This document shows positions 1 to 53,438 of a DNA stretch of 53,438 nt, piece by piece. Below the pieces are notes generated by a model. The model made no database searches, was not told where the DNA came from, and saw only the letters and a list, made by a program, of their open reading frames with translations. Location of the stretch: the NCBI GenBank assembly GCA_019744995.1, contig JAIETQ010000024.1, positions 1 to 53,438 on the forward strand, read 5' to 3'. This DNA comes from Amoebophilaceae bacterium. GTDB taxonomy: Bacteria; Bacteroidota; Bacteroidia; Cytophagales; Amoebophilaceae. Position numbers and translations under genes: made by a program. Within the stretch, counting starts at the first letter, position 1, and every line of letters starts with the position of its first letter.

Positions 1-77
1 ACTTTTCTTCGTATGAAACGATGGAGGGGAATTGCTACAAGATACGCTAAAAAAGCCAGCTCTTTTTTAGCGGCTGT
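1..77. repeat. 77-bp exact terminal direct repeat, left copy
   Basis: Bases 1-77 are identical to 53362-53438. Confidence 0.97.
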
Positions 78-117
78 CCAAATTTGTTGCATTGCTGTTT
101 GGTGTGGCATCTTATGA
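1..117 (+). mobile_element. C-terminal end of an IS5-like DDE transposase (partial at window edge)
   Basis: Frame from base 1 reads TFLRMKRWRGIATRYAKKASSFLAAVQICCIAVWCGIL*, a typical IS5-family C-terminus; it is the exact in-frame continuation of the fragment at the right edge. Confidence 0.75.
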
Positions 118-126
118 CGACACGAT

Positions 127-2808
127 CTAGGTAGAGCTCGGTGTACTGAACCAAAACTTCGTATAGGCTTGGCCCTCTTCCCTATGCACTGCTATATTGG
201 AAGAAAGATGGGTGCAACTTGTTTGTAGTAAACTAAGTGACCCATAGAGTAAATCCGCAACAGTAGCCATTTCACCCTCCTTTTTGGGACGTAGGGCCAT
301 AATATAAAGCTGTTCCTGAGCTCTCGTAAAGGCTACATAGAGCAAATTTAGATTATCTAAGTGGGTTTGGATCTGTTCTAGATGGTAGGCCTCTGCATAA
401 TAGGTTTCTTTTAAATCTGATCCATACCGTATAGGTAGTACATTAAAAAGATTAAAAGGTGGTTCTTGACCGCTTGAGCTCCATAAAATGGGACTGTGGT
501 GGGATGAGTGGTCTAGGTTCCAATTACAAAAGGGCATAATCACCCGCTTAAATTCTAATCCCTTTGCTTGATGGATGGTCATTACCTTAATGCTATCTGC
601 TTGACTGGCAGTAGGTATTTTGAGCTGCTTACCTTTTTTTTCCCACCAATGCAAAAATGCGGGTATAGTATCTTCTCCTTTATCAAGAAAATCTAATACA
701 ACGCTTTCAAAAAAACCTAAAACAGCCGTGTGTTCGTTGTTATTACTAAAAAACAAGGAAATCAATTGAGTTATGCCTGTGTAGAGTGATAAGCTTTTTA
801 AAAAAGCTTCTTGACGTAGAAAAGCTTCAGGCAATAGCTTTTCTATAACAGGGTCATCTGTTGTAGGGATAGATCCACCTACGGTATAGTGGTGAAATGG
901 AATAGACTGCTTTTTTATACAACTATAATAAGCTTGAATAAAGGCAATTTTATAGAGATCGCTACCTCCATTATGCAAATACTGTAAAGCATAGATCAAT
1001 AGGTTTACCGCTCCATAGCTTGATAGCACACAATCATGGGCTGAAGTGAGGGGATAAGGGGTAGCAAAATCGCTATCTCCTGCGTTGGCCCTACTTAAGG
1101 TAGTCAGTAAATCTGACTCGCGATGATTACGCACCAATAAGACGATAGCTGTGGCCGGTATATTTTCTTTTTTTAACTGCTCCAATAGTGTTATCAACTC
1201 TTGTAGAGCGGCTGCTTGCCCATAAAAAAATAAACAGGTTACCTCACCGCTGCTTGCTTGTAACGCTTCTGGAGATAGCTGTTGCACGACATCTTTATAA
1301 GCTTTTCTTAAGGCTTCTATTTCCTCTAACTCAACGGATAGCCCTTCATGGCATGAGGGTAGATTTGCTTGGAGATGATTGGTCAACTGTTGCGCTGCAT
1401 GATTAAAAAAATGATTATTAAATAATACAATAACGGCTTGGCTTCTTCTATTGATCGTTAACCTACGCAAGTCATGCATGGGATAGGCTGCTTCTACTTG
1501 ATGATTGAGCAATTTCCAATGGCTACCACGCCAACGGTAAATAGACTGTTTGACATCCCCTACCAACAAGTTGGTATAGCCTTGTGCCAAACTATTATGC
1601 AATAGGGGTTTGATATTCATCCACTGAAAAAGGGAAAGATCTTGAAATTCATCTATTAAAAGATGATGATATTGATTGCCTATCTGCTCATAGAGAAAAG
1701 GGGTTTGGTTTTGTTCAATAATCTGATAGAGTAAGCTGGAGACATCTGAGATAAATAATACCTTATGGTTGGCTCTATATTGGGCTAGACCCTGTAATAA
1801 TTCACTGATAATTCCAAATATATAGATGAACCGAAATACAGCTAATCCGGTGTTGTACCGTTTCCCCTCTTCTTCATATAGCGCTATAGCCTCTACCAGT
1901 AAAGGATGTAATGAGGTAGTAACTACCCGCTGTAGTAGCTCCGTTTTGTTCTTTTTAGTGAGCCAACTGGCTAGGTTATCTTTTGCTGCGAGGGCTCTTT
2001 GGGTGGGTTTATAGGCTTTTTTACTGGCTAATTTTAAAAAATAACCCAACACGCCTTGTCTACCATAGGCAAAGTCTTCTGGAGCGCACTTTTCTTGTGC
2101 CAGTATAGTTAAAGCGGCTTTGCCTATGTTGCTCATCTTATGTTGAAATGCATCCAAAAGGTGGTGAATAGCTACAAAAAAACGAGCAAAAGTGTCTGTG
2201 GTTTGAAAAGTAGCCCCTAAAGCTTTTTCATACTGTTTAAAAGATTCTTGAAAAAGTTCTTTTCCTATCTGTTGGATATCTTTTCTTACCTCCCATGATT
2301 GGCCTTGTAATAATTTATGCAGGGCAAAATCTACCAACCCTTTTTGTAAGAAGGGCTTATTGGGCAGTTGTGTGATCATTTCATCTACGACCTCTTCTAA
2401 AGCCAGGGATTGATCCATTTCAATAGAAAATCTTTGACTTAAGCCTAATTCTTTGCTAAAAGATTGAACGATTTTATAAAAAAAACTATCAATCGTAGTC
2501 ACTGAAAAATCACCATAATTATGCAAGATCATGGCCAATACTTTGTTACTCTCTGCTTGTAATGATTCAAGGGTCCAACCTGTTGCTACCAACGCTTGTT
2601 GCAAGGGGGTTGTTTCACCCATAGACAAGCTGTATAAATAGGCTATAATGCGTTGTTTCATTTCTTGCGTAGCCGCATTGGTAAAGGTTACCGCCAAAAT
2701 ATGTTTAAACGCATCAGGGTAACGCAAGGCCCATTCAATATAATGGGTTACGAGGGTGTGGGTTTTTCCAGAACCAGCCGAGGCACGATAAATAAGTAGT
2801 TTAGACAT
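127..2808 (-). CDS. UvrD/RecB(AddA)-like helicase, apparently 3'-truncated next to the IS end
   Basis: N-terminal Walker A ASAGSGKT, VTFTNAA, LLIDEFQDLS, VGDVKQSIYRWRG, MTIHQAKGLEF, LLYVAFTRAQEQLY. Ends at 893 aa right beside the transposase fragment; no C-terminal nuclease domain. Confidence 0.85.
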   Translation of the reverse strand: MSKLLIYRASAGSGKTHTLVTHYIEWALRYPDAFKHILAVTFTNAATQEMKQRIIAYLYSLSMGETTPLQQALVATGWTLESLQAESNKVLAMILHNYGDFSVTTIDSFFYKIVQSFSKELGLSQRFSIEMDQSLALEEVVDEMITQLPNKPFLQKGLVDFALHKLLQGQSWEVRKDIQQIGKELFQESFKQYEKALGATFQTTDTFARFFVAIHHLLDAFQHKMSNIGKAALTILAQEKCAPEDFAYGRQGVLGYFLKLASKKAYKPTQRALAAKDNLASWLTKKNKTELLQRVVTTSLHPLLVEAIALYEEEGKRYNTGLAVFRFIYIFGIISELLQGLAQYRANHKVLFISDVSSLLYQIIEQNQTPFLYEQIGNQYHHLLIDEFQDLSLFQWMNIKPLLHNSLAQGYTNLLVGDVKQSIYRWRGSHWKLLNHQVEAAYPMHDLRRLTINRRSQAVIVLFNNHFFNHAAQQLTNHLQANLPSCHEGLSVELEEIEALRKAYKDVVQQLSPEALQASSGEVTCLFFYGQAAALQELITLLEQLKKENIPATAIVLLVRNHRESDLLTTLSRANAGDSDFATPYPLTSAHDCVLSSYGAVNLLIYALQYLHNGGSDLYKIAFIQAYYSCIKKQSIPFHHYTVGGSIPTTDDPVIEKLLPEAFLRQEAFLKSLSLYTGITQLISLFFSNNNEHTAVLGFFESVVLDFLDKGEDTIPAFLHWWEKKGKQLKIPTASQADSIKVMTIHQAKGLEFKRVIMPFCNWNLDHSSHHSPILWSSSGQEPPFNLFNVLPIRYGSDLKETYYAEAYHLEQIQTHLDNLNLLYVAFTRAQEQLYIMALRPKKEGEMATVADLLYGSLSLLQTSCTHLSSNIAVHREEGQAYTKFWFSTPSST

Positions 2809-2963
2809 GGCTTAAGTATAACATATAAAATGGAAAAGTCAGATATTTTCCTAAAAAGATGGTATTTTTGTTATAAAAGGGAGAAAGCATTAAAATGAGT
2901 ATATTGCGCTAAGTAGCAGCTTAACATTAAATTTAACCATTAAACCCATATATATATTATACT

Positions 2964-3296
2964 ATGATACAATTACTATACATTATATGCCTATGTTCCC
3001 TGTTTGCGGGGTTCCCTTCTAAAAAAACAACACAGCAACTAGGCAATAGTTCGAGTAAAGCACTGGTTTCTAGGCTAGAACTGTATAAAGCTGCGCTTAA
3101 TGGTAGTCAAGCTGCGCTACAGGAAATAGTAAAAACGCATGATCTAGGCCCTTTTAATTTAAACAACCTTCCTAATGTAACTACAAATCCAGAAAAACTC
3201 CTACTGCTGGCTATTTTTGAGGATCATAAAGAAGCGTTAGAAATTTTACAAAACGATCAAATGGTTCAGGAGGGGTTATCTTCTTTTAAGATGTAA
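2964..3296 (+). CDS. Small exported protein with degenerate ankyrin-like helices
   Basis: 110 aa, hydrophobic N-terminus, LYKAALNGSQAALQEIVK...LLLLAIFEDHKEALEILQND resembles weak ankyrin helices. Confidence 0.45.
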   Translation: MIQLLYIICLCSLFAGFPSKKTTQQLGNSSSKALVSRLELYKAALNGSQAALQEIVKTHDLGPFNLNNLPNVTTNPEKLLLLAIFEDHKEALEILQNDQMVQEGLSSFKM

Positions 3297-3348
3297 TTTC
3301 ATTTTTTTTGTTAAATTGAATAAAACCATCCCGTACTTACCATAATTT

Positions 3349-4428
3349 ATGATTGAAAAACTAAAATCCATCAAAAAAAGATTCCACGAAGTAGAGCAGG
3401 CGATTGCAATGCCCGGTCTTATAGATGATATGAAGGCCTACTCGGCGCTGAACAAGGAGTATAAGCAATTATCCAAAATTGTTAACCTATACAACAGCTA
3501 CGAAGCCATCTTAAACAACATCAAAGAAGCCAAAGAGATCTTGAATGTTGAAAAAGAAGAAGCCTTTAGAGAATTGGCCAAACAAGAACTTTCCCTTGCG
3601 TTAGAAAAAAAAACGGTTGTAGAAGAACAATTACGCAGTTACCTTATCCCGACTGATCCTAACGACAGCAAAAATATCATCTTAGAAATTAGAGCAGGTA
3701 TTGGAGGAGATGAAGCTGCCATTTTTACCGGAGATCTTTTTAGAATGTACAAAAGGTTTGCAGAAAAAATGAAATGGGATCTTGCTATTGTAGACACGTT
3801 AGAAGGCACGTCTGGTGGCTGGAAAGAAATCATTTGTACCATTGCAGGAGAAGATGTATATGGCATGATGAAATATGAATCTGGTGTGCATCGGGTGCAA
3901 CGGGTGCCCACTACCGAAACCCAAGGTAGGATACATACCTCAGCAGCTAGCATAGTCGTACTACCCGAGGCTGGAGAGGTAGAAGTAGACTTAGATCTCA
4001 ATGATGTACGCAAAGATACTTTCTGTTCTTCTGGTCCAGGTGGTCAATCGGTCAATACCACCTATTCAGCCGTTCGACTTACCCATAAACCCACCGGTTT
4101 AGTGGTCTCTTGCCAAGATGGTAGATCACAAATTAAAAATTATGAAAAAGCGCTCCATGTATTGCGTTCTAGACTCTATGATATAGAACTAAAAAAACAA
4201 CAAGAAGCACTAGGCATAGAAAGAAGGTCCATGGTGAAGAGTGGAGATAGGGGAGACAAGATTAGAACCTATAACTTTCCACAAGGTCGTGCAACCGATC
4301 ACCGCATTGGCTATACAGGACATAACCTAGCAGCCATGTTAGATGGTGATATATTGGATATGATTGAAGCCTTACGCATAGCCGATAAGAGAGATCAATT
4401 ACAAGGAGGAGAGCAGACTAAAATGTAG
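3349..4428 (+). CDS. prfA: Peptide chain release factor 1
   Basis: 359 aa; [34 protein letters not shown] contains the class I RF GGQ motif. Confidence 0.97.
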
Positions 4429-4431
4429 CCC

Positions 4432-4462
4432 CAGCTGTTTGTTTTTTATCAAAAAAACAGCT
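4432..4462 (+). terminator. Stem-loop after prfA
   Basis: agctgttt...aaacagct inverted repeat just after the prfA stop. Confidence 0.5.
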
Positions 4463-4503
4463 ATATTTATGAAAGTATTTTTATTTTAAATGCATTAAAA
4501 TTA

Positions 4504-4576
4504 GATCTCGTAGCTCAGTCGGTAGAGCATCTCCCTTTTAAGGAGAGGGTCCTGGGTTCGAGTCCCAGCGGGATCA
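4504..4576 (+). tRNA. tRNA-Lys (anticodon TTT), CCA not encoded
   Basis: Acceptor GATCTCG/CGGGATC, D-arm TAGCTCAGTCGGTAGAGCA, anticodon stem TCTCC/GGAGA with loop CTTTTAA, T-arm GGGTTCGAGTCCC. Confidence 0.95.
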
Positions 4577-4623
4577 CTAACAAGTATAAGGTACTTTGGT
4601 ATAATTACATAAGATCTTTTTTT

Positions 4624-5550
4624 ATGATCGGTAACATCGTACTTAGCCAGCTATGCATACTAATGATTGTATCTGGTTCTTCTTGTTTACCCTTGGAGCA
4701 TGCTGACAATCAATCTTATATTCCTTCTTCAGCTTCGGTAGAAAAATCTAATACTGAGATCAGTATAGTATTCGACTCCACTGTCTATGGAAGCAACAAC
4801 GGTATAAACATCATACTTAGCATACCTACTTATAGTACATCTGAGGATATACAATTTATTTCTTGGCATGCTCAGCCGGCATCAGGTAATGCTGACTTAG
4901 CTGAGCAAGGTCAATTGATGGAGCAGGGTAAGCCTATCACAGCTCCCTTTCTTATCCAACAAAATAGGATCGATTTCGTATACCAGCCGCCTGCTACCTA
5001 CAAGGGTAAAATTAGATTGATATTCAAAATTAGGATAAAGGAGGAGCAAAAACATGCATTCGAGCTTGATGCAGTCTCTTATGGACCTACTGTGCATTGT
5101 AAAACATCGGAGTCGGCTCTTTTGCCTAACCAATACAAACCAATCATGTTGGAAATTCGCACATTATCTTTTTATAATGCTAGCTTAGATACTATGCTTA
5201 ATAGCCGTGAAAGCATATACAACTCTTCATCATCAGAAGCTGAATCTAAAGACTTCGATAAGAAATGTTTTCTACTCAATAACCTCCGTATAGATAAAGA
5301 TAACCAAGACTGTACTGAATATTTTCATTTAACTGTAGAAGATAAGCAAGCAGAAGGTAGTTCCTTTACCAATACAGGAAAACTGACCATCGATTTATCT
5401 CTAATAGATCCTCAAAAGCCTCTTTGTTCAGGTAGCTATAGGTTGAGCGGGACAGTGATGTTCAATACAGCAATGCTTGAAAAGATTGGAAAGTCACGAC
5501 TCAAAGATGTAACAAGAAATAACTTCCAGGTGCTGTTTCAAGTGGGGTAG
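4624..5550 (+). CDS. Predicted exported lipoprotein of unknown function
   Basis: 308 aa ORF; hydrophobic N-terminus with lipobox-like VSGSSC. Confidence 0.6.
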   Translation: MIGNIVLSQLCILMIVSGSSCLPLEHADNQSYIPSSASVEKSNTEISIVFDSTVYGSNNGINIILSIPTYSTSEDIQFISWHAQPASGNADLAEQGQLMEQGKPITAPFLIQQNRIDFVYQPPATYKGKIRLIFKIRIKEEQKHAFELDAVSYGPTVHCKTSESALLPNQYKPIMLEIRTLSFYNASLDTMLNSRESIYNSSSSEAESKDFDKKCFLLNNLRIDKDNQDCTEYFHLTVEDKQAEGSSFTNTGKLTIDLSLIDPQKPLCSGSYRLSGTVMFNTAMLEKIGKSRLKDVTRNNFQVLFQVG

Positions 5551-6306
5551 TTAAGCCATAGGATGCTGTTTAGAAATATAGAACGTAGGATACACAATAG
5601 TGATAGGCGGGCATATTTTCCATGTAACGAAAGACAAGCAAGAACAGGAATCACCAAACAAAAAGTGTTCAAACCGCAATAATTGATAGATAGATATACT
5701 TTTTTCTAAGTTAGATAGTAGCAGTCGAATGTCTGCTATAAGTGGATTTATATAAGCTTGGTCTGTCGCTTTTTTTTCATGATTTTTGTCATCAATGATT
5801 GCTTCGAAAGCAGCTAGCTCCTGATTAGCCTTGTCTAAATTAGACAACATGGTTTCTACTCTTTCCTTTAACCGTTGTATTACAGCGATTAACAATGGAT
5901 CTAATGTACCCTGACAAACAGATGACTTTACCAACTCTTTGAAGGGACCTCTTAATAGCTGTTGCAGATCTTCTAAATCATACATTATCTCTATACCCAA
6001 TTTTAATTGCTGCTTCAATGTAACGCATTGCGCTGAACTTAGCACAACTGCTTGGGGTATATGAACGATTTTTTTTAGTTCTTCCTCTTTTTTATGCTCT
6101 AATGCCTGGAGGTCTTTTTGACGTAATTCGAATCTTGGATTCAAAAGCCCCTCAAAAAGCATATCCACGGATCCTAATGCATTTTTTTTACCTATTTGTT
6201 CTTGTTGATCACTATAGGTTGGGTCACAACCTATAGCGATAAGGCATAAGATGCCATACATAACCCAATATCGATAGGGATTACACCAGATAGATGCCTT
6301 TTTCAT
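5551..6306 (-). CDS. Predicted lipoprotein, coiled-coil rich, unknown function
   Basis: 251 aa; signal MYGILCLIAIGC resembles a lipobox; long charged helices. Confidence 0.6.
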   Translation of the reverse strand: MKKASIWCNPYRYWVMYGILCLIAIGCDPTYSDQQEQIGKKNALGSVDMLFEGLLNPRFELRQKDLQALEHKKEEELKKIVHIPQAVVLSSAQCVTLKQQLKLGIEIMYDLEDLQQLLRGPFKELVKSSVCQGTLDPLLIAVIQRLKERVETMLSNLDKANQELAAFEAIIDDKNHEKKATDQAYINPLIADIRLLLSNLEKSISIYQLLRFEHFLFGDSCSCLSFVTWKICPPITIVYPTFYISKQHPMA

Positions 6307-6732
6307 GAAAATAACGTTTAAAATTTGATCAATAAGTGTAAAGTTACGGTAACTATACCATATTTTGATAGATATTTTATAAATCCACCTTGGTATTCCA
6401 TTTTTACAATTTGATTATAAAAGTTAGGCAACAGTATAACAATAAAAACATACAATATGAAAGATGACAATATAAGAAACGAGAACATGCAACGTGATGT
6501 TACGACTAATATTTTTAATACTTTTTTTATAGAAAAACTATACAACGATAAGCATATAAAATATAATTTTAAGGTCAACTTTTTTCGCGCTTTCTGGTTA
6601 GGCCTACTGATTATATTTTTTATTTACTTGCTTTCTCCTCAGAGGATACATACTTATACGTGTGGTGCCCATACAAAACATGCATGTTTTACGCATGGCT
6701 ATGAGAAAAACATATAATATGTTTCATCAAGG

Positions 6733-6761
6733 TAGGTAGGCCCTCGCGGGCTTTCCTACTC
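6733..6761 (-). terminator. Stem-loop downstream of the ATP synthase operon
   Basis: gtaggtaggccctcgcgggctttcctac is an imperfect GC-rich hairpin just after atpG. Confidence 0.45.
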
Positions 6762-6785
6762 ACAACGCCTATTGGTTTGATGTAC

Positions 6786-7667
6786 TTACCCCCTTAAAGC
6801 CTCTGCTCCACTGGTAATTTCTGCAATAGCATTTGTAATTAATGCTTGCCTACTTCTATTGTAACTTGTACGTAATGTTGTTAAAAGGTCATCTGCATTA
6901 TCCGATGCCTTCCCCATGGTCATCACCCGTGCGGCATGTTCAGCGGTATGAGAATCCACTAATATAGTCATCACTTTGTGCTTAAGCAGCCTGATCATCA
7001 GTTTGTGCATAAGAATTTGCTGATCAGGTTCATATAGATAATGGTGGGCAGGAACCATCGGCTGAGCCATCCAACGATCTGGTATAAAAGGCAGTAAAGA
7101 TTCAACTACTACTTCTTGTTGGCTAGCATTTTTAAAACTATTATATATAAGAACCACTTTATGATAGTAGTCTTTTTCAAACCCAGTTATACAATAATCA
7201 GCTAATGACTCACTTTCCTTCATCTGGATAGATGAACTAATAGCCATATACCGATCGATAACTGGCCATTTATATTTTTTAAAAAACTGATAAGCTTTCT
7301 TTCCAATCACCAACACCTCTACCGATGTATGCTTACTGTATGGCTCGATGTATTGAGTAGCTGTTCTTAAAACATTTTTATTAAATGCGCCACACAACCC
7401 TCTGTCAGAAGTAACCACTATAAGTAACAACCGCTGCACCCCCGCTTGCTGCTTTAAGGGAAAAGGATTCAACAAACGCATCCCATCCCTACCAACAAGC
7501 GTAGCCTCCAATAGGCTATTGCACGCCATCATATAGGCTTTTAGCGCAGACAACCGCTGCTGTGCTTTGTATAGTTTGGAAACCGATACCATTTTCATGG
7601 CTTGAGTGATTTGTTTGGTAGAACCTATAACAGTTATCCGGTCTATGACTTCTTTAAGATGTGGCAT
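6786..7667 (-). CDS. atpG: F1F0 ATP synthase gamma subunit
   Basis: MPHLKEVIDRITVIGSTKQITQAMKMVSVSKL and TSDRGLCGAFNKNV. Confidence 0.96.
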   Translation of the reverse strand: MPHLKEVIDRITVIGSTKQITQAMKMVSVSKLYKAQQRLSALKAYMMACNSLLEATLVGRDGMRLLNPFPLKQQAGVQRLLLIVVTSDRGLCGAFNKNVLRTATQYIEPYSKHTSVEVLVIGKKAYQFFKKYKWPVIDRYMAISSSIQMKESESLADYCITGFEKDYYHKVVLIYNSFKNASQQEVVVESLLPFIPDRWMAQPMVPAHHYLYEPDQQILMHKLMIRLLKHKVMTILVDSHTAEHAARVMTMGKASDNADDLLTTLRTSYNRSRQALITNAIAEITSGAEALRG

Positions 7668-7693
7668 AATAAGCTTACATTATTTCGATAGGA

Positions 7694-9277
7694 TTAGTTA
7701 TTCGTATACTTATGTAGGACTCCTTTTACTACCCCTACCAAGACCTCTGTTAATGAATCATCCCACTTTCCTGCCGCAATAGCTGCTAGTATCTCTGGGT
7801 GCTGTACACGTAAAAAATCTAAAAACTGTTTTTCAAACGGCTTGACTTGATCAAGTGGTACGGCATCTAGATAACCATGCATGGCTACATATAAAATAGC
7901 AATTTGCTCTTCTACCACCATAGGCACATGCAACTGTTGTTTAAGCAATGCTTGATTTTTACGACCTCTATCAATGGTCTTTTTAGTAGTAGGCTCTAAA
8001 TCAGAACTAAATTTAGAAAAAGCCTCTAACTCGATAAACTGCGCTTGATCTAATTTCAGGGTACCGGCTACTTTTTTCATACCTTTAATCTGAGCAGCTC
8101 CACCAATACGGGATACAGAAATACCCACATTAATAGCAGGCCGTATACCCGCATTAAACAAATTCATTTCCAAAAATATCTGTCCATCCGTAATAGAGAT
8201 CACATTGGTTGGAATATAGGCAGAAACGTCTCCCATCTGTGTTTCTACAATAGGTAATGCTGTAAGCGACCCTCCCCCTTTAACCATTCCTTTTAAGGAA
8301 TCCGGCACATCATTCATGGCAATTGCTACCTTATCATTGGAGATGATACGTGCAGCACGCTCTAAGAGACGAGAATGCAAATAAAAAACATCTCCTGGAA
8401 AAGCTTCTCTTCCAGGTGGTCTACGCAATAAAAGAGATAACTCTCTATAGGCAACCGCCTGCTTAGACAAATCATCATAGATAACCAAAGCATCTCTTCC
8501 TGTATCTCTAAAAAATTCTCCAATAGCAGCACCTGCAAAAGGAGCAAATGATTGCATAGGCGCTGGGGCAGCAGAAGGCGCAGCCACAACAACCGTATAG
8601 TCTAGCGCTCCATAACGCATGAGTGTCTCCGTAACGTTAGCTATAGAAGATGCTTTTTGACCAATGGCTACATAAATACAGTAAACCGGCTTGCCTTTTT
8701 CAAAAAAACTGCGTTGATTGATAATAGTATCTAAAGCAATGGAGGTCTTTCCGGATTGTCTATCTCCAATAATAAGCTCGCGCTGTCCTTTGCCAATAGG
8801 GATCATGGCATCGATCGCCTTAATGCCGGTTTGAAGGGGAGTGTCTACCGATTGACGATAAATTACACCAGGGGCGTTACGTTCTAGTGGCATCTCAAAA
8901 AGTTCCCCTAATATAGGACCTTTACCATCTATTGGTTCCCCTAAGGTATCTATCACACGACCTAGCATGCCGCTACCGACGGCTATAGAGGCTACACGTT
9001 TGGTTCTAGTAACGACATCTCCCTCTCGAATCGCATTTGCATCTCCTAGAATAACGGCACCTACCAGATTTTCTTCTAAGTTTAAGGCTAGCCCTTTGCT
9101 TCCATTCTCAAAAACAAGCAGTTCGCCTAATTGTACATGGAATAGGCCATGAATGCGCACAACTCCATCTCCAGATTGAATGACAATACCTGTTTCTTCT
9201 AGCTCAACATCCGACTTAAAGCTAGCTAATTGTGCTTTTAATAGGCCAATAATGGCATCCGAATTGATATGTGACAT
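7694..9277 (-). CDS. atpA: F1F0 ATP synthase alpha subunit
   Basis: [19 protein letters not shown]-loop and alpha-subunit sequence throughout, 527 aa. Confidence 0.98.
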
Positions 9278-9302
9278 ATATTTTGATTATAGTTATCCTA
9301 AC

Positions 9303-9842
9303 CTATTGAAAGCTATTTTGTAGCAAATACAACTGATTTTTTATACTTCTATCTACCTTCAACATGCCTATTTGGAGTATGTAACCTCCAATGATAGCGG
9401 TGTCTACACGTTGTTCCAATACCACCTCTTTATAATCCCCTAATTGTTTTACTTTATCTATAAATACCGCTGCTAAAGTTCCTGGCAAAGGAACCGCAGT
9501 AGTCAATAGGGCATGGCATACTTTCATGTAAACTTGATAATCATCCATAAAACAAGTTGCTATAGCTTTGAGTTGCTCAACTTGGTGTTGTTTTATAATG
9601 CATACAATAAACTTCCATAAAAAAGGAGTAATCTTATGCTTACAAAGCGTTTCTAGTAATTTTTCTTTTTCAGCAGGAAGTATAGTAGGATTACACAATA
9701 CTTTTTCTAATGAGCTATGCAGGTTAAACGTATGTTGTAAAAAAGAGACACCAGCCTTTACTTCTTCTAACTGGTTATCTGCTATAGCATAGGATAAAAA
9801 AACACTAGCATAGCGCGCGACTAGCTTTCTGTTGGTTACCAT
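9303..9842 (-). CDS. atpH: F1F0 ATP synthase delta subunit
   Basis: 179 aa between b and alpha; delta-like ARYASVFLSYAIADNQLEEV and GGYILQIGMLKVDRSIKNQL. Confidence 0.9.
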   Translation of the reverse strand: MVTNRKLVARYASVFLSYAIADNQLEEVKAGVSFLQHTFNLHSSLEKVLCNPTILPAEKEKLLETLCKHKITPFLWKFIVCIIKQHQVEQLKAIATCFMDDYQVYMKVCHALLTTAVPLPGTLAAVFIDKVKQLGDYKEVVLEQRVDTAIIGGYILQIGMLKVDRSIKNQLYLLQNSFQ

Positions 9843-9845
9843 AGA

Positions 9846-10361
9846 TCAAGCATGAGACTGCTGCGTAAGTGATTGTTTTTCTACTACAGTTAATCGTTTC
9901 AGTAGCTCCAATTGTGCTTTTTCTTGACTCAGTTCCTTAACCAATAACTGCTCAGCCATTTGTACAGCTAATAGACCTAGATTGGCCTTAAGTGTTTGAA
10001 AGGAACGAGCTTCTTCTCTTGAAATTTCTACTTTTGCTTGTGCAAGCAGCTCTTCTTTTACCTTTACACCTTCGCTACGTGCCTGATCAATGATCTTTTT
10101 TTGAGCTTTTAACGCTTCATTAACCATACGCTCACATGTTACATTTGCTTGACCTAATAACGCATCTCTATGACAAGTGGCTTTTTCCATAAGCTCTTTT
10201 GCTTCAACCACTTGATGTAATCCATGCGCTATAAGATTTTCCCGCTCTTTCAATGCCGATAAGATAGGATGCCATGCATATTTAGATAATATCAACAATA
10301 CAACTAAAAAAGTAATGGTTTGCCAGAATATAATACCTAAATCAGGAGTTACCAATGTCAT
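9846..10361 (-). CDS. atpF: F1F0 ATP synthase b subunit
   Basis: N-terminal TM followed by a long charged helix, in operon context. Confidence 0.92.
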   Translation of the reverse strand: MTLVTPDLGIIFWQTITFLVVLLILSKYAWHPILSALKERENLIAHGLHQVVEAKELMEKATCHRDALLGQANVTCERMVNEALKAQKKIIDQARSEGVKVKEELLAQAKVEISREEARSFQTLKANLGLLAVQMAEQLLVKELSQEKAQLELLKRLTVVEKQSLTQQSHA

Positions 10362-10397
10362 ACCTTTATATAATAATTTGTCATTTTAGCCCATAGG

Positions 10398-10625
10398 CTA
10401 CCCTTTGGTTGTAGTAAGGAGACAAACTAAGCACCCAAAAAGGGCAACCCCTTCAATAAGTGCACAAGCAATAATCATTGCAGTTTGAACCTTTCCACTA
10501 GCTTCTGGTTGCCTACCAATGGCTTCCATAGCAGCACTTCCAATTTTTCCAATTCCAATACCAGCACCAAGAGCAATAATCCCAGCACCAATACTTGCAC
10601 CCGCGTACGCAGTATCTAATAACAT
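10398..10625 (-). CDS. atpE: F1F0 ATP synthase c subunit
   Basis: 75 aa helical hairpin GAGIGIGKIGSAAMEAIGRQPEASGKVQTAMIIACALIEGVALF. Confidence 0.96.
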   Translation of the reverse strand: MLLDTAYAGASIGAGIIALGAGIGIGKIGSAAMEAIGRQPEASGKVQTAMIIACALIEGVALFGCLVCLLTTTKG

Positions 10626-10670
10626 AATTATTCTATCAATTTAACAGTTAAAAATTAACATACACTTTTA

Positions 10671-11678
10671 TCACCCTTCATGAACAGCCTGACCAAAATA
10701 AATCGCAGAAAGAAGGGTAAAAACATAGGCTTGCAAAACAGCTACAAGCAACTTTAATAGCAACATAAAAGTACCAAAAGGTAGGCTAACTACAAAACCT
10801 ATGTAGATATTTTTTGTAATAAAAATAAGGCCTATAATGCTGAGCAAGATAATATGTCCCGCCGTAATATTGGCAAACAAACGAACCATTAAGGAAAAAA
10901 ATTTGGTTAAAATACCCAGCAGTTCTACAGGAATTAGAATGGGAAGCAACCAGGTAGGTACACCTTTTGGCTTAAAAATATGGGACCAATAGTGTTTGTT
11001 GCCACTAAAAATAGTAATTAAAACCGTAAAAGCAGCAAGTACCAGGGTTACTGATATACTTCCCGTTACATTAGCTCCACCTGGTACAAGTCCCAAAAGA
11101 TTATTCAGCAGTATAAAGAAAAAAACAGTTAATAAGTAAGGAAGAAATCTTTCATGATGTTGCTGACCTATATTCGGAATAGCTACTTCGTTTTTAATAA
11201 ATAAAACAATGCATTCAATAGCAGAACAATACCCTTTAGGCGTAGCCAAAGGCCGCTTTCTATATTTTTTAGCGGCTAATAGCAACCCAATCATCAGTAA
11301 CCCTACACTCAAAAACATAGCTGCTATGTTTTTAGTAATCGAGAAGTCATAAACGCACCGTCCTGGATCTAAACAACAGACCTTTTCATTGATCAATGCA
11401 TAGCCACGAAATGAAGTAGATGGATCATAAAAAAGAGCAGAAGAAAAACATTCGATACCTCTATCTGATGAGTAGAGGATAATGGGCAAATAAAAGGTAA
11501 TATGTTGCCCAGAAATGGTTGCAAAGTGCCAACTATGTGCATCCTGCACATGTTCTAATACAAAATTTTGATTTTCCCCCTGATGAGATGTGGCCTTTAT
11601 AGGCAATAAACCAGCTAATAGGAGTAAAAAAAACCCCATTAGGCAGGGAATAACCTTAGTGTAATTATTTTTTTGCAC
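10671..11678 (-). CDS. atpB: F1F0 ATP synthase a subunit
   Basis: 335 aa with LVRLFANITAGHIILLS and C-terminal VLQAYVFTLLSAIYFGQAVHEG. Confidence 0.95.
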   Translation of the reverse strand: MQKNNYTKVIPCLMGFFLLLLAGLLPIKATSHQGENQNFVLEHVQDAHSWHFATISGQHITFYLPIILYSSDRGIECFSSALFYDPSTSFRGYALINEKVCCLDPGRCVYDFSITKNIAAMFLSVGLLMIGLLLAAKKYRKRPLATPKGYCSAIECIVLFIKNEVAIPNIGQQHHERFLPYLLTVFFFILLNNLLGLVPGGANVTGSISVTLVLAAFTVLITIFSGNKHYWSHIFKPKGVPTWLLPILIPVELLGILTKFFSLMVRLFANITAGHIILLSIIGLIFITKNIYIGFVVSLPFGTFMLLLKLLVAVLQAYVFTLLSAIYFGQAVHEG

Positions 11679-11788
11679 GTTGTCATTTTTATTTTTTTGA
11701 TGGCATGGTCTACTAAAAATAAATTGTTTATACTAAAGTACGCAGTTGTGAGGAGTTTGTCAATAGCAATTAGCTTTACTGTAAAATA

Positions 11789-13741
11789 TTACTGTACCAC
11801 TACACTACCTAATTGCTTAGCCATAGTAGCTTCCGTATCCTTAAGCAGTTGATGAACCTGTAAAAGCTTTACCTCTTCTTCGATAGATCCATCCTGTTTA
11901 AGGGCTTCTCTGTTCTGTTCAATCAGCTCTTGTACCAATCTGATTTTTAATCTAAGGATAACCTCTAATGTCATTTGATGCAGGTTATGTGCTTCTGTTG
12001 CCGTGTAAATACCATACTTTTCAACCCAAGCTTTGCTGATGTCATGGGGAGAAGCTGTTAAATCAATGGCTATTTTTTTTATCTCTTCTGCTCCATGGTT
12101 TAAACAAAATTGCAGATCAACCAGCTGATCTTTTTTAAGCATAGTAAGAAAATAGTCGTAGATCTTTTTACAAGGGTCAGCTCTAAAAGATAGGTCATTG
12201 AGTTCAGTCAGGATGTAGCTATACAATCGCTGTTCTTCACTGATTATAGCCTGGCCATAGGTTAATAGAATGCGTATAATTTCTCGTTCATAGGCTTCAA
12301 TACTAGTAGTTAGTTTGTTCTTAAAAGTGAGTTGTTTTTTAGCTACATAGCTATCCTGCTTACCATAAGTATCGGGTGCAGTTGGCCACTTTTTTTTTGC
12401 TGAATAGGGGGGAGGTATGGGTTGCCCCTTACTTTTTAGCGCCTGATAGGTTGTCCAAATGACTTCTTCTTCGACAGCAAATAACTTACTGCATTTTTTT
12501 AGAAAAAGATGTCGTTCGATTTCATCTGGGATGTTTGCAATACTCTGCACCATATCCCGGATATATTTGGCTTGTTCCGCCGGACTTGATTCAGGAGCCT
12601 GGTTCAGTAAAAAACCAGCTTTAAAGGTGATAAAATCTTGAGCAGCCTTTTGGATATATTGCATAAAGGCCGCTCCACCCACTTTATACCTATAGCTAGC
12701 AGGGTCTTCCCCTGGCGGTAGTACTACAACTTTTAACTGAAATCCTTTGCCTAATAGTTTATCCCCTCCCCGTAATGCAGCCTGAATGCCAGCCTGGTCT
12801 CCATCAAAAACAAGGGTTACTATAGCAGTAAAACGACGTAGGTAATCCATCTGTTCTGTTGTCAGCGAAGTACCAGCTGAAGCCACTACTTCTTCTACAC
12901 CTGCCATATGAAAAGCCAATACATCTGTATAACCTTCTACAAGGTAACAATTATTGACCCGTCTGATCTGTTCTTTGGCTAAAGAAAGACCATATAATAA
13001 CCCGCCTTTATGGTAGATAGGCGTTTCAGGTGAATTGATATACTTCGCACTATTGATCACCGTATGGCCTATTTGACGTGCACCAAATGCAACCACTTGC
13101 CCTGTACTATTATGGATGGGAAACATAAGCCTCCCTCGAAAACGATCATAGCTTTTGGTTTCATTTTTAATAACCAAACCTGCTGCATGCAGTAAATCTA
13201 CACTGACGCCCTGTTGGGTGGCAAATTTATAAAAGCCATCCCAATTATTCAAGCTATAACCCAACTCAAATTTTTTAGCTATTGCTTCAGGAATAGCCCG
13301 TTCTTGGAGATAGGGCAAAGCAATCGTGGAGGCTTCAGGATCCGTCCAAAGCAGATTGGCATAGTACTGCTTAGCCATATTCAGTAGAATGTAGAGGCTT
13401 TCTTTTGTATTTTGTAGGTGTAGCTCTTGCTGGTTTTGAAAATTTGTTTCCATATCCATGGGTATACCATACCTTTGAGCAAGATCGGTAATGGCTTCTA
13501 TAAATGTACTGCCATTGATTTGTTGTATAAAGGTTATAGCATCTCCAGCAGCATCGCATCCGAAACATTTATAAAATCCTTTGGTAGGAGAAACTGAAAA
13601 AGAAGGGGTATTTTCATGATGAAAAGGGCAACAAGCCCATAGGCTTTGTCCTTTTTTTTTAAGTGGTATAAAGTCAGCAATAACTTCCTCAATACGTACC
13701 ACCTGTTGCACTGCTTGAATGGTTTGTTGGCTAACTTTCAT
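11789..13741 (-). CDS. dnaG: DNA primase
   Basis: [34 protein letters not shown] zinc-binding domain and toprim [27 protein letters not shown]. Confidence 0.97.
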   Translation of the reverse strand: [650 protein letters not shown]

Positions 13742-13891
13742 GGTATGATGGTATAATTAGATAAAAAAGCCTCTTTTTAACAACTAATTACGTAAAATTA
13801 ATTTAAGACATCAACACTTTGCTTACATTTGTAATGGGGTAATAGACAAACCGTTTTCATTGATAAACGAAAAAAAATTAGCCAATGTATA

Positions 13892-14683
13892 ATGAAGGGT
13901 AATCTGCTAAATTTTAGTATATTAGACGTGGAGCTGATCCGCATAGTGGATGTGTTACTGATCTGTTTGTTGGTATATATTTTATATAAATCCATTGAGG
14001 GGAGTACAGCTGTAAAAATTGCTTCAGGTTTTTTGTCTGTATATCTCTTTTACTTACTGGTTAAAGTATGTAAACTAAGATTAATTAAATTTCTTTTAAA
14101 GCAACTGATTGAAGTAGGCCCTATTGTTCCTATTGTGGTATTTCAGAAAGAGATCCGCCGCTTTCTATTTAGTCTGGGTAAGCTTTTTGTTTCTAGTAAA
14201 GAAGTTATGGTACATATGTTACCTTGGCTCTATAGTAAAAAGGCTGAAGTAGATGTTACACCTGTTGTCAAGGCGATTCAAGCTTTGGGAGGTAGCAATA
14301 CAGGTGCGCTTATTGTTTTTACGAAAGATGCAGATCTTAGATATTATGAAGACTCAGGAGATTTAATTAATGCGGTAGTTTCTGCACGGTTACTTATTGC
14401 TATATTTAATAAATATAGCCCCTTGCATGATGGTGCAGTTATTATTCATAACAATAGAATTGTAGCAGCTAGGTGTATTTTACCCGTGAGTGATAATAGC
14501 AACATTCCGGCTCGCTTTGGATTACGTCATAAAGCCGCTGTGGGGCTTACAGAGGTAACCGATACGTTGGTATTGATTGTTTCAGAAGAGTCAGGTCAAA
14601 TTTCTATAGCTAGGCAAGGTAAAATGGAAAATAACTTTTCTATTCAAGAAGTTCGAAGTATCCTAAAGGAGTATCTTAAATGA
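13892..14683 (+). CDS. Diadenylate cyclase, CdaA-like (DAC domain)
   Basis: N-terminal TM helices, SPLHDGAVIIHNNRIVAARCILPVS, FGLRHKAAVGLTE; 263 aa. Confidence 0.92.
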   Translation: MKGNLLNFSILDVELIRIVDVLLICLLVYILYKSIEGSTAVKIASGFLSVYLFYLLVKVCKLRLIKFLLKQLIEVGPIVPIVVFQKEIRRFLFSLGKLFVSSKEVMVHMLPWLYSKKAEVDVTPVVKAIQALGGSNTGALIVFTKDADLRYYEDSGDLINAVVSARLLIAIFNKYSPLHDGAVIIHNNRIVAARCILPVSDNSNIPARFGLRHKAAVGLTEVTDTLVLIVSEESGQISIARQGKMENNFSIQEVRSILKEYLK

Positions 14684-14721
14684 AGAGGGACTTATAGGTA
14701 TATAATTTCAATTTTAGATTT

Positions 14722-15702
14722 ATGCGACAGATACAATTTAGGGAAGCATTGCGTGAGGCAATGATAGAGGAGATGGAAAGAGATGGTACCATTTTTGTAA
14801 TCGGTGAAGAAGTAGCCGAATACGATGGTGCCTATAAAGTAACACAGGGTATGCTGGATCGTTTTGGTCCAGATAGGATTATAGATACGCCTATTTCAGA
14901 GGCTGCGTTTGCTGGATTAGGTATTGGGGCTGCTATGAGTGGTTTACGTCCTATTGTAGAGTTTATGACCTTTAACTTCGCTTTAGTCGCTATAGACCAA
15001 ATTGTGAATGGAGCAGCTAAAATCCATTCTATGTCTGGTGGCCAATACCATGTCCCCATTGTTTTTAGGGGGCCAACTGGTAATGCGGGCATGTTGGGTG
15101 CTCAACATTCTCAAAATTTTGAAAGTTGGTATGCCAACTGTCCAGGGTTAAAAGTGGTAGTGCCTGCTAACCCTTATGAGGCTAAAGGATTGTTGAAGTC
15201 TGCGATTAGAGATGAAGATCCGGTGGTGTTTATGGAGTCTGAATTGATGTATGCGGATCTAGGTGTAGTACCTACAGGGGAGTATCTACTGCCCATAGGT
15301 AAAGCAGAGATCGTACAGCAAGGCAAAGAGGTAACCTTAGTTTCTTTTGGTAAAATGATGAAAGTGGCTAATGAAGCTGCACAAATTATGAGCAAAGAGG
15401 GGATTGCCGTAGAAGTGATCAACTTAAGAACCGTACGTCCGTTGGATTTGTCTACCGTTATTGAATCTGTAAAGAAAACCAATCGCTTGGTTATTGTAGA
15501 AGAAGCCTGGCCATTGGGTTCTATTGCGTCTGAAATCGCTTACCAGGTACAAAAACATGCATTTGACTATTTAGATGCCCCTATTCAAAAAGTCAATAAC
15601 TTAGATGTACCGCTCCCTTATGCCTCTACTTTAATAGAAATGATTTTACCTAATGTAGAAAAAACGATACAGGCACTTAAGTCTGTCTTATATCTATTGT
15701 AA
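14722..15702 (+). CDS. pdhB: Pyruvate dehydrogenase E1 component, beta subunit
   Basis: REALREAMIEEMERDGTIFVIGEEVAEYDGAYKVTQGM and FMTFNFALVAIDQIVNGAAKIHSMSGGQ. Confidence 0.95.
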   Translation: MRQIQFREALREAMIEEMERDGTIFVIGEEVAEYDGAYKVTQGMLDRFGPDRIIDTPISEAAFAGLGIGAAMSGLRPIVEFMTFNFALVAIDQIVNGAAKIHSMSGGQYHVPIVFRGPTGNAGMLGAQHSQNFESWYANCPGLKVVVPANPYEAKGLLKSAIRDEDPVVFMESELMYADLGVVPTGEYLLPIGKAEIVQQGKEVTLVSFGKMMKVANEAAQIMSKEGIAVEVINLRTVRPLDLSTVIESVKKTNRLVIVEEAWPLGSIASEIAYQVQKHAFDYLDAPIQKVNNLDVPLPYASTLIEMILPNVEKTIQALKSVLYLL

Positions 15703-15723
15703 CTCATTAAACCATCTCATCCC

Positions 15724-16485
15724 ATGAAAAAACAGCTTATTGGCAATTGGAAAATGCATAAAACAGTTCAAGAGGCCACTGATTTTATGGAGCAGCTATC
15801 GTTGCAAATAAAAAATCTTGAGCTGAGTGGCATACATCTTTCTATAGCGCCTGCTTTTATTCATTTGTTTCCATTACACCAGTTAACCGCTTTGTCTCCA
15901 TCGATTAGATTAATAGCTCAAAATTGTCATCATGAAAAGGAAGGGGCCTTTACAGGAGAAGTTTCTGCTGCTATGCTTGCCTCTACTGGTATAGAAGGGG
16001 TGCTTATTGGGCATAGTGAACGCAGGGCGTATCAACAGGAAGATCATGGTATTTTGGTTAAAAAAATAAAAAGTGTATTAGCAGCGGGTATGTCTCCTAT
16101 CTTTTGTTGTGGGGAGCAATGGGCAGATAGGGCTCAGGGTAACCATGAAGTCATTCTACAACAGCAGCTAAGCTTACCCGATTTAACAGAAGTAGCATTA
16201 AAAAAACTCATTATTGCTTATGAACCAGTTTGGGCCATTGGTAGTGGTAAAGTAGCTACGGTAGAGGTAATTGCAGCAACCCATAGTTATATAAGAGAGT
16301 TGCTACGGGATAGATATGGTAGTTTAGGAGAAAATGTGCCTATTTTATATGGTGGCAGCTGCAATGAAGAAAATGCCAGGGATATATTTGCTTGCTCTCA
16401 TGTAGCTGGTGGATTAATAGGCAATGCATCGTTGCAAGTAGATCGTTTTATTAAGATTATCCACGCATTATTGAACAGTAAGTGA
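15724..16485 (+). CDS. tpiA: Triosephosphate isomerase
   Basis: GNWKMHKT, IGHSERR, AYEPVWAIGSGK, YGGSCNEENA. Confidence 0.97.
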   Translation: MKKQLIGNWKMHKTVQEATDFMEQLSLQIKNLELSGIHLSIAPAFIHLFPLHQLTALSPSIRLIAQNCHHEKEGAFTGEVSAAMLASTGIEGVLIGHSERRAYQQEDHGILVKKIKSVLAAGMSPIFCCGEQWADRAQGNHEVILQQQLSLPDLTEVALKKLIIAYEPVWAIGSGKVATVEVIAATHSYIRELLRDRYGSLGENVPILYGGSCNEENARDIFACSHVAGGLIGNASLQVDRFIKIIHALLNSK

Positions 16486-16826
16486 TGATAAGGAAAGAAC
16501 AAGTCTGTAAATTACTACAAAAAGAATTGGGTTTGTTGTTTTTAGCCCAAGCAGGTACATTATTTGATCATGCTTTTATTTCTGTTACAGCGGTTTATTT
16601 AGGTAAAGACTTTGGTGTGGCAAAGGTTTATGTAAGCTTTGCGTTGAATAAAAATAGCGAAGAGTTGATAAAAAAAATTGAAAATCAATCAAAAAACATT
16701 CGCAGGTTGTTGGGTAATAAGTTAGCCGGTAAAATGCGTAGGATTCCAGATTTACAATTTTATAGGGATGATTCCGTGGTCAATGGGGCGCATGTTACGG
16801 CTTTAATAGATCAGTTGGGTGGTTAA
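16482..16826 (+). CDS. rbfA: Ribosome-binding factor A
   Basis: 114 aa RbfA-like fold (KELGLLF...VYVSF...RRLLGNKLAGKMRRIPDLQFYRDDS); overlaps the tpiA end by 4 bp. Confidence 0.85.
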   Translation: MMIRKEQVCKLLQKELGLLFLAQAGTLFDHAFISVTAVYLGKDFGVAKVYVSFALNKNSEELIKKIENQSKNIRRLLGNKLAGKMRRIPDLQFYRDDSVVNGAHVTALIDQLGG

Positions 16827-16829
16827 CTT

Positions 16830-18075
16830 TCATGCTAGGTTCGGTCTAGCAGATTTAAAGTTTATTTTAGTCCATCCATAGTCAATAATAGCCGCTATAA
16901 AATCAAAAGGTGTATACCCCTGTAAGGCACATTGGTGAAAAATACAGGTAGCCGGTGTCAGGGCAGGCAGTGCATTGACTTCAATAATCCAGACCTCTAC
17001 CTGTTTATCAGGGGATATTTTTACAAAAGCATCGATTCGAGCATATCCTTGCAGGTTGAGTATTTTTGCCGCTCGTTCTAGTTTTTTTTTTTACCTGATC
17101 ACCGATCTGTTTAGCGCTATGGTTATCGGGGTCAAATCTTGCAGGGGTTATGTTATGCCCTTCGCCAGCTAAAAATTTTTCTGCTAAGGAAAGTATGGCG
17201 TCGGCTGCAAGGACTTCTGTAGGGTCAAAGATTTCATATACTATGGCTTTATGAGGAGCTAAATGAGTCAGTAAGCCGGTGGTAATTTCTAAACAAGAGC
17301 CATCATGTGCTATAAAATCCTCTAGTAAAAATGGATCTTTTCGAGGGAGCCAGCTCTCCACATAAGCTGCTAATTGCGCTTGGTTGGTAAGCTTGGTTAC
17401 TCCATTACTACAGCCGTCATCTACTGGTTTGGCAATCATCGGGTAGGCTAGTTGGGCTTCAATGGCATCGATATAAGCAGTAGGATCTTTTTGCCATGCT
17501 TGAGGGGAAACTTTGAATTGTTTAGCCACAGGAAAGCCGTGTTGGGCTAAATATTGATTGGTGGCATATTTATCGATGGTCAAAGCAGTGGCTGCTATGC
17601 CAGATCCATTGTAGGGTATATCGTAATCTTCTAGTATGGCTTGTAGGGTTCCATCTTCGCCAGGTCTACCATGTAGGGCTAAGAAGAGGAAATCTATACG
17701 CTCTTTTAAGGTGGCATAGGTAACCTCTTCGGGGGTAAAGATAGCTTCTTGGGAACGTTTATGTAACTTACTAGCCTTTAGCCTGATTTCTACTAAGGGG
17801 GCTTGTGAGGCAGCAAATTTAATAGGATCTAGCAATAGATCATGGAGATCATCGGCATTGTCTTTTAATAAAAGGGCAATAGGCAGGGTGAAAATACGAT
17901 GTTGTGTTATGGAGCCAGATAAAAAAAGGGGGAGGGGGGTATATTGTGTTGAGGCGGCTAATTTGCTATAGACATTGCGTCCACTTTCTAGTGATATGTG
18001 GCGTTCTGCTGAAAATCCGCCCATAAGCACGCCTATTCTTTTACGCATCGTAGCTAATCTGATATCTTTACCCAT
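16830..18075 (-). pseudogene. ddl: D-alanine--D-alanine ligase split by a +1 frameshift in an A11 tract
   Basis: 17008-18075 encodes the ATP-grasp N-terminal part (GVLMGGFSAERHISLESG, LHGRPGEDGTLQAILE). After A11 at 17082-17092 the other frame continues LERAAKILNLQGYARIDAFVKISPDKQVEVWIIEVNALPALTPATCIFHQ... to a stop at 16830-16832. Confidence 0.9.
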
Positions 18076-18100
18076 AAGTTGTTATTATTACTTGTATTTC

Positions 18101-18131
18101 TGTAAACGGCCTCCCCGGCAGGCCGTTTACA
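18101..18131. terminator. GC-rich stem-loop between ftsH and ddl
   Basis: tgtaaacggcct-ccccggc-aggccgtttaca, perfect 12-bp arms. Confidence 0.6.
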
Positions 18132-18184
18132 GTATGGTATTTTTTTAGCTAGGCCCTGCTTAATCCTCAACAGCTGTAGTAGCC

Positions 18185-20107
18185 CTATGCAACAGCTGTA
18201 GTAGCTTGTTTTATCACTCTTTTTCCTATTAATTGCTCTAAATCAGTTTTAAATATAGTTTCTTTAACCAACAACATTTCCGCTACAAGCGTGAGTTCTT
18301 TTTGTTTTTCTAAAAGCAACAACTTAACACGCTGGTAAGCCTTATCTACAATATCCTTGACCTCTCTATCAATAGTATGCGCCGTTTTTTCGGCATAAGG
18401 TTTGGTAAAAGTATAGTCGCTTTGCTTGGAGTTATAGAAAGAAAGGTGACCTATTTTAGGATTCATCCCATAAATAGTAACCATGCTATAAGCTATTTTA
18501 GTTACGCGTTCTAAATCACTGAGGGCACCTGTAGAAATTTTTCCAAAGATAATCTCTTCTGCAGCTCTTCCTCCCAATAAGGTAGCCAATTCATCTAATA
18601 GTTCATCTTCTTGGGAGATGAATTGTTCTTTAGGTAGATATTGTGCATAACCCAGTGCAGCTATACCACGTGGTACAATACTTACTTTAACCAAAGGATG
18701 GGCATGTACTAAAAACCACCCGGATACCGCATGGCCCGCCTCATGGTAGGCTACGATTTTCTTTTCTTCTGGAGAAATCAATTTATTCTTTTTTTCTAAC
18801 CCACCAATCATGCGGTCTATAGCTGCTTGAAAGTCATCCATGGTTATAGATAGACTGTTCCTTCTGGCGGCTATTAAGGCAGACTCATTACACATATTAG
18901 ACAAATCTGCCCCGGAAAAACCAGGAGTTTGTTCGGCAAGTTGCCTAATACAAATATGTTTGTCTAATTTAAGGGTTTTGGTATGGCATTTGATAATGGC
19001 TTCTCGGTCTACGATATCTGGATTGTCTATACTTACTTGTCTATCAAATCTTCCTGGGCGTAATAGGGCACTATCTAGTACTTCGGGTCTATTGGTTGCC
19101 GCTATAATAATGATACCAGAATTGGTAGAAAATCCATCCATTTCTACCAAAAGAGAGTTGAGTGTATTTTCACGTTCATCGTTGATACCAGGCATATTAG
19201 CCTTGCCACGTGCCCGACCTACGGCATCAATTTCATCAATAAAGATGATACAAGGAGATTTTTCTTTTGCTTTTTTAAAGAGTTCACGTACACGAGCTGC
19301 ACCTACACCCACAAACATCTCTACAAAATCAGATCCTGAAAGGTAGATAAAGGGTACATTAGCTTCTCCAGCTACTGCCTTGGCTAATAGGGTTTTACCT
19401 GTTCCTGGAGGTCCTATGAGGAGTACGCCTTTAGGGATTTTTCCACCTAGTGTGGTAAATTTTTCAGGGGTTTTTAAGAAATCTACGACTTCTTTTACTT
19501 CTTCTTTGGCCTCTTTCATGCCCGCAACATCTTCAAACGTAACCTTGGTGTGGTTGTTTTGGTCAAAAACAGTGGCCTTGATTTTGTTCATACTAAAAAT
19601 ATGACCTCCAGGTCCTGTGATGCCATTGCCTGATTTACGAATAAAAAACCAATAAATTAAAAACAAGGTCAGCAAGAAAGACCAATTGATAAAGCCAGTA
19701 GGTTCGGAGCGTTCTTCACAGCTATAGCCTATTCTATCTGCTGGCGCCATTTTTTTTTCTATCTCTTTAAAATTTTTGTCAAAAATTTCAAAACTAGGTA
19801 TTCTAAAGGTGTAGACTATAGTGGTGAAGTTGTTCCAATAGGATTTTTCTACGAGATCTTTTTGATACATTTCTCGCTTTAAGGCACTTTCTTTCAGGAC
19901 TACTTCTACTATGCGTTGGTTGGTAATGAGCGTGACAGATTCTACCTCTTGCTGGAGCATCATGTTTTCAAACTGTTTCTCAGAAATATGAACCACGCCT
20001 CTTTCTTTGGTATAGTAAAAAATTAATCCCAATATGATTAATGTAACTAGTAAAAAAAAGGATTGAGGGGTATTTTTTTGTGAAAATATTTTTTCTTTAT
20101 GTTTCAT
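18185..20107 (-). CDS. ftsH: ATP-dependent zinc metalloprotease FtsH
   Basis: [36 protein letters not shown], zinc motif HEAGHA. Confidence 0.98.
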
Positions 20108-20177
20108 AACGTAGTTAAAGGAGATCTTTTTTTAGGTGTTTACTAAAGGTTATTCAGCTATAAGGTAGTAATACGCA

Positions 20178-20822
20178 CTATAGCGTAACTTCCTGGAAGC
20201 GCTTTTCAACAAAGCCCCAGTTGATGACATGCCAGAATGCTTCTATATAGGCTAGGCGGTTGTTTTGGTAGCAAAGGTAATAGGCATGTTCCCATACATC
20301 TAGTCCTAAAATAGGGGTCCCTTGTGCTTCTACAGGGATGATATCCATAAGCGGATTGTCTTGGTTGGGTGTAGCGGTAATCATGAGCCTTCCATCTGTT
20401 TTAGCTATAGATAACCAAGCCCATCCAGATCCAAAATGAGCTGCTGCTGCTTTGGCAAATGCTGCTTTAAATGCATCAAAACTGCCAAATGTGGCTGTTA
20501 TAGCTTTGAGGAGCTGGCTACCAGCATGGGGTTGCTGCGGTGCAAAAGGGGTGAGGCTATCCCAAAAAAAACTATGGTTAAAGTGGCCGCCTGCATGATT
20601 TCTAATGGTTTGGTTATAACTGCTTATAGAGGTGATCAGCTGGTTGAGTAGGAGTGACTCCTTGTCAAATGCTTCCGGTAGGGAAGTGTCAACCATAGCT
20701 TGATTTAACTGATTAATATAAGCTTGGTGATGTTTAGTATGGTGAATTTCCATAGTTTTGGCATCTATGTAAGGTTCAAGTGCCCCATAGGTATAGGGTA
20801 GAGCAGGTAGTGTAAAAATCAT
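20178..20822 (-). CDS. Superoxide dismutase (Fe/Mn)
   Basis: FTLPALPYTYGALEPYIDAKTMEIHHTKHHQAYINQLN and GLDVWEHAYYLCYQN. Confidence 0.95.
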   Translation of the reverse strand: MIFTLPALPYTYGALEPYIDAKTMEIHHTKHHQAYINQLNQAMVDTSLPEAFDKESLLLNQLITSISSYNQTIRNHAGGHFNHSFFWDSLTPFAPQQPHAGSQLLKAITATFGSFDAFKAAFAKAAAAHFGSGWAWLSIAKTDGRLMITATPNQDNPLMDIIPVEAQGTPILGLDVWEHAYYLCYQNNRLAYIEAFWHVINWGFVEKRFQEVTL

Positions 20823-20871
20823 AACAAAACGCAGGTTTACTTAATAAGTAATTTACAACAAGTTCATTCCA

Positions 20872-21327
20872 CTACAATATAATGTTTCTTAGCTTTTTAA
20901 AAAAATAAATGAGCAGTTCCTTACTTTCTTGGGCTAAAACATGGGGTGTTACTGTTGTTTTAGGGTGTAATAGCGTGGGTGTATAGGTTTGGTAACCTTT
21001 TTTGGGGTCAGGTGCGCCAAAGACGATGCGTTGTATATGTGACCAGTAGAGTGCTCCGCTACACATGGCGCAGGGTTCAAGGGTAACGTAGAGGGTAGCA
21101 TGGGTAAGGTATTTGCTGTTGAAGTAATTTGCAGCAGCGGTTATGGCGAGTATTTCTGCGTGGGCGGTGGGGTCTTTGAGTTGTTCTACTTGATTATGGC
21201 CACGGGCAATAATTTTTTTATTGGATACGATAATGGCCCCAATAGGTACTTCTCCTGCTAGGGCTGCTGCTTGTGCCTCTTTGAGGGCTTCTTTCATAAA
21301 GAAAATATCTGCTTGTGGTTGGTTCAT
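20872..21327 (-). CDS. tadA: tRNA-adenosine deaminase / nucleoside deaminase
   Basis: DPTAHAEILAI and TLEPCAMCSGAL. Confidence 0.9.
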   Translation of the reverse strand: MNQPQADIFFMKEALKEAQAAALAGEVPIGAIIVSNKKIIARGHNQVEQLKDPTAHAEILAITAAANYFNSKYLTHATLYVTLEPCAMCSGALYWSHIQRIVFGAPDPKKGYQTYTPTLLHPKTTVTPHVLAQESKELLIYFFKKLRNIIL

Positions 21328-21623
21328 GGGTTAAGCAACGAGACAGTAGAAAGCATATACTTTAAAGCGGTTGTTGCCAATGGACTTTATGGTCATTGGC
21401 ATCAACCTTAGCTCATTAGAAATTTTTGACATATAGTGTATTTAAATTTAAAATAAAGGTTAAAATGTTAATTTTAAATTTAATAAAAAATAATGAATAG
21501 GTGTAGATTCACTACCAAAAATTTATCGAACCAACGGATTTAGTTGCAGAATATCTACCTTGGTTGGATATTGGATGCAATCTTATAGAAATTTGATATT
21601 CATAACTTTAACTTTATAATACG

Positions 21624-23567
21624 ATGTACAAAGTACCTATAGGCGTAGATAACTTCCATAAACTCGTAACAGGAGGTTATTTGTTTTGTGATAAGACAGC
21701 TATGATAGCTGAGTTTTTAAGCAAAGGAGAAGAGGTTGCTTTGATCACCCGTCCCCGTCGTTGGGGTAAGACCTTAAATATGTCCATGCTGCAACATTTT
21801 CTTTCAGCAGAGGTAAATGGAGTCAGTACGGCTGGTTTATTTGATAACTTAGCTATTGGTAAGTTAGAAGGAGGTAAATATATACATACTCACCAAGGTA
21901 AGTACCCTGTGATTATGCTAAGCTTTAAGGATGTTAAGGCAGATGGTTTTGAGGGAGCCATGAATCTCATCTACTTATTGTTAAAAAGACAGTATGGTGC
22001 ATTCGAATATTTACTTAAAAGTGAGCAGCTTAATTCAGATCAAAAATATGAATTTAGTGCTATCTTAAACAGATCAGCTAATCAAGGTCAACTAGAATAT
22101 GCACTAAAACTGCTCAGTGAATGCCTCTACCAACACCATGGTCAGAGGGTCTATATATTCATAGATGAATATGACACCCCTTTAAACCAAGCTTATGGGC
22201 ATACAGCCTACCTAGAATCTCTCGTAGGATTTATGCGTAACCTATTTAGTGCAGGTTTAAAAGGTAATGATGCCTTAGAGCGAGGATTATTAACCGGGAT
22301 ATTGCGTGTTTCTAAAGATAGCATGTTATCTGGCTTAAATAATCTCAAAAGCTATACCATGTTAGATAAATCCTATAGTAGTCATTTTGGCTTCAGCGAA
22401 GAGGAAACAAAGACGCTTTTTGAGGGGCAAGGGCTAGTGCCCCTGCCCCTGGACTTTGATGAAGTACGGCACTGGTATAATGGGTATAAATCAGGTGATT
22501 TAGTGGTCTATAACCCCTGGTCTATTCTGTATTGCTTAAGTGAAGATGGCATTTTTGATGTTTATTGGGTGAATACAGGCAATAATGATTTGATTAAAAG
22601 GTCTGTATTGCGTTCAAATTCAGGCATAAAAATCAAATTTGAGCAGTTAATGCAAGGAGAGACCATTTGTGTTCCGATCGATAAACATCTCTCTTTTGAT
22701 CTTTTAGATCAAGATGAAACCACTTTTTGGAGTCTTTTATTATTTGCAGGTTATCTAAAAGCATCTTCTGTTACATTCAACGAGCATAGTGGCCTTCATG
22801 ATTGTGCATTGGTTATTCCAAACCAGGAGGTGCATACGCTTTACTATCGATTTTTTAAGGAGTGGTTGAGTGATCAATTCTCTAATCGAACACAATATGA
22901 ATCTTTCCTTGATCATTTAGTATCCGGTAATGTTTCGCTATTTGTTCAAGAGTTAGGGGATTTTTTAATACAAAGTGTGAGTGTATATGATACACATAAA
23001 AAATCAGAGGGATTTTATCATGGTTTTGTATTAGCACTTATTGCTAGCTTACGCAGTACGCACCATGTGCAGTCAAATAGAGAAAGTGGCTATGGTCGGT
23101 ATGATGTATTAATCATTCCAAAAGGGGGGACACAGGCCCTTTCTTCGAATACTTTTACTACCAATGGGCCGCAGGCCCTTTTATTGGAATTTAAACAGGT
23201 AGCCAAGGAGGAGGAGTTAGAAAATGCAGCACGTGCTGCGCTTGGACAAATTCAAGCCCAAGCGTATAGAACAGAGTTATTGGCTTATCCTTATGTTAGA
23301 GAAATAGTGGAGGTAGGGATTGCCTTTTCAGGTAAATCAGTCCTAGCTGCTTATTCGGTGTATGATTTAGTGCATAAACAGGCTGCGCCTGTTCAATTAA
23401 CCAGTAGATATGGTAGTTATGAGCAAGTAGAAGAAAAACAAGGTATAGACAAACGTTCTATAGCTAAGCATATGCTAAAGGAAGGGTTGGATATCAATCT
23501 TATTATGAAGATTACTGGTCTACCTAAAGAGACTATTAATGCGTTGTATAAAGAAAGTTGCCGTTAA
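21624..23567 (+). CDS. AAA-ATPase-like / PD-(D/E)XK nuclease superfamily protein (DUF1703 type)
   Basis: PIGVDNFHKLVTGGYLFCDKTAMIAEFL, RPRRWGKTLNMSML, IFIDEYDTPLNQAY, C-terminal ALLLEFKQV nuclease-like motif. Confidence 0.85.
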   Translation: MYKVPIGVDNFHKLVTGGYLFCDKTAMIAEFLSKGEEVALITRPRRWGKTLNMSMLQHFLSAEVNGVSTAGLFDNLAIGKLEGGKYIHTHQGKYPVIMLSFKDVKADGFEGAMNLIYLLLKRQYGAFEYLLKSEQLNSDQKYEFSAILNRSANQGQLEYALKLLSECLYQHHGQRVYIFIDEYDTPLNQAYGHTAYLESLVGFMRNLFSAGLKGNDALERGLLTGILRVSKDSMLSGLNNLKSYTMLDKSYSSHFGFSEEETKTLFEGQGLVPLPLDFDEVRHWYNGYKSGDLVVYNPWSILYCLSEDGIFDVYWVNTGNNDLIKRSVLRSNSGIKIKFEQLMQGETICVPIDKHLSFDLLDQDETTFWSLLLFAGYLKASSVTFNEHSGLHDCALVIPNQEVHTLYYRFFKEWLSDQFSNRTQYESFLDHLVSGNVSLFVQELGDFLIQSVSVYDTHKKSEGFYHGFVLALIASLRSTHHVQSNRESGYGRYDVLIIPKGGTQALSSNTFTTNGPQALLLEFKQVAKEEELENAARAALGQIQAQAYRTELLAYPYVREIVEVGIAFSGKSVLAAYSVYDLVHKQAAPVQLTSRYGSYEQVEEKQGIDKRSIAKHMLKEGLDINLIMKITGLPKETINALYKESCR

Positions 23568-23603
23568 AAGAATGATTTATACAAGGTTAAAAATTTGGGC
23601 TAC

Positions 23604-23957
23604 TCACTTGCTTGTCCGAAAGTGAGTACATGATACCATTGTAGGAATAGCCTCTTTGTTTGCTATTTCACCTGCGACTAACTTGTGCAGTAAAGGAACC
23701 CCAACATCATTTTTACTATTTATATCTTTGTTGTTCCACTTCTTAATGATCTTTTGTCCTTCAGGTGTTAAGTATTTCCAGACAGAGCCCATCATTTTCG
23801 TATTCAAACTTACACTTTTTGCGGGACAAATTGAGTTGTTCTTAGAAGTCTGATTTTTTTGTGAGAAACGTAATGCTTGATTGGGTGGACAACCTGTTAA
23901 ACTGGTAGCCAGTAAGGTATATAATATAGGTTTGTAAATTTTTGAGCTATAATGCAT
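23604..23957 (-). CDS. Small predicted lipoprotein with an ankyrin-like remnant
   Basis: Lipobox-like TSLTGC and KDINSKNDVGVPLLHKLVAGEIANKEAI resembling one ankyrin repeat. Confidence 0.5.
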   Translation of the reverse strand: MHYSSKIYKPILYTLLATSLTGCPPNQALRFSQKNQTSKNNSICPAKSVSLNTKMMGSVWKYLTPEGQKIIKKWNNKDINSKNDVGVPLLHKLVAGEIANKEAIPTMVSCTHFRTSK

Positions 23958-24186
23958 AAGTTAATTATTGTTAAATTTAAAAGTTAATAGGTTCGGTTTA
24001 TATTGCTTCTCATTCCCCTTGTTTTATAATCTAATCAAAGTTTTAATAAATGCAAATAAGAGGTCTAACCTATAATGGCATCGTCAGGTTAGGCCTGCTT
24101 TCATCAAATCTATACCTGATATAGCATAGTTTTTATTAATTTTTATTAGATTAATCTCAAAGGCTTTTAAAGCCACCACTTTTTAA

Positions 24187-27100
24187 TTGTATTTTACCTT
24201 GGAGATTTTATGTAGTAAAGAACTTATAAACTTATATAAACAGACCACAACCATAGCCAAGTTAAGCCATTATGTAAAGCAACAAGCGAACAAAACCCCC
24301 TTTTGCCTGAAAGGTATTACAGGAAGTTTAGATGGCTTACTGGTTACTGCTTTGCAGCAGCAATGCAACCAATTACAACTGGTTGTTTTAGCGGATCAAG
24401 AAAACGCAGCAGCTTTTTATGGAGACCTTTTGGCTTTATCTCCTTCCCAATCCATTTTATTACTACCTGGCACAGCAGAAGGAGAAACTTACCTAGCAGA
24501 AAGTGCAAAAATCATTCAAGATAAAAGAGCAGAAATTGTACATGCCCTTACAGACCATAAACCCATTGCCATCGTAGTAACCCATCTAGCCGCACTTATG
24601 GAGCAGGTGGTAGATCCATCCTTAGCAAAAAAATTACGTTTGAAGCTTGAGCTAAACCAAACCCTAACCCTGTCTACTTTGATAGATTATCTTCAGCAAA
24701 ATCAATTCGTAAAAGTAGATTTTGTCTATAGCCAAGGTCAATTTGCCATAAGAGGAGGTATAGTAGACCTGTATTCGGTAGCAGCCTCATTGCCCTATCG
24801 CATAGCATTATGGGGCAATCAAGTGGAAAGTATACGTGTGTTTGACCCTAAGAGTCAAAAGTCCTTGAAGGCGGTTAAAAAATTAACCATTCTACCCCAT
24901 ACCACAGCTGAGGGGTCTACTGCATTGTCTTATATTTCTTTTGCCCATTGCCTACCAGTAGGTAGTGTAGTTTGGTTTAAAGATAAATCCAACGCATTGG
25001 AGTCGCTTCAAGGGGGGCAAAGTTTGCTGGATGAGTTGAGTCCTTTTCACCAGATTGAGTTAGCCACTGGATCTGCTGATCCATCTATACATAGCCCTGC
25101 TACCGGATCGGCTGAAGATCATATCATCCATTATGCCTCAGCTCCTCAGCCTTATTTTCAAAAAAAATTTGACGTGTTGGCCGATGACCTCGATAAAAAA
25201 CAGCACGATGGATATACTACCTTTATTACAGCAACGGCTATAGGTCAGTTTAGCCGATTACAGGCTGTGCTGGAAGATAAATCCGCTCATTTTACCCCTC
25301 TGTTGGTTGGCTTACGAGAAGGGTATGTAGATCATACGGCTAAAATTGCCTGCTATACCGACCATCAACTATTTAATCGGTACTATAAGCACCAACCTAC
25401 AAAACCAGAACCCCCAACGCTGCTTACGCAGCAAGCTAACCCTTTACAAATTGGGGATTATGTAGTACACAGTGACTATGGCATCGGTCGCTTTTCGGGG
25501 TTGCATACGTTGAACATAAATGGTTGCAAACAAGAAGTGATTAGGCTGATTTATAAAAATAATGACACGGTCTTTGTACATGTCAATGAACTCTATAAAA
25601 TCACCACCTACAGCAGCAAAGACGCCACCCCACCTGTGATGAACAAGTTAGGTACTACCGCTTGGCAAAATAAAAAAAATGGGGTTAAAAAACAGATTAA
25701 AGATATTGCCACAGAATTGATCACCCTCTATGCGGCACGTAAGCAGGCGGTGGGGTTTGCTTTTGGCAAAGATACCCCATTGGATGCCGCATTGGCTGCT
25801 TCTTTTTATTATGAAGATACGCCAGACCAAGCCACAGCCATTGCTGCCGTTAAAGAAGATATGGAGAGACCATACCCGATGGATCGTTTAATTTGTGGTG
25901 ATGTTGGTTTTGGCAAAACAGAGATCGCTATTAGAGCCGCTTTTAAGGCTGCTATACAGGGCAAGCAGGTAGCGGTATTGGTTCCCACTACGATTTTAGC
26001 GTTGCAACATTACAACTCTTTTACCAGTCGACTGGCCGATTTGCCCGTTCATGTGAGCTACCTCAATCGATTTAAAACCAAACAAGAGATTCAAAAAACC
26101 CTTGCAGATACTGCTGCTGGCAAGATAAATATTTTGATTGGCACCCATAAGTTACTTACCGATGCGGTAAAGTTTAAAGAGCTAGGGTTACTTATCATCG
26201 ATGAAGAGCAAAAATTTGGTGTAAGTGCTAAAGAAAAATTAAAAAAATTACGGGTCCATGTCGATACATTAACCTTAACAGCTACGCCTATTCCGAGGAC
26301 ACTTCATTTTTCTTTAATGGGGGCTAGGGATTTGAGTATTTTGGTTACTCCACCTGCCAATAGACGTCCTGTAAAAACCAAGCTCACTTCTTTTGATCTC
26401 TCTTTTATTAAAGAGGCGGTAACTTATGAGATTGCGCGTGGCGGTCAAGTTTTTTTTGTGCACAATAGTGTAAGTACCATTCAGGCGATGGCAAAAAGTT
26501 TGTCAGAGGTATTGCCCACCATACGGATCTGTGTAGCCCATGGGCAAATGGCAGGTCCGGCCTTGGAGCAGAAGATGTTGCAATTTATAGCGGGACACTA
26601 TGATGTGTTGGTATCCACTAGCATTATTGAGTCAGGTATTGATATTGCTAATGCCAATACCATTATCATCAACCATAGCCATCTGTTGGGGCTTGCTGAT
26701 CTGCATCAAATGCGGGGTAGGGTAGGGCGGTCTAATGCACAAGCTTTCTGTTACCTCTTGATTCCATCTTATGAACAGCTTACCCATGAGGCGCAATTGC
26801 GGTTATCGGCTGTAGAGGAATTTTCAGCTTTAGGCGATGGATTTAAACTTGCCATGAGGGATTTGGATATACGTGGTGCAGGAGATTTATTGGGGGCTTC
26901 TCAAAGTGGGTTTATAGCGGATGTTGGCTTTGAGGTCTACTGTAAGTTATTGGAAGAGGTAGTCGAGGAGGTTAAGTATAATGATTTCAAGGAGCTATTT
27001 TCCCAAAAATCTTCCACTAAATCATGGCATGATTGTTCTATTGAAACCGACTGTGAGGCTTTTTTACCGGTTGAGTATGTGCAAAATAGTGCGCATAGGA

Positions 27101-27504
27101 TGGCACTATACACCAGGCTTAATGAAATTAAAGCTATAGAGCAGCTGACTGATTTTCGAGCAGAATTATTGGATCGATTTGGTCCTTTGCCGCTTGCTGC
27201 CGAGGCTTTACTAGCCATTGTTCCTTTGCGTTGGGAGGCACAACGGATAGGTTTTCAAAAACTTTCTTTTAAAAATAAGGTGTTGAGTTGCCACCTAGGG
27301 GCTGATTTTCAAAAAAATAGTCCAGCCATGTGGCGGGCGGTGTTACAATATATAGAGGATTATCCTGCTTCTTGTCGTTTAAAACAGGTAGGCAATGAGC
27401 TTATATGGGTTATTACAGGGCAGGTTGATGATATAAAGCAGGTGAGGGGGGTGTTAAATGCCTTAACGCGACTGGAACAAAAAGCGCCTAAAAAAATTGT
27501 ATAA
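24187..27504 (+). CDS. mfd: Transcription-repair coupling factor
   Basis: CarD-like GDYVVHSDYGIGRFSG, CGDVGFGKTEIAIRAAFKA, LIIDEEQKFGV, TATPIPRTLHFSLMGARDLS. Last ~15 codons lie in palindromic repeat copy 1. Confidence 0.97.
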   Translation: MYFTLEILCSKELINLYKQTTTIAKLSHYVKQQANKTPFCLKGITGSLDGLLVTALQQQCNQLQLVVLADQENAAAFYGDLLALSPSQSILLLPGTAEGETYLAESAKIIQDKRAEIVHALTDHKPIAIVVTHLAALMEQVVDPSLAKKLRLKLELNQTLTLSTLIDYLQQNQFVKVDFVYSQGQFAIRGGIVDLYSVAASLPYRIALWGNQVESIRVFDPKSQKSLKAVKKLTILPHTTAEGSTALSYISFAHCLPVGSVVWFKDKSNALESLQGGQSLLDELSPFHQIELATGSADPSIHSPATGSAEDHIIHYASAPQPYFQKKFDVLADDLDKKQHDGYTTFITATAIGQFSRLQAVLEDKSAHFTPLLVGLREGYVDHTAKIACYTDHQLFNRYYKHQPTKPEPPTLLTQQANPLQIGDYVVHSDYGIGRFSGLHTLNINGCKQEVIRLIYKNNDTVFVHVNELYKITTYSSKDATPPVMNKLGTTAWQNKKNGVKKQIKDIATELITLYAARKQAVGFAFGKDTPLDAALAASFYYEDTPDQATAIAAVKEDMERPYPMDRLICGDVGFGKTEIAIRAAFKAAIQGKQVAVLVPTTILALQHYNSFTSRLADLPVHVSYLNRFKTKQEIQKTLADTAAGKINILIGTHKLLTDAVKFKELGLLIIDEEQKFGVSAKEKLKKLRVHVDTLTLTATPIPRTLHFSLMGARDLSILVTPPANRRPVKTKLTSFDLSFIKEAVTYEIARGGQVFFVHNSVSTIQAMAKSLSEVLPTIRICVAHGQMAGPALEQKMLQFIAGHYDVLVSTSIIESGIDIANANTIIINHSHLLGLADLHQMRGRVGRSNAQAFCYLLIPSYEQLTHEAQLRLSAVEEFSALGDGFKLAMRDLDIRGAGDLLGASQSGFIADVGFEVYCKLLEEVVEEVKYNDFKELFSQKSSTKSWHDCSIETDCEAFLPVEYVQNSAHRMALYTRLNEIKAIEQLTDFRAELLDRFGPLPLAAEALLAIVPLRWEAQRIGFQKLSFKNKVLSCHLGADFQKNSPAMWRAVLQYIEDYPASCRLKQVGNELIWVITGQVDDIKQVRGVLNALTRLEQKAPKKIV

Positions 27505-27610
27505 AAATCTGATTAGAGCCAGCTATTGAGCTCCGCAGGAGCGACCTCAGCTGGCTCAAGATTTTGATACAAATTTTGGCTCCTTTTTGTTCTGGAGCGA
27601 TAGGGCATTT
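27457..27610. repeat. Long palindromic element, copy 1 (overlaps the mfd 3' end)
   Basis: aatgcc..acgcgactggaacaaaaagcgcctaaaaaaatt... [42-bp core 27516-27557] ...acaaattttggctcctttttgttctggagcgatagggcatt; arms complementary. Confidence 0.85.
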
Positions 27611-27642
27611 TTTTTATCTGGATGCTTAACAGCCATCAAATG

Positions 27643-27752
27643 GGCACAAAGCGCCAGAGAGTAAGGCGCCAAGGCGCGCAGAATCCGAGCATACTATTTG
27701 TATGTGAGGATTTAAGCACCGCAGGCAACGAAACTATCTGGATGCTTTGTGC
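27643..27752. repeat. Second, unrelated imperfect palindrome overlapping the uvrB 3' end
   Basis: ggcacaaagcgccagagag...aatccgagcatac-tattt-gtatgtgaggatt...ctatctggatgctttgtgcc folds back over ~52 bp per arm. Confidence 0.65.
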
Positions 27753-29740
27753 CAATTTACATCTTGTTTGCGTAACCTTTCTAGTATTTCCTTTAACCGA
27801 TCTGCTTCTAAAAATTGCAAAGCCGCTGCTGCCTCGTACATCTCTTTTTCAATAGCCGCAATACGTTTTTCAACCGTTTCTTCCTTTCCATAAGCCATCG
27901 TTATATCATTTACCCATGCCTCCTCATGGGCACTATAGTTACCCGTATAGAGAGATGGTTGGTGAGGTTTAGTTAAGGCAGTAGGCGTAATAGCATGCTG
28001 TCGATTATATTCCATTTGTAACGCACGTCGGCGTCTGGTTTCCTGGATCGCCTGTTCCATAGAAGCCGTTATCTTATCGGCATACATAATGACCCGACCC
28101 GCTGTATGTCGTGCCACCCGGCCAATGGTCTGAATAAGCGAACGCGTATTTCTTAAAAACCCCTCTTTATCTGCATCTAAGATAAGCATTAAAGAAACCT
28201 GAGGTAAATCTAACCCTTCTCTCAATAAATTAACCCCCACCAGCACATCAAACTTACCCGCCCGCAGGTCATTAAGAATAGCCACCCGATCTAAGGTTTT
28301 AACTTCCGAATGTATATACCTACAAGCGATACCTGCTTGTAACAAATAAGCCGTAAGTTCCTCTGCCATCCTTTTGGTTAAGGTAGTAATAAGGACCTTT
28401 TCTCCTCTACTTACCACTTGATGGATAGCCTCTAAAATGTCTCTGATTTGATTTTTTGTAGGTTTGACCTCTATTTCTGGGTCTAGCAATCCTGTCGGGC
28501 GTATGACTTGTTCTACTACCAACCCACCAGCGGTTGTGAGTTCATAATCAGCCGGGGTAGCGCTTACAAAGATCACCTGATGGACCAACTGTTCAAACTC
28601 CTCAAAGTTTAGGGGGCGGTTGTCTATAGCAGCAGGCAATCGAAAACCATAATTGACCAAATTTGTTTTCCGTGCATGGTCTCCTCCCCACATGGCTCGG
28701 AATTGTGGTAGGGTCACATGGCTTTCATCGATAACCATGAGATAATCTTTGGGAAAATAGTCTAACAGACAAAAAGGACGTTCTCCAGCAGCTCGACCAT
28801 CGATATAGCGGGAGTAATTTTCAATACCAGCACAATAACCCAATTCCCGTAACATTTCTATGTCGAGTTCGGTGCGTTCTTTTAATCGCTTGGCTTCTTG
28901 ATATTTACCCTCTCCTTCAAAGTGGGCAAGCTGTTTGCCCAGATCGAGTTGCATGGCTTTTATTACCTTATGCAAAAGATCAGGATGCATGATAAAAAGA
29001 TTGGCAGGAAAAATAGTGGTTGCTGTAACCGCTTCCATCTGTTTGCCTGACGTAGGGTTGATGCGGTAGATGGCCTCTATTTCATCTCCCCAAAAGATAA
29101 AGCGGTAACCATAGTTGGCATAGGGTAACAATAGGTCAATAGTGTCACCCATGACACGAAATTGTCCTCGCTTGCATTCGCTGTCATTACGGCTATAGAG
29201 CATAGCTACAAAACGGCTTAAGAGGTCGTTACGAGATAGCTTCATAGCTACCTGAAAGGTATGGGTGTTTCTTTTGAATTCTTCCGGTTTGCCGAGTCCA
29301 TAGATGCAAGAAACTGAGGCTACGACAATAACATCTCTGCGGCCACTTACTAAAGCGGCAATGGTCTTAAGCCGTAACTTTTCTAGTTCTTCATTAATGG
29401 CCAGTTCTTTCTCTATATAGACATTACTAGCGGGTAAATAGGCCTCGGGCTGATAATAGTCATAGTAAGAAACAAAATATTCTACTGCATGGGTGGGGAA
29501 AAATCCACTTAATTCACTATATAATTGTGCCGCCAATGTTTTATTATGGCTAATGACCAAGGTAGGTCGTTGAGTTTGAGCAATGGTATTGGCGATGGTA
29601 AATGTTTTGCCAGAACCTGTAACGCCTAAGAGTACTTGATATTTGGCGCCCTGGTTGATATTTTCTACCAAGGCTGAGATGGCTTTTGGTTGATCTCCAG
29701 CAGGTTTGTAGGAAGATAGGAGTGAAAAGGTCATCATCAA
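27734..29740 (-). CDS. uvrB: UvrABC system protein B
   Basis: LLGVTGSGKTFTIAN, YYDYYQPEAYLP, TLTKRMAEELTAYLL, VLVGVNLLREGLDLPQVSLMLILDADKEGFLR. Confidence 0.98.
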   Translation of the reverse strand: MMMTFSLLSSYKPAGDQPKAISALVENINQGAKYQVLLGVTGSGKTFTIANTIAQTQRPTLVISHNKTLAAQLYSELSGFFPTHAVEYFVSYYDYYQPEAYLPASNVYIEKELAINEELEKLRLKTIAALVSGRRDVIVVASVSCIYGLGKPEEFKRNTHTFQVAMKLSRNDLLSRFVAMLYSRNDSECKRGQFRVMGDTIDLLLPYANYGYRFIFWGDEIEAIYRINPTSGKQMEAVTATTIFPANLFIMHPDLLHKVIKAMQLDLGKQLAHFEGEGKYQEAKRLKERTELDIEMLRELGYCAGIENYSRYIDGRAAGERPFCLLDYFPKDYLMVIDESHVTLPQFRAMWGGDHARKTNLVNYGFRLPAAIDNRPLNFEEFEQLVHQVIFVSATPADYELTTAGGLVVEQVIRPTGLLDPEIEVKPTKNQIRDILEAIHQVVSRGEKVLITTLTKRMAEELTAYLLQAGIACRYIHSEVKTLDRVAILNDLRAGKFDVLVGVNLLREGLDLPQVSLMLILDADKEGFLRNTRSLIQTIGRVARHTAGRVIMYADKITASMEQAIQETRRRRALQMEYNRQHAITPTALTKPHQPSLYTGNYSAHEEAWVNDITMAYGKEETVEKRIAAIEKEMYEAAAALQFLEADRLKEILERLRKQDVNWHKASR

Positions 29741-29876
29741 TTTAGGGCATTATCGATTTGGTATGGCAAAGCCAAGGCTTTGATCAGTAGGCTTTTATCT
29801 ACAAATACATCACTGTTAACTAGTAGGTTATGAAATTCATCGCAATGGAGTATGCATTACCTATATTTATTAATCT

Positions 29877-30422
29877 TTACTCTACCTTTAGTAATTCAAA
29901 GATTCTGGAAACTGGTAATTTGGTTATTCTAGCAATTTCTTCAATAGAATTACCATTAACTAGCATCATTTTTAGTAATTTAGCTTCACCCTTAACTTCA
30001 CCTATTTTGATACCTTCAAATTTACCCTTAGCTTCACCTTCTTCTATATATTTTCGTGCAACTGTTCTCATAATTTTATCTTTTTCTTCTTCTGATAAAT
30101 ATTTATTTAGCACCTGAGCTAAATCCGCTTGCTTTTCTTGAGGCAGCTTAGCGTCAGTGTAATATAAAAAATATTTTACATAAATAAATCCTTTTTCCTT
30201 ATCTAGGAAGATAACGTGTTGAAACATTTCTAAAAAACTATCCCAAAGTTTTATCATATCTCGTTGATGGATATGTTTCATCATAAACTCTAACATGCCG
30301 AGATGTTTCTTAAGTCTAATCTCATCATTAGACATAGGGGGGAGGATGTCGCTCACATAATTCGGCGGGTTTTTCACTAAATAAATAATTAAATAAAAAA
30401 TGCCTTTACGCGACTGGAACAA
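29877..30422 (-). pseudogene. C-terminal part of an Rpn/PD-(D/E)XK transposase-associated nuclease, N-terminus missing
   Basis: EKQADLAQVLNKYLSEEEKDKIMRTVARKYIEEGEAKGKFEGIKIGEVKGEAKLLKMML; ORF opens at a TTG inside palindromic repeat copy 2 with no nuclease core. Confidence 0.6.
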
Positions 30423-30536
30423 AAAGCGCCTAAAAAAATTTGTAAAAAAATCTGATCAGAGCCAGCTATTGAGCTCCGCAGGAGCGACCTCAGCTGGCTC
30501 AGGATTTTGATACAAATTTCGGCGCCATTGCATAAT
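30399..30536. repeat. Long palindromic element, copy 2 (right end truncated after ggcgcc)
   Basis: Same 42-bp core at 30459-30500 and left arm as copy 1; the ctttttgttctggagcg arm end is missing. Confidence 0.85.
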
Positions 30537-31199
30537 TACCAATTTCTCTTTATATTATTCAAGGGTATTCACTTTCATTGGCAGCAAGATTTTCGTCTGA
30601 TTGAAAGTTTAAACAAAAAAAGTTGCATTATTAAGGAGGAGTGTGTATATTCTTTTATGGGATAATACTTATTAAACGATTGGATCTATCCAAGTTGTTC
30701 ATTACCTCATCAAACAGTCTTTAGTGACAACTTCATAGGATAGACTAAGAAGTTTTGCTAGTCTCCTAAGGTATATTACAAAGCGTTTTAGCTGGCCTTT
30801 TTTGTACACATACAGCGTGTAAGTCGGAAGTATTGCATAATGATTGGTTTTCCAAAGGGTTAACCACCTAGTTATAAGCGTAATTTAATAGAGGCATTGA
30901 AGCAATGAAAAAATAAGTTTAAACTGAGTAAGGTAATGTTTAGCACAATTAAAAAAATATAGAAAAAATGATATAGCTTTAACATAGTTTATAATCTACC
31001 CTAAAACAGGGTAGGCCCACCATGGCTGTGGGGAATAATGATTTAGCAGGTTATGTGAACCTATTTTTTATATAAACAATTTTAACATATAGATGATTTA
31101 AGGTATAACTTTTACACTATTTTAAGGAAAGTTATAATTATCCATTATGATTACCCAATTTAAGCAAAAATTTTCAAACTTTAAAATTAATATTTTATT

Positions 31200-31472
31200 A
31201 TGCCAGGATTAACAACAGCAGACGGTGCATTTCAAGTAATTTTAGGACAGATTAACAAAGCTAGCACTTTAGTTTTTACAATTGTAGCTATATGTACGGG
31301 AATTATGGTTGCCAATAAATTTATCAACAGTAGAGACAAAAAAGAGGCGGTTCATTATGCGTTATGGTGGGTAGTAGGGATTTTCTTTTTCTATTCCATT
31401 CATGGTATAGTTAGTCACATGAGGAATGCCTATGGAATAAAAGACGCCGAGTTACAGGAGTTGTACAAGTAA
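31200..31472 (+). CDS. traE: Conjugation protein TraE (DUF4134-like), small membrane protein
   Basis: TLVFTIVAICTGIMVANKFINSRDKKEAVHYALWWVVGIFF; position before TraF/TraG. Confidence 0.75.
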   Translation: MPGLTTADGAFQVILGQINKASTLVFTIVAICTGIMVANKFINSRDKKEAVHYALWWVVGIFFFYSIHGIVSHMRNAYGIKDAELQELYK

Positions 31473-31474
31473 TC

Positions 31475-31801
31475 ATGACAGACCTTATCGTAAACAAGCG
31501 CATTGAAAAAAGGGGGATGATCGGTCCTCTCTATATATACGAAGCGTTATTTTTGGCCATTTTAACGATGGCCTACTTTTTTGTGCTGGTGGTCTTGAAT
31601 TTTATCTTTCATGTGAGCAAGCTTTGGGTATTAACCTGTCCGGCTTTGTTTTTTATGGTCTTATTTTTTCTTGTTTTCTTTAGAAAAAGTAGCAACCCCA
31701 CCTATATATGCTCTCGGTTTGCTTTTTACCGGCAGCCCAAACACCTAGATACTAAATATGGAACCCTATGTCACAAGCTAACACAAAAAGAGACTACATA
31801 G
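31475..31801 (+). CDS. traF: Conjugation protein TraF (DUF4133-like)
   Basis: 108 aa, N-terminal IVNKRIEKRGMIGPLYIYEALF and two TM helices, ends inside the traG start. Confidence 0.7.
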   Translation: MTDLIVNKRIEKRGMIGPLYIYEALFLAILTMAYFFVLVVLNFIFHVSKLWVLTCPALFFMVLFFLVFFRKSSNPTYICSRFAFYRQPKHLDTKYGTLCHKLTQKETT

Positions 31802-34209
31802 AAGAGTTGATTCCCATTCATGAGTTAAGCGAGGAGTTGATCATTTTAGCTGATGGCGCGGTAGCTATTGGCTATAAACTGCATTTATGGCCAGATGAAG
31901 GAGTAGATGAGCAGACCTATAGGAGTCATATAGACTTGCTGTCCAAAACCATTCGAAAGTTTCCAGCTGGTACAGTCGTACAACAAATAGATGCCTATAC
32001 CCCCACCGCTTTTGAAGTGGATCCATCTTATAAATTTGTTAATTTCTTTCACAAAAAGCAGTTTCATTATTACAAAGACCATACCTTTTTGGCGCATACT
32101 ACCTATCTATTTATTATTTGTAGCCCCTTTACCACCGTTATAGATCCACACCTTACGATTTTTTCTACCCGCAATCGAGGGATCTTAGATCCCTTTAAAG
32201 AGTTATCCACTACCATTGATAAGGTAAGAAAGTGTGGCAACGAATATCTAATGTCCTTGCCCGAACGATGGTCTGCTACACAGATGGAAGCAGCTGATCA
32301 TTTATCGCTGATCCATGGTTGGTTAAATCTAGACTTTAGCGGTGGTGTATCGGGTTTAGAACATGGTATCACCAATACCAAAGGGGCTTTTAAGGTAGGC
32401 AATAAGCATTGTACCCTGGTTTCTATGCATAGCCAGTCTGGAGAACCCAACTATTGTGGCAAAAACAACCTAGGTAGTAGCGGCGGGGTAACCGTCCCTT
32501 TTACTTGGAATATGAGCCATTATATGAACTTTCCTCATATAACCATTCAAGCCTTACAAGTCTACAGCACAGAAGATTTTTTACAAAGCCGCACCAAAGA
32601 ATTGCAATGGACCCAAGGGATGAAAAACAGCGACCGTGGCCTGCGCAATGTCAACCAAGACCTAGGGGAGCTGATTGCCTTTGAAGAGGCTATGCGTCAA
32701 CAAGAAGAGATTATCGTCTACCTCAACTATTTGGTTTTGGTCTATGATGCCGATGCTAGGCGGCTAGGTAGACAGGTAGAGGTGGTCAAAAAAGAGTTTA
32801 AGAAACTAGACATGTTGCCTTTTGTGGAAGATTATGACGCCGCTAACCTGTTTTTTGCATCCATGCCAGGTTGTGCCGCTCAGCTCTATCGAGGCCAACC
32901 TATGGCGCTTAAAACCGCTTTGTGTTACTTTAACAGTTGCACCCCCATGCAAGGAGATAAAACCGGTATTTTGTTGGCCAATAGGCAAGAAGTGCCCATC
33001 TATTATGATCCGTTTAACCTAAGTTTAGACAACCAAAATGCCTTTATCTTTGGCCCCTCAGGTTCCGGTAAATCATTTTTTAATGGCAAGATGATTAAAG
33101 ATAGGTTTCAAGCGGGTCATATTGTTATTGTTATTGATAGTGGTGGAACCTATAGAAGACTTTTTGAGGTGTTAGGGGGTAAGTATATTGAATACAGCTC
33201 AGAGACCCCGCTTTATTTAAATCCCTTTTTAATTAAGGCCAATCGCCAGGGTTGCTTTAAGCCAGATCTGAATAAAATAACTTTTTTGGTCCAATTTATA
33301 GGGAAAATATGGAAGGGAGATTTAAATACACATCCTATGGATGAGGTAGAAAAAGCCCTGCTAGCCAAATGGATTGTAGCCTATTATGCTTCATTAACAA
33401 GTGAAAGTGTGCCCTGTCTTACGCAATTTTATAATTTTTTAAAAAAAATGTTAGAAGATCCGGATGATCCAGAGGTACATAAGCTGATCGAACAAGATCT
33501 TTTTAGTTTTTATGATTTCTTTATCGTGCTAGAGCCCTTTGCTTATGGGATGTATAGAGACCACTTTAATTCAGATAAGAAAGAACATTTAGGGGACCAT
33601 AGATTGGTTTGCTTTGAGTTAGAGGCTATAAAAAATAATCCAAAGCTCTATCCGCTGGTGGTGCAGGTGTTGTTTGATTTTGCTTTTGAAATGGTTGCTA
33701 ATAATCCAGATGCCATCAAATTTATAGACATTGAAGAGGGATGGACCATGTTGAATGATTATTCAGAAGAAAACATTGAAGCCTTTTTTAGGAAAGGAAG
33801 AAAGACCAAAACCTCTATCCGCATCATTACCCAAAATATAGATGAAATCAAGGGATCCAAAATAGCAGGCGCTATGAAAAACAATGCCTCTAACTTTATC
33901 TTACTCTATAATGACAAACAATCTACCAGAGAGGAAATTGGGGATTTTTTAGGTATGAATGCATTTGATATGGAAAAATACAGCAGCTTAAGGAGGAAAA
34001 ATGGAAATAATGGCTATAGAGAGGTGTTTATTAAAGCGATGAGTGAGGCTCAGGTATATGTAGTGCATACCTCCCTGTGGGACCATGCACTCTTAACCTC
34101 TAGGCCCGATGAAAGGAATAGGATCACCCATCTAATTCAAGAAAAAGGGGATCATCTGTTAGGTATTGCCGGTTGGGTATCGGAACAAATGCAGTTTGCT
34201 ATTAAATAA
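31768..34209 (+). CDS. traG: TraG-family (VirB4-like) conjugation ATPase
   Basis: 813 aa, Walker A FGPSGSGKSFFNGKM, Walker B-like IKFIDIEEGW, late motif SIRIITQNIDEIKGS. Confidence 0.92.
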   Translation: MSQANTKRDYIEELIPIHELSEELIILADGAVAIGYKLHLWPDEGVDEQTYRSHIDLLSKTIRKFPAGTVVQQIDAYTPTAFEVDPSYKFVNFFHKKQFHYYKDHTFLAHTTYLFIICSPFTTVIDPHLTIFSTRNRGILDPFKELSTTIDKVRKCGNEYLMSLPERWSATQMEAADHLSLIHGWLNLDFSGGVSGLEHGITNTKGAFKVGNKHCTLVSMHSQSGEPNYCGKNNLGSSGGVTVPFTWNMSHYMNFPHITIQALQVYSTEDFLQSRTKELQWTQGMKNSDRGLRNVNQDLGELIAFEEAMRQQEEIIVYLNYLVLVYDADARRLGRQVEVVKKEFKKLDMLPFVEDYDAANLFFASMPGCAAQLYRGQPMALKTALCYFNSCTPMQGDKTGILLANRQEVPIYYDPFNLSLDNQNAFIFGPSGSGKSFFNGKMIKDRFQAGHIVIVIDSGGTYRRLFEVLGGKYIEYSSETPLYLNPFLIKANRQGCFKPDLNKITFLVQFIGKIWKGDLNTHPMDEVEKALLAKWIVAYYASLTSESVPCLTQFYNFLKKMLEDPDDPEVHKLIEQDLFSFYDFFIVLEPFAYGMYRDHFNSDKKEHLGDHRLVCFELEAIKNNPKLYPLVVQVLFDFAFEMVANNPDAIKFIDIEEGWTMLNDYSEENIEAFFRKGRKTKTSIRIITQNIDEIKGSKIAGAMKNNASNFILLYNDKQSTREEIGDFLGMNAFDMEKYSSLRRKNGNNGYREVFIKAMSEAQVYVVHTSLWDHALLTSRPDERNRITHLIQEKGDHLLGIAGWVSEQMQFAIK

Positions 34210-34217
34210 CGGAATAC

Positions 34218-35039
34218 ATGCGCTATGCTTCGGTTTATTATGTAAAAGATGGGATCTGGGGGTTTATGCAAGATATATGTGACACAAACTCTATCATTGC
34301 CCTTCTTTTAATTCCTACTTTTTTGGGTCTTTACTTTTGCTTCTATTATGCCAAAGAAGGATTACAAGGTCAAAGTATCCAGTCGTTGGTAATCAATATT
34401 TTATCAAAAGGAATGTGTCTTATTGGTTTTATTTGTTATTTTGAAGAGATCATGGGCTTATTGGACCGCATGGTAGTGGGCATCATGGATCTATGGAAGA
34501 TAAATGAGCAAATAAGTGTCTATTTAACAGAAACAAAAGATGCATTAACGGAAGCAAGCAGTGTATGGTATACCTATGGGATCGACATGATACCCTCTCA
34601 TTACCATGCGATAAAAAAAGTATCTTTGGGGGTAGTTCAACTGTTTGTGCGGGGTGTCCTGCATGCCTTTAGGGGGTATCTATTGGTTTTTTCTACCCAA
34701 TTGGGGCCGCTGGCGGTTGCTATGGCTGCGCTTCCTGGTCGTTATGCTGGGGTAGCTGCCCATTGGTTTAGTTTACAAATTTCTTTTTTTATTTGGGGAT
34801 TAACACTTTCTTTAATGGATGTTATGTTGGCCAAATTAAAATTTTTAACTATAATTATAGACAACCCTTCTATGATGGAGTTAGCGGCTTTGGCAGCCTT
34901 GATGTTGATGTATGTGGTGGTTTCAACAGCAACAGCGCTATACATTGGAGGGGTAGTGGGTAGACCTATTTTTAATGCTACCGGTAATTTTTTTACCAAT
35001 CAACTTATATCAGGAGGCAATAAGCTGTATAAATTTTAA
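34218..35039 (+). CDS. traJ: TraJ-like (VirB6-type) polytopic membrane protein
   Basis: Multiple TM helices; AMAALPGRYAGVAAHWFSLQISFFIWGLTLSLMDVM; immediately after traG. Confidence 0.65.
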   Translation: MRYASVYYVKDGIWGFMQDICDTNSIIALLLIPTFLGLYFCFYYAKEGLQGQSIQSLVINILSKGMCLIGFICYFEEIMGLLDRMVVGIMDLWKINEQISVYLTETKDALTEASSVWYTYGIDMIPSHYHAIKKVSLGVVQLFVRGVLHAFRGYLLVFSTQLGPLAVAMAALPGRYAGVAAHWFSLQISFFIWGLTLSLMDVMLAKLKFLTIIIDNPSMMELAALAALMLMYVVVSTATALYIGGVVGRPIFNATGNFFTNQLISGGNKLYKF

Positions 35040-35080
35040 ACCTGTGCATAACCCGCATCTAATGATCAAAACCTATCACC

Positions 35081-35740
35081 ATGTCTAGCGTAGATTCTTT
35101 TAATAGTAGAAAGATAGGGATACTTATACAGCGTATTCAATACCTGTTTATTATGGTTACCATAACCTTAACCGGGTTGGTTTGCTTTTTTGCTTTTAAA
35201 TGGTTTAGTGTTTCTAATCAGGATGCGGTTTATTTTGTAACCCCAGAAGGGACCTATTGCAGTAAAAAAAGAAGCTACGCCATTCGTTGTGAGGAGTTTG
35301 AAATAGAAAACTTTGCCATTCAGTTTATGAAGCATGCTTTCGAAAATAATGAATATACCTATGAAGATCATTTGAATGCAGCACTAAGCGTTATGGATAG
35401 AAAAAGCGGATTGCTCTTAAAGAGTAAGTTTAATGAAGATAATCTTTTTGACCTATATAGGAATTACAATGGGATTTCTACCTTATCTATAGATAGTTTT
35501 CAGGCTAATATGGAAGATTATCCCTATGAAGTGGTCATGTTTTATACCGTTAAAATGGATTTTCTAGGCTTAGAAGCTAAAAAGATAGTAGGAGAGGGGG
35601 GTAAAAAAGTTTCGGGTGGTGTCTATTTTAAGCTTAAGACTACCCATAGAAGTAAAGAGAACCCCTATGGTTTGTGTATTACACATTTTAGTTTCGTAGA
35701 TTATAAACATAAAGATAATGATGGTAAAGGTAGTAAGTAG
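35081..35740 (+). CDS. traK: TraK-like (VirB8-type) protein
   Basis: 219 aa, short cytoplasmic N-terminus, one TM helix, periplasmic domain; position between TraJ and TraN. Confidence 0.65.
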   Translation: MSSVDSFNSRKIGILIQRIQYLFIMVTITLTGLVCFFAFKWFSVSNQDAVYFVTPEGTYCSKKRSYAIRCEEFEIENFAIQFMKHAFENNEYTYEDHLNAALSVMDRKSGLLLKSKFNEDNLFDLYRNYNGISTLSIDSFQANMEDYPYEVVMFYTVKMDFLGLEAKKIVGEGGKKVSGGVYFKLKTTHRSKENPYGLCITHFSFVDYKHKDNDGKGSK

Positions 35741-36512
35741 GTTGGCTTTTTTATTTCTATTTGGTTTTAAGACTAGTGTGGTATCTAATGATTTATTGAT
35801 GCCCGCCTCTTTAAAAGAGGTAAAAGTGGCTCATCAGTATATCAGCACCTTGCTATTTGATGAAGAGGTTAAAGAAGTATTGCTTGCCAGCAAGGAATAT
35901 GTTGCCAATGTGCATAAAAATATTATTTTACTCCGAGCCATAAAATTCAATACCGCACCTACTTCTATAGTAGTGCTTTTTAAAAGCGGTAAGCAAATTT
36001 TTAATGGTCTTTTATCTACCACCCAGGAACCCCAAGAGGTCTATGATTATAGAACAGGGCAAGCCGTTGGCGAAGAAGCTCCCCAACAAGATCCAAGCCT
36101 AGCTAAAAAGATTCATTATTTGAAAAAGCTACCTCAAGCCTATTGTTGTAAAGGCATCCATACAAAATATTATAGCATTGCATTGACCAATGTCTTTCAT
36201 GATGAGCGGTATACCTATTTAAAAGTGCATATAGAAAATAAGACTGCCTTAAAATTTGATCTTTTTGAAGCTTCTTTTCAACATATTAACAACAAAAAAA
36301 GTAGAATTTTGGTAGATCCTGTCTATCAATTAGCGGATTGTTCTGTTCCAGCTTATGGAGCTAAAACCCTTGTTTATGTTTTACCACGGTATACTACGCA
36401 TAAATCGGGTAGGTTGTTGGTCTCCTTTGCTGAGCAATCGGGTGCTCGTGTGTTTAATTTATCTATTCCTGGACGTATCATTTTGAAAGCTAGGTATTAT
36501 GCAAACCAATAA
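35718..36512 (+). CDS. traN: TraN-like (DUF4138, VirB9-type) exported protein
   Basis: Signal peptide, VHKNIILLRAIKFNTAPTSIVVLFKSGKQIFNGLL, DERYTYLKVHIENKTALKFDL. Confidence 0.65.
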   Translation: MMVKVVSRLAFLFLFGFKTSVVSNDLLMPASLKEVKVAHQYISTLLFDEEVKEVLLASKEYVANVHKNIILLRAIKFNTAPTSIVVLFKSGKQIFNGLLSTTQEPQEVYDYRTGQAVGEEAPQQDPSLAKKIHYLKKLPQAYCCKGIHTKYYSIALTNVFHDERYTYLKVHIENKTALKFDLFEASFQHINNKKSRILVDPVYQLADCSVPAYGAKTLVYVLPRYTTHKSGRLLVSFAEQSGARVFNLSIPGRIILKARYYANQ

Positions 36513-37386
36513 GGTATATATCATCTTTGGCGTAATAGCGGCATTTTTAGCTGGGGTTAAGCTATTTTTAGGGGGTGGTGTAAGCAACAAGAACCATTCG
36601 GTTGGTATGGAAATTCCTAATTTTAAGGAAGAAAAAAAACAGGTACGCAAAAGAAATTTGTTGAAAGAATATGATCGATCCATGGATGATACCTCCCATG
36701 CATTGAGCAAAAAAACGACTAAGAAAACTTTTTCTGCTTTTTCCCATATGTTTCAAGAGAAACCTCAGCCAGAAGAAGCTAAAAAAGATAGCGTGCCACT
36801 ACCTCCGCTGGTTAAAAAGATAGCAGCCGTTGTGCAACCTGTTGCTGTTACAGAGGAAGCTGAGGAATCGGTTTGGTTTTTTTCTTATAAAGACAAAGAA
36901 GATAGCCAGGAAGATAGGCCTCGTCGGGGTGCAACTGCTACCCAAGAGCTTACTTCTAAATTTTATGAGGCTTTTTTAGATGAAGAGCAAAAAGTTACCC
37001 ATGGCAGCTCTATGGTATTAAAACTAAAAGAAAATTGTACCCTACGGGGTGTGGAGTTAAAGGCTGGAACGGTACTCTATGGACAGGTTAGCTTTATGCA
37101 AAATAGAATTTTAGTGACCATTAATGTGGCAAAATACCGGGGTAAGACTAGGCCCGTACAGCTCTGTTGTTATGATACCGATTTTTTACTGGGGCTATTC
37201 TGCAAAGGCGTACATCCCGTAATCGAATCACAAGGAAATAAATTGTTGGGTAAAATGGGTGAATTCAGTGATTCTAAAGCGATTCAAGCCGCTGAAAAAG
37301 TAGCCGCTGAGGTAATCCAAGGGGTGACTAAAACCAAGACCTTTAAGTTGTTACAAGGCAGAAGCTGTTATGTATGTGAACGGTAA
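36499..37386 (+). CDS. traM: TraM-like (VirB10-type) protein
   Basis: N-terminal TM, proline/charge-rich linker, C-terminal LKENCTLRGVELKAGTVLYGQVSFMQNRILVTI. Confidence 0.7.
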   Translation: MQTNKVYIIFGVIAAFLAGVKLFLGGGVSNKNHSVGMEIPNFKEEKKQVRKRNLLKEYDRSMDDTSHALSKKTTKKTFSAFSHMFQEKPQPEEAKKDSVPLPPLVKKIAAVVQPVAVTEEAEESVWFFSYKDKEDSQEDRPRRGATATQELTSKFYEAFLDEEQKVTHGSSMVLKLKENCTLRGVELKAGTVLYGQVSFMQNRILVTINVAKYRGKTRPVQLCCYDTDFLLGLFCKGVHPVIESQGNKLLGKMGEFSDSKAIQAAEKVAAEVIQGVTKTKTFKLLQGRSCYVCER

Positions 37387-37414
37387 AGCAACGATTAAAC
37401 AAGTATAAATAATT

Positions 37415-38281
37415 ATGGTAAAATTTAAAAAAGTGTATGGGATAATTGGGGTGTTCTGTATAGGTAGCATACTATTAATGCATCCTAAGGTGTTTGGGGG
37501 GCGACATAAAATAAACTTTAAAATAAAAAAACCTATTGCACCGAGTGAACCATCAGGATCTGTAGTAAAAACGTGTAAGTGGGTTAAGAATCAGGTTACC
37601 TCAGCTTTTGATCCTGAGACACCAAAGCAGGTGTTACAGCAGGTTAGGAATGCTATCCTTAAATATAATCAAAAGGCTAAAATTAAGGATGAGGCTATCA
37701 AGAAATTTGATAAACAATTGGTTCACAATATGCGTAAGGTTAGTGGTGGAAGTCTAAGCTTCAATAACTCGCGTGATAAGCTTATTAAGCATTTAGACAG
37801 GTTTACAAACCATTTATCTGATTTAAAATCAATTGCCACTGCTGATCAAAAAAAGATTTCGAAGTTATTAGAGACGCGCATGGAATTGTGTTATAAATCA
37901 GATAAAGAGGTAACAGGTAGAAAAATTGAGTTGGTTAAATATTATAGAGAAAAAGCTGAGGAACTAGATAAATACAATAAATTGTTAAAAGCACAATTCT
38001 CCAATTATTTTGGCGCAGATGGTAAGAGGGGGCAATTTATAGGTGGTGATGACGCTGCTGAACCAGCGCAAACGCTAACAGCTAGCCAGCAGTTACAATT
38101 ATATAATTTGATAGAAAAAAATGAGATCAAAGCCATGAAACTAAAAGAAAAAACGATAAAGCTATACCAAGAGGTTTGTACCATGACCGAAATAGAAAAG
38201 CAAGATATAGCCGCACAGCAAGATAAGAGGGCTTTTATCGATATGATTGACCAAGAGCTCGCAGTGAGAGCCCCGCACTAA
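37415..38281 (+). CDS. Exported alpha-helical protein at the end of the tra cluster, unknown
   Basis: Signal-like YGIIGVFCIGSILLMHPKVFGG followed by helical, charged sequence. Confidence 0.6.
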   Translation: MVKFKKVYGIIGVFCIGSILLMHPKVFGGRHKINFKIKKPIAPSEPSGSVVKTCKWVKNQVTSAFDPETPKQVLQQVRNAILKYNQKAKIKDEAIKKFDKQLVHNMRKVSGGSLSFNNSRDKLIKHLDRFTNHLSDLKSIATADQKKISKLLETRMELCYKSDKEVTGRKIELVKYYREKAEELDKYNKLLKAQFSNYFGADGKRGQFIGGDDAAEPAQTLTASQQLQLYNLIEKNEIKAMKLKEKTIKLYQEVCTMTEIEKQDIAAQQDKRAFIDMIDQELAVRAPH

Positions 38282-39951
38282 TTTTTCAATTTCTCCAGCT
38301 GTGCTTCGATAACCTCATCTTCAATTTTTTCAAATAACAATAGAGGAGGCGCTAATCGATCGCCCGCCTGTAATAAATGTTTGACCGATACCCCATCCCA
38401 GTCCATTGTTTTCAAGCCTAAGAGGAGCGCCATCTTATCGCTTGTATAGGGTAAGAAAGGTTTTATCAACAAGGCTATAGTAGCGATAAGCTGTAGCGTA
38501 ACATGCAACACACTTCCAGCTACTGCTGGATTGGTTTTAAGTGCAGCCCATGGTTTTTGTTCGGCTAAATATTTATTGCCTAAAGTGGCATAGTGCATAC
38601 AGGATTGAAGCCCCTCCTTAAATCTAAATTGTTCGATAGCGCTACCTACTTTCTCAAAAGCCAGTTGTAGGGTAGCAAATAGTTGTTCGTCGCTGGCATG
38701 GGGCGTGGTGTAAGCAGGCATTTTGCCATCAAAATGTTGGTGTACCAAGCTGACCGTTCTATGGACTAGATTACCTAAATTGGCTACCAGTTCGTTGTTG
38801 TTTTTAGCTTGAAAATCTTTCCAGGTAAAGTCACTATCCTTCTGTTCGGGAGCAATCGAACAAAGCACATAACGCAGGACATCTTGTTTGTCTTTGAAGG
38901 TTGCTACATATTCATGTAGCCAAATGGCATGGTTTTTAGAGGTAGAAAATTTGCTACCTTCTAGGTTTAAAAATTCATTGGCGACGATCTCTTTAGGTAA
39001 AATAAATGCTCCATGGGCTTTAAGCATCACAGGAAAGATGATGGCATGAAATACAATATTGTCTTTTCCAAGAAAATGAACCAAATCAGTGGTTGGGTCT
39101 TGCCAAAAAGGCTCCCAAGCGGTCTGTTGTTGAGCGGCCCATTCTTTGGTGGCGCTGATATACCCAATGGGGGCATCAAACCAAACATATAGTACTTTAT
39201 CTTTACCTTCTGGTAAGGGAACGGTCACTCCCCATGTGAGATCTCTGGTTATGGCTCGTTTTTGTAGGCCATGGGTTAGCCAACTTTTGCATTGGCCATA
39301 GACGTTGGTTTTAGCGGGTTTATTTTCTGCTAGGATCCATCTTTTGAGCCACGCTTCATATTGGTCTAAGGGTAAAAACCAATGGCTGGTGGGTTGTAAG
39401 ATGGGTCGGTGGCCACTAATTGAGGAGGTTGGATTGATAAGCTCTTCGGGACTGAGTGTGGTGCCACAACTTTCGCATTGGTCTCCATAGGCATTGGGGT
39501 TGTTGCAGTGAGGGCAGCTTCCTTTAAGGTATCGGTCTGCTAGGAATTGTTTGTGGATGGGGTCGTAGTATTGCTGGGTTTCATGGACTTCAAGGAGTGA
39601 TTTTTGGTGTAGGGTGGTGAAAAAATCAGCGGCGGTTTTATGGTGGGTAGGAGAGGAGGTTCTTGCAAAGATATCATAACTGATGGCAAGGTCTTCTAAT
39701 GCTTTTTTGTTTAAAGCATGGTATTTATCTACTATTGCTTGAGGGGTGGCGTTTTCTTGTTGTGCGCGAATGGTAATAGGTACGCCGTGTTCATCTGAAC
39801 CACTGATAAAGAGGACGGTGGCTTTTTTTTGTCTCCAGTAGCGCGCATAAATATCGGCTGGGAGATGTGCTCCGGCTACATGGCCTAGGTGAATGGGGCC
39901 ATTGGCATAGGGCAGTGCAGCGGTAATGGTATATCTTTTGGTTGGGTTCAT
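38278..39951 (-). CDS. metG: Methionyl-tRNA synthetase (short form)
   Basis: ALPYANGPIHLGHVAGAHLPADIYARY, FISGSDEHGVPI, zinc cysteines CPHCNNPNAYGDQCESC, KFSTSKNHAIW. Confidence 0.96.
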   Translation of the reverse strand: MNPTKRYTITAALPYANGPIHLGHVAGAHLPADIYARYWRQKKATVLFISGSDEHGVPITIRAQQENATPQAIVDKYHALNKKALEDLAISYDIFARTSSPTHHKTAADFFTTLHQKSLLEVHETQQYYDPIHKQFLADRYLKGSCPHCNNPNAYGDQCESCGTTLSPEELINPTSSISGHRPILQPTSHWFLPLDQYEAWLKRWILAENKPAKTNVYGQCKSWLTHGLQKRAITRDLTWGVTVPLPEGKDKVLYVWFDAPIGYISATKEWAAQQQTAWEPFWQDPTTDLVHFLGKDNIVFHAIIFPVMLKAHGAFILPKEIVANEFLNLEGSKFSTSKNHAIWLHEYVATFKDKQDVLRYVLCSIAPEQKDSDFTWKDFQAKNNNELVANLGNLVHRTVSLVHQHFDGKMPAYTTPHASDEQLFATLQLAFEKVGSAIEQFRFKEGLQSCMHYATLGNKYLAEQKPWAALKTNPAVAGSVLHVTLQLIATIALLIKPFLPYTSDKMALLLGLKTMDWDGVSVKHLLQAGDRLAPPLLLFEKIEDEVIEAQLEKLKN

Positions 39952-40000
39952 GGTTTTTGTAAAATTTATTTTTATATACTATTTTATATCTCCTTTCTGC

Positions 40001-40156
40001 AATGCCTTTACGCGACTGGAGCAAAAAGCGCCTAAAAAAATTTGTAAGAAAATCTGATCAGAGCCAGCTATTGAGCTCCGCAGGAGCGACCTCAGCTGGC
40101 TCAGGATTTTCTTACAAATTTCGGCGCCTTTTTGTTCTGGAGCGATAGAGTTTTTT
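40001..40156. repeat. Long palindromic element, copy 3 (best preserved)
   Basis: Core 40061-40102 identical to copies 1 and 2; arms aaatttgtaagaaaatct / gattttcttacaaattt are perfectly complementary. Confidence 0.88.
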
Positions 40157-40158
40157 TG

Positions 40159-40188
40159 CATACTTTTTTTGCGGTCAAAAAAAGTATG
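40159..40188. terminator. Perfect stem-loop upstream of metG and downstream of leuS
   Basis: catacttttttt-gcggtc-aaaaaaagtatg. Confidence 0.6.
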
Positions 40189-40283
40189 AGGCCTCCCCGG
40201 CGAGGGGGTTTACAGTGATACTAACAATAAATGTACACATACTTTAATCGTTCAAGAACAAAAAGTACCGTAATGGCATTTTT

Positions 40284-43067
40284 TTATGTTACCATATTAA
40301 TCATCTTATTGCGCACAATAACCACCTTTTTAACCTTTTGTCCCGACAACCATTTTTTAATAATTTCGTTTGCTAATACTTCCTTTTCTATAATCGTATC
40401 TGGTGTATCACCATCAAACATAAGCTTAGTACGCAGCTTTCCATTAATGGCAACCGGATAAAGATAACTGGTTTCCATTAAATAAGCTTCATCCCAAGTG
40501 GGAAAAGCCACTGTTTTGATATGCTCCCCATTATATATCCTTTCCCACAACTCAGCCGCTATATAAGGCGCAAAAGGTTCTAAAAGCAGTATAAAATTTT
40601 CTATCACCATTTTTTCAACCCTTTCCTGCACCGATAATTTATTGAAAAAAATCATTAAACTACTTATGGCGGTGTTAAAGGAACAGCTTTCAATAGCTCC
40701 TCTGACTTTTTTAATAGTCTGATGCATGATTTTAGTGACATCCTCGGACGTGTCCGCAGACGCGTCCGCAGTAGTTGCCCAATCTCTTTCCTCTACAAAA
40801 CGCCATACCTTATGCAAGAAGCGACTGGTTCCTTCTATGCCCGACAAATCCCACGGTTTCGATTCCTCTAAGGGGCCCAAAAACATCAAATAAAGCCGTA
40901 AGGCATCAGCTCCATGTTGGGCAATCACCGTGTCTGGGTTGACTACATTGTGTTTAGATTTAGACATTTTTTCTAGCTTACTGCCACATAGATATTGACC
41001 ATTTTCTAAAATAAAGGTAGCCTCGGCAAATTCTGGTCGCCAGTTTTTAAAAGCTTCAATATCCAATACATTCTTTTGTACAAAAGTTGTAGGCAGATGG
41101 ATAGCCACTACATCATAGCCCTCTTTTAAATTAAAGCTAACAAATTCATTTTTATCTTTGATCCTATAAGCTAATGCAGAAAAACTCAAAATCATACCTT
41201 GATGAAATAATTTGAGGAAGGGTTCTTCTATATCAATATGTCCCAAATCATAGAGTACCTTGGTCCAGAAACGGGCATACAACAGATGGCCCGTTGCATG
41301 TTCTGAACCACCTATGTAGAAATCTACTTGGTTCCAATAGGCTGCTTGCTTTTTATCTACCAAAGCATGGGTATTATGCGGATCCATGTAGCGCAAAAAA
41401 TACCAACTCGATCCAGCCCATCCTGGCATGGTGGTTAATTCAAAAGGATATCCTGCTGGGGTGGCCCAATCTAACGCATGGCTTAAAGGTGGTTCTCCAA
41501 ATTGATTAGGCTTATAATTATTTACCGCTGGCAGAACCAGTGGTAGTTGATCTTCAGCAAGGGCATAAGGCAATCCATCTTCCTTGTAGTATATAGGAAA
41601 GGGTTCTCCCCAGTAGCGTTGTCGACTAAAAATAGGGTCACGCACTTTATAACGGACCCGATAATTGCCTATCCCTTTTTGGGTAAGTTCTTGTATAATC
41701 CGTTCAAAAGCCATGGGAACAGATAATCCATTAAGCAAGCTAGAATTAATCATGATCCCCTCTTGGGCTTCATAGGCGCCCGCTTCTGGCGGTTTATTAC
41801 TTTCTATGACCGCCATAACTGGCAATTTGAAAGCTTGTGCAAAGGTATAGTCTCGGTTGTCATGTGCAGGTACACCCATTATAGCACCGGTTCCATAATC
41901 AGGCAGTACATAATCTGCTATCCAGATAGGAAGAGGCACCCCTGTAAAGGGATGCATTACATAGGCATCTAGAAAGACGCCACTGCAACCCGTTGCCTCT
42001 ATGAGTCGGTTTCTATCGGTCTGATTTTTAGTTTTTTCGATATAATCGATCAGCATTGGATTGGCTGTTTGTGCTGCCATAAAGCTTGCAAAAGGATGTT
42101 CCGGCGCCAGCACCATAAAACAGACCCCAAAAATAGTTTCCGGTCGCGTAGTAAATACCTTAATGGTTTGATCGGATGATCCTTGGACCTTAAAAGTAAT
42201 CTCTACTCCTTCAGAACGACCGATCCAATTTTTTTGCATCTCTTTGGTAGAAAGCGGCCAATCGAGTGGGTTTAAATCGGCTAAGAGTCGTCCGGCATAG
42301 GCAGTCATGCGTAAGCTCCACTGTTTCATTTTCTTGCGTGTAACGGGGTAGCCGCCCACTTCGGAACATCCATTTTTCACCTCTTCATTGGCTAGCACAG
42401 TCCCCAACGCCTCACACCAATTGACGGTACTATATTTTAAGTAAGCCAATCGATAAGGCAACAAGTTGGCTTGTTGTTCAGATGGGCTAAATCTCTTCCA
42501 CTCCTCAGCTGAAAAAAGGGGGGTGTCTTCGTCACAGGCAGCATTTATCGTATGGTTGCCCTGATGGGTAAACCTTTCTATTAAAGTGGCTATAGGCTCT
42601 GCTTTTTCTGTGGTATGGTTATACCAGGCGTTGAATAGTTGTAAAAAGATCCATTGGGTCCATTTATAATAGGCGGGGTCACTGGTATCTATTTGTTTAT
42701 CCCAATCAAAATCTAACCCTATTTGGTCAAACTGCTCTCTGTACCTAGCGATATTAATACCAGTAGTGATGGCGGGATGTCTGCCCGTTTGGATGGCATA
42801 TTGCTCAGCAGGAAGTCCGAAGGCATCAAATCCCATGGGATTCATGACTTGATACCCCTGATGTCTATAATAACGGGCTAGGATGTCTGAGGCTACATAA
42901 CCGGTGTGATGTCCTACATGAAGCCCCGATCCTGAGGGATAGGGGAACATGTTCAATAGGTAGTATTTGGGTGGTTGCTGAGGAGAGGCATGGGGTATGC
43001 TTCCTTTTTGTTTTTTCCATATCTTTTGCCACTTTTCTTCTATAGAGGTAAAGTTGTAAGGTCGCAT
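40284..43067 (-). CDS. leuS: Leucyl-tRNA synthetase
   Basis: LNMFPYPSGSGLHVGHHTGYVASDILARYYR, TTRPETIFGVCFMVLAPEHP editing domain, KMSKSKHNVVNPD. Confidence 0.98.
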   Translation of the reverse strand: MRPYNFTSIEEKWQKIWKKQKGSIPHASPQQPPKYYLLNMFPYPSGSGLHVGHHTGYVASDILARYYRHQGYQVMNPMGFDAFGLPAEQYAIQTGRHPAITTGINIARYREQFDQIGLDFDWDKQIDTSDPAYYKWTQWIFLQLFNAWYNHTTEKAEPIATLIERFTHQGNHTINAACDEDTPLFSAEEWKRFSPSEQQANLLPYRLAYLKYSTVNWCEALGTVLANEEVKNGCSEVGGYPVTRKKMKQWSLRMTAYAGRLLADLNPLDWPLSTKEMQKNWIGRSEGVEITFKVQGSSDQTIKVFTTRPETIFGVCFMVLAPEHPFASFMAAQTANPMLIDYIEKTKNQTDRNRLIEATGCSGVFLDAYVMHPFTGVPLPIWIADYVLPDYGTGAIMGVPAHDNRDYTFAQAFKLPVMAVIESNKPPEAGAYEAQEGIMINSSLLNGLSVPMAFERIIQELTQKGIGNYRVRYKVRDPIFSRQRYWGEPFPIYYKEDGLPYALAEDQLPLVLPAVNNYKPNQFGEPPLSHALDWATPAGYPFELTTMPGWAGSSWYFLRYMDPHNTHALVDKKQAAYWNQVDFYIGGSEHATGHLLYARFWTKVLYDLGHIDIEEPFLKLFHQGMILSFSALAYRIKDKNEFVSFNLKEGYDVVAIHLPTTFVQKNVLDIEAFKNWRPEFAEATFILENGQYLCGSKLEKMSKSKHNVVNPDTVIAQHGADALRLYLMFLGPLEESKPWDLSGIEGTSRFLHKVWRFVEERDWATTADASADTSEDVTKIMHQTIKKVRGAIESCSFNTAISSLMIFFNKLSVQERVEKMVIENFILLLEPFAPYIAAELWERIYNGEHIKTVAFPTWDEAYLMETSYLYPVAINGKLRTKLMFDGDTPDTIIEKEVLANEIIKKWLSGQKVKKVVIVRNKMINMVT

Positions 43068-43346
43068 AGTTGGTGTTGTTATAAAGTGGTTGGTTGTGCA
43101 TGGACCTTAATCATGAAGTTCTCGGATACAAATACCTTGTTGCTGTAGAGGTTTTGAATCGCTAAGATTATGTATTATGTCACACCTATCATCTGATGAT
43201 CGTTGATCAGAGTCGTATTTTGTTGCAATGGGAATTTCAATATGGCATAAATTGTTCTATTAATTGTTTTGACTCTTTACAGCTGTTACTATCTATAAAA
43301 ATCACGATAAATATAGTGCATTTATTGGAATAAACAAGCAGTTTTG

Positions 43347-44579
43347 TTACAGTACCTTTTTGTTGTTGATCCATTGTCTTGCTTGTTTTGCTGGCCATAA
43401 CGCTGCTAAAAAGCTAAAAAACCCAGTTAAAAGGGCAGTGTATAAGAAATATTTGGTCTGCAGCTCTATAGGGTAGGGGATAGTGCCCATCTTTTTAAGG
43501 GCCGTGAGTGTTATAAACCCAAATTTTTGTTGTAAAGTTCCCAATACCCAAGCAATGGCTGTGCCATATGCCATCCCTTCTAAGGATATTAACATCGCAT
43601 GATAGAGGATCATACGGCTGATTTGTTGGGGCTGTGCCCCCATGGAATAGAGTGTTATGATCTCATGTTTCTTTTCTATGAGCAACAGAGATAACATAAA
43701 AAATATATGTAGCGAGGCGAGCAACAAAACTAAGGAGCAAATGAAATAAACCGAGAGTCGCTCCATAGCAATGGCCTTTTGTCGGAGCTGGTTTTGTTCA
43801 TATCGGTTAGCTACTTTTAAGGTGGCAGGTAGCAGTTTTTGTATCTGAGCTTGTATGGTATAGATCTCTTTGGTTGTCTCTTTGAGTACAACCTCCCATG
43901 AGGTGCGTTCATGGAATCGACCCGTTAGTTCCTCTACAAAATGAATGGGTGTAATAACGCACCTATCTTCTATGTGAGGGGTATTAAAGACCCCATGGAT
44001 CCACAAGCTTTTTTTTAGGTAGGGTTGAGCAAAAGTGGTATTAAGCGAAATCTTTTTAGGATAAAGAACCGCTATAGTACTATTTTTTTCATGGAGGGGT
44101 AACCGCAGACGTTTGCTGCTATATAAGTCTATAACCCCGCCATATTTTCCATGTTTGGTGGCGCAAAAACTATCTCTATCTATAGTTATAGCATTTTTAT
44201 AATAACCACTTGCTGAAAAATTAGGTGAAACGCCTTTAATTAGACCCAGGGTCTGTTGTTTATGAAATGCTATGCAGACGGTTGCTTCTAAATTTTCTAC
44301 TATAGTTTGGATATCAGCTATATTTTCAATAGATTCCTTTAGTAACGGGTTGCGGATAAAGGTTTTGCTTTTTTTTGGTTCTATTTTTAAAACAGGCGTA
44401 TAGCTGTTAAATAGAGAAAAAAGCAGGTTGTTTATGCCCCTCATGGTAGATAGTACCAATATCAGTATAGTGGTAGCTAATGCTATACTATAACGAGCAA
44501 GTTGGGATAGCTTATGGACTAATGTTTTGTTACTTTTTTTGTTTGCATAACGTTTGGCAATAAGCAAGGAATTTCTCAT
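43347..44579 (-). CDS. ABC transporter permease, LolC/E (FtsX) family
   Basis: 410 aa, N-terminal TM, large periplasmic domain, three C-terminal TMs, KKHEIITLYSMGAQPQQISRMILYHAML. Confidence 0.85.
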   Translation of the reverse strand: MRNSLLIAKRYANKKSNKTLVHKLSQLARYSIALATTILILVLSTMRGINNLLFSLFNSYTPVLKIEPKKSKTFIRNPLLKESIENIADIQTIVENLEATVCIAFHKQQTLGLIKGVSPNFSASGYYKNAITIDRDSFCATKHGKYGGVIDLYSSKRLRLPLHEKNSTIAVLYPKKISLNTTFAQPYLKKSLWIHGVFNTPHIEDRCVITPIHFVEELTGRFHERTSWEVVLKETTKEIYTIQAQIQKLLPATLKVANRYEQNQLRQKAIAMERLSVYFICSLVLLLASLHIFFMLSLLLIEKKHEIITLYSMGAQPQQISRMILYHAMLISLEGMAYGTAIAWVLGTLQQKFGFITLTALKKMGTIPYPIELQTKYFLYTALLTGFFSFLAALWPAKQARQWINNKKVL

Positions 44580-44784
44580 AAATAGGTAGTTAAAATGATT
44601 TTTTATAAAAAGTGGGTCTGCGCTATTGCATTATAATTTAATATAAAATATATTAGTTAAAAACGAATCTAAATGTATGTGAGGAAGATGATTAAGCAAT
44701 GGTCTAAAGGCTAATGGGTGATATAAAACCTATTGTTTGTTTAGGATTTTCAGGTATGTGTTTAGTAATAGTTTTTTAAATGGA

Positions 44785-44854
44785 ATGAAACTAAAATAGA
44801 TTATTTTTTACTTTTATAAATGAAACTAAAATAGATTATTTTTTACTTTTATAA
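44785..44854. repeat. 35-bp perfect tandem duplication
   Basis: atgaaactaaaatagattattttttacttttataa present twice back to back. Confidence 0.95.
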
Positions 44855-44856
44855 TT

Positions 44857-45078
44857 ATGTATTGGACACTTGAATTGGCATCTTATTTAGAAGATGCCCC
44901 TTGGCCAGCTACCAAGGATGAATTGATAGATTACGCTAAGCGGTCTGGCGCTCCTTTGGAGGTGGTTAGAAATCTAGAAGAGTTGGATGATGATGATTAT
45001 CCTTATACATCTATTGAGGAAATATGGCCCGATTATCTGAGCGGTGATGATTTTATCTTTAATGAAGATGAGTATTAG
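44857..45078 (+). CDS. DUF2795-like small acidic protein
   Basis: 73 aa YWTLELASYLEDAPWPATKDELIDYAKRSGAPLEVVRNLEELDDDDYPYTSIEEIWPDY. Confidence 0.8.
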   Translation: MYWTLELASYLEDAPWPATKDELIDYAKRSGAPLEVVRNLEELDDDDYPYTSIEEIWPDYLSGDDFIFNEDEY

Positions 45079-45163
45079 TTTTTAAGTTTGATAAATTGGC
45101 TAATTTCTTGCTGCAAATGCTTACTTTCTAGTGAGGATTTGTAGCAGGAAATTTATAGGCAGT

Positions 45164-46702
45164 TTAGGTTGTTGCCAATGGCAACCTCACTTGATTGTTC
45201 AAAACTTGTGCTTTGAATTTTAAAAATCCCGGATCTGTTTTGCTGCATCCAGCAGCCCTAGGGTGGCCTCCACCATTAATTCCCAGTTGGGATAGGTGAT
45301 TAATCACTTTATTATGCTCAAAATCATAGTCGATCATATCAAAATTGGCACGAAAACTTACCGATGCAGCTCCTTCTAGGATGCATAGTTGCTTAGTTCC
45401 AGACTCGCTAGGGGCTATAATTTCTTGAATATAGCGCTCTATTTCACGCAGTGTCCCCCCTTGTGTGGCTTGTATGAATCGCTCCTTTTCTTCAATATTA
45501 AATTCTAGTAAATCTAATACTTCATTCCCAGCACAACTTGAACTAGGTGAAAATGGGAAATAAATGAGTTCTACAGCTTCACCGTCTAATAGCACTTTTT
45601 CTGTTAGGTATCGCATAGGAGGTAACAACGATGGGCCTACGCCACGCATTAGTGCAAATAAGTCATACTTTTTTGACAAGTAGGGGGCTAGCTTTTCTTG
45701 CATTGTTGGTGTTAATGCTAGGTTGTCTAAATGTTGAATCATATGAGCTAAGGATGCTTTGTCCATCATAGCTTCTCTTCCATCTCGCTTAAAGGTAGAT
45801 GCGGTTTGGAATAGGTGATCATAGACATTCATGGTAATACTTTCCTTAGTTATCGTAGGACATGTTATGCCTTTTTGTTTAATACCCGCCAGGGTATCTG
45901 TAAGGAGTGCAGATAAGGTATTGGATGTTAAATCGATGGGGTTAAAAGCAGGTAATTGCTTACCTCCCCCTAGACTATATAGGTCGGTTAAACCAATATT
46001 TTCTAATAAATTTAGCATATTTAGGGTGAGTAATTTTTTTATAGGAGCATCCGTGCTTATATCGAGGTCTCCTGCTACAATAGGAGCTAACTTGCGCATG
46101 TAGGCAAAGGCATGTATAGCCTGTAAGGCAGCTCCTTCTTTATTAAATTCACTTTTTAACTCAGCAAATGGTTTAGCTGTTGTCTTGTAATACTGGAAGA
46201 TTAAATGCATAAAGTGGTATGCGGCTAAATGTGTACCCGATACGTTGCTCAATACTGCTTTAATTTGTTGTTTAGATAAAGTGGCAAAAGGCCCGCTGCT
46301 GGTATCCATACCCAAAGAGGTAAGGTGATGGTCATACACATGCAGATGGGTAGCATCTAGGGTGTAGTTACTTATATCAGGATGTAGGTCATAAAAATAA
46401 ACCGCTTTTACTCCTTTGAACTTATCTATGATAGCTCCTAACGGGGGATTTGGTTTAGAAAAACAAGCATGAAACTTGGCCTGATGGTTGATGTTTTCTA
46501 GGATATAGTGTGCCATAGATTGTATAATGAGCATAGATGCATCACCATCAGGGCAACATTTTTCTGGGGTATTGGTATGGCTAACTAGTAAGGTGGTATC
46601 GGTACCAAAGTGGTGGGCTGGGTGTGTACAAGCAAGTTGCATGGCTAAAATAGATGGAGTTAACCATTTGTTTTTATGTAGCTTATCTAAAAATTGTTTC
46701 AT
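45164..46702 (-). CDS. DHH/DHHA1 family phosphoesterase
   Basis: CCPDGDASMLI, VYDHHLTSLG, NGGGHPRAAGCS. Confidence 0.85.
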   Translation of the reverse strand: MKQFLDKLHKNKWLTPSILAMQLACTHPAHHFGTDTTLLVSHTNTPEKCCPDGDASMLIIQSMAHYILENINHQAKFHACFSKPNPPLGAIIDKFKGVKAVYFYDLHPDISNYTLDATHLHVYDHHLTSLGMDTSSGPFATLSKQQIKAVLSNVSGTHLAAYHFMHLIFQYYKTTAKPFAELKSEFNKEGAALQAIHAFAYMRKLAPIVAGDLDISTDAPIKKLLTLNMLNLLENIGLTDLYSLGGGKQLPAFNPIDLTSNTLSALLTDTLAGIKQKGITCPTITKESITMNVYDHLFQTASTFKRDGREAMMDKASLAHMIQHLDNLALTPTMQEKLAPYLSKKYDLFALMRGVGPSLLPPMRYLTEKVLLDGEAVELIYFPFSPSSSCAGNEVLDLLEFNIEEKERFIQATQGGTLREIERYIQEIIAPSESGTKQLCILEGAASVSFRANFDMIDYDFEHNKVINHLSQLGINGGGHPRAAGCSKTDPGFLKFKAQVLNNQVRLPLATT

Positions 46703-46828
46703 AACGTATACTTGTTAAGCGTAGCAACCAACCAAGGCTATCCACTAAGACCAAAGAAACTAATAACAACAGCTACAAACTAATCTATATTAAATGTAGT
46801 AAAAATTAAGTAAAGTACCGCACCCCCA

Positions 46829-47470
46829 TCAGCCAGCTGTATGGATAAAAGCAAAAACTTTTTTACCCTCTTTCACATATTTATTGTAATAGTTTACAGC
46901 ATGGGCCGTTTTTACCACTATGTAATCTTTAATCACTCCCCTCTTCTTTTTTTCTTGAAGCGCTTCCTCTAACTCTTTACTGATACCTAAATAACCTTTG
47001 ATACCGGTAGCGATAACTACAATAGCCTCCTGGGCATTATCGGGATCTATTGCTAACAATTCCTCTAAAAATGACGCTGGCATGCCTCCTGTTTTATGAC
47101 CATATCTATATGGCATGCGGTCTTTCAAGGTTTTAGGAAATTTTTCTAAGGTTACAGCCCCATACCGAGAGGGGGTTAAGACTAAATCTTTGGTTTCATT
47201 TTCAGTGATTTGTACAATATTTTTATCTGGCGGTATAAGAGTTGGTGTAAGACATTGCTGTTGAGCGGTAACATGAAAACGCATCCGTTGAAAACCCAGC
47301 TTTGTAATGATAGATTTGTCTTCGGGTAGATCCTCTTCCTTTTCATTTAGATAATTCCAAATCGGGTGTTCATCCGTATGGGGTGGTTGTATATCTTTAC
47401 ATGTACCAGTTAATAATCCAATACAACATAGCAATAGGAGAAAGTATTTCATAAATAGGCAACTGATCAA
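46829..47470 (-). CDS. Exported Mth938-like (DUF498/NDUFAF3-type) domain protein
   Basis: Signal-like N-terminus, C-terminal AIVVIATGIKGYLGISKELEEAL...YIVVKTAHAVNYYNKYVKEGKKVFAFIHTAG. Confidence 0.6.
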   Translation of the reverse strand: MISCLFMKYFLLLLCCIGLLTGTCKDIQPPHTDEHPIWNYLNEKEEDLPEDKSIITKLGFQRMRFHVTAQQQCLTPTLIPPDKNIVQITENETKDLVLTPSRYGAVTLEKFPKTLKDRMPYRYGHKTGGMPASFLEELLAIDPDNAQEAIVVIATGIKGYLGISKELEEALQEKKKRGVIKDYIVVKTAHAVNYYNKYVKEGKKVFAFIHTAG

Positions 47471-47632
47471 AAGTAAAAAGGTAAAAAGAAAACTTTATAG
47501 TTCAATGCTGGTTAAAGATAAAAAAATAAAGCGACAAATCCTGTTCACTCCAAAAATAGGTGAAATTTTTTGGTAGTTGTGCTATGTTATTTTTATATTA
47601 GAACATTTACTTGCAAATAAACCTAACAATAG

Positions 47633-48694
47633 ATGAAACACCCCTATATAACTAAACATACACATTCTTTTTATAAGCCTATACGCATACTCCTTTTTTT
47701 TATCCCCATAACTGTCTATTTGGCCTATAAGCTCATAGCGAGTCCTAATATTTTGGTAGGTCAATCCGATAGATTGCTTATTATTCCGAGAGGATATACC
47801 CTTAAACAGGTTAAGGATTTATTAGAACAAGAAGGATACCTAACTTCTCCTACTTCTTTTTTTTTGACAGCCTATCTATGTCGATATAACCCTAAACTAT
47901 TTCCTGGTCAGTATCGATTCTCTACCAATATGAGCAATTGGGAAGCGGTTAAAACACTTCGTGGGGGGCGACAAACCCCCGTAAGACTTACCTTTTCTAT
48001 GGCCCAAAACAAATTGGATTTAGTAGAACAACTTACTAAGCGTATAGGGGTAGACAAGGCAGCGTTGTTGAATCAGCTTAATGATGCTACGCAATTAGCT
48101 ACGTATGGGTTTACACCAGAAAACGTATTGACGATGTTTATTCCAGATACCTATGAGGTCTATTGGACTATTACAGCAGAAAAACTTTTTGCGCTGATGT
48201 TGAATGCTTACCAGCGTTTTTGGAACAATGTACGTTTAAATCAGTTAAGGCAGCTTTCATTAACTCCTATAGAAGTTTCTATTTTAGCTTCTATAGTACA
48301 ATCAGAAACAAATTTTCAGGAAGATGCAGCTATGATTGCAGGGGTCTATATCAATAGACTTAAACGTAATATGCGTATTGGATCATGCCCTACGTTGCTT
48401 TATTCTTTGAAAGAGCAGAACCCTCAAGTTAAAAATCGGGTATTATTAAAGGATACTTATGTGGATTCTCCTTATAATTCTTATCGAAAAAAAGGATTAC
48501 CACCTGGTCCTATTACCTTGCCTAGTAAGGCTATGATTGATGCGGTAATCAATTATGTAAGACATGATTACTTATATTTTTCAGCAAAAGAAGATTTTTC
48601 TGGATTTCATTATTTTGCTAAGACCTACCAAGCACATATAAAAAATGCCAATAAATATAGGAAGGCATTGAATCTTAGAAAGATTATGAAATAG
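47633..48694 (+). CDS. mltG: Endolytic transglycosylase MltG (YceG family)
   Basis: FIPDTYEVYWT, ASIVQSETNFQEDAAMIAGVYINRL, SPYNSYRKKGLPPGPITLPS, YLYFSAKEDFSGFHYFAKTYQAH. Confidence 0.93.
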   Translation: MKHPYITKHTHSFYKPIRILLFFIPITVYLAYKLIASPNILVGQSDRLLIIPRGYTLKQVKDLLEQEGYLTSPTSFFLTAYLCRYNPKLFPGQYRFSTNMSNWEAVKTLRGGRQTPVRLTFSMAQNKLDLVEQLTKRIGVDKAALLNQLNDATQLATYGFTPENVLTMFIPDTYEVYWTITAEKLFALMLNAYQRFWNNVRLNQLRQLSLTPIEVSILASIVQSETNFQEDAAMIAGVYINRLKRNMRIGSCPTLLYSLKEQNPQVKNRVLLKDTYVDSPYNSYRKKGLPPGPITLPSKAMIDAVINYVRHDYLYFSAKEDFSGFHYFAKTYQAHIKNANKYRKALNLRKIMK

Positions 48695-48712
48695 CTTATC
48701 TCTTTCCTCTAC

Positions 48713-50203
48713 TTACTCGGGTTCTTGCTCTTCAAAATTCGCAAGTTGTTTACTAACATAGGTAGTAGCATGGTACCAGAGGATAGCAGAGATAAATAAA
48801 ATGATAAACAGTATACCCGAAGCAGGTTGGATGCTATGCGTTTGGGAAAAGAAAAGTAAACCAGTGTGGATCCAGGAAGAGCCTGCTTTGCCCAATCGAG
48901 ATCCTAGTAAATCCACCGCAGCTTTACCCTTAATTTTGGTTTCTGGATCTAGCGGTATGTAGGCTATCTGTATCGTTTTATCAAAAAAAACATACTTGAC
49001 AACTTTTGCCAATAAGCTTTGTATGCCACCTGCAAATACAATATATAGTATGATTTTAGATCCCATCCAGTCAGTTAAGTGTGGCATATTATGTTTGCTG
49101 TAACTCAGTAAAAAGAAAAGGCAACCGCCTATTCCAATGGTTATAGGTGCTATCTGTGCGGTTAGTTTCCATCCAAATTTTCGAATGATGCCACCACTAG
49201 CAAAAAAAGAAAGGCTAAAAGCAATGATACCTACCCATAAGTTAATTTTTGATGTAAATATTTGATAGTCTGATGATCGTGAAAAGGCTTCTTTAAGATA
49301 AGATTTCCAAGTTACCTCTAGTAGGTTGATAGAGAGTCCACAAGCAATCATCATGGTAGCAATACCAATGAGATGTTTTGACGAAGAAATATGTTTTATA
49401 CTTTCTAAAAATGATAAATGCAGCTTTTTTTGTGGTGCAGCTGCCTGTTGCCCATCTGACACCTCTGTTCTTATTCGATTTACGCTCCAATAGGTAGCTA
49501 CAATAAGTAGGCATAAAATGACAACATAACCTAATAGAGCTTGTACAGTTAATATAAAATCGATATGCTTATATTTTTTGGTATAAGCTAAGATTAATGG
49601 TGCGGAGGTAATGATGGCAAGATCCCCTGCAGCAATTAAGATAGCATATAATCGTTTGGCCTCATTGATTTTGTAAAGGTTGTTTACAAAGGTCCAATAA
49701 AGTACCATAATGACTATTTGTCCCCAAAGTTCTGCAGTTATAAAGAATAATACATGGATCCAGTGGCGTAATACAGCAATAAAATGGATGTATTTTCCAT
49801 TCGAGTAGTTATTCAACCAATCGGCTGTAGCATTCGGACTGATTTTAGCTGCATTGGGGTATAAGACAAATCCATAGAGCAAGATAAAGCCTAAAAAAGT
49901 AAGGATAGTAGCATAAAATAGGGTTGATTGTTTTAAATGGTTATTCAGGTAAGTATATAGCATGAATATTCCTATAGAGATAGGAAAAATAAGGTAACCT
50001 TTGACGATAGGAATAACTTCAGCGGCGGAATGTTGGGCAGTGACTAGTGTGGTATCTTTTAGAGAGGTGAGGATGCAGTAGACAAAAGAAATAAAAAATT
50101 TTAACAACAGCAATAAAGCAATTCGTTTTCTCTCTACTTTTTTTATGGGCAGAATAAAATTTACCAAAGTTTTAAACCAAGGTATAGGTTTGCATGGTTT
50201 CAT
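48713..50203 (-). CDS. ATP/ADP translocase family nucleotide transporter (NTT/Tlc)
   Basis: RIALLLLLKFFISFVYCILTSLKDTTLVTAQHSAAEVIPIVKGYLIFPISI, about 11 TMs, YIPLDPETKIKGKAAVDLLGSRLGKAGSSW. Confidence 0.92.
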   Translation of the reverse strand: MKPCKPIPWFKTLVNFILPIKKVERKRIALLLLLKFFISFVYCILTSLKDTTLVTAQHSAAEVIPIVKGYLIFPISIGIFMLYTYLNNHLKQSTLFYATILTFLGFILLYGFVLYPNAAKISPNATADWLNNYSNGKYIHFIAVLRHWIHVLFFITAELWGQIVIMVLYWTFVNNLYKINEAKRLYAILIAAGDLAIITSAPLILAYTKKYKHIDFILTVQALLGYVVILCLLIVATYWSVNRIRTEVSDGQQAAAPQKKLHLSFLESIKHISSSKHLIGIATMMIACGLSINLLEVTWKSYLKEAFSRSSDYQIFTSKINLWVGIIAFSLSFFASGGIIRKFGWKLTAQIAPITIGIGGCLFFLLSYSKHNMPHLTDWMGSKIILYIVFAGGIQSLLAKVVKYVFFDKTIQIAYIPLDPETKIKGKAAVDLLGSRLGKAGSSWIHTGLLFFSQTHSIQPASGILFIILFISAILWYHATTYVSKQLANFEEQEPE

Positions 50204-50348
50204 AAATATATAATGTTATTATGTTGATAAAGAATTCCCGTGAATTTAATAAAAAAAATTTAAAATCTTGTTTTTTAGTTTTATTTTATAAAATTATTTT
50301 TTTCCTATTCATGCAGTAAACGGGTAAATCTATCTTAGTAATTCGCAT

Positions 50349-50371
50349 AGTTATGCCAAAATGGCATAACT
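50349..50371. promoter_or_regulatory. Palindrome in the NTT/dnaK divergent intergenic region
   Basis: agttatgcca-aaa-tggcataact, perfect 10-bp arms; further half-site tatggcata at 50389-50397. Confidence 0.5.
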
Positions 50372-50522
50372 AGTTGTTGTACATCATCTATGGCATAAAA
50401 TTTGCTTGTAGTATATACATAAAAAAGCAGATAAATCTGTAATACTAAGATATTTTAAATCTTTATCATGGCATCTATATTAACAATAAACTTGATTATA
50501 TCAATACAAACTTAAGAAAGAA

Positions 50523-52451
50523 ATGGGAAAAATAATTGGAATTGATTTAGGCACCACAAACTCTTGTGTTGCAGTTATGGAGGGTAATGAGCCGGTTGTT
50601 ATTGCTAATAATGAAGGAAAAAGAACTACACCATCTGTAATAGCATTTTTGGACAATGGCAAGGGAGAGCGTAAAGTAGGAGATCCCGCTAAGCGACAAG
50701 CGGTTATCAATCCGCATAATACGATAAGCTCGATTAAACGTTTTATGGGAAAAAATCACAGTAGTGTGGCTAATGAACTACAATCAGTTACCTATAAGGT
50801 AGAAGCGGGTAATAATGATACGGTTCGTGTGCGTATAGGAGATAAGTTGTATACGCCTCAGGAGCTTTCTGCGGTTATTTTGCAAAGCATGAAAACAGCC
50901 GCAGAAGATTATCTAGGCACTACGGTTTCCGAAGCGGTTATTACTGTACCGGCTTACTTTAACGATATAGAAAGGCAGGCTACTAAAGAAGCAGGTGAAA
51001 TTGCAGGTCTTACTGTAAAACGTATTATTAATGAACCAACTGCTGCCGCCTTAGCTTATGGCCTAGATAAGCAACATAAAGATATGGTCATTGCTGTATT
51101 TGACCTTGGTGGTGGCACGTTTGACGTTTCTATTTTAGAGTTAGGTGATGGGGTGTTTGAGGTAAAGTCAACCAATGGCGATATGCATTTAGGTGGAGAT
51201 GATTTTGATCAAAAAATTACCAATTGGCTAGTAGATAGTTTTCAGAAAGAAGAAAATGTTGACCTCAGAAAAGATCCAACAGCTTTACAGCGACTTAAAG
51301 AAGCGGCAGAAAAAGCTAAGATTGAGCTTTCTAATACCAATACTACTGAAATTAACCTGCCTTATATCACGGCCATTGATGGTATGCCCAAGCATCTTGT
51401 AAAGCAGTTAACTAGGGCACAGTTTGAGCAACTTATAGATGATTTAGTCAAACGTGTTTTAATTCCTTGTGAGCAAGCTTTAAAAGATGCTTTTGGTGGT
51501 AGCGTAGATGCAAAAAGCAAAATCGATGAGGTTATTTTGGTAGGTGGGTCTACGCGTATACCAAAAATACAGGAAGAAGTAGCTAAATTTTTTGGTAAAA
51601 AGCCTTCAAAAGGGGTGAATCCAGATGAAGTTGTTGCGGTAGGTGCTGCGATTCAAGGCGGCGTATTAACCGGAGAGGTTAATGATATCTTGTTGCTGGA
51701 TGTATTGCCATTATCTTTGGGCATTGAGACTGTTGGGGGGGTATTTACTAAATTAATTGAGGCCAATACGACCATCCCATGTAAAAAGTCAGAGGTTTTT
51801 TCTACTGCTACAGATAATCAACCTAGTGTTACCGTACATGTATTACAAGGCAACAGGCCCATGTCAAAGCATAACCGCACATTGGGTCAATTCCATTTAA
51901 CTGATATCAGGCTTGCATCGAAGGGTGTACCAAAGATAGAGGTTTGTTTTGATGTAGATGCAAATGGCATCTTGCATGTTTCTGCAAAAGATCAGGATAC
52001 GGGTAAGGAGCAAAAGATTCGCATAGAGGCTTCATCTGGTTTAACCGCGGATGAAATTGAACGTATGAAAAAAGAAGCAGAGGCTAATGCCGCTGCAGAT
52101 AAAGAAGAAAGAGATCAAGCCGATAAATTGAATCTAGCGGAGTCATTAATTTTTAGAGTTGAAAAGGAATTAAAAGAGTTTAGTGAAAAGATTGCTGAAA
52201 CAGACAAGCAAAAATTAACAGCACCTTTAGCTGATCTAAAAAAAGCGCATCTAGAAAAAGATATGCAATCTATAGATCAAAGTATGGAGGCGCTGAGTAA
52301 AATTTGGAGTCAGGTTATGTTACAGGTTTATCAGCAACAAAATCAGGATAATCAAGGAACAACTTTTTCCGCCCCAGTAGAAGAAGAGTCTGATGAAATG
52401 CATGATCAGCATGATAATGTGAAGGATGCGGATTTTGAAGAAGTAAAATAG
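50523..52451 (+). CDS. dnaK: Chaperone DnaK (Hsp70)
   Basis: [57 protein letters not shown]. Confidence 0.99.
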
Positions 52452-52485
52452 GTTTTTATAGTTTATTTTAGCTAAATTATAGGAT

Positions 52486-52528
52486 AAAGAGCAACTACTA
52501 GCACAACTAGTATGTTGCTCTTTTTTTA
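52486..52528 (+). terminator. Intrinsic terminator of dnaK
   Basis: aaagagcaactactag-cacaa-ctagtatgttgctcttt followed by a T-run. Confidence 0.88.
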
Positions 52529-52555
52529 TTTTATTGTTATTATATAGCCTATATT

Positions 52556-53143
52556 ATGAAGTTATCATCTTTTACTTTAATCATCCTATTGCTCATAGGA
52601 TGTGGACGTGTGCATAAAAACAACATGTCTGGAAACAATAAAAATAACATACCTAGAAACCATGCTAAACAGGATGGTTTAAAAAAAGTAAATAGATTGG
52701 CTTATGAGGCCAATGCATTTACTTTAGCTATAACAGGTTTGGATGATGTTAATAAAGTTAAAAAAATTTTAGAAAACCCTTTATATTGTAACTATCACTT
52801 ACAAACGTTTTCTGGTTTAACTCCTGTTTTCTTAGCTACTTATGCTGGAAATACAAAAATTGTAAAGTTTCTTATAGGGAAAGGTTGTGATTTTAACACT
52901 GCATCTCACGCTGAAGAAACAACATGGACCCAAAATCAAGGTACTCAAGGTACTGCTCAGTCACATTCCTCGAGTATGAATAAAACTACCTATCAATTTT
53001 TCAGGCGTGCTACACCATTAATGGTTGCGACTATGCAAGGTCGGACTGAGATTCTAAATTTTTTACTTGAACAGGATAATTTGATTATGAATGATTTAGC
53101 TGATGGGGCAATCAGTTTTGCATTTAGCCATCTATATGGGTAA
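52556..53143 (+). CDS. Ankyrin-repeat lipoprotein, probably 3'-truncated at an IS fragment
   Basis: Lipobox-like LLIGCG; SGLTPVFLATYAGNTKIVKFLIGKGCDFN and ATPLMVATMQGRTEILNFLLEQ ankyrin repeats; stop at the junction with transposase sequence. Confidence 0.75.
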   Translation: MKLSSFTLIILLLIGCGRVHKNNMSGNNKNNIPRNHAKQDGLKKVNRLAYEANAFTLAITGLDDVNKVKKILENPLYCNYHLQTFSGLTPVFLATYAGNTKIVKFLIGKGCDFNTASHAEETTWTQNQGTQGTAQSHSSSMNKTTYQFFRRATPLMVATMQGRTEILNFLLEQDNLIMNDLADGAISFAFSHLYG

Positions 53144-53438
53144 TTACGCAAGGTACCACAGCTGATTGCACACAAGCTCACTTGCTTATAGCAAATTTAC
53201 CAGCAGTATGCCTACTAGCTGATCGAGGCTATGACAGCGATTCGATTATAAAGCAAGCCCATAAACAAGGGATAAAACCTGTTATTCCTCCCAGAAAGCA
53301 TCGGAAGATCCAAAGAGATTATGACAAAAGCACTTATAAAATGAGGCGTATTATTGAAAATACTTTTCTTCGTATGAAACGATGGAGGGGAATTGCTACA
53401 AGATACGCTAAAAAAGCCAGCTCTTTTTTAGCGGCTGT
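53140..53438 (+). mobile_element. 5'-truncated IS5-like transposase (C-terminal half, runs off the window)
   Basis: ITQGTTADCTQAHLLIANLPAVCLLADRGYDSDSIIKQAHKQGIKPVIPPRKHRKIQRDYDKSTYKMRRIIENTFLRMKRWRGIATRYAKKASSFLAAV; N-terminal half absent, replaced by the ankyrin gene. Confidence 0.85.
53362..53438. repeat. 77-bp exact terminal direct repeat, right copy
   Basis: Identical to bases 1-77. Confidence 0.97.

What the first reader, a model, noticed from the sequence alone, without database searches (positions are those of the whole stretch)
27457..40156. Three-copy long-palindrome family with an invariant 42-bp nested-hairpin core
27457-27610, 30399-30536 and 40001-40156 share gagccagctattgagctccgcaggagcgacctcagctggctc with no differences (27516, 30459, 40061). 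The core folds as gagccagct / (gctcc-gca-ggagc) / agctggctc, and the flanking arms (acgcgactggaacaaaaagcgcc ... ggcgcctttttgttctggagcg) extend it to nearly the whole element. In copy 3 both arms carry the variant gtaagaaaatc/gattttcttac, while the right arms of copies 1 and 2 carry gattttgatac, so copy 3 restores perfect pairing; this hints at selection on the fold or arm-to-arm conversion. No ORF explains it. It resembles REP/MITE-like or Rickettsia palindromic elements in general form, but I do not recognise this sequence.
Basis: partly seen in the sequence, partly recalled or inferred. Interest (0 to 1): 0.75.

Follow-up and report, generated by a model that had tools for sequence, protein, structure and literature searches.

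The report
Structured MITE family in Cardinium symbionts
The three palindromes are worn copies of a short, gene-less jumping element that is scattered through this bacterium's genome and, with very different letters but the same folded shape, through most related Cardinium-type genomes, which suggests that the shape itself is being kept.

Summary
In detail: three exact 42-bp cores, and copy 3 does have restored pairing. The own genome holds about 15 copies of this long hairpin (P), plus deleted or contig-edge copies. In complete copies P sits inside a 316-323 bp element: terminal inverted repeat (TIR) CATATCTTTACCCATAAGT, A-tract, P, T-tract, a second hairpin (Q), a GC hairpin (R), TIR. Three of five TIR-bounded copies have exact 9-10 bp target-site duplications (TSDs). 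There is no gene inside, so it is a MITE-like non-autonomous transposon. The window copies have lost their ends. BLAST finds no relatives, but a covariance model finds the same bulged hairpin followed by Q in other genomes of the genus, with different letters, TIR GTATCTGTTCA and exact 8-bp TSDs. A model built without this genome hits only copies 1 and 3 in the window. Pairing is kept through many two-sided changes. Some of that is arm-to-arm copying, but the asymmetric bulges persist across species, which conversion alone would erase. The mobilising transposase is not identified; IS982, parent of the only MITE described from Cardinium, has a different TIR. New variant of a known kind.

The parts
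27457..27465 (+). Copy 1: remnant of the left A-module (AATGCC...), TIR missing
   Evidence: similarity to the complete element begins here
27466..27605 (+). Copy 1: long bulged hairpin P
   Evidence: CM R1 E=3e-36; CM R2, built without this genome, E=2e-5; fold z -7.1
27516..27557 (+). Copy 1: invariant 42-bp core
27466..27504 (+). Left arm of copy 1 read as the last 12 codons (TRLEQKAPKKIV) and stop of mfd
   Evidence: in six relatives Mfd ends with an unrelated short tail
30382..30407 (+). Copy 2: remnant of the left A-module
30408..30529 (+). Copy 2: hairpin P, right outer arm lost
30459..30500 (+). Copy 2: invariant 42-bp core
40001..40009 (+). Copy 3: remnant of the left A-module
40010..40150 (+). 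Copy 3: hairpin P, both arms with the same AG variant
40061..40102 (+). Copy 3: invariant 42-bp core
40151..40157 (+). Copy 3: T-tract between P and Q
   Evidence: same place in relatives
40159..40188 (+). Copy 3: hairpin Q (CATACTTTTTTTG-CGGT-CAAAAAAAGTATG)
40189..40211 (+). Copy 3: GC-rich hairpin R
40212..40245 (+). Copy 3: start of the variable right part; the right TIR is missing
18061..18132 (+). Element fragment elsewhere in the window: one TIR (1 mismatch) and the R palindrome, no P

Best explanation
The three palindromes are decayed copies of a non-autonomous DNA transposon (MITE-like) with an unusually structured interior. Intact copies are 316-323 bp in this genome, carry 19-bp terminal inverted repeats and leave 9-10 bp target-site duplications, so a transposase acting in trans cuts at the TIRs (shown: TIRs and TSDs; inferred: the enzyme, which was not found). 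Between the TIRs lies a long bulged hairpin P flanked by an A-tract and a T-tract, then hairpins Q and R. The same plan (TIR, P, T-tract, Q, TIR) with different letters occurs in most other genomes of the genus. P is therefore a conserved structural module of an old element family, not a chance palindrome. Within a genome, arm sequence is copied from one arm to the other, and internal deletions across the hairpin are common. Both are expected of a palindrome that becomes single-stranded during replication, and copy 3's perfect arms are best read this way. The retained asymmetric bulges suggest that the folded form, as single-stranded DNA or RNA, also does something for the element. The most likely role is to make insertions between genes tolerable or to help transposition (inferred).
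For: Copies: 14 full-length and 1 truncated place plus fragments. TIR: 12 forward and 12 reverse sites against 3 and 1 for the reversed pattern. TSDs here: AGTGCCCTT, ACCATGGAT, ATACTAGTTT, in five TIR-bounded elements; a fourth has an imperfect 9-mer, read by eye. Relative G004: 142 TIR ends against 3 in the control and five exact 8-bp TSDs. Cross-genus hits with R1. Reciprocal model R2 finds only copies 1 and 3 in the window, other own copies, G002 and a relic in G007. Q follows P in G000-G005. Covariation: 97.6% of cells paired and 9 pairs with two-sided changes in 14 own copies; in 20 sequences from 5 genomes, 14 of 18 pairs and 104 cells against 39 in shuffles. Arm exchange. Intergenic position. 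mfd site empty in five relatives.
Against: No transposase with this TIR was found: TIR-bounded ~890-bp stretches in G004 carry none, and IS982 and IS256 ends do not match convincingly. None of the window copies retains a TIR. TSD length varies (8 in G004, 9-10 here). TIR letters differ between this genome and its relatives, so homology of the ends is not shown. Element bounds in G002 are unclear. Covariation counts are inflated by shared descent and by arm conversion.
Confidence: 0.85

Rival explanations
1. P is a functional RNA or terminator module (a dispersed bidirectional terminator or small RNA) retained by the host; mobility is incidental.
For: Fold and bulges kept across the genus; P flanked by an A-tract and a T-tract on both strands; almost always between genes.
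Against: Simple terminator scans find none at copies 1 and 3. No Rfam family matches. Copy positions differ between species: the mfd site is filled independently in G001 and G000 and empty in five others. Copies decay and delete internally.
Confidence: 0.2
2. Pairing is kept only by mutation, that is template switching or gene conversion between the arms of a palindrome; there is no selection on the fold.
For: Left and right arms show the same variant pool in both directions. L015's left arm is the reverse complement of a right arm, outer end included, and L013's left arm is that of another subfamily's right arm. Perfect coreless palindromes exist (L157:636-849).
Against: The asymmetric internal loops beside the core (ATTGA/GACCTC here; the larger 5' loop in G002 and G004) stay asymmetric in all lineages, and most own copies keep mismatched loops.
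Confidence: 0.3
3. REP/RAYT-type palindromes mobilised by a Y1 (HUH) transposase.
For: Hairpins, intergenic, many copies.
Against: TIRs with 8-10 bp target duplications are a DDE-type signature (established knowledge), not that of Y1 enzymes. The element is far larger than a REP (20-40 bp in PMC3733652).
Confidence: 0.03
4. Ends of an annotated IS, or a MITE of the IS982 element ISCca4 like MITECca01.
For: An IS982-derived MITE is known from Cardinium cOegib (PMC9769881).
Against: IS982 in this genome has TIR ACGTCAACTCTGGATTA, and in G003 AACCTGAACTCTGGATTA; the element's TIR is CATATCTTTACCCATAAGT. blastn finds no copy in other genus genomes.
Confidence: 0.03
5. One recent local duplication.
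For: Three copies within 13 kb.
Against: Copies on many contigs, both strands, mostly 83-94% identity, different flanks.
Confidence: 0.01

Closest known systems
MITECca01/MITECca02 of Cardinium cOegib (PMC9769881)
   Same: Short gene-less TIR-bounded repeat in the same genus, intergenic, many copies
   Different: Derived from IS982 ISCca4; the IS982 TIR measured in this genome differs. No structured interior was described there, and it was reported absent from other Cardinium strains, whereas the present fold is genus-wide
ERIC and Correia elements
   Same: About 100-300 bp, palindromic, intergenic, TIR-bounded, able to fold in RNA
   Different: TIRs and TSDs differ; here two or three hairpins stand in fixed order, and the interior fold outlives sequence similarity between species. 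Compared from a review (PMC10969869) and own knowledge, not by sequence here
QMITE2 of Coxiella (PMC10969869)
   Same: Truncated copies that lose TIRs and DRs and then look like REPs, as the window copies do
   Different: Unrelated organism; QMITE2 carries GTAG-type REPs, not seen here
Rickettsia palindromic elements
   Same: About 150-bp palindromes of an intracellular bacterium; copy 1 does alter a protein's end
   Different: RPEs insert in frame inside genes; here 0 of 22 copies lies inside an ORF of 150 aa or more

Membership tests
MITE (non-autonomous DDE-type element) | Terminal inverted repeats | tested here: met
   24 sites against 4 in the control; five TIR-bounded elements
MITE (non-autonomous DDE-type element) | Target-site duplications | tested here: met
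   9-10 bp here; five exact 8-bp TSDs in G004
MITE (non-autonomous DDE-type element) | Short, without transposase gene, many copies | tested here: met
   316-323 bp complete; no large ORF inside; at least 15 places
MITE (non-autonomous DDE-type element) | Parental IS with the same TIR | tested here: inconclusive
   Not found among PF01609, PF00872 and PF13612 elements nor by TIR spacing; the draft has 89 contigs
MITECca01 (ISCca4/IS982-derived) | IS982-type TIR | tested here: not met
REP/RAYT repeat | 20-40 bp hairpin with GTAG/CGTC-type tag | tested here: not met
   Hairpin of about 140 nt within a larger TIR element; size definition from PMC3733652
Rickettsia palindromic element | Frequent in-frame insertion within genes | tested here: not met
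   0 of 22 copies inside an ORF of 150 aa or more
Known structured RNA (Rfam) | Match to a family | tested here: not met
Intrinsic terminator | Simple GC stem with U tail | tested here: not met
   0 found at copies 1 and 3; the scan does not cover long bulged stems

The most novel reading that the evidence does not exclude
A class of non-autonomous transposons in which the folded interior (bulged hairpin P followed by Q) is the conserved, functional part, while the TIRs differ between lineages. P would be a structure read by a protein, or an RNA needed for movement or for host tolerance, possibly old enough to predate the split of Cardinium and the genus of G011 (g5): G011 has Q, R and similar outer arms, but only sub-threshold model hits at P.
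Probability: 0.3. Interest if true: 0.7.

Novelty: new variant of a known kind. Interest (0 to 1): 0.52.

Why it matters
BLAST-based repeat annotation misses this family, because only the fold is shared between species, although it is abundant in at least one genome (about 140 TIR ends in G004). It offers a natural test of whether the interior of a MITE can be under structural selection, and of how much palindrome covariation is arm-to-arm copying, a confounder for covariation-based RNA discovery. It also coincides with contig breaks in this symbiont draft.

Tried and rejected
The exact core pattern in about 85,000 species gave two unrelated chance-level hits, with own-genome records possibly left out. 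blastn on relatives found nothing in the genus; only the covariance model did. Candidate parents: IS982 TIR differs. IS256 end resembles the left end weakly (p=0.0035 in 18 comparisons, not significant). An IS5-type fragment joined to a left end in L039 is a chimera, not a parent. ~890-bp TIR pairs in G004 hold no transposase. G006 was sampled as the possible MITECca01 genome; no such repeat and no P were found in 200 kb. Two Cardinium plasmid records (p_B whole, the first 50 kb of pCher) carry no copy (the one R1 hit, E 0.019, lies in a coding gene). Rfam, plasmid and phage searches were empty. Absence is not reliable, because only 150 candidates per genome were scored: G003 and G007 were 'absent' there, but stretch-by-stretch scans found them.

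Full report
Observation. The 42-bp core is present exactly three times in the window (27516, 30459, 40061) and never in shuffles. Copies 1 and 3 fold as one long hairpin with a five-base bulge on one side and six on the other of the inner stem; copy 2 has lost its outer right arm.

Copy number and real extent. The own genome (1.10 Mb, 89 contigs) has 14 full-length and one truncated place with covariance model R1, plus deleted and contig-edge pieces. Three contigs begin or end inside the palindrome, so this is a lower bound. Aligning the flanks showed that similarity continues on both sides: an A-rich module on the left; on the right a T-tract, hairpin Q (CATACTTTTTTTG-N4-CAAAAAAAGTATG) and GC hairpin R. 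Complete copies are closed by CATATCTTTACCCATAAGT in inverted orientation. This sequence occurs 12 times on each strand of the genome against 3 and 1 for the reversed control; among 21 family genomes, matches with at most one mismatch occur only here.

Transposition. Five TIR-bounded elements were found (124-323 bp). Three have exact flanking repeats: AGTGCCCTT, ACCATGGAT, ATACTAGTTT. A fourth (C22, 323 bp) has a 7-of-9 repeat, read by eye. Internal deletions that remove part or all of P are frequent (L022, L024, L034, L032). None of 22 copies examined lies inside an ORF of 150 aa or more. At copy 1 the left arm of P is read through as the last 12 codons and stop of mfd. The region downstream of mfd is free of the element in five relatives, and in a sixth (G001) holds an independent, TIR-bearing copy in the opposite order.

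Genus-wide family. blastn found nothing in seven other genomes of the genus. R1 found homologues in G001, G002, G004 and G005, later also G003. In each genome G000-G005, P is followed by a T-tract and a Q-type hairpin. In G004 the element is about 257-296 bp, bounded by GTATCTGTTCA: 142 ends against 3 in the control, and five exact 8-bp target duplications with no shorter matches. G005 has about 11 P copies or fragments per 100 kb sampled. Model R2, built only from G001, G003, G004 and G005, finds copies 1 and 3 as the only hits in the window (E 2e-5, 8e-5), other own-genome copies, G002 (E 8e-7) and a relic in G007 (E 4e-5). G006 gave nothing convincing in 200 kb (best R2 hit E 0.76). In G011, of another genus, hairpins Q and R are clearly shared (alignment beyond all 1,000 shuffles) and a long hairpin with similar outer arms precedes them. 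The arms alone are not clearly significant, and R2 is only suggestive (E 0.08-0.10).

Why the pairing is kept. In 14 own copies 97.6% of cells pair, and 9 of 43 pairs have two-sided changes. In 20 sequences from five genomes, 14 of 18 inner pairs have two-sided changes: 104 cells against 39 in shuffles, and at most 32 when the partner is slid. Part of this is arm exchange. Left and right arms share the same variants; copy 3 has the left-type AG on both sides and L011 the right-type TC on both; L015's left arm is a reverse-complemented right arm. Conversion alone, however, should also make the bulges symmetrical, and they remain asymmetric in every lineage. I therefore think both processes act, and I cannot apportion them.

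Which family. It meets the MITE criteria that could be tested (TIR, TSD, size, no gene, copies); the parent IS remains unknown. The known Cardinium MITE comes from an IS982 element (PMC9769881). IS982 in this genome and in G003 has another TIR. IS256 (open frames of 412-413 aa in G000 and G004) shows only weak end similarity. The genus is identified as Cardinium or very near it, because the TraG-type protein in the window is closest to Cardinium plasmid proteins, at 46-47% identity, and because G007's chromosome length equals that of cEper1 as I remember it. A review describes MITEs that lose their ends and then resemble REPs (PMC10969869), which is what the window copies look like.

Limits. 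Genome-wide scans scored only 150 candidates per genome. The own genome is a draft. Cross-species alignment of the outer arms is poor, so only the inner helices were counted. No transcription data were available, and the function of P is inferred.

Noticed in passing
window 27638-27758; also L062, L066, L070: A second palindromic repeat family (AAATGGGCACAAAGC ... GCTTTGTGCCAATTT), next to copy 1 and elsewhere joined to hairpin Q.
   Followed up: partly
L041, L057 and L061 (G000 contigs C54, C12, C1): In three places a sequence with the group II intron 5' end (GTGTGCCAGG...) begins immediately beside hairpin Q; Rfam group II intron domains confirmed in L061 only. Suggests Q is an intron target.
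   Followed up: partly
L144-L148 (genome G005): Another palindromic repeat of about 150 bp (TTCCCTAGACCTTCTGCAAAACCTATTG...) at roughly 24 copies per 100 kb sampled.
   Followed up: no
window 29877-30422; L015, L031, L034: Several element copies sit beside what look like genes of the Rpn/PF04754 'putative transposase' type; at copy 2 only the C-terminal part of such a gene remains. Association not tested.
   Followed up: no
L039 (G000 contig C29): An IS5-type transposase fragment is fused directly to the left end of the element.
   Followed up: partly
L013, L017, L018 (G000): A second P subfamily with different outer arms (AAAGAAAAGGC/GCCTTTTCTTTTGG); L013 is a hybrid of the two subfamilies.
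   Followed up: partly
window 31200-38281: A conjugation-type gene cluster (TraG-like ATPase and neighbours) on a chromosomal-looking contig, closest to Cardinium plasmid genes.
   Followed up: no
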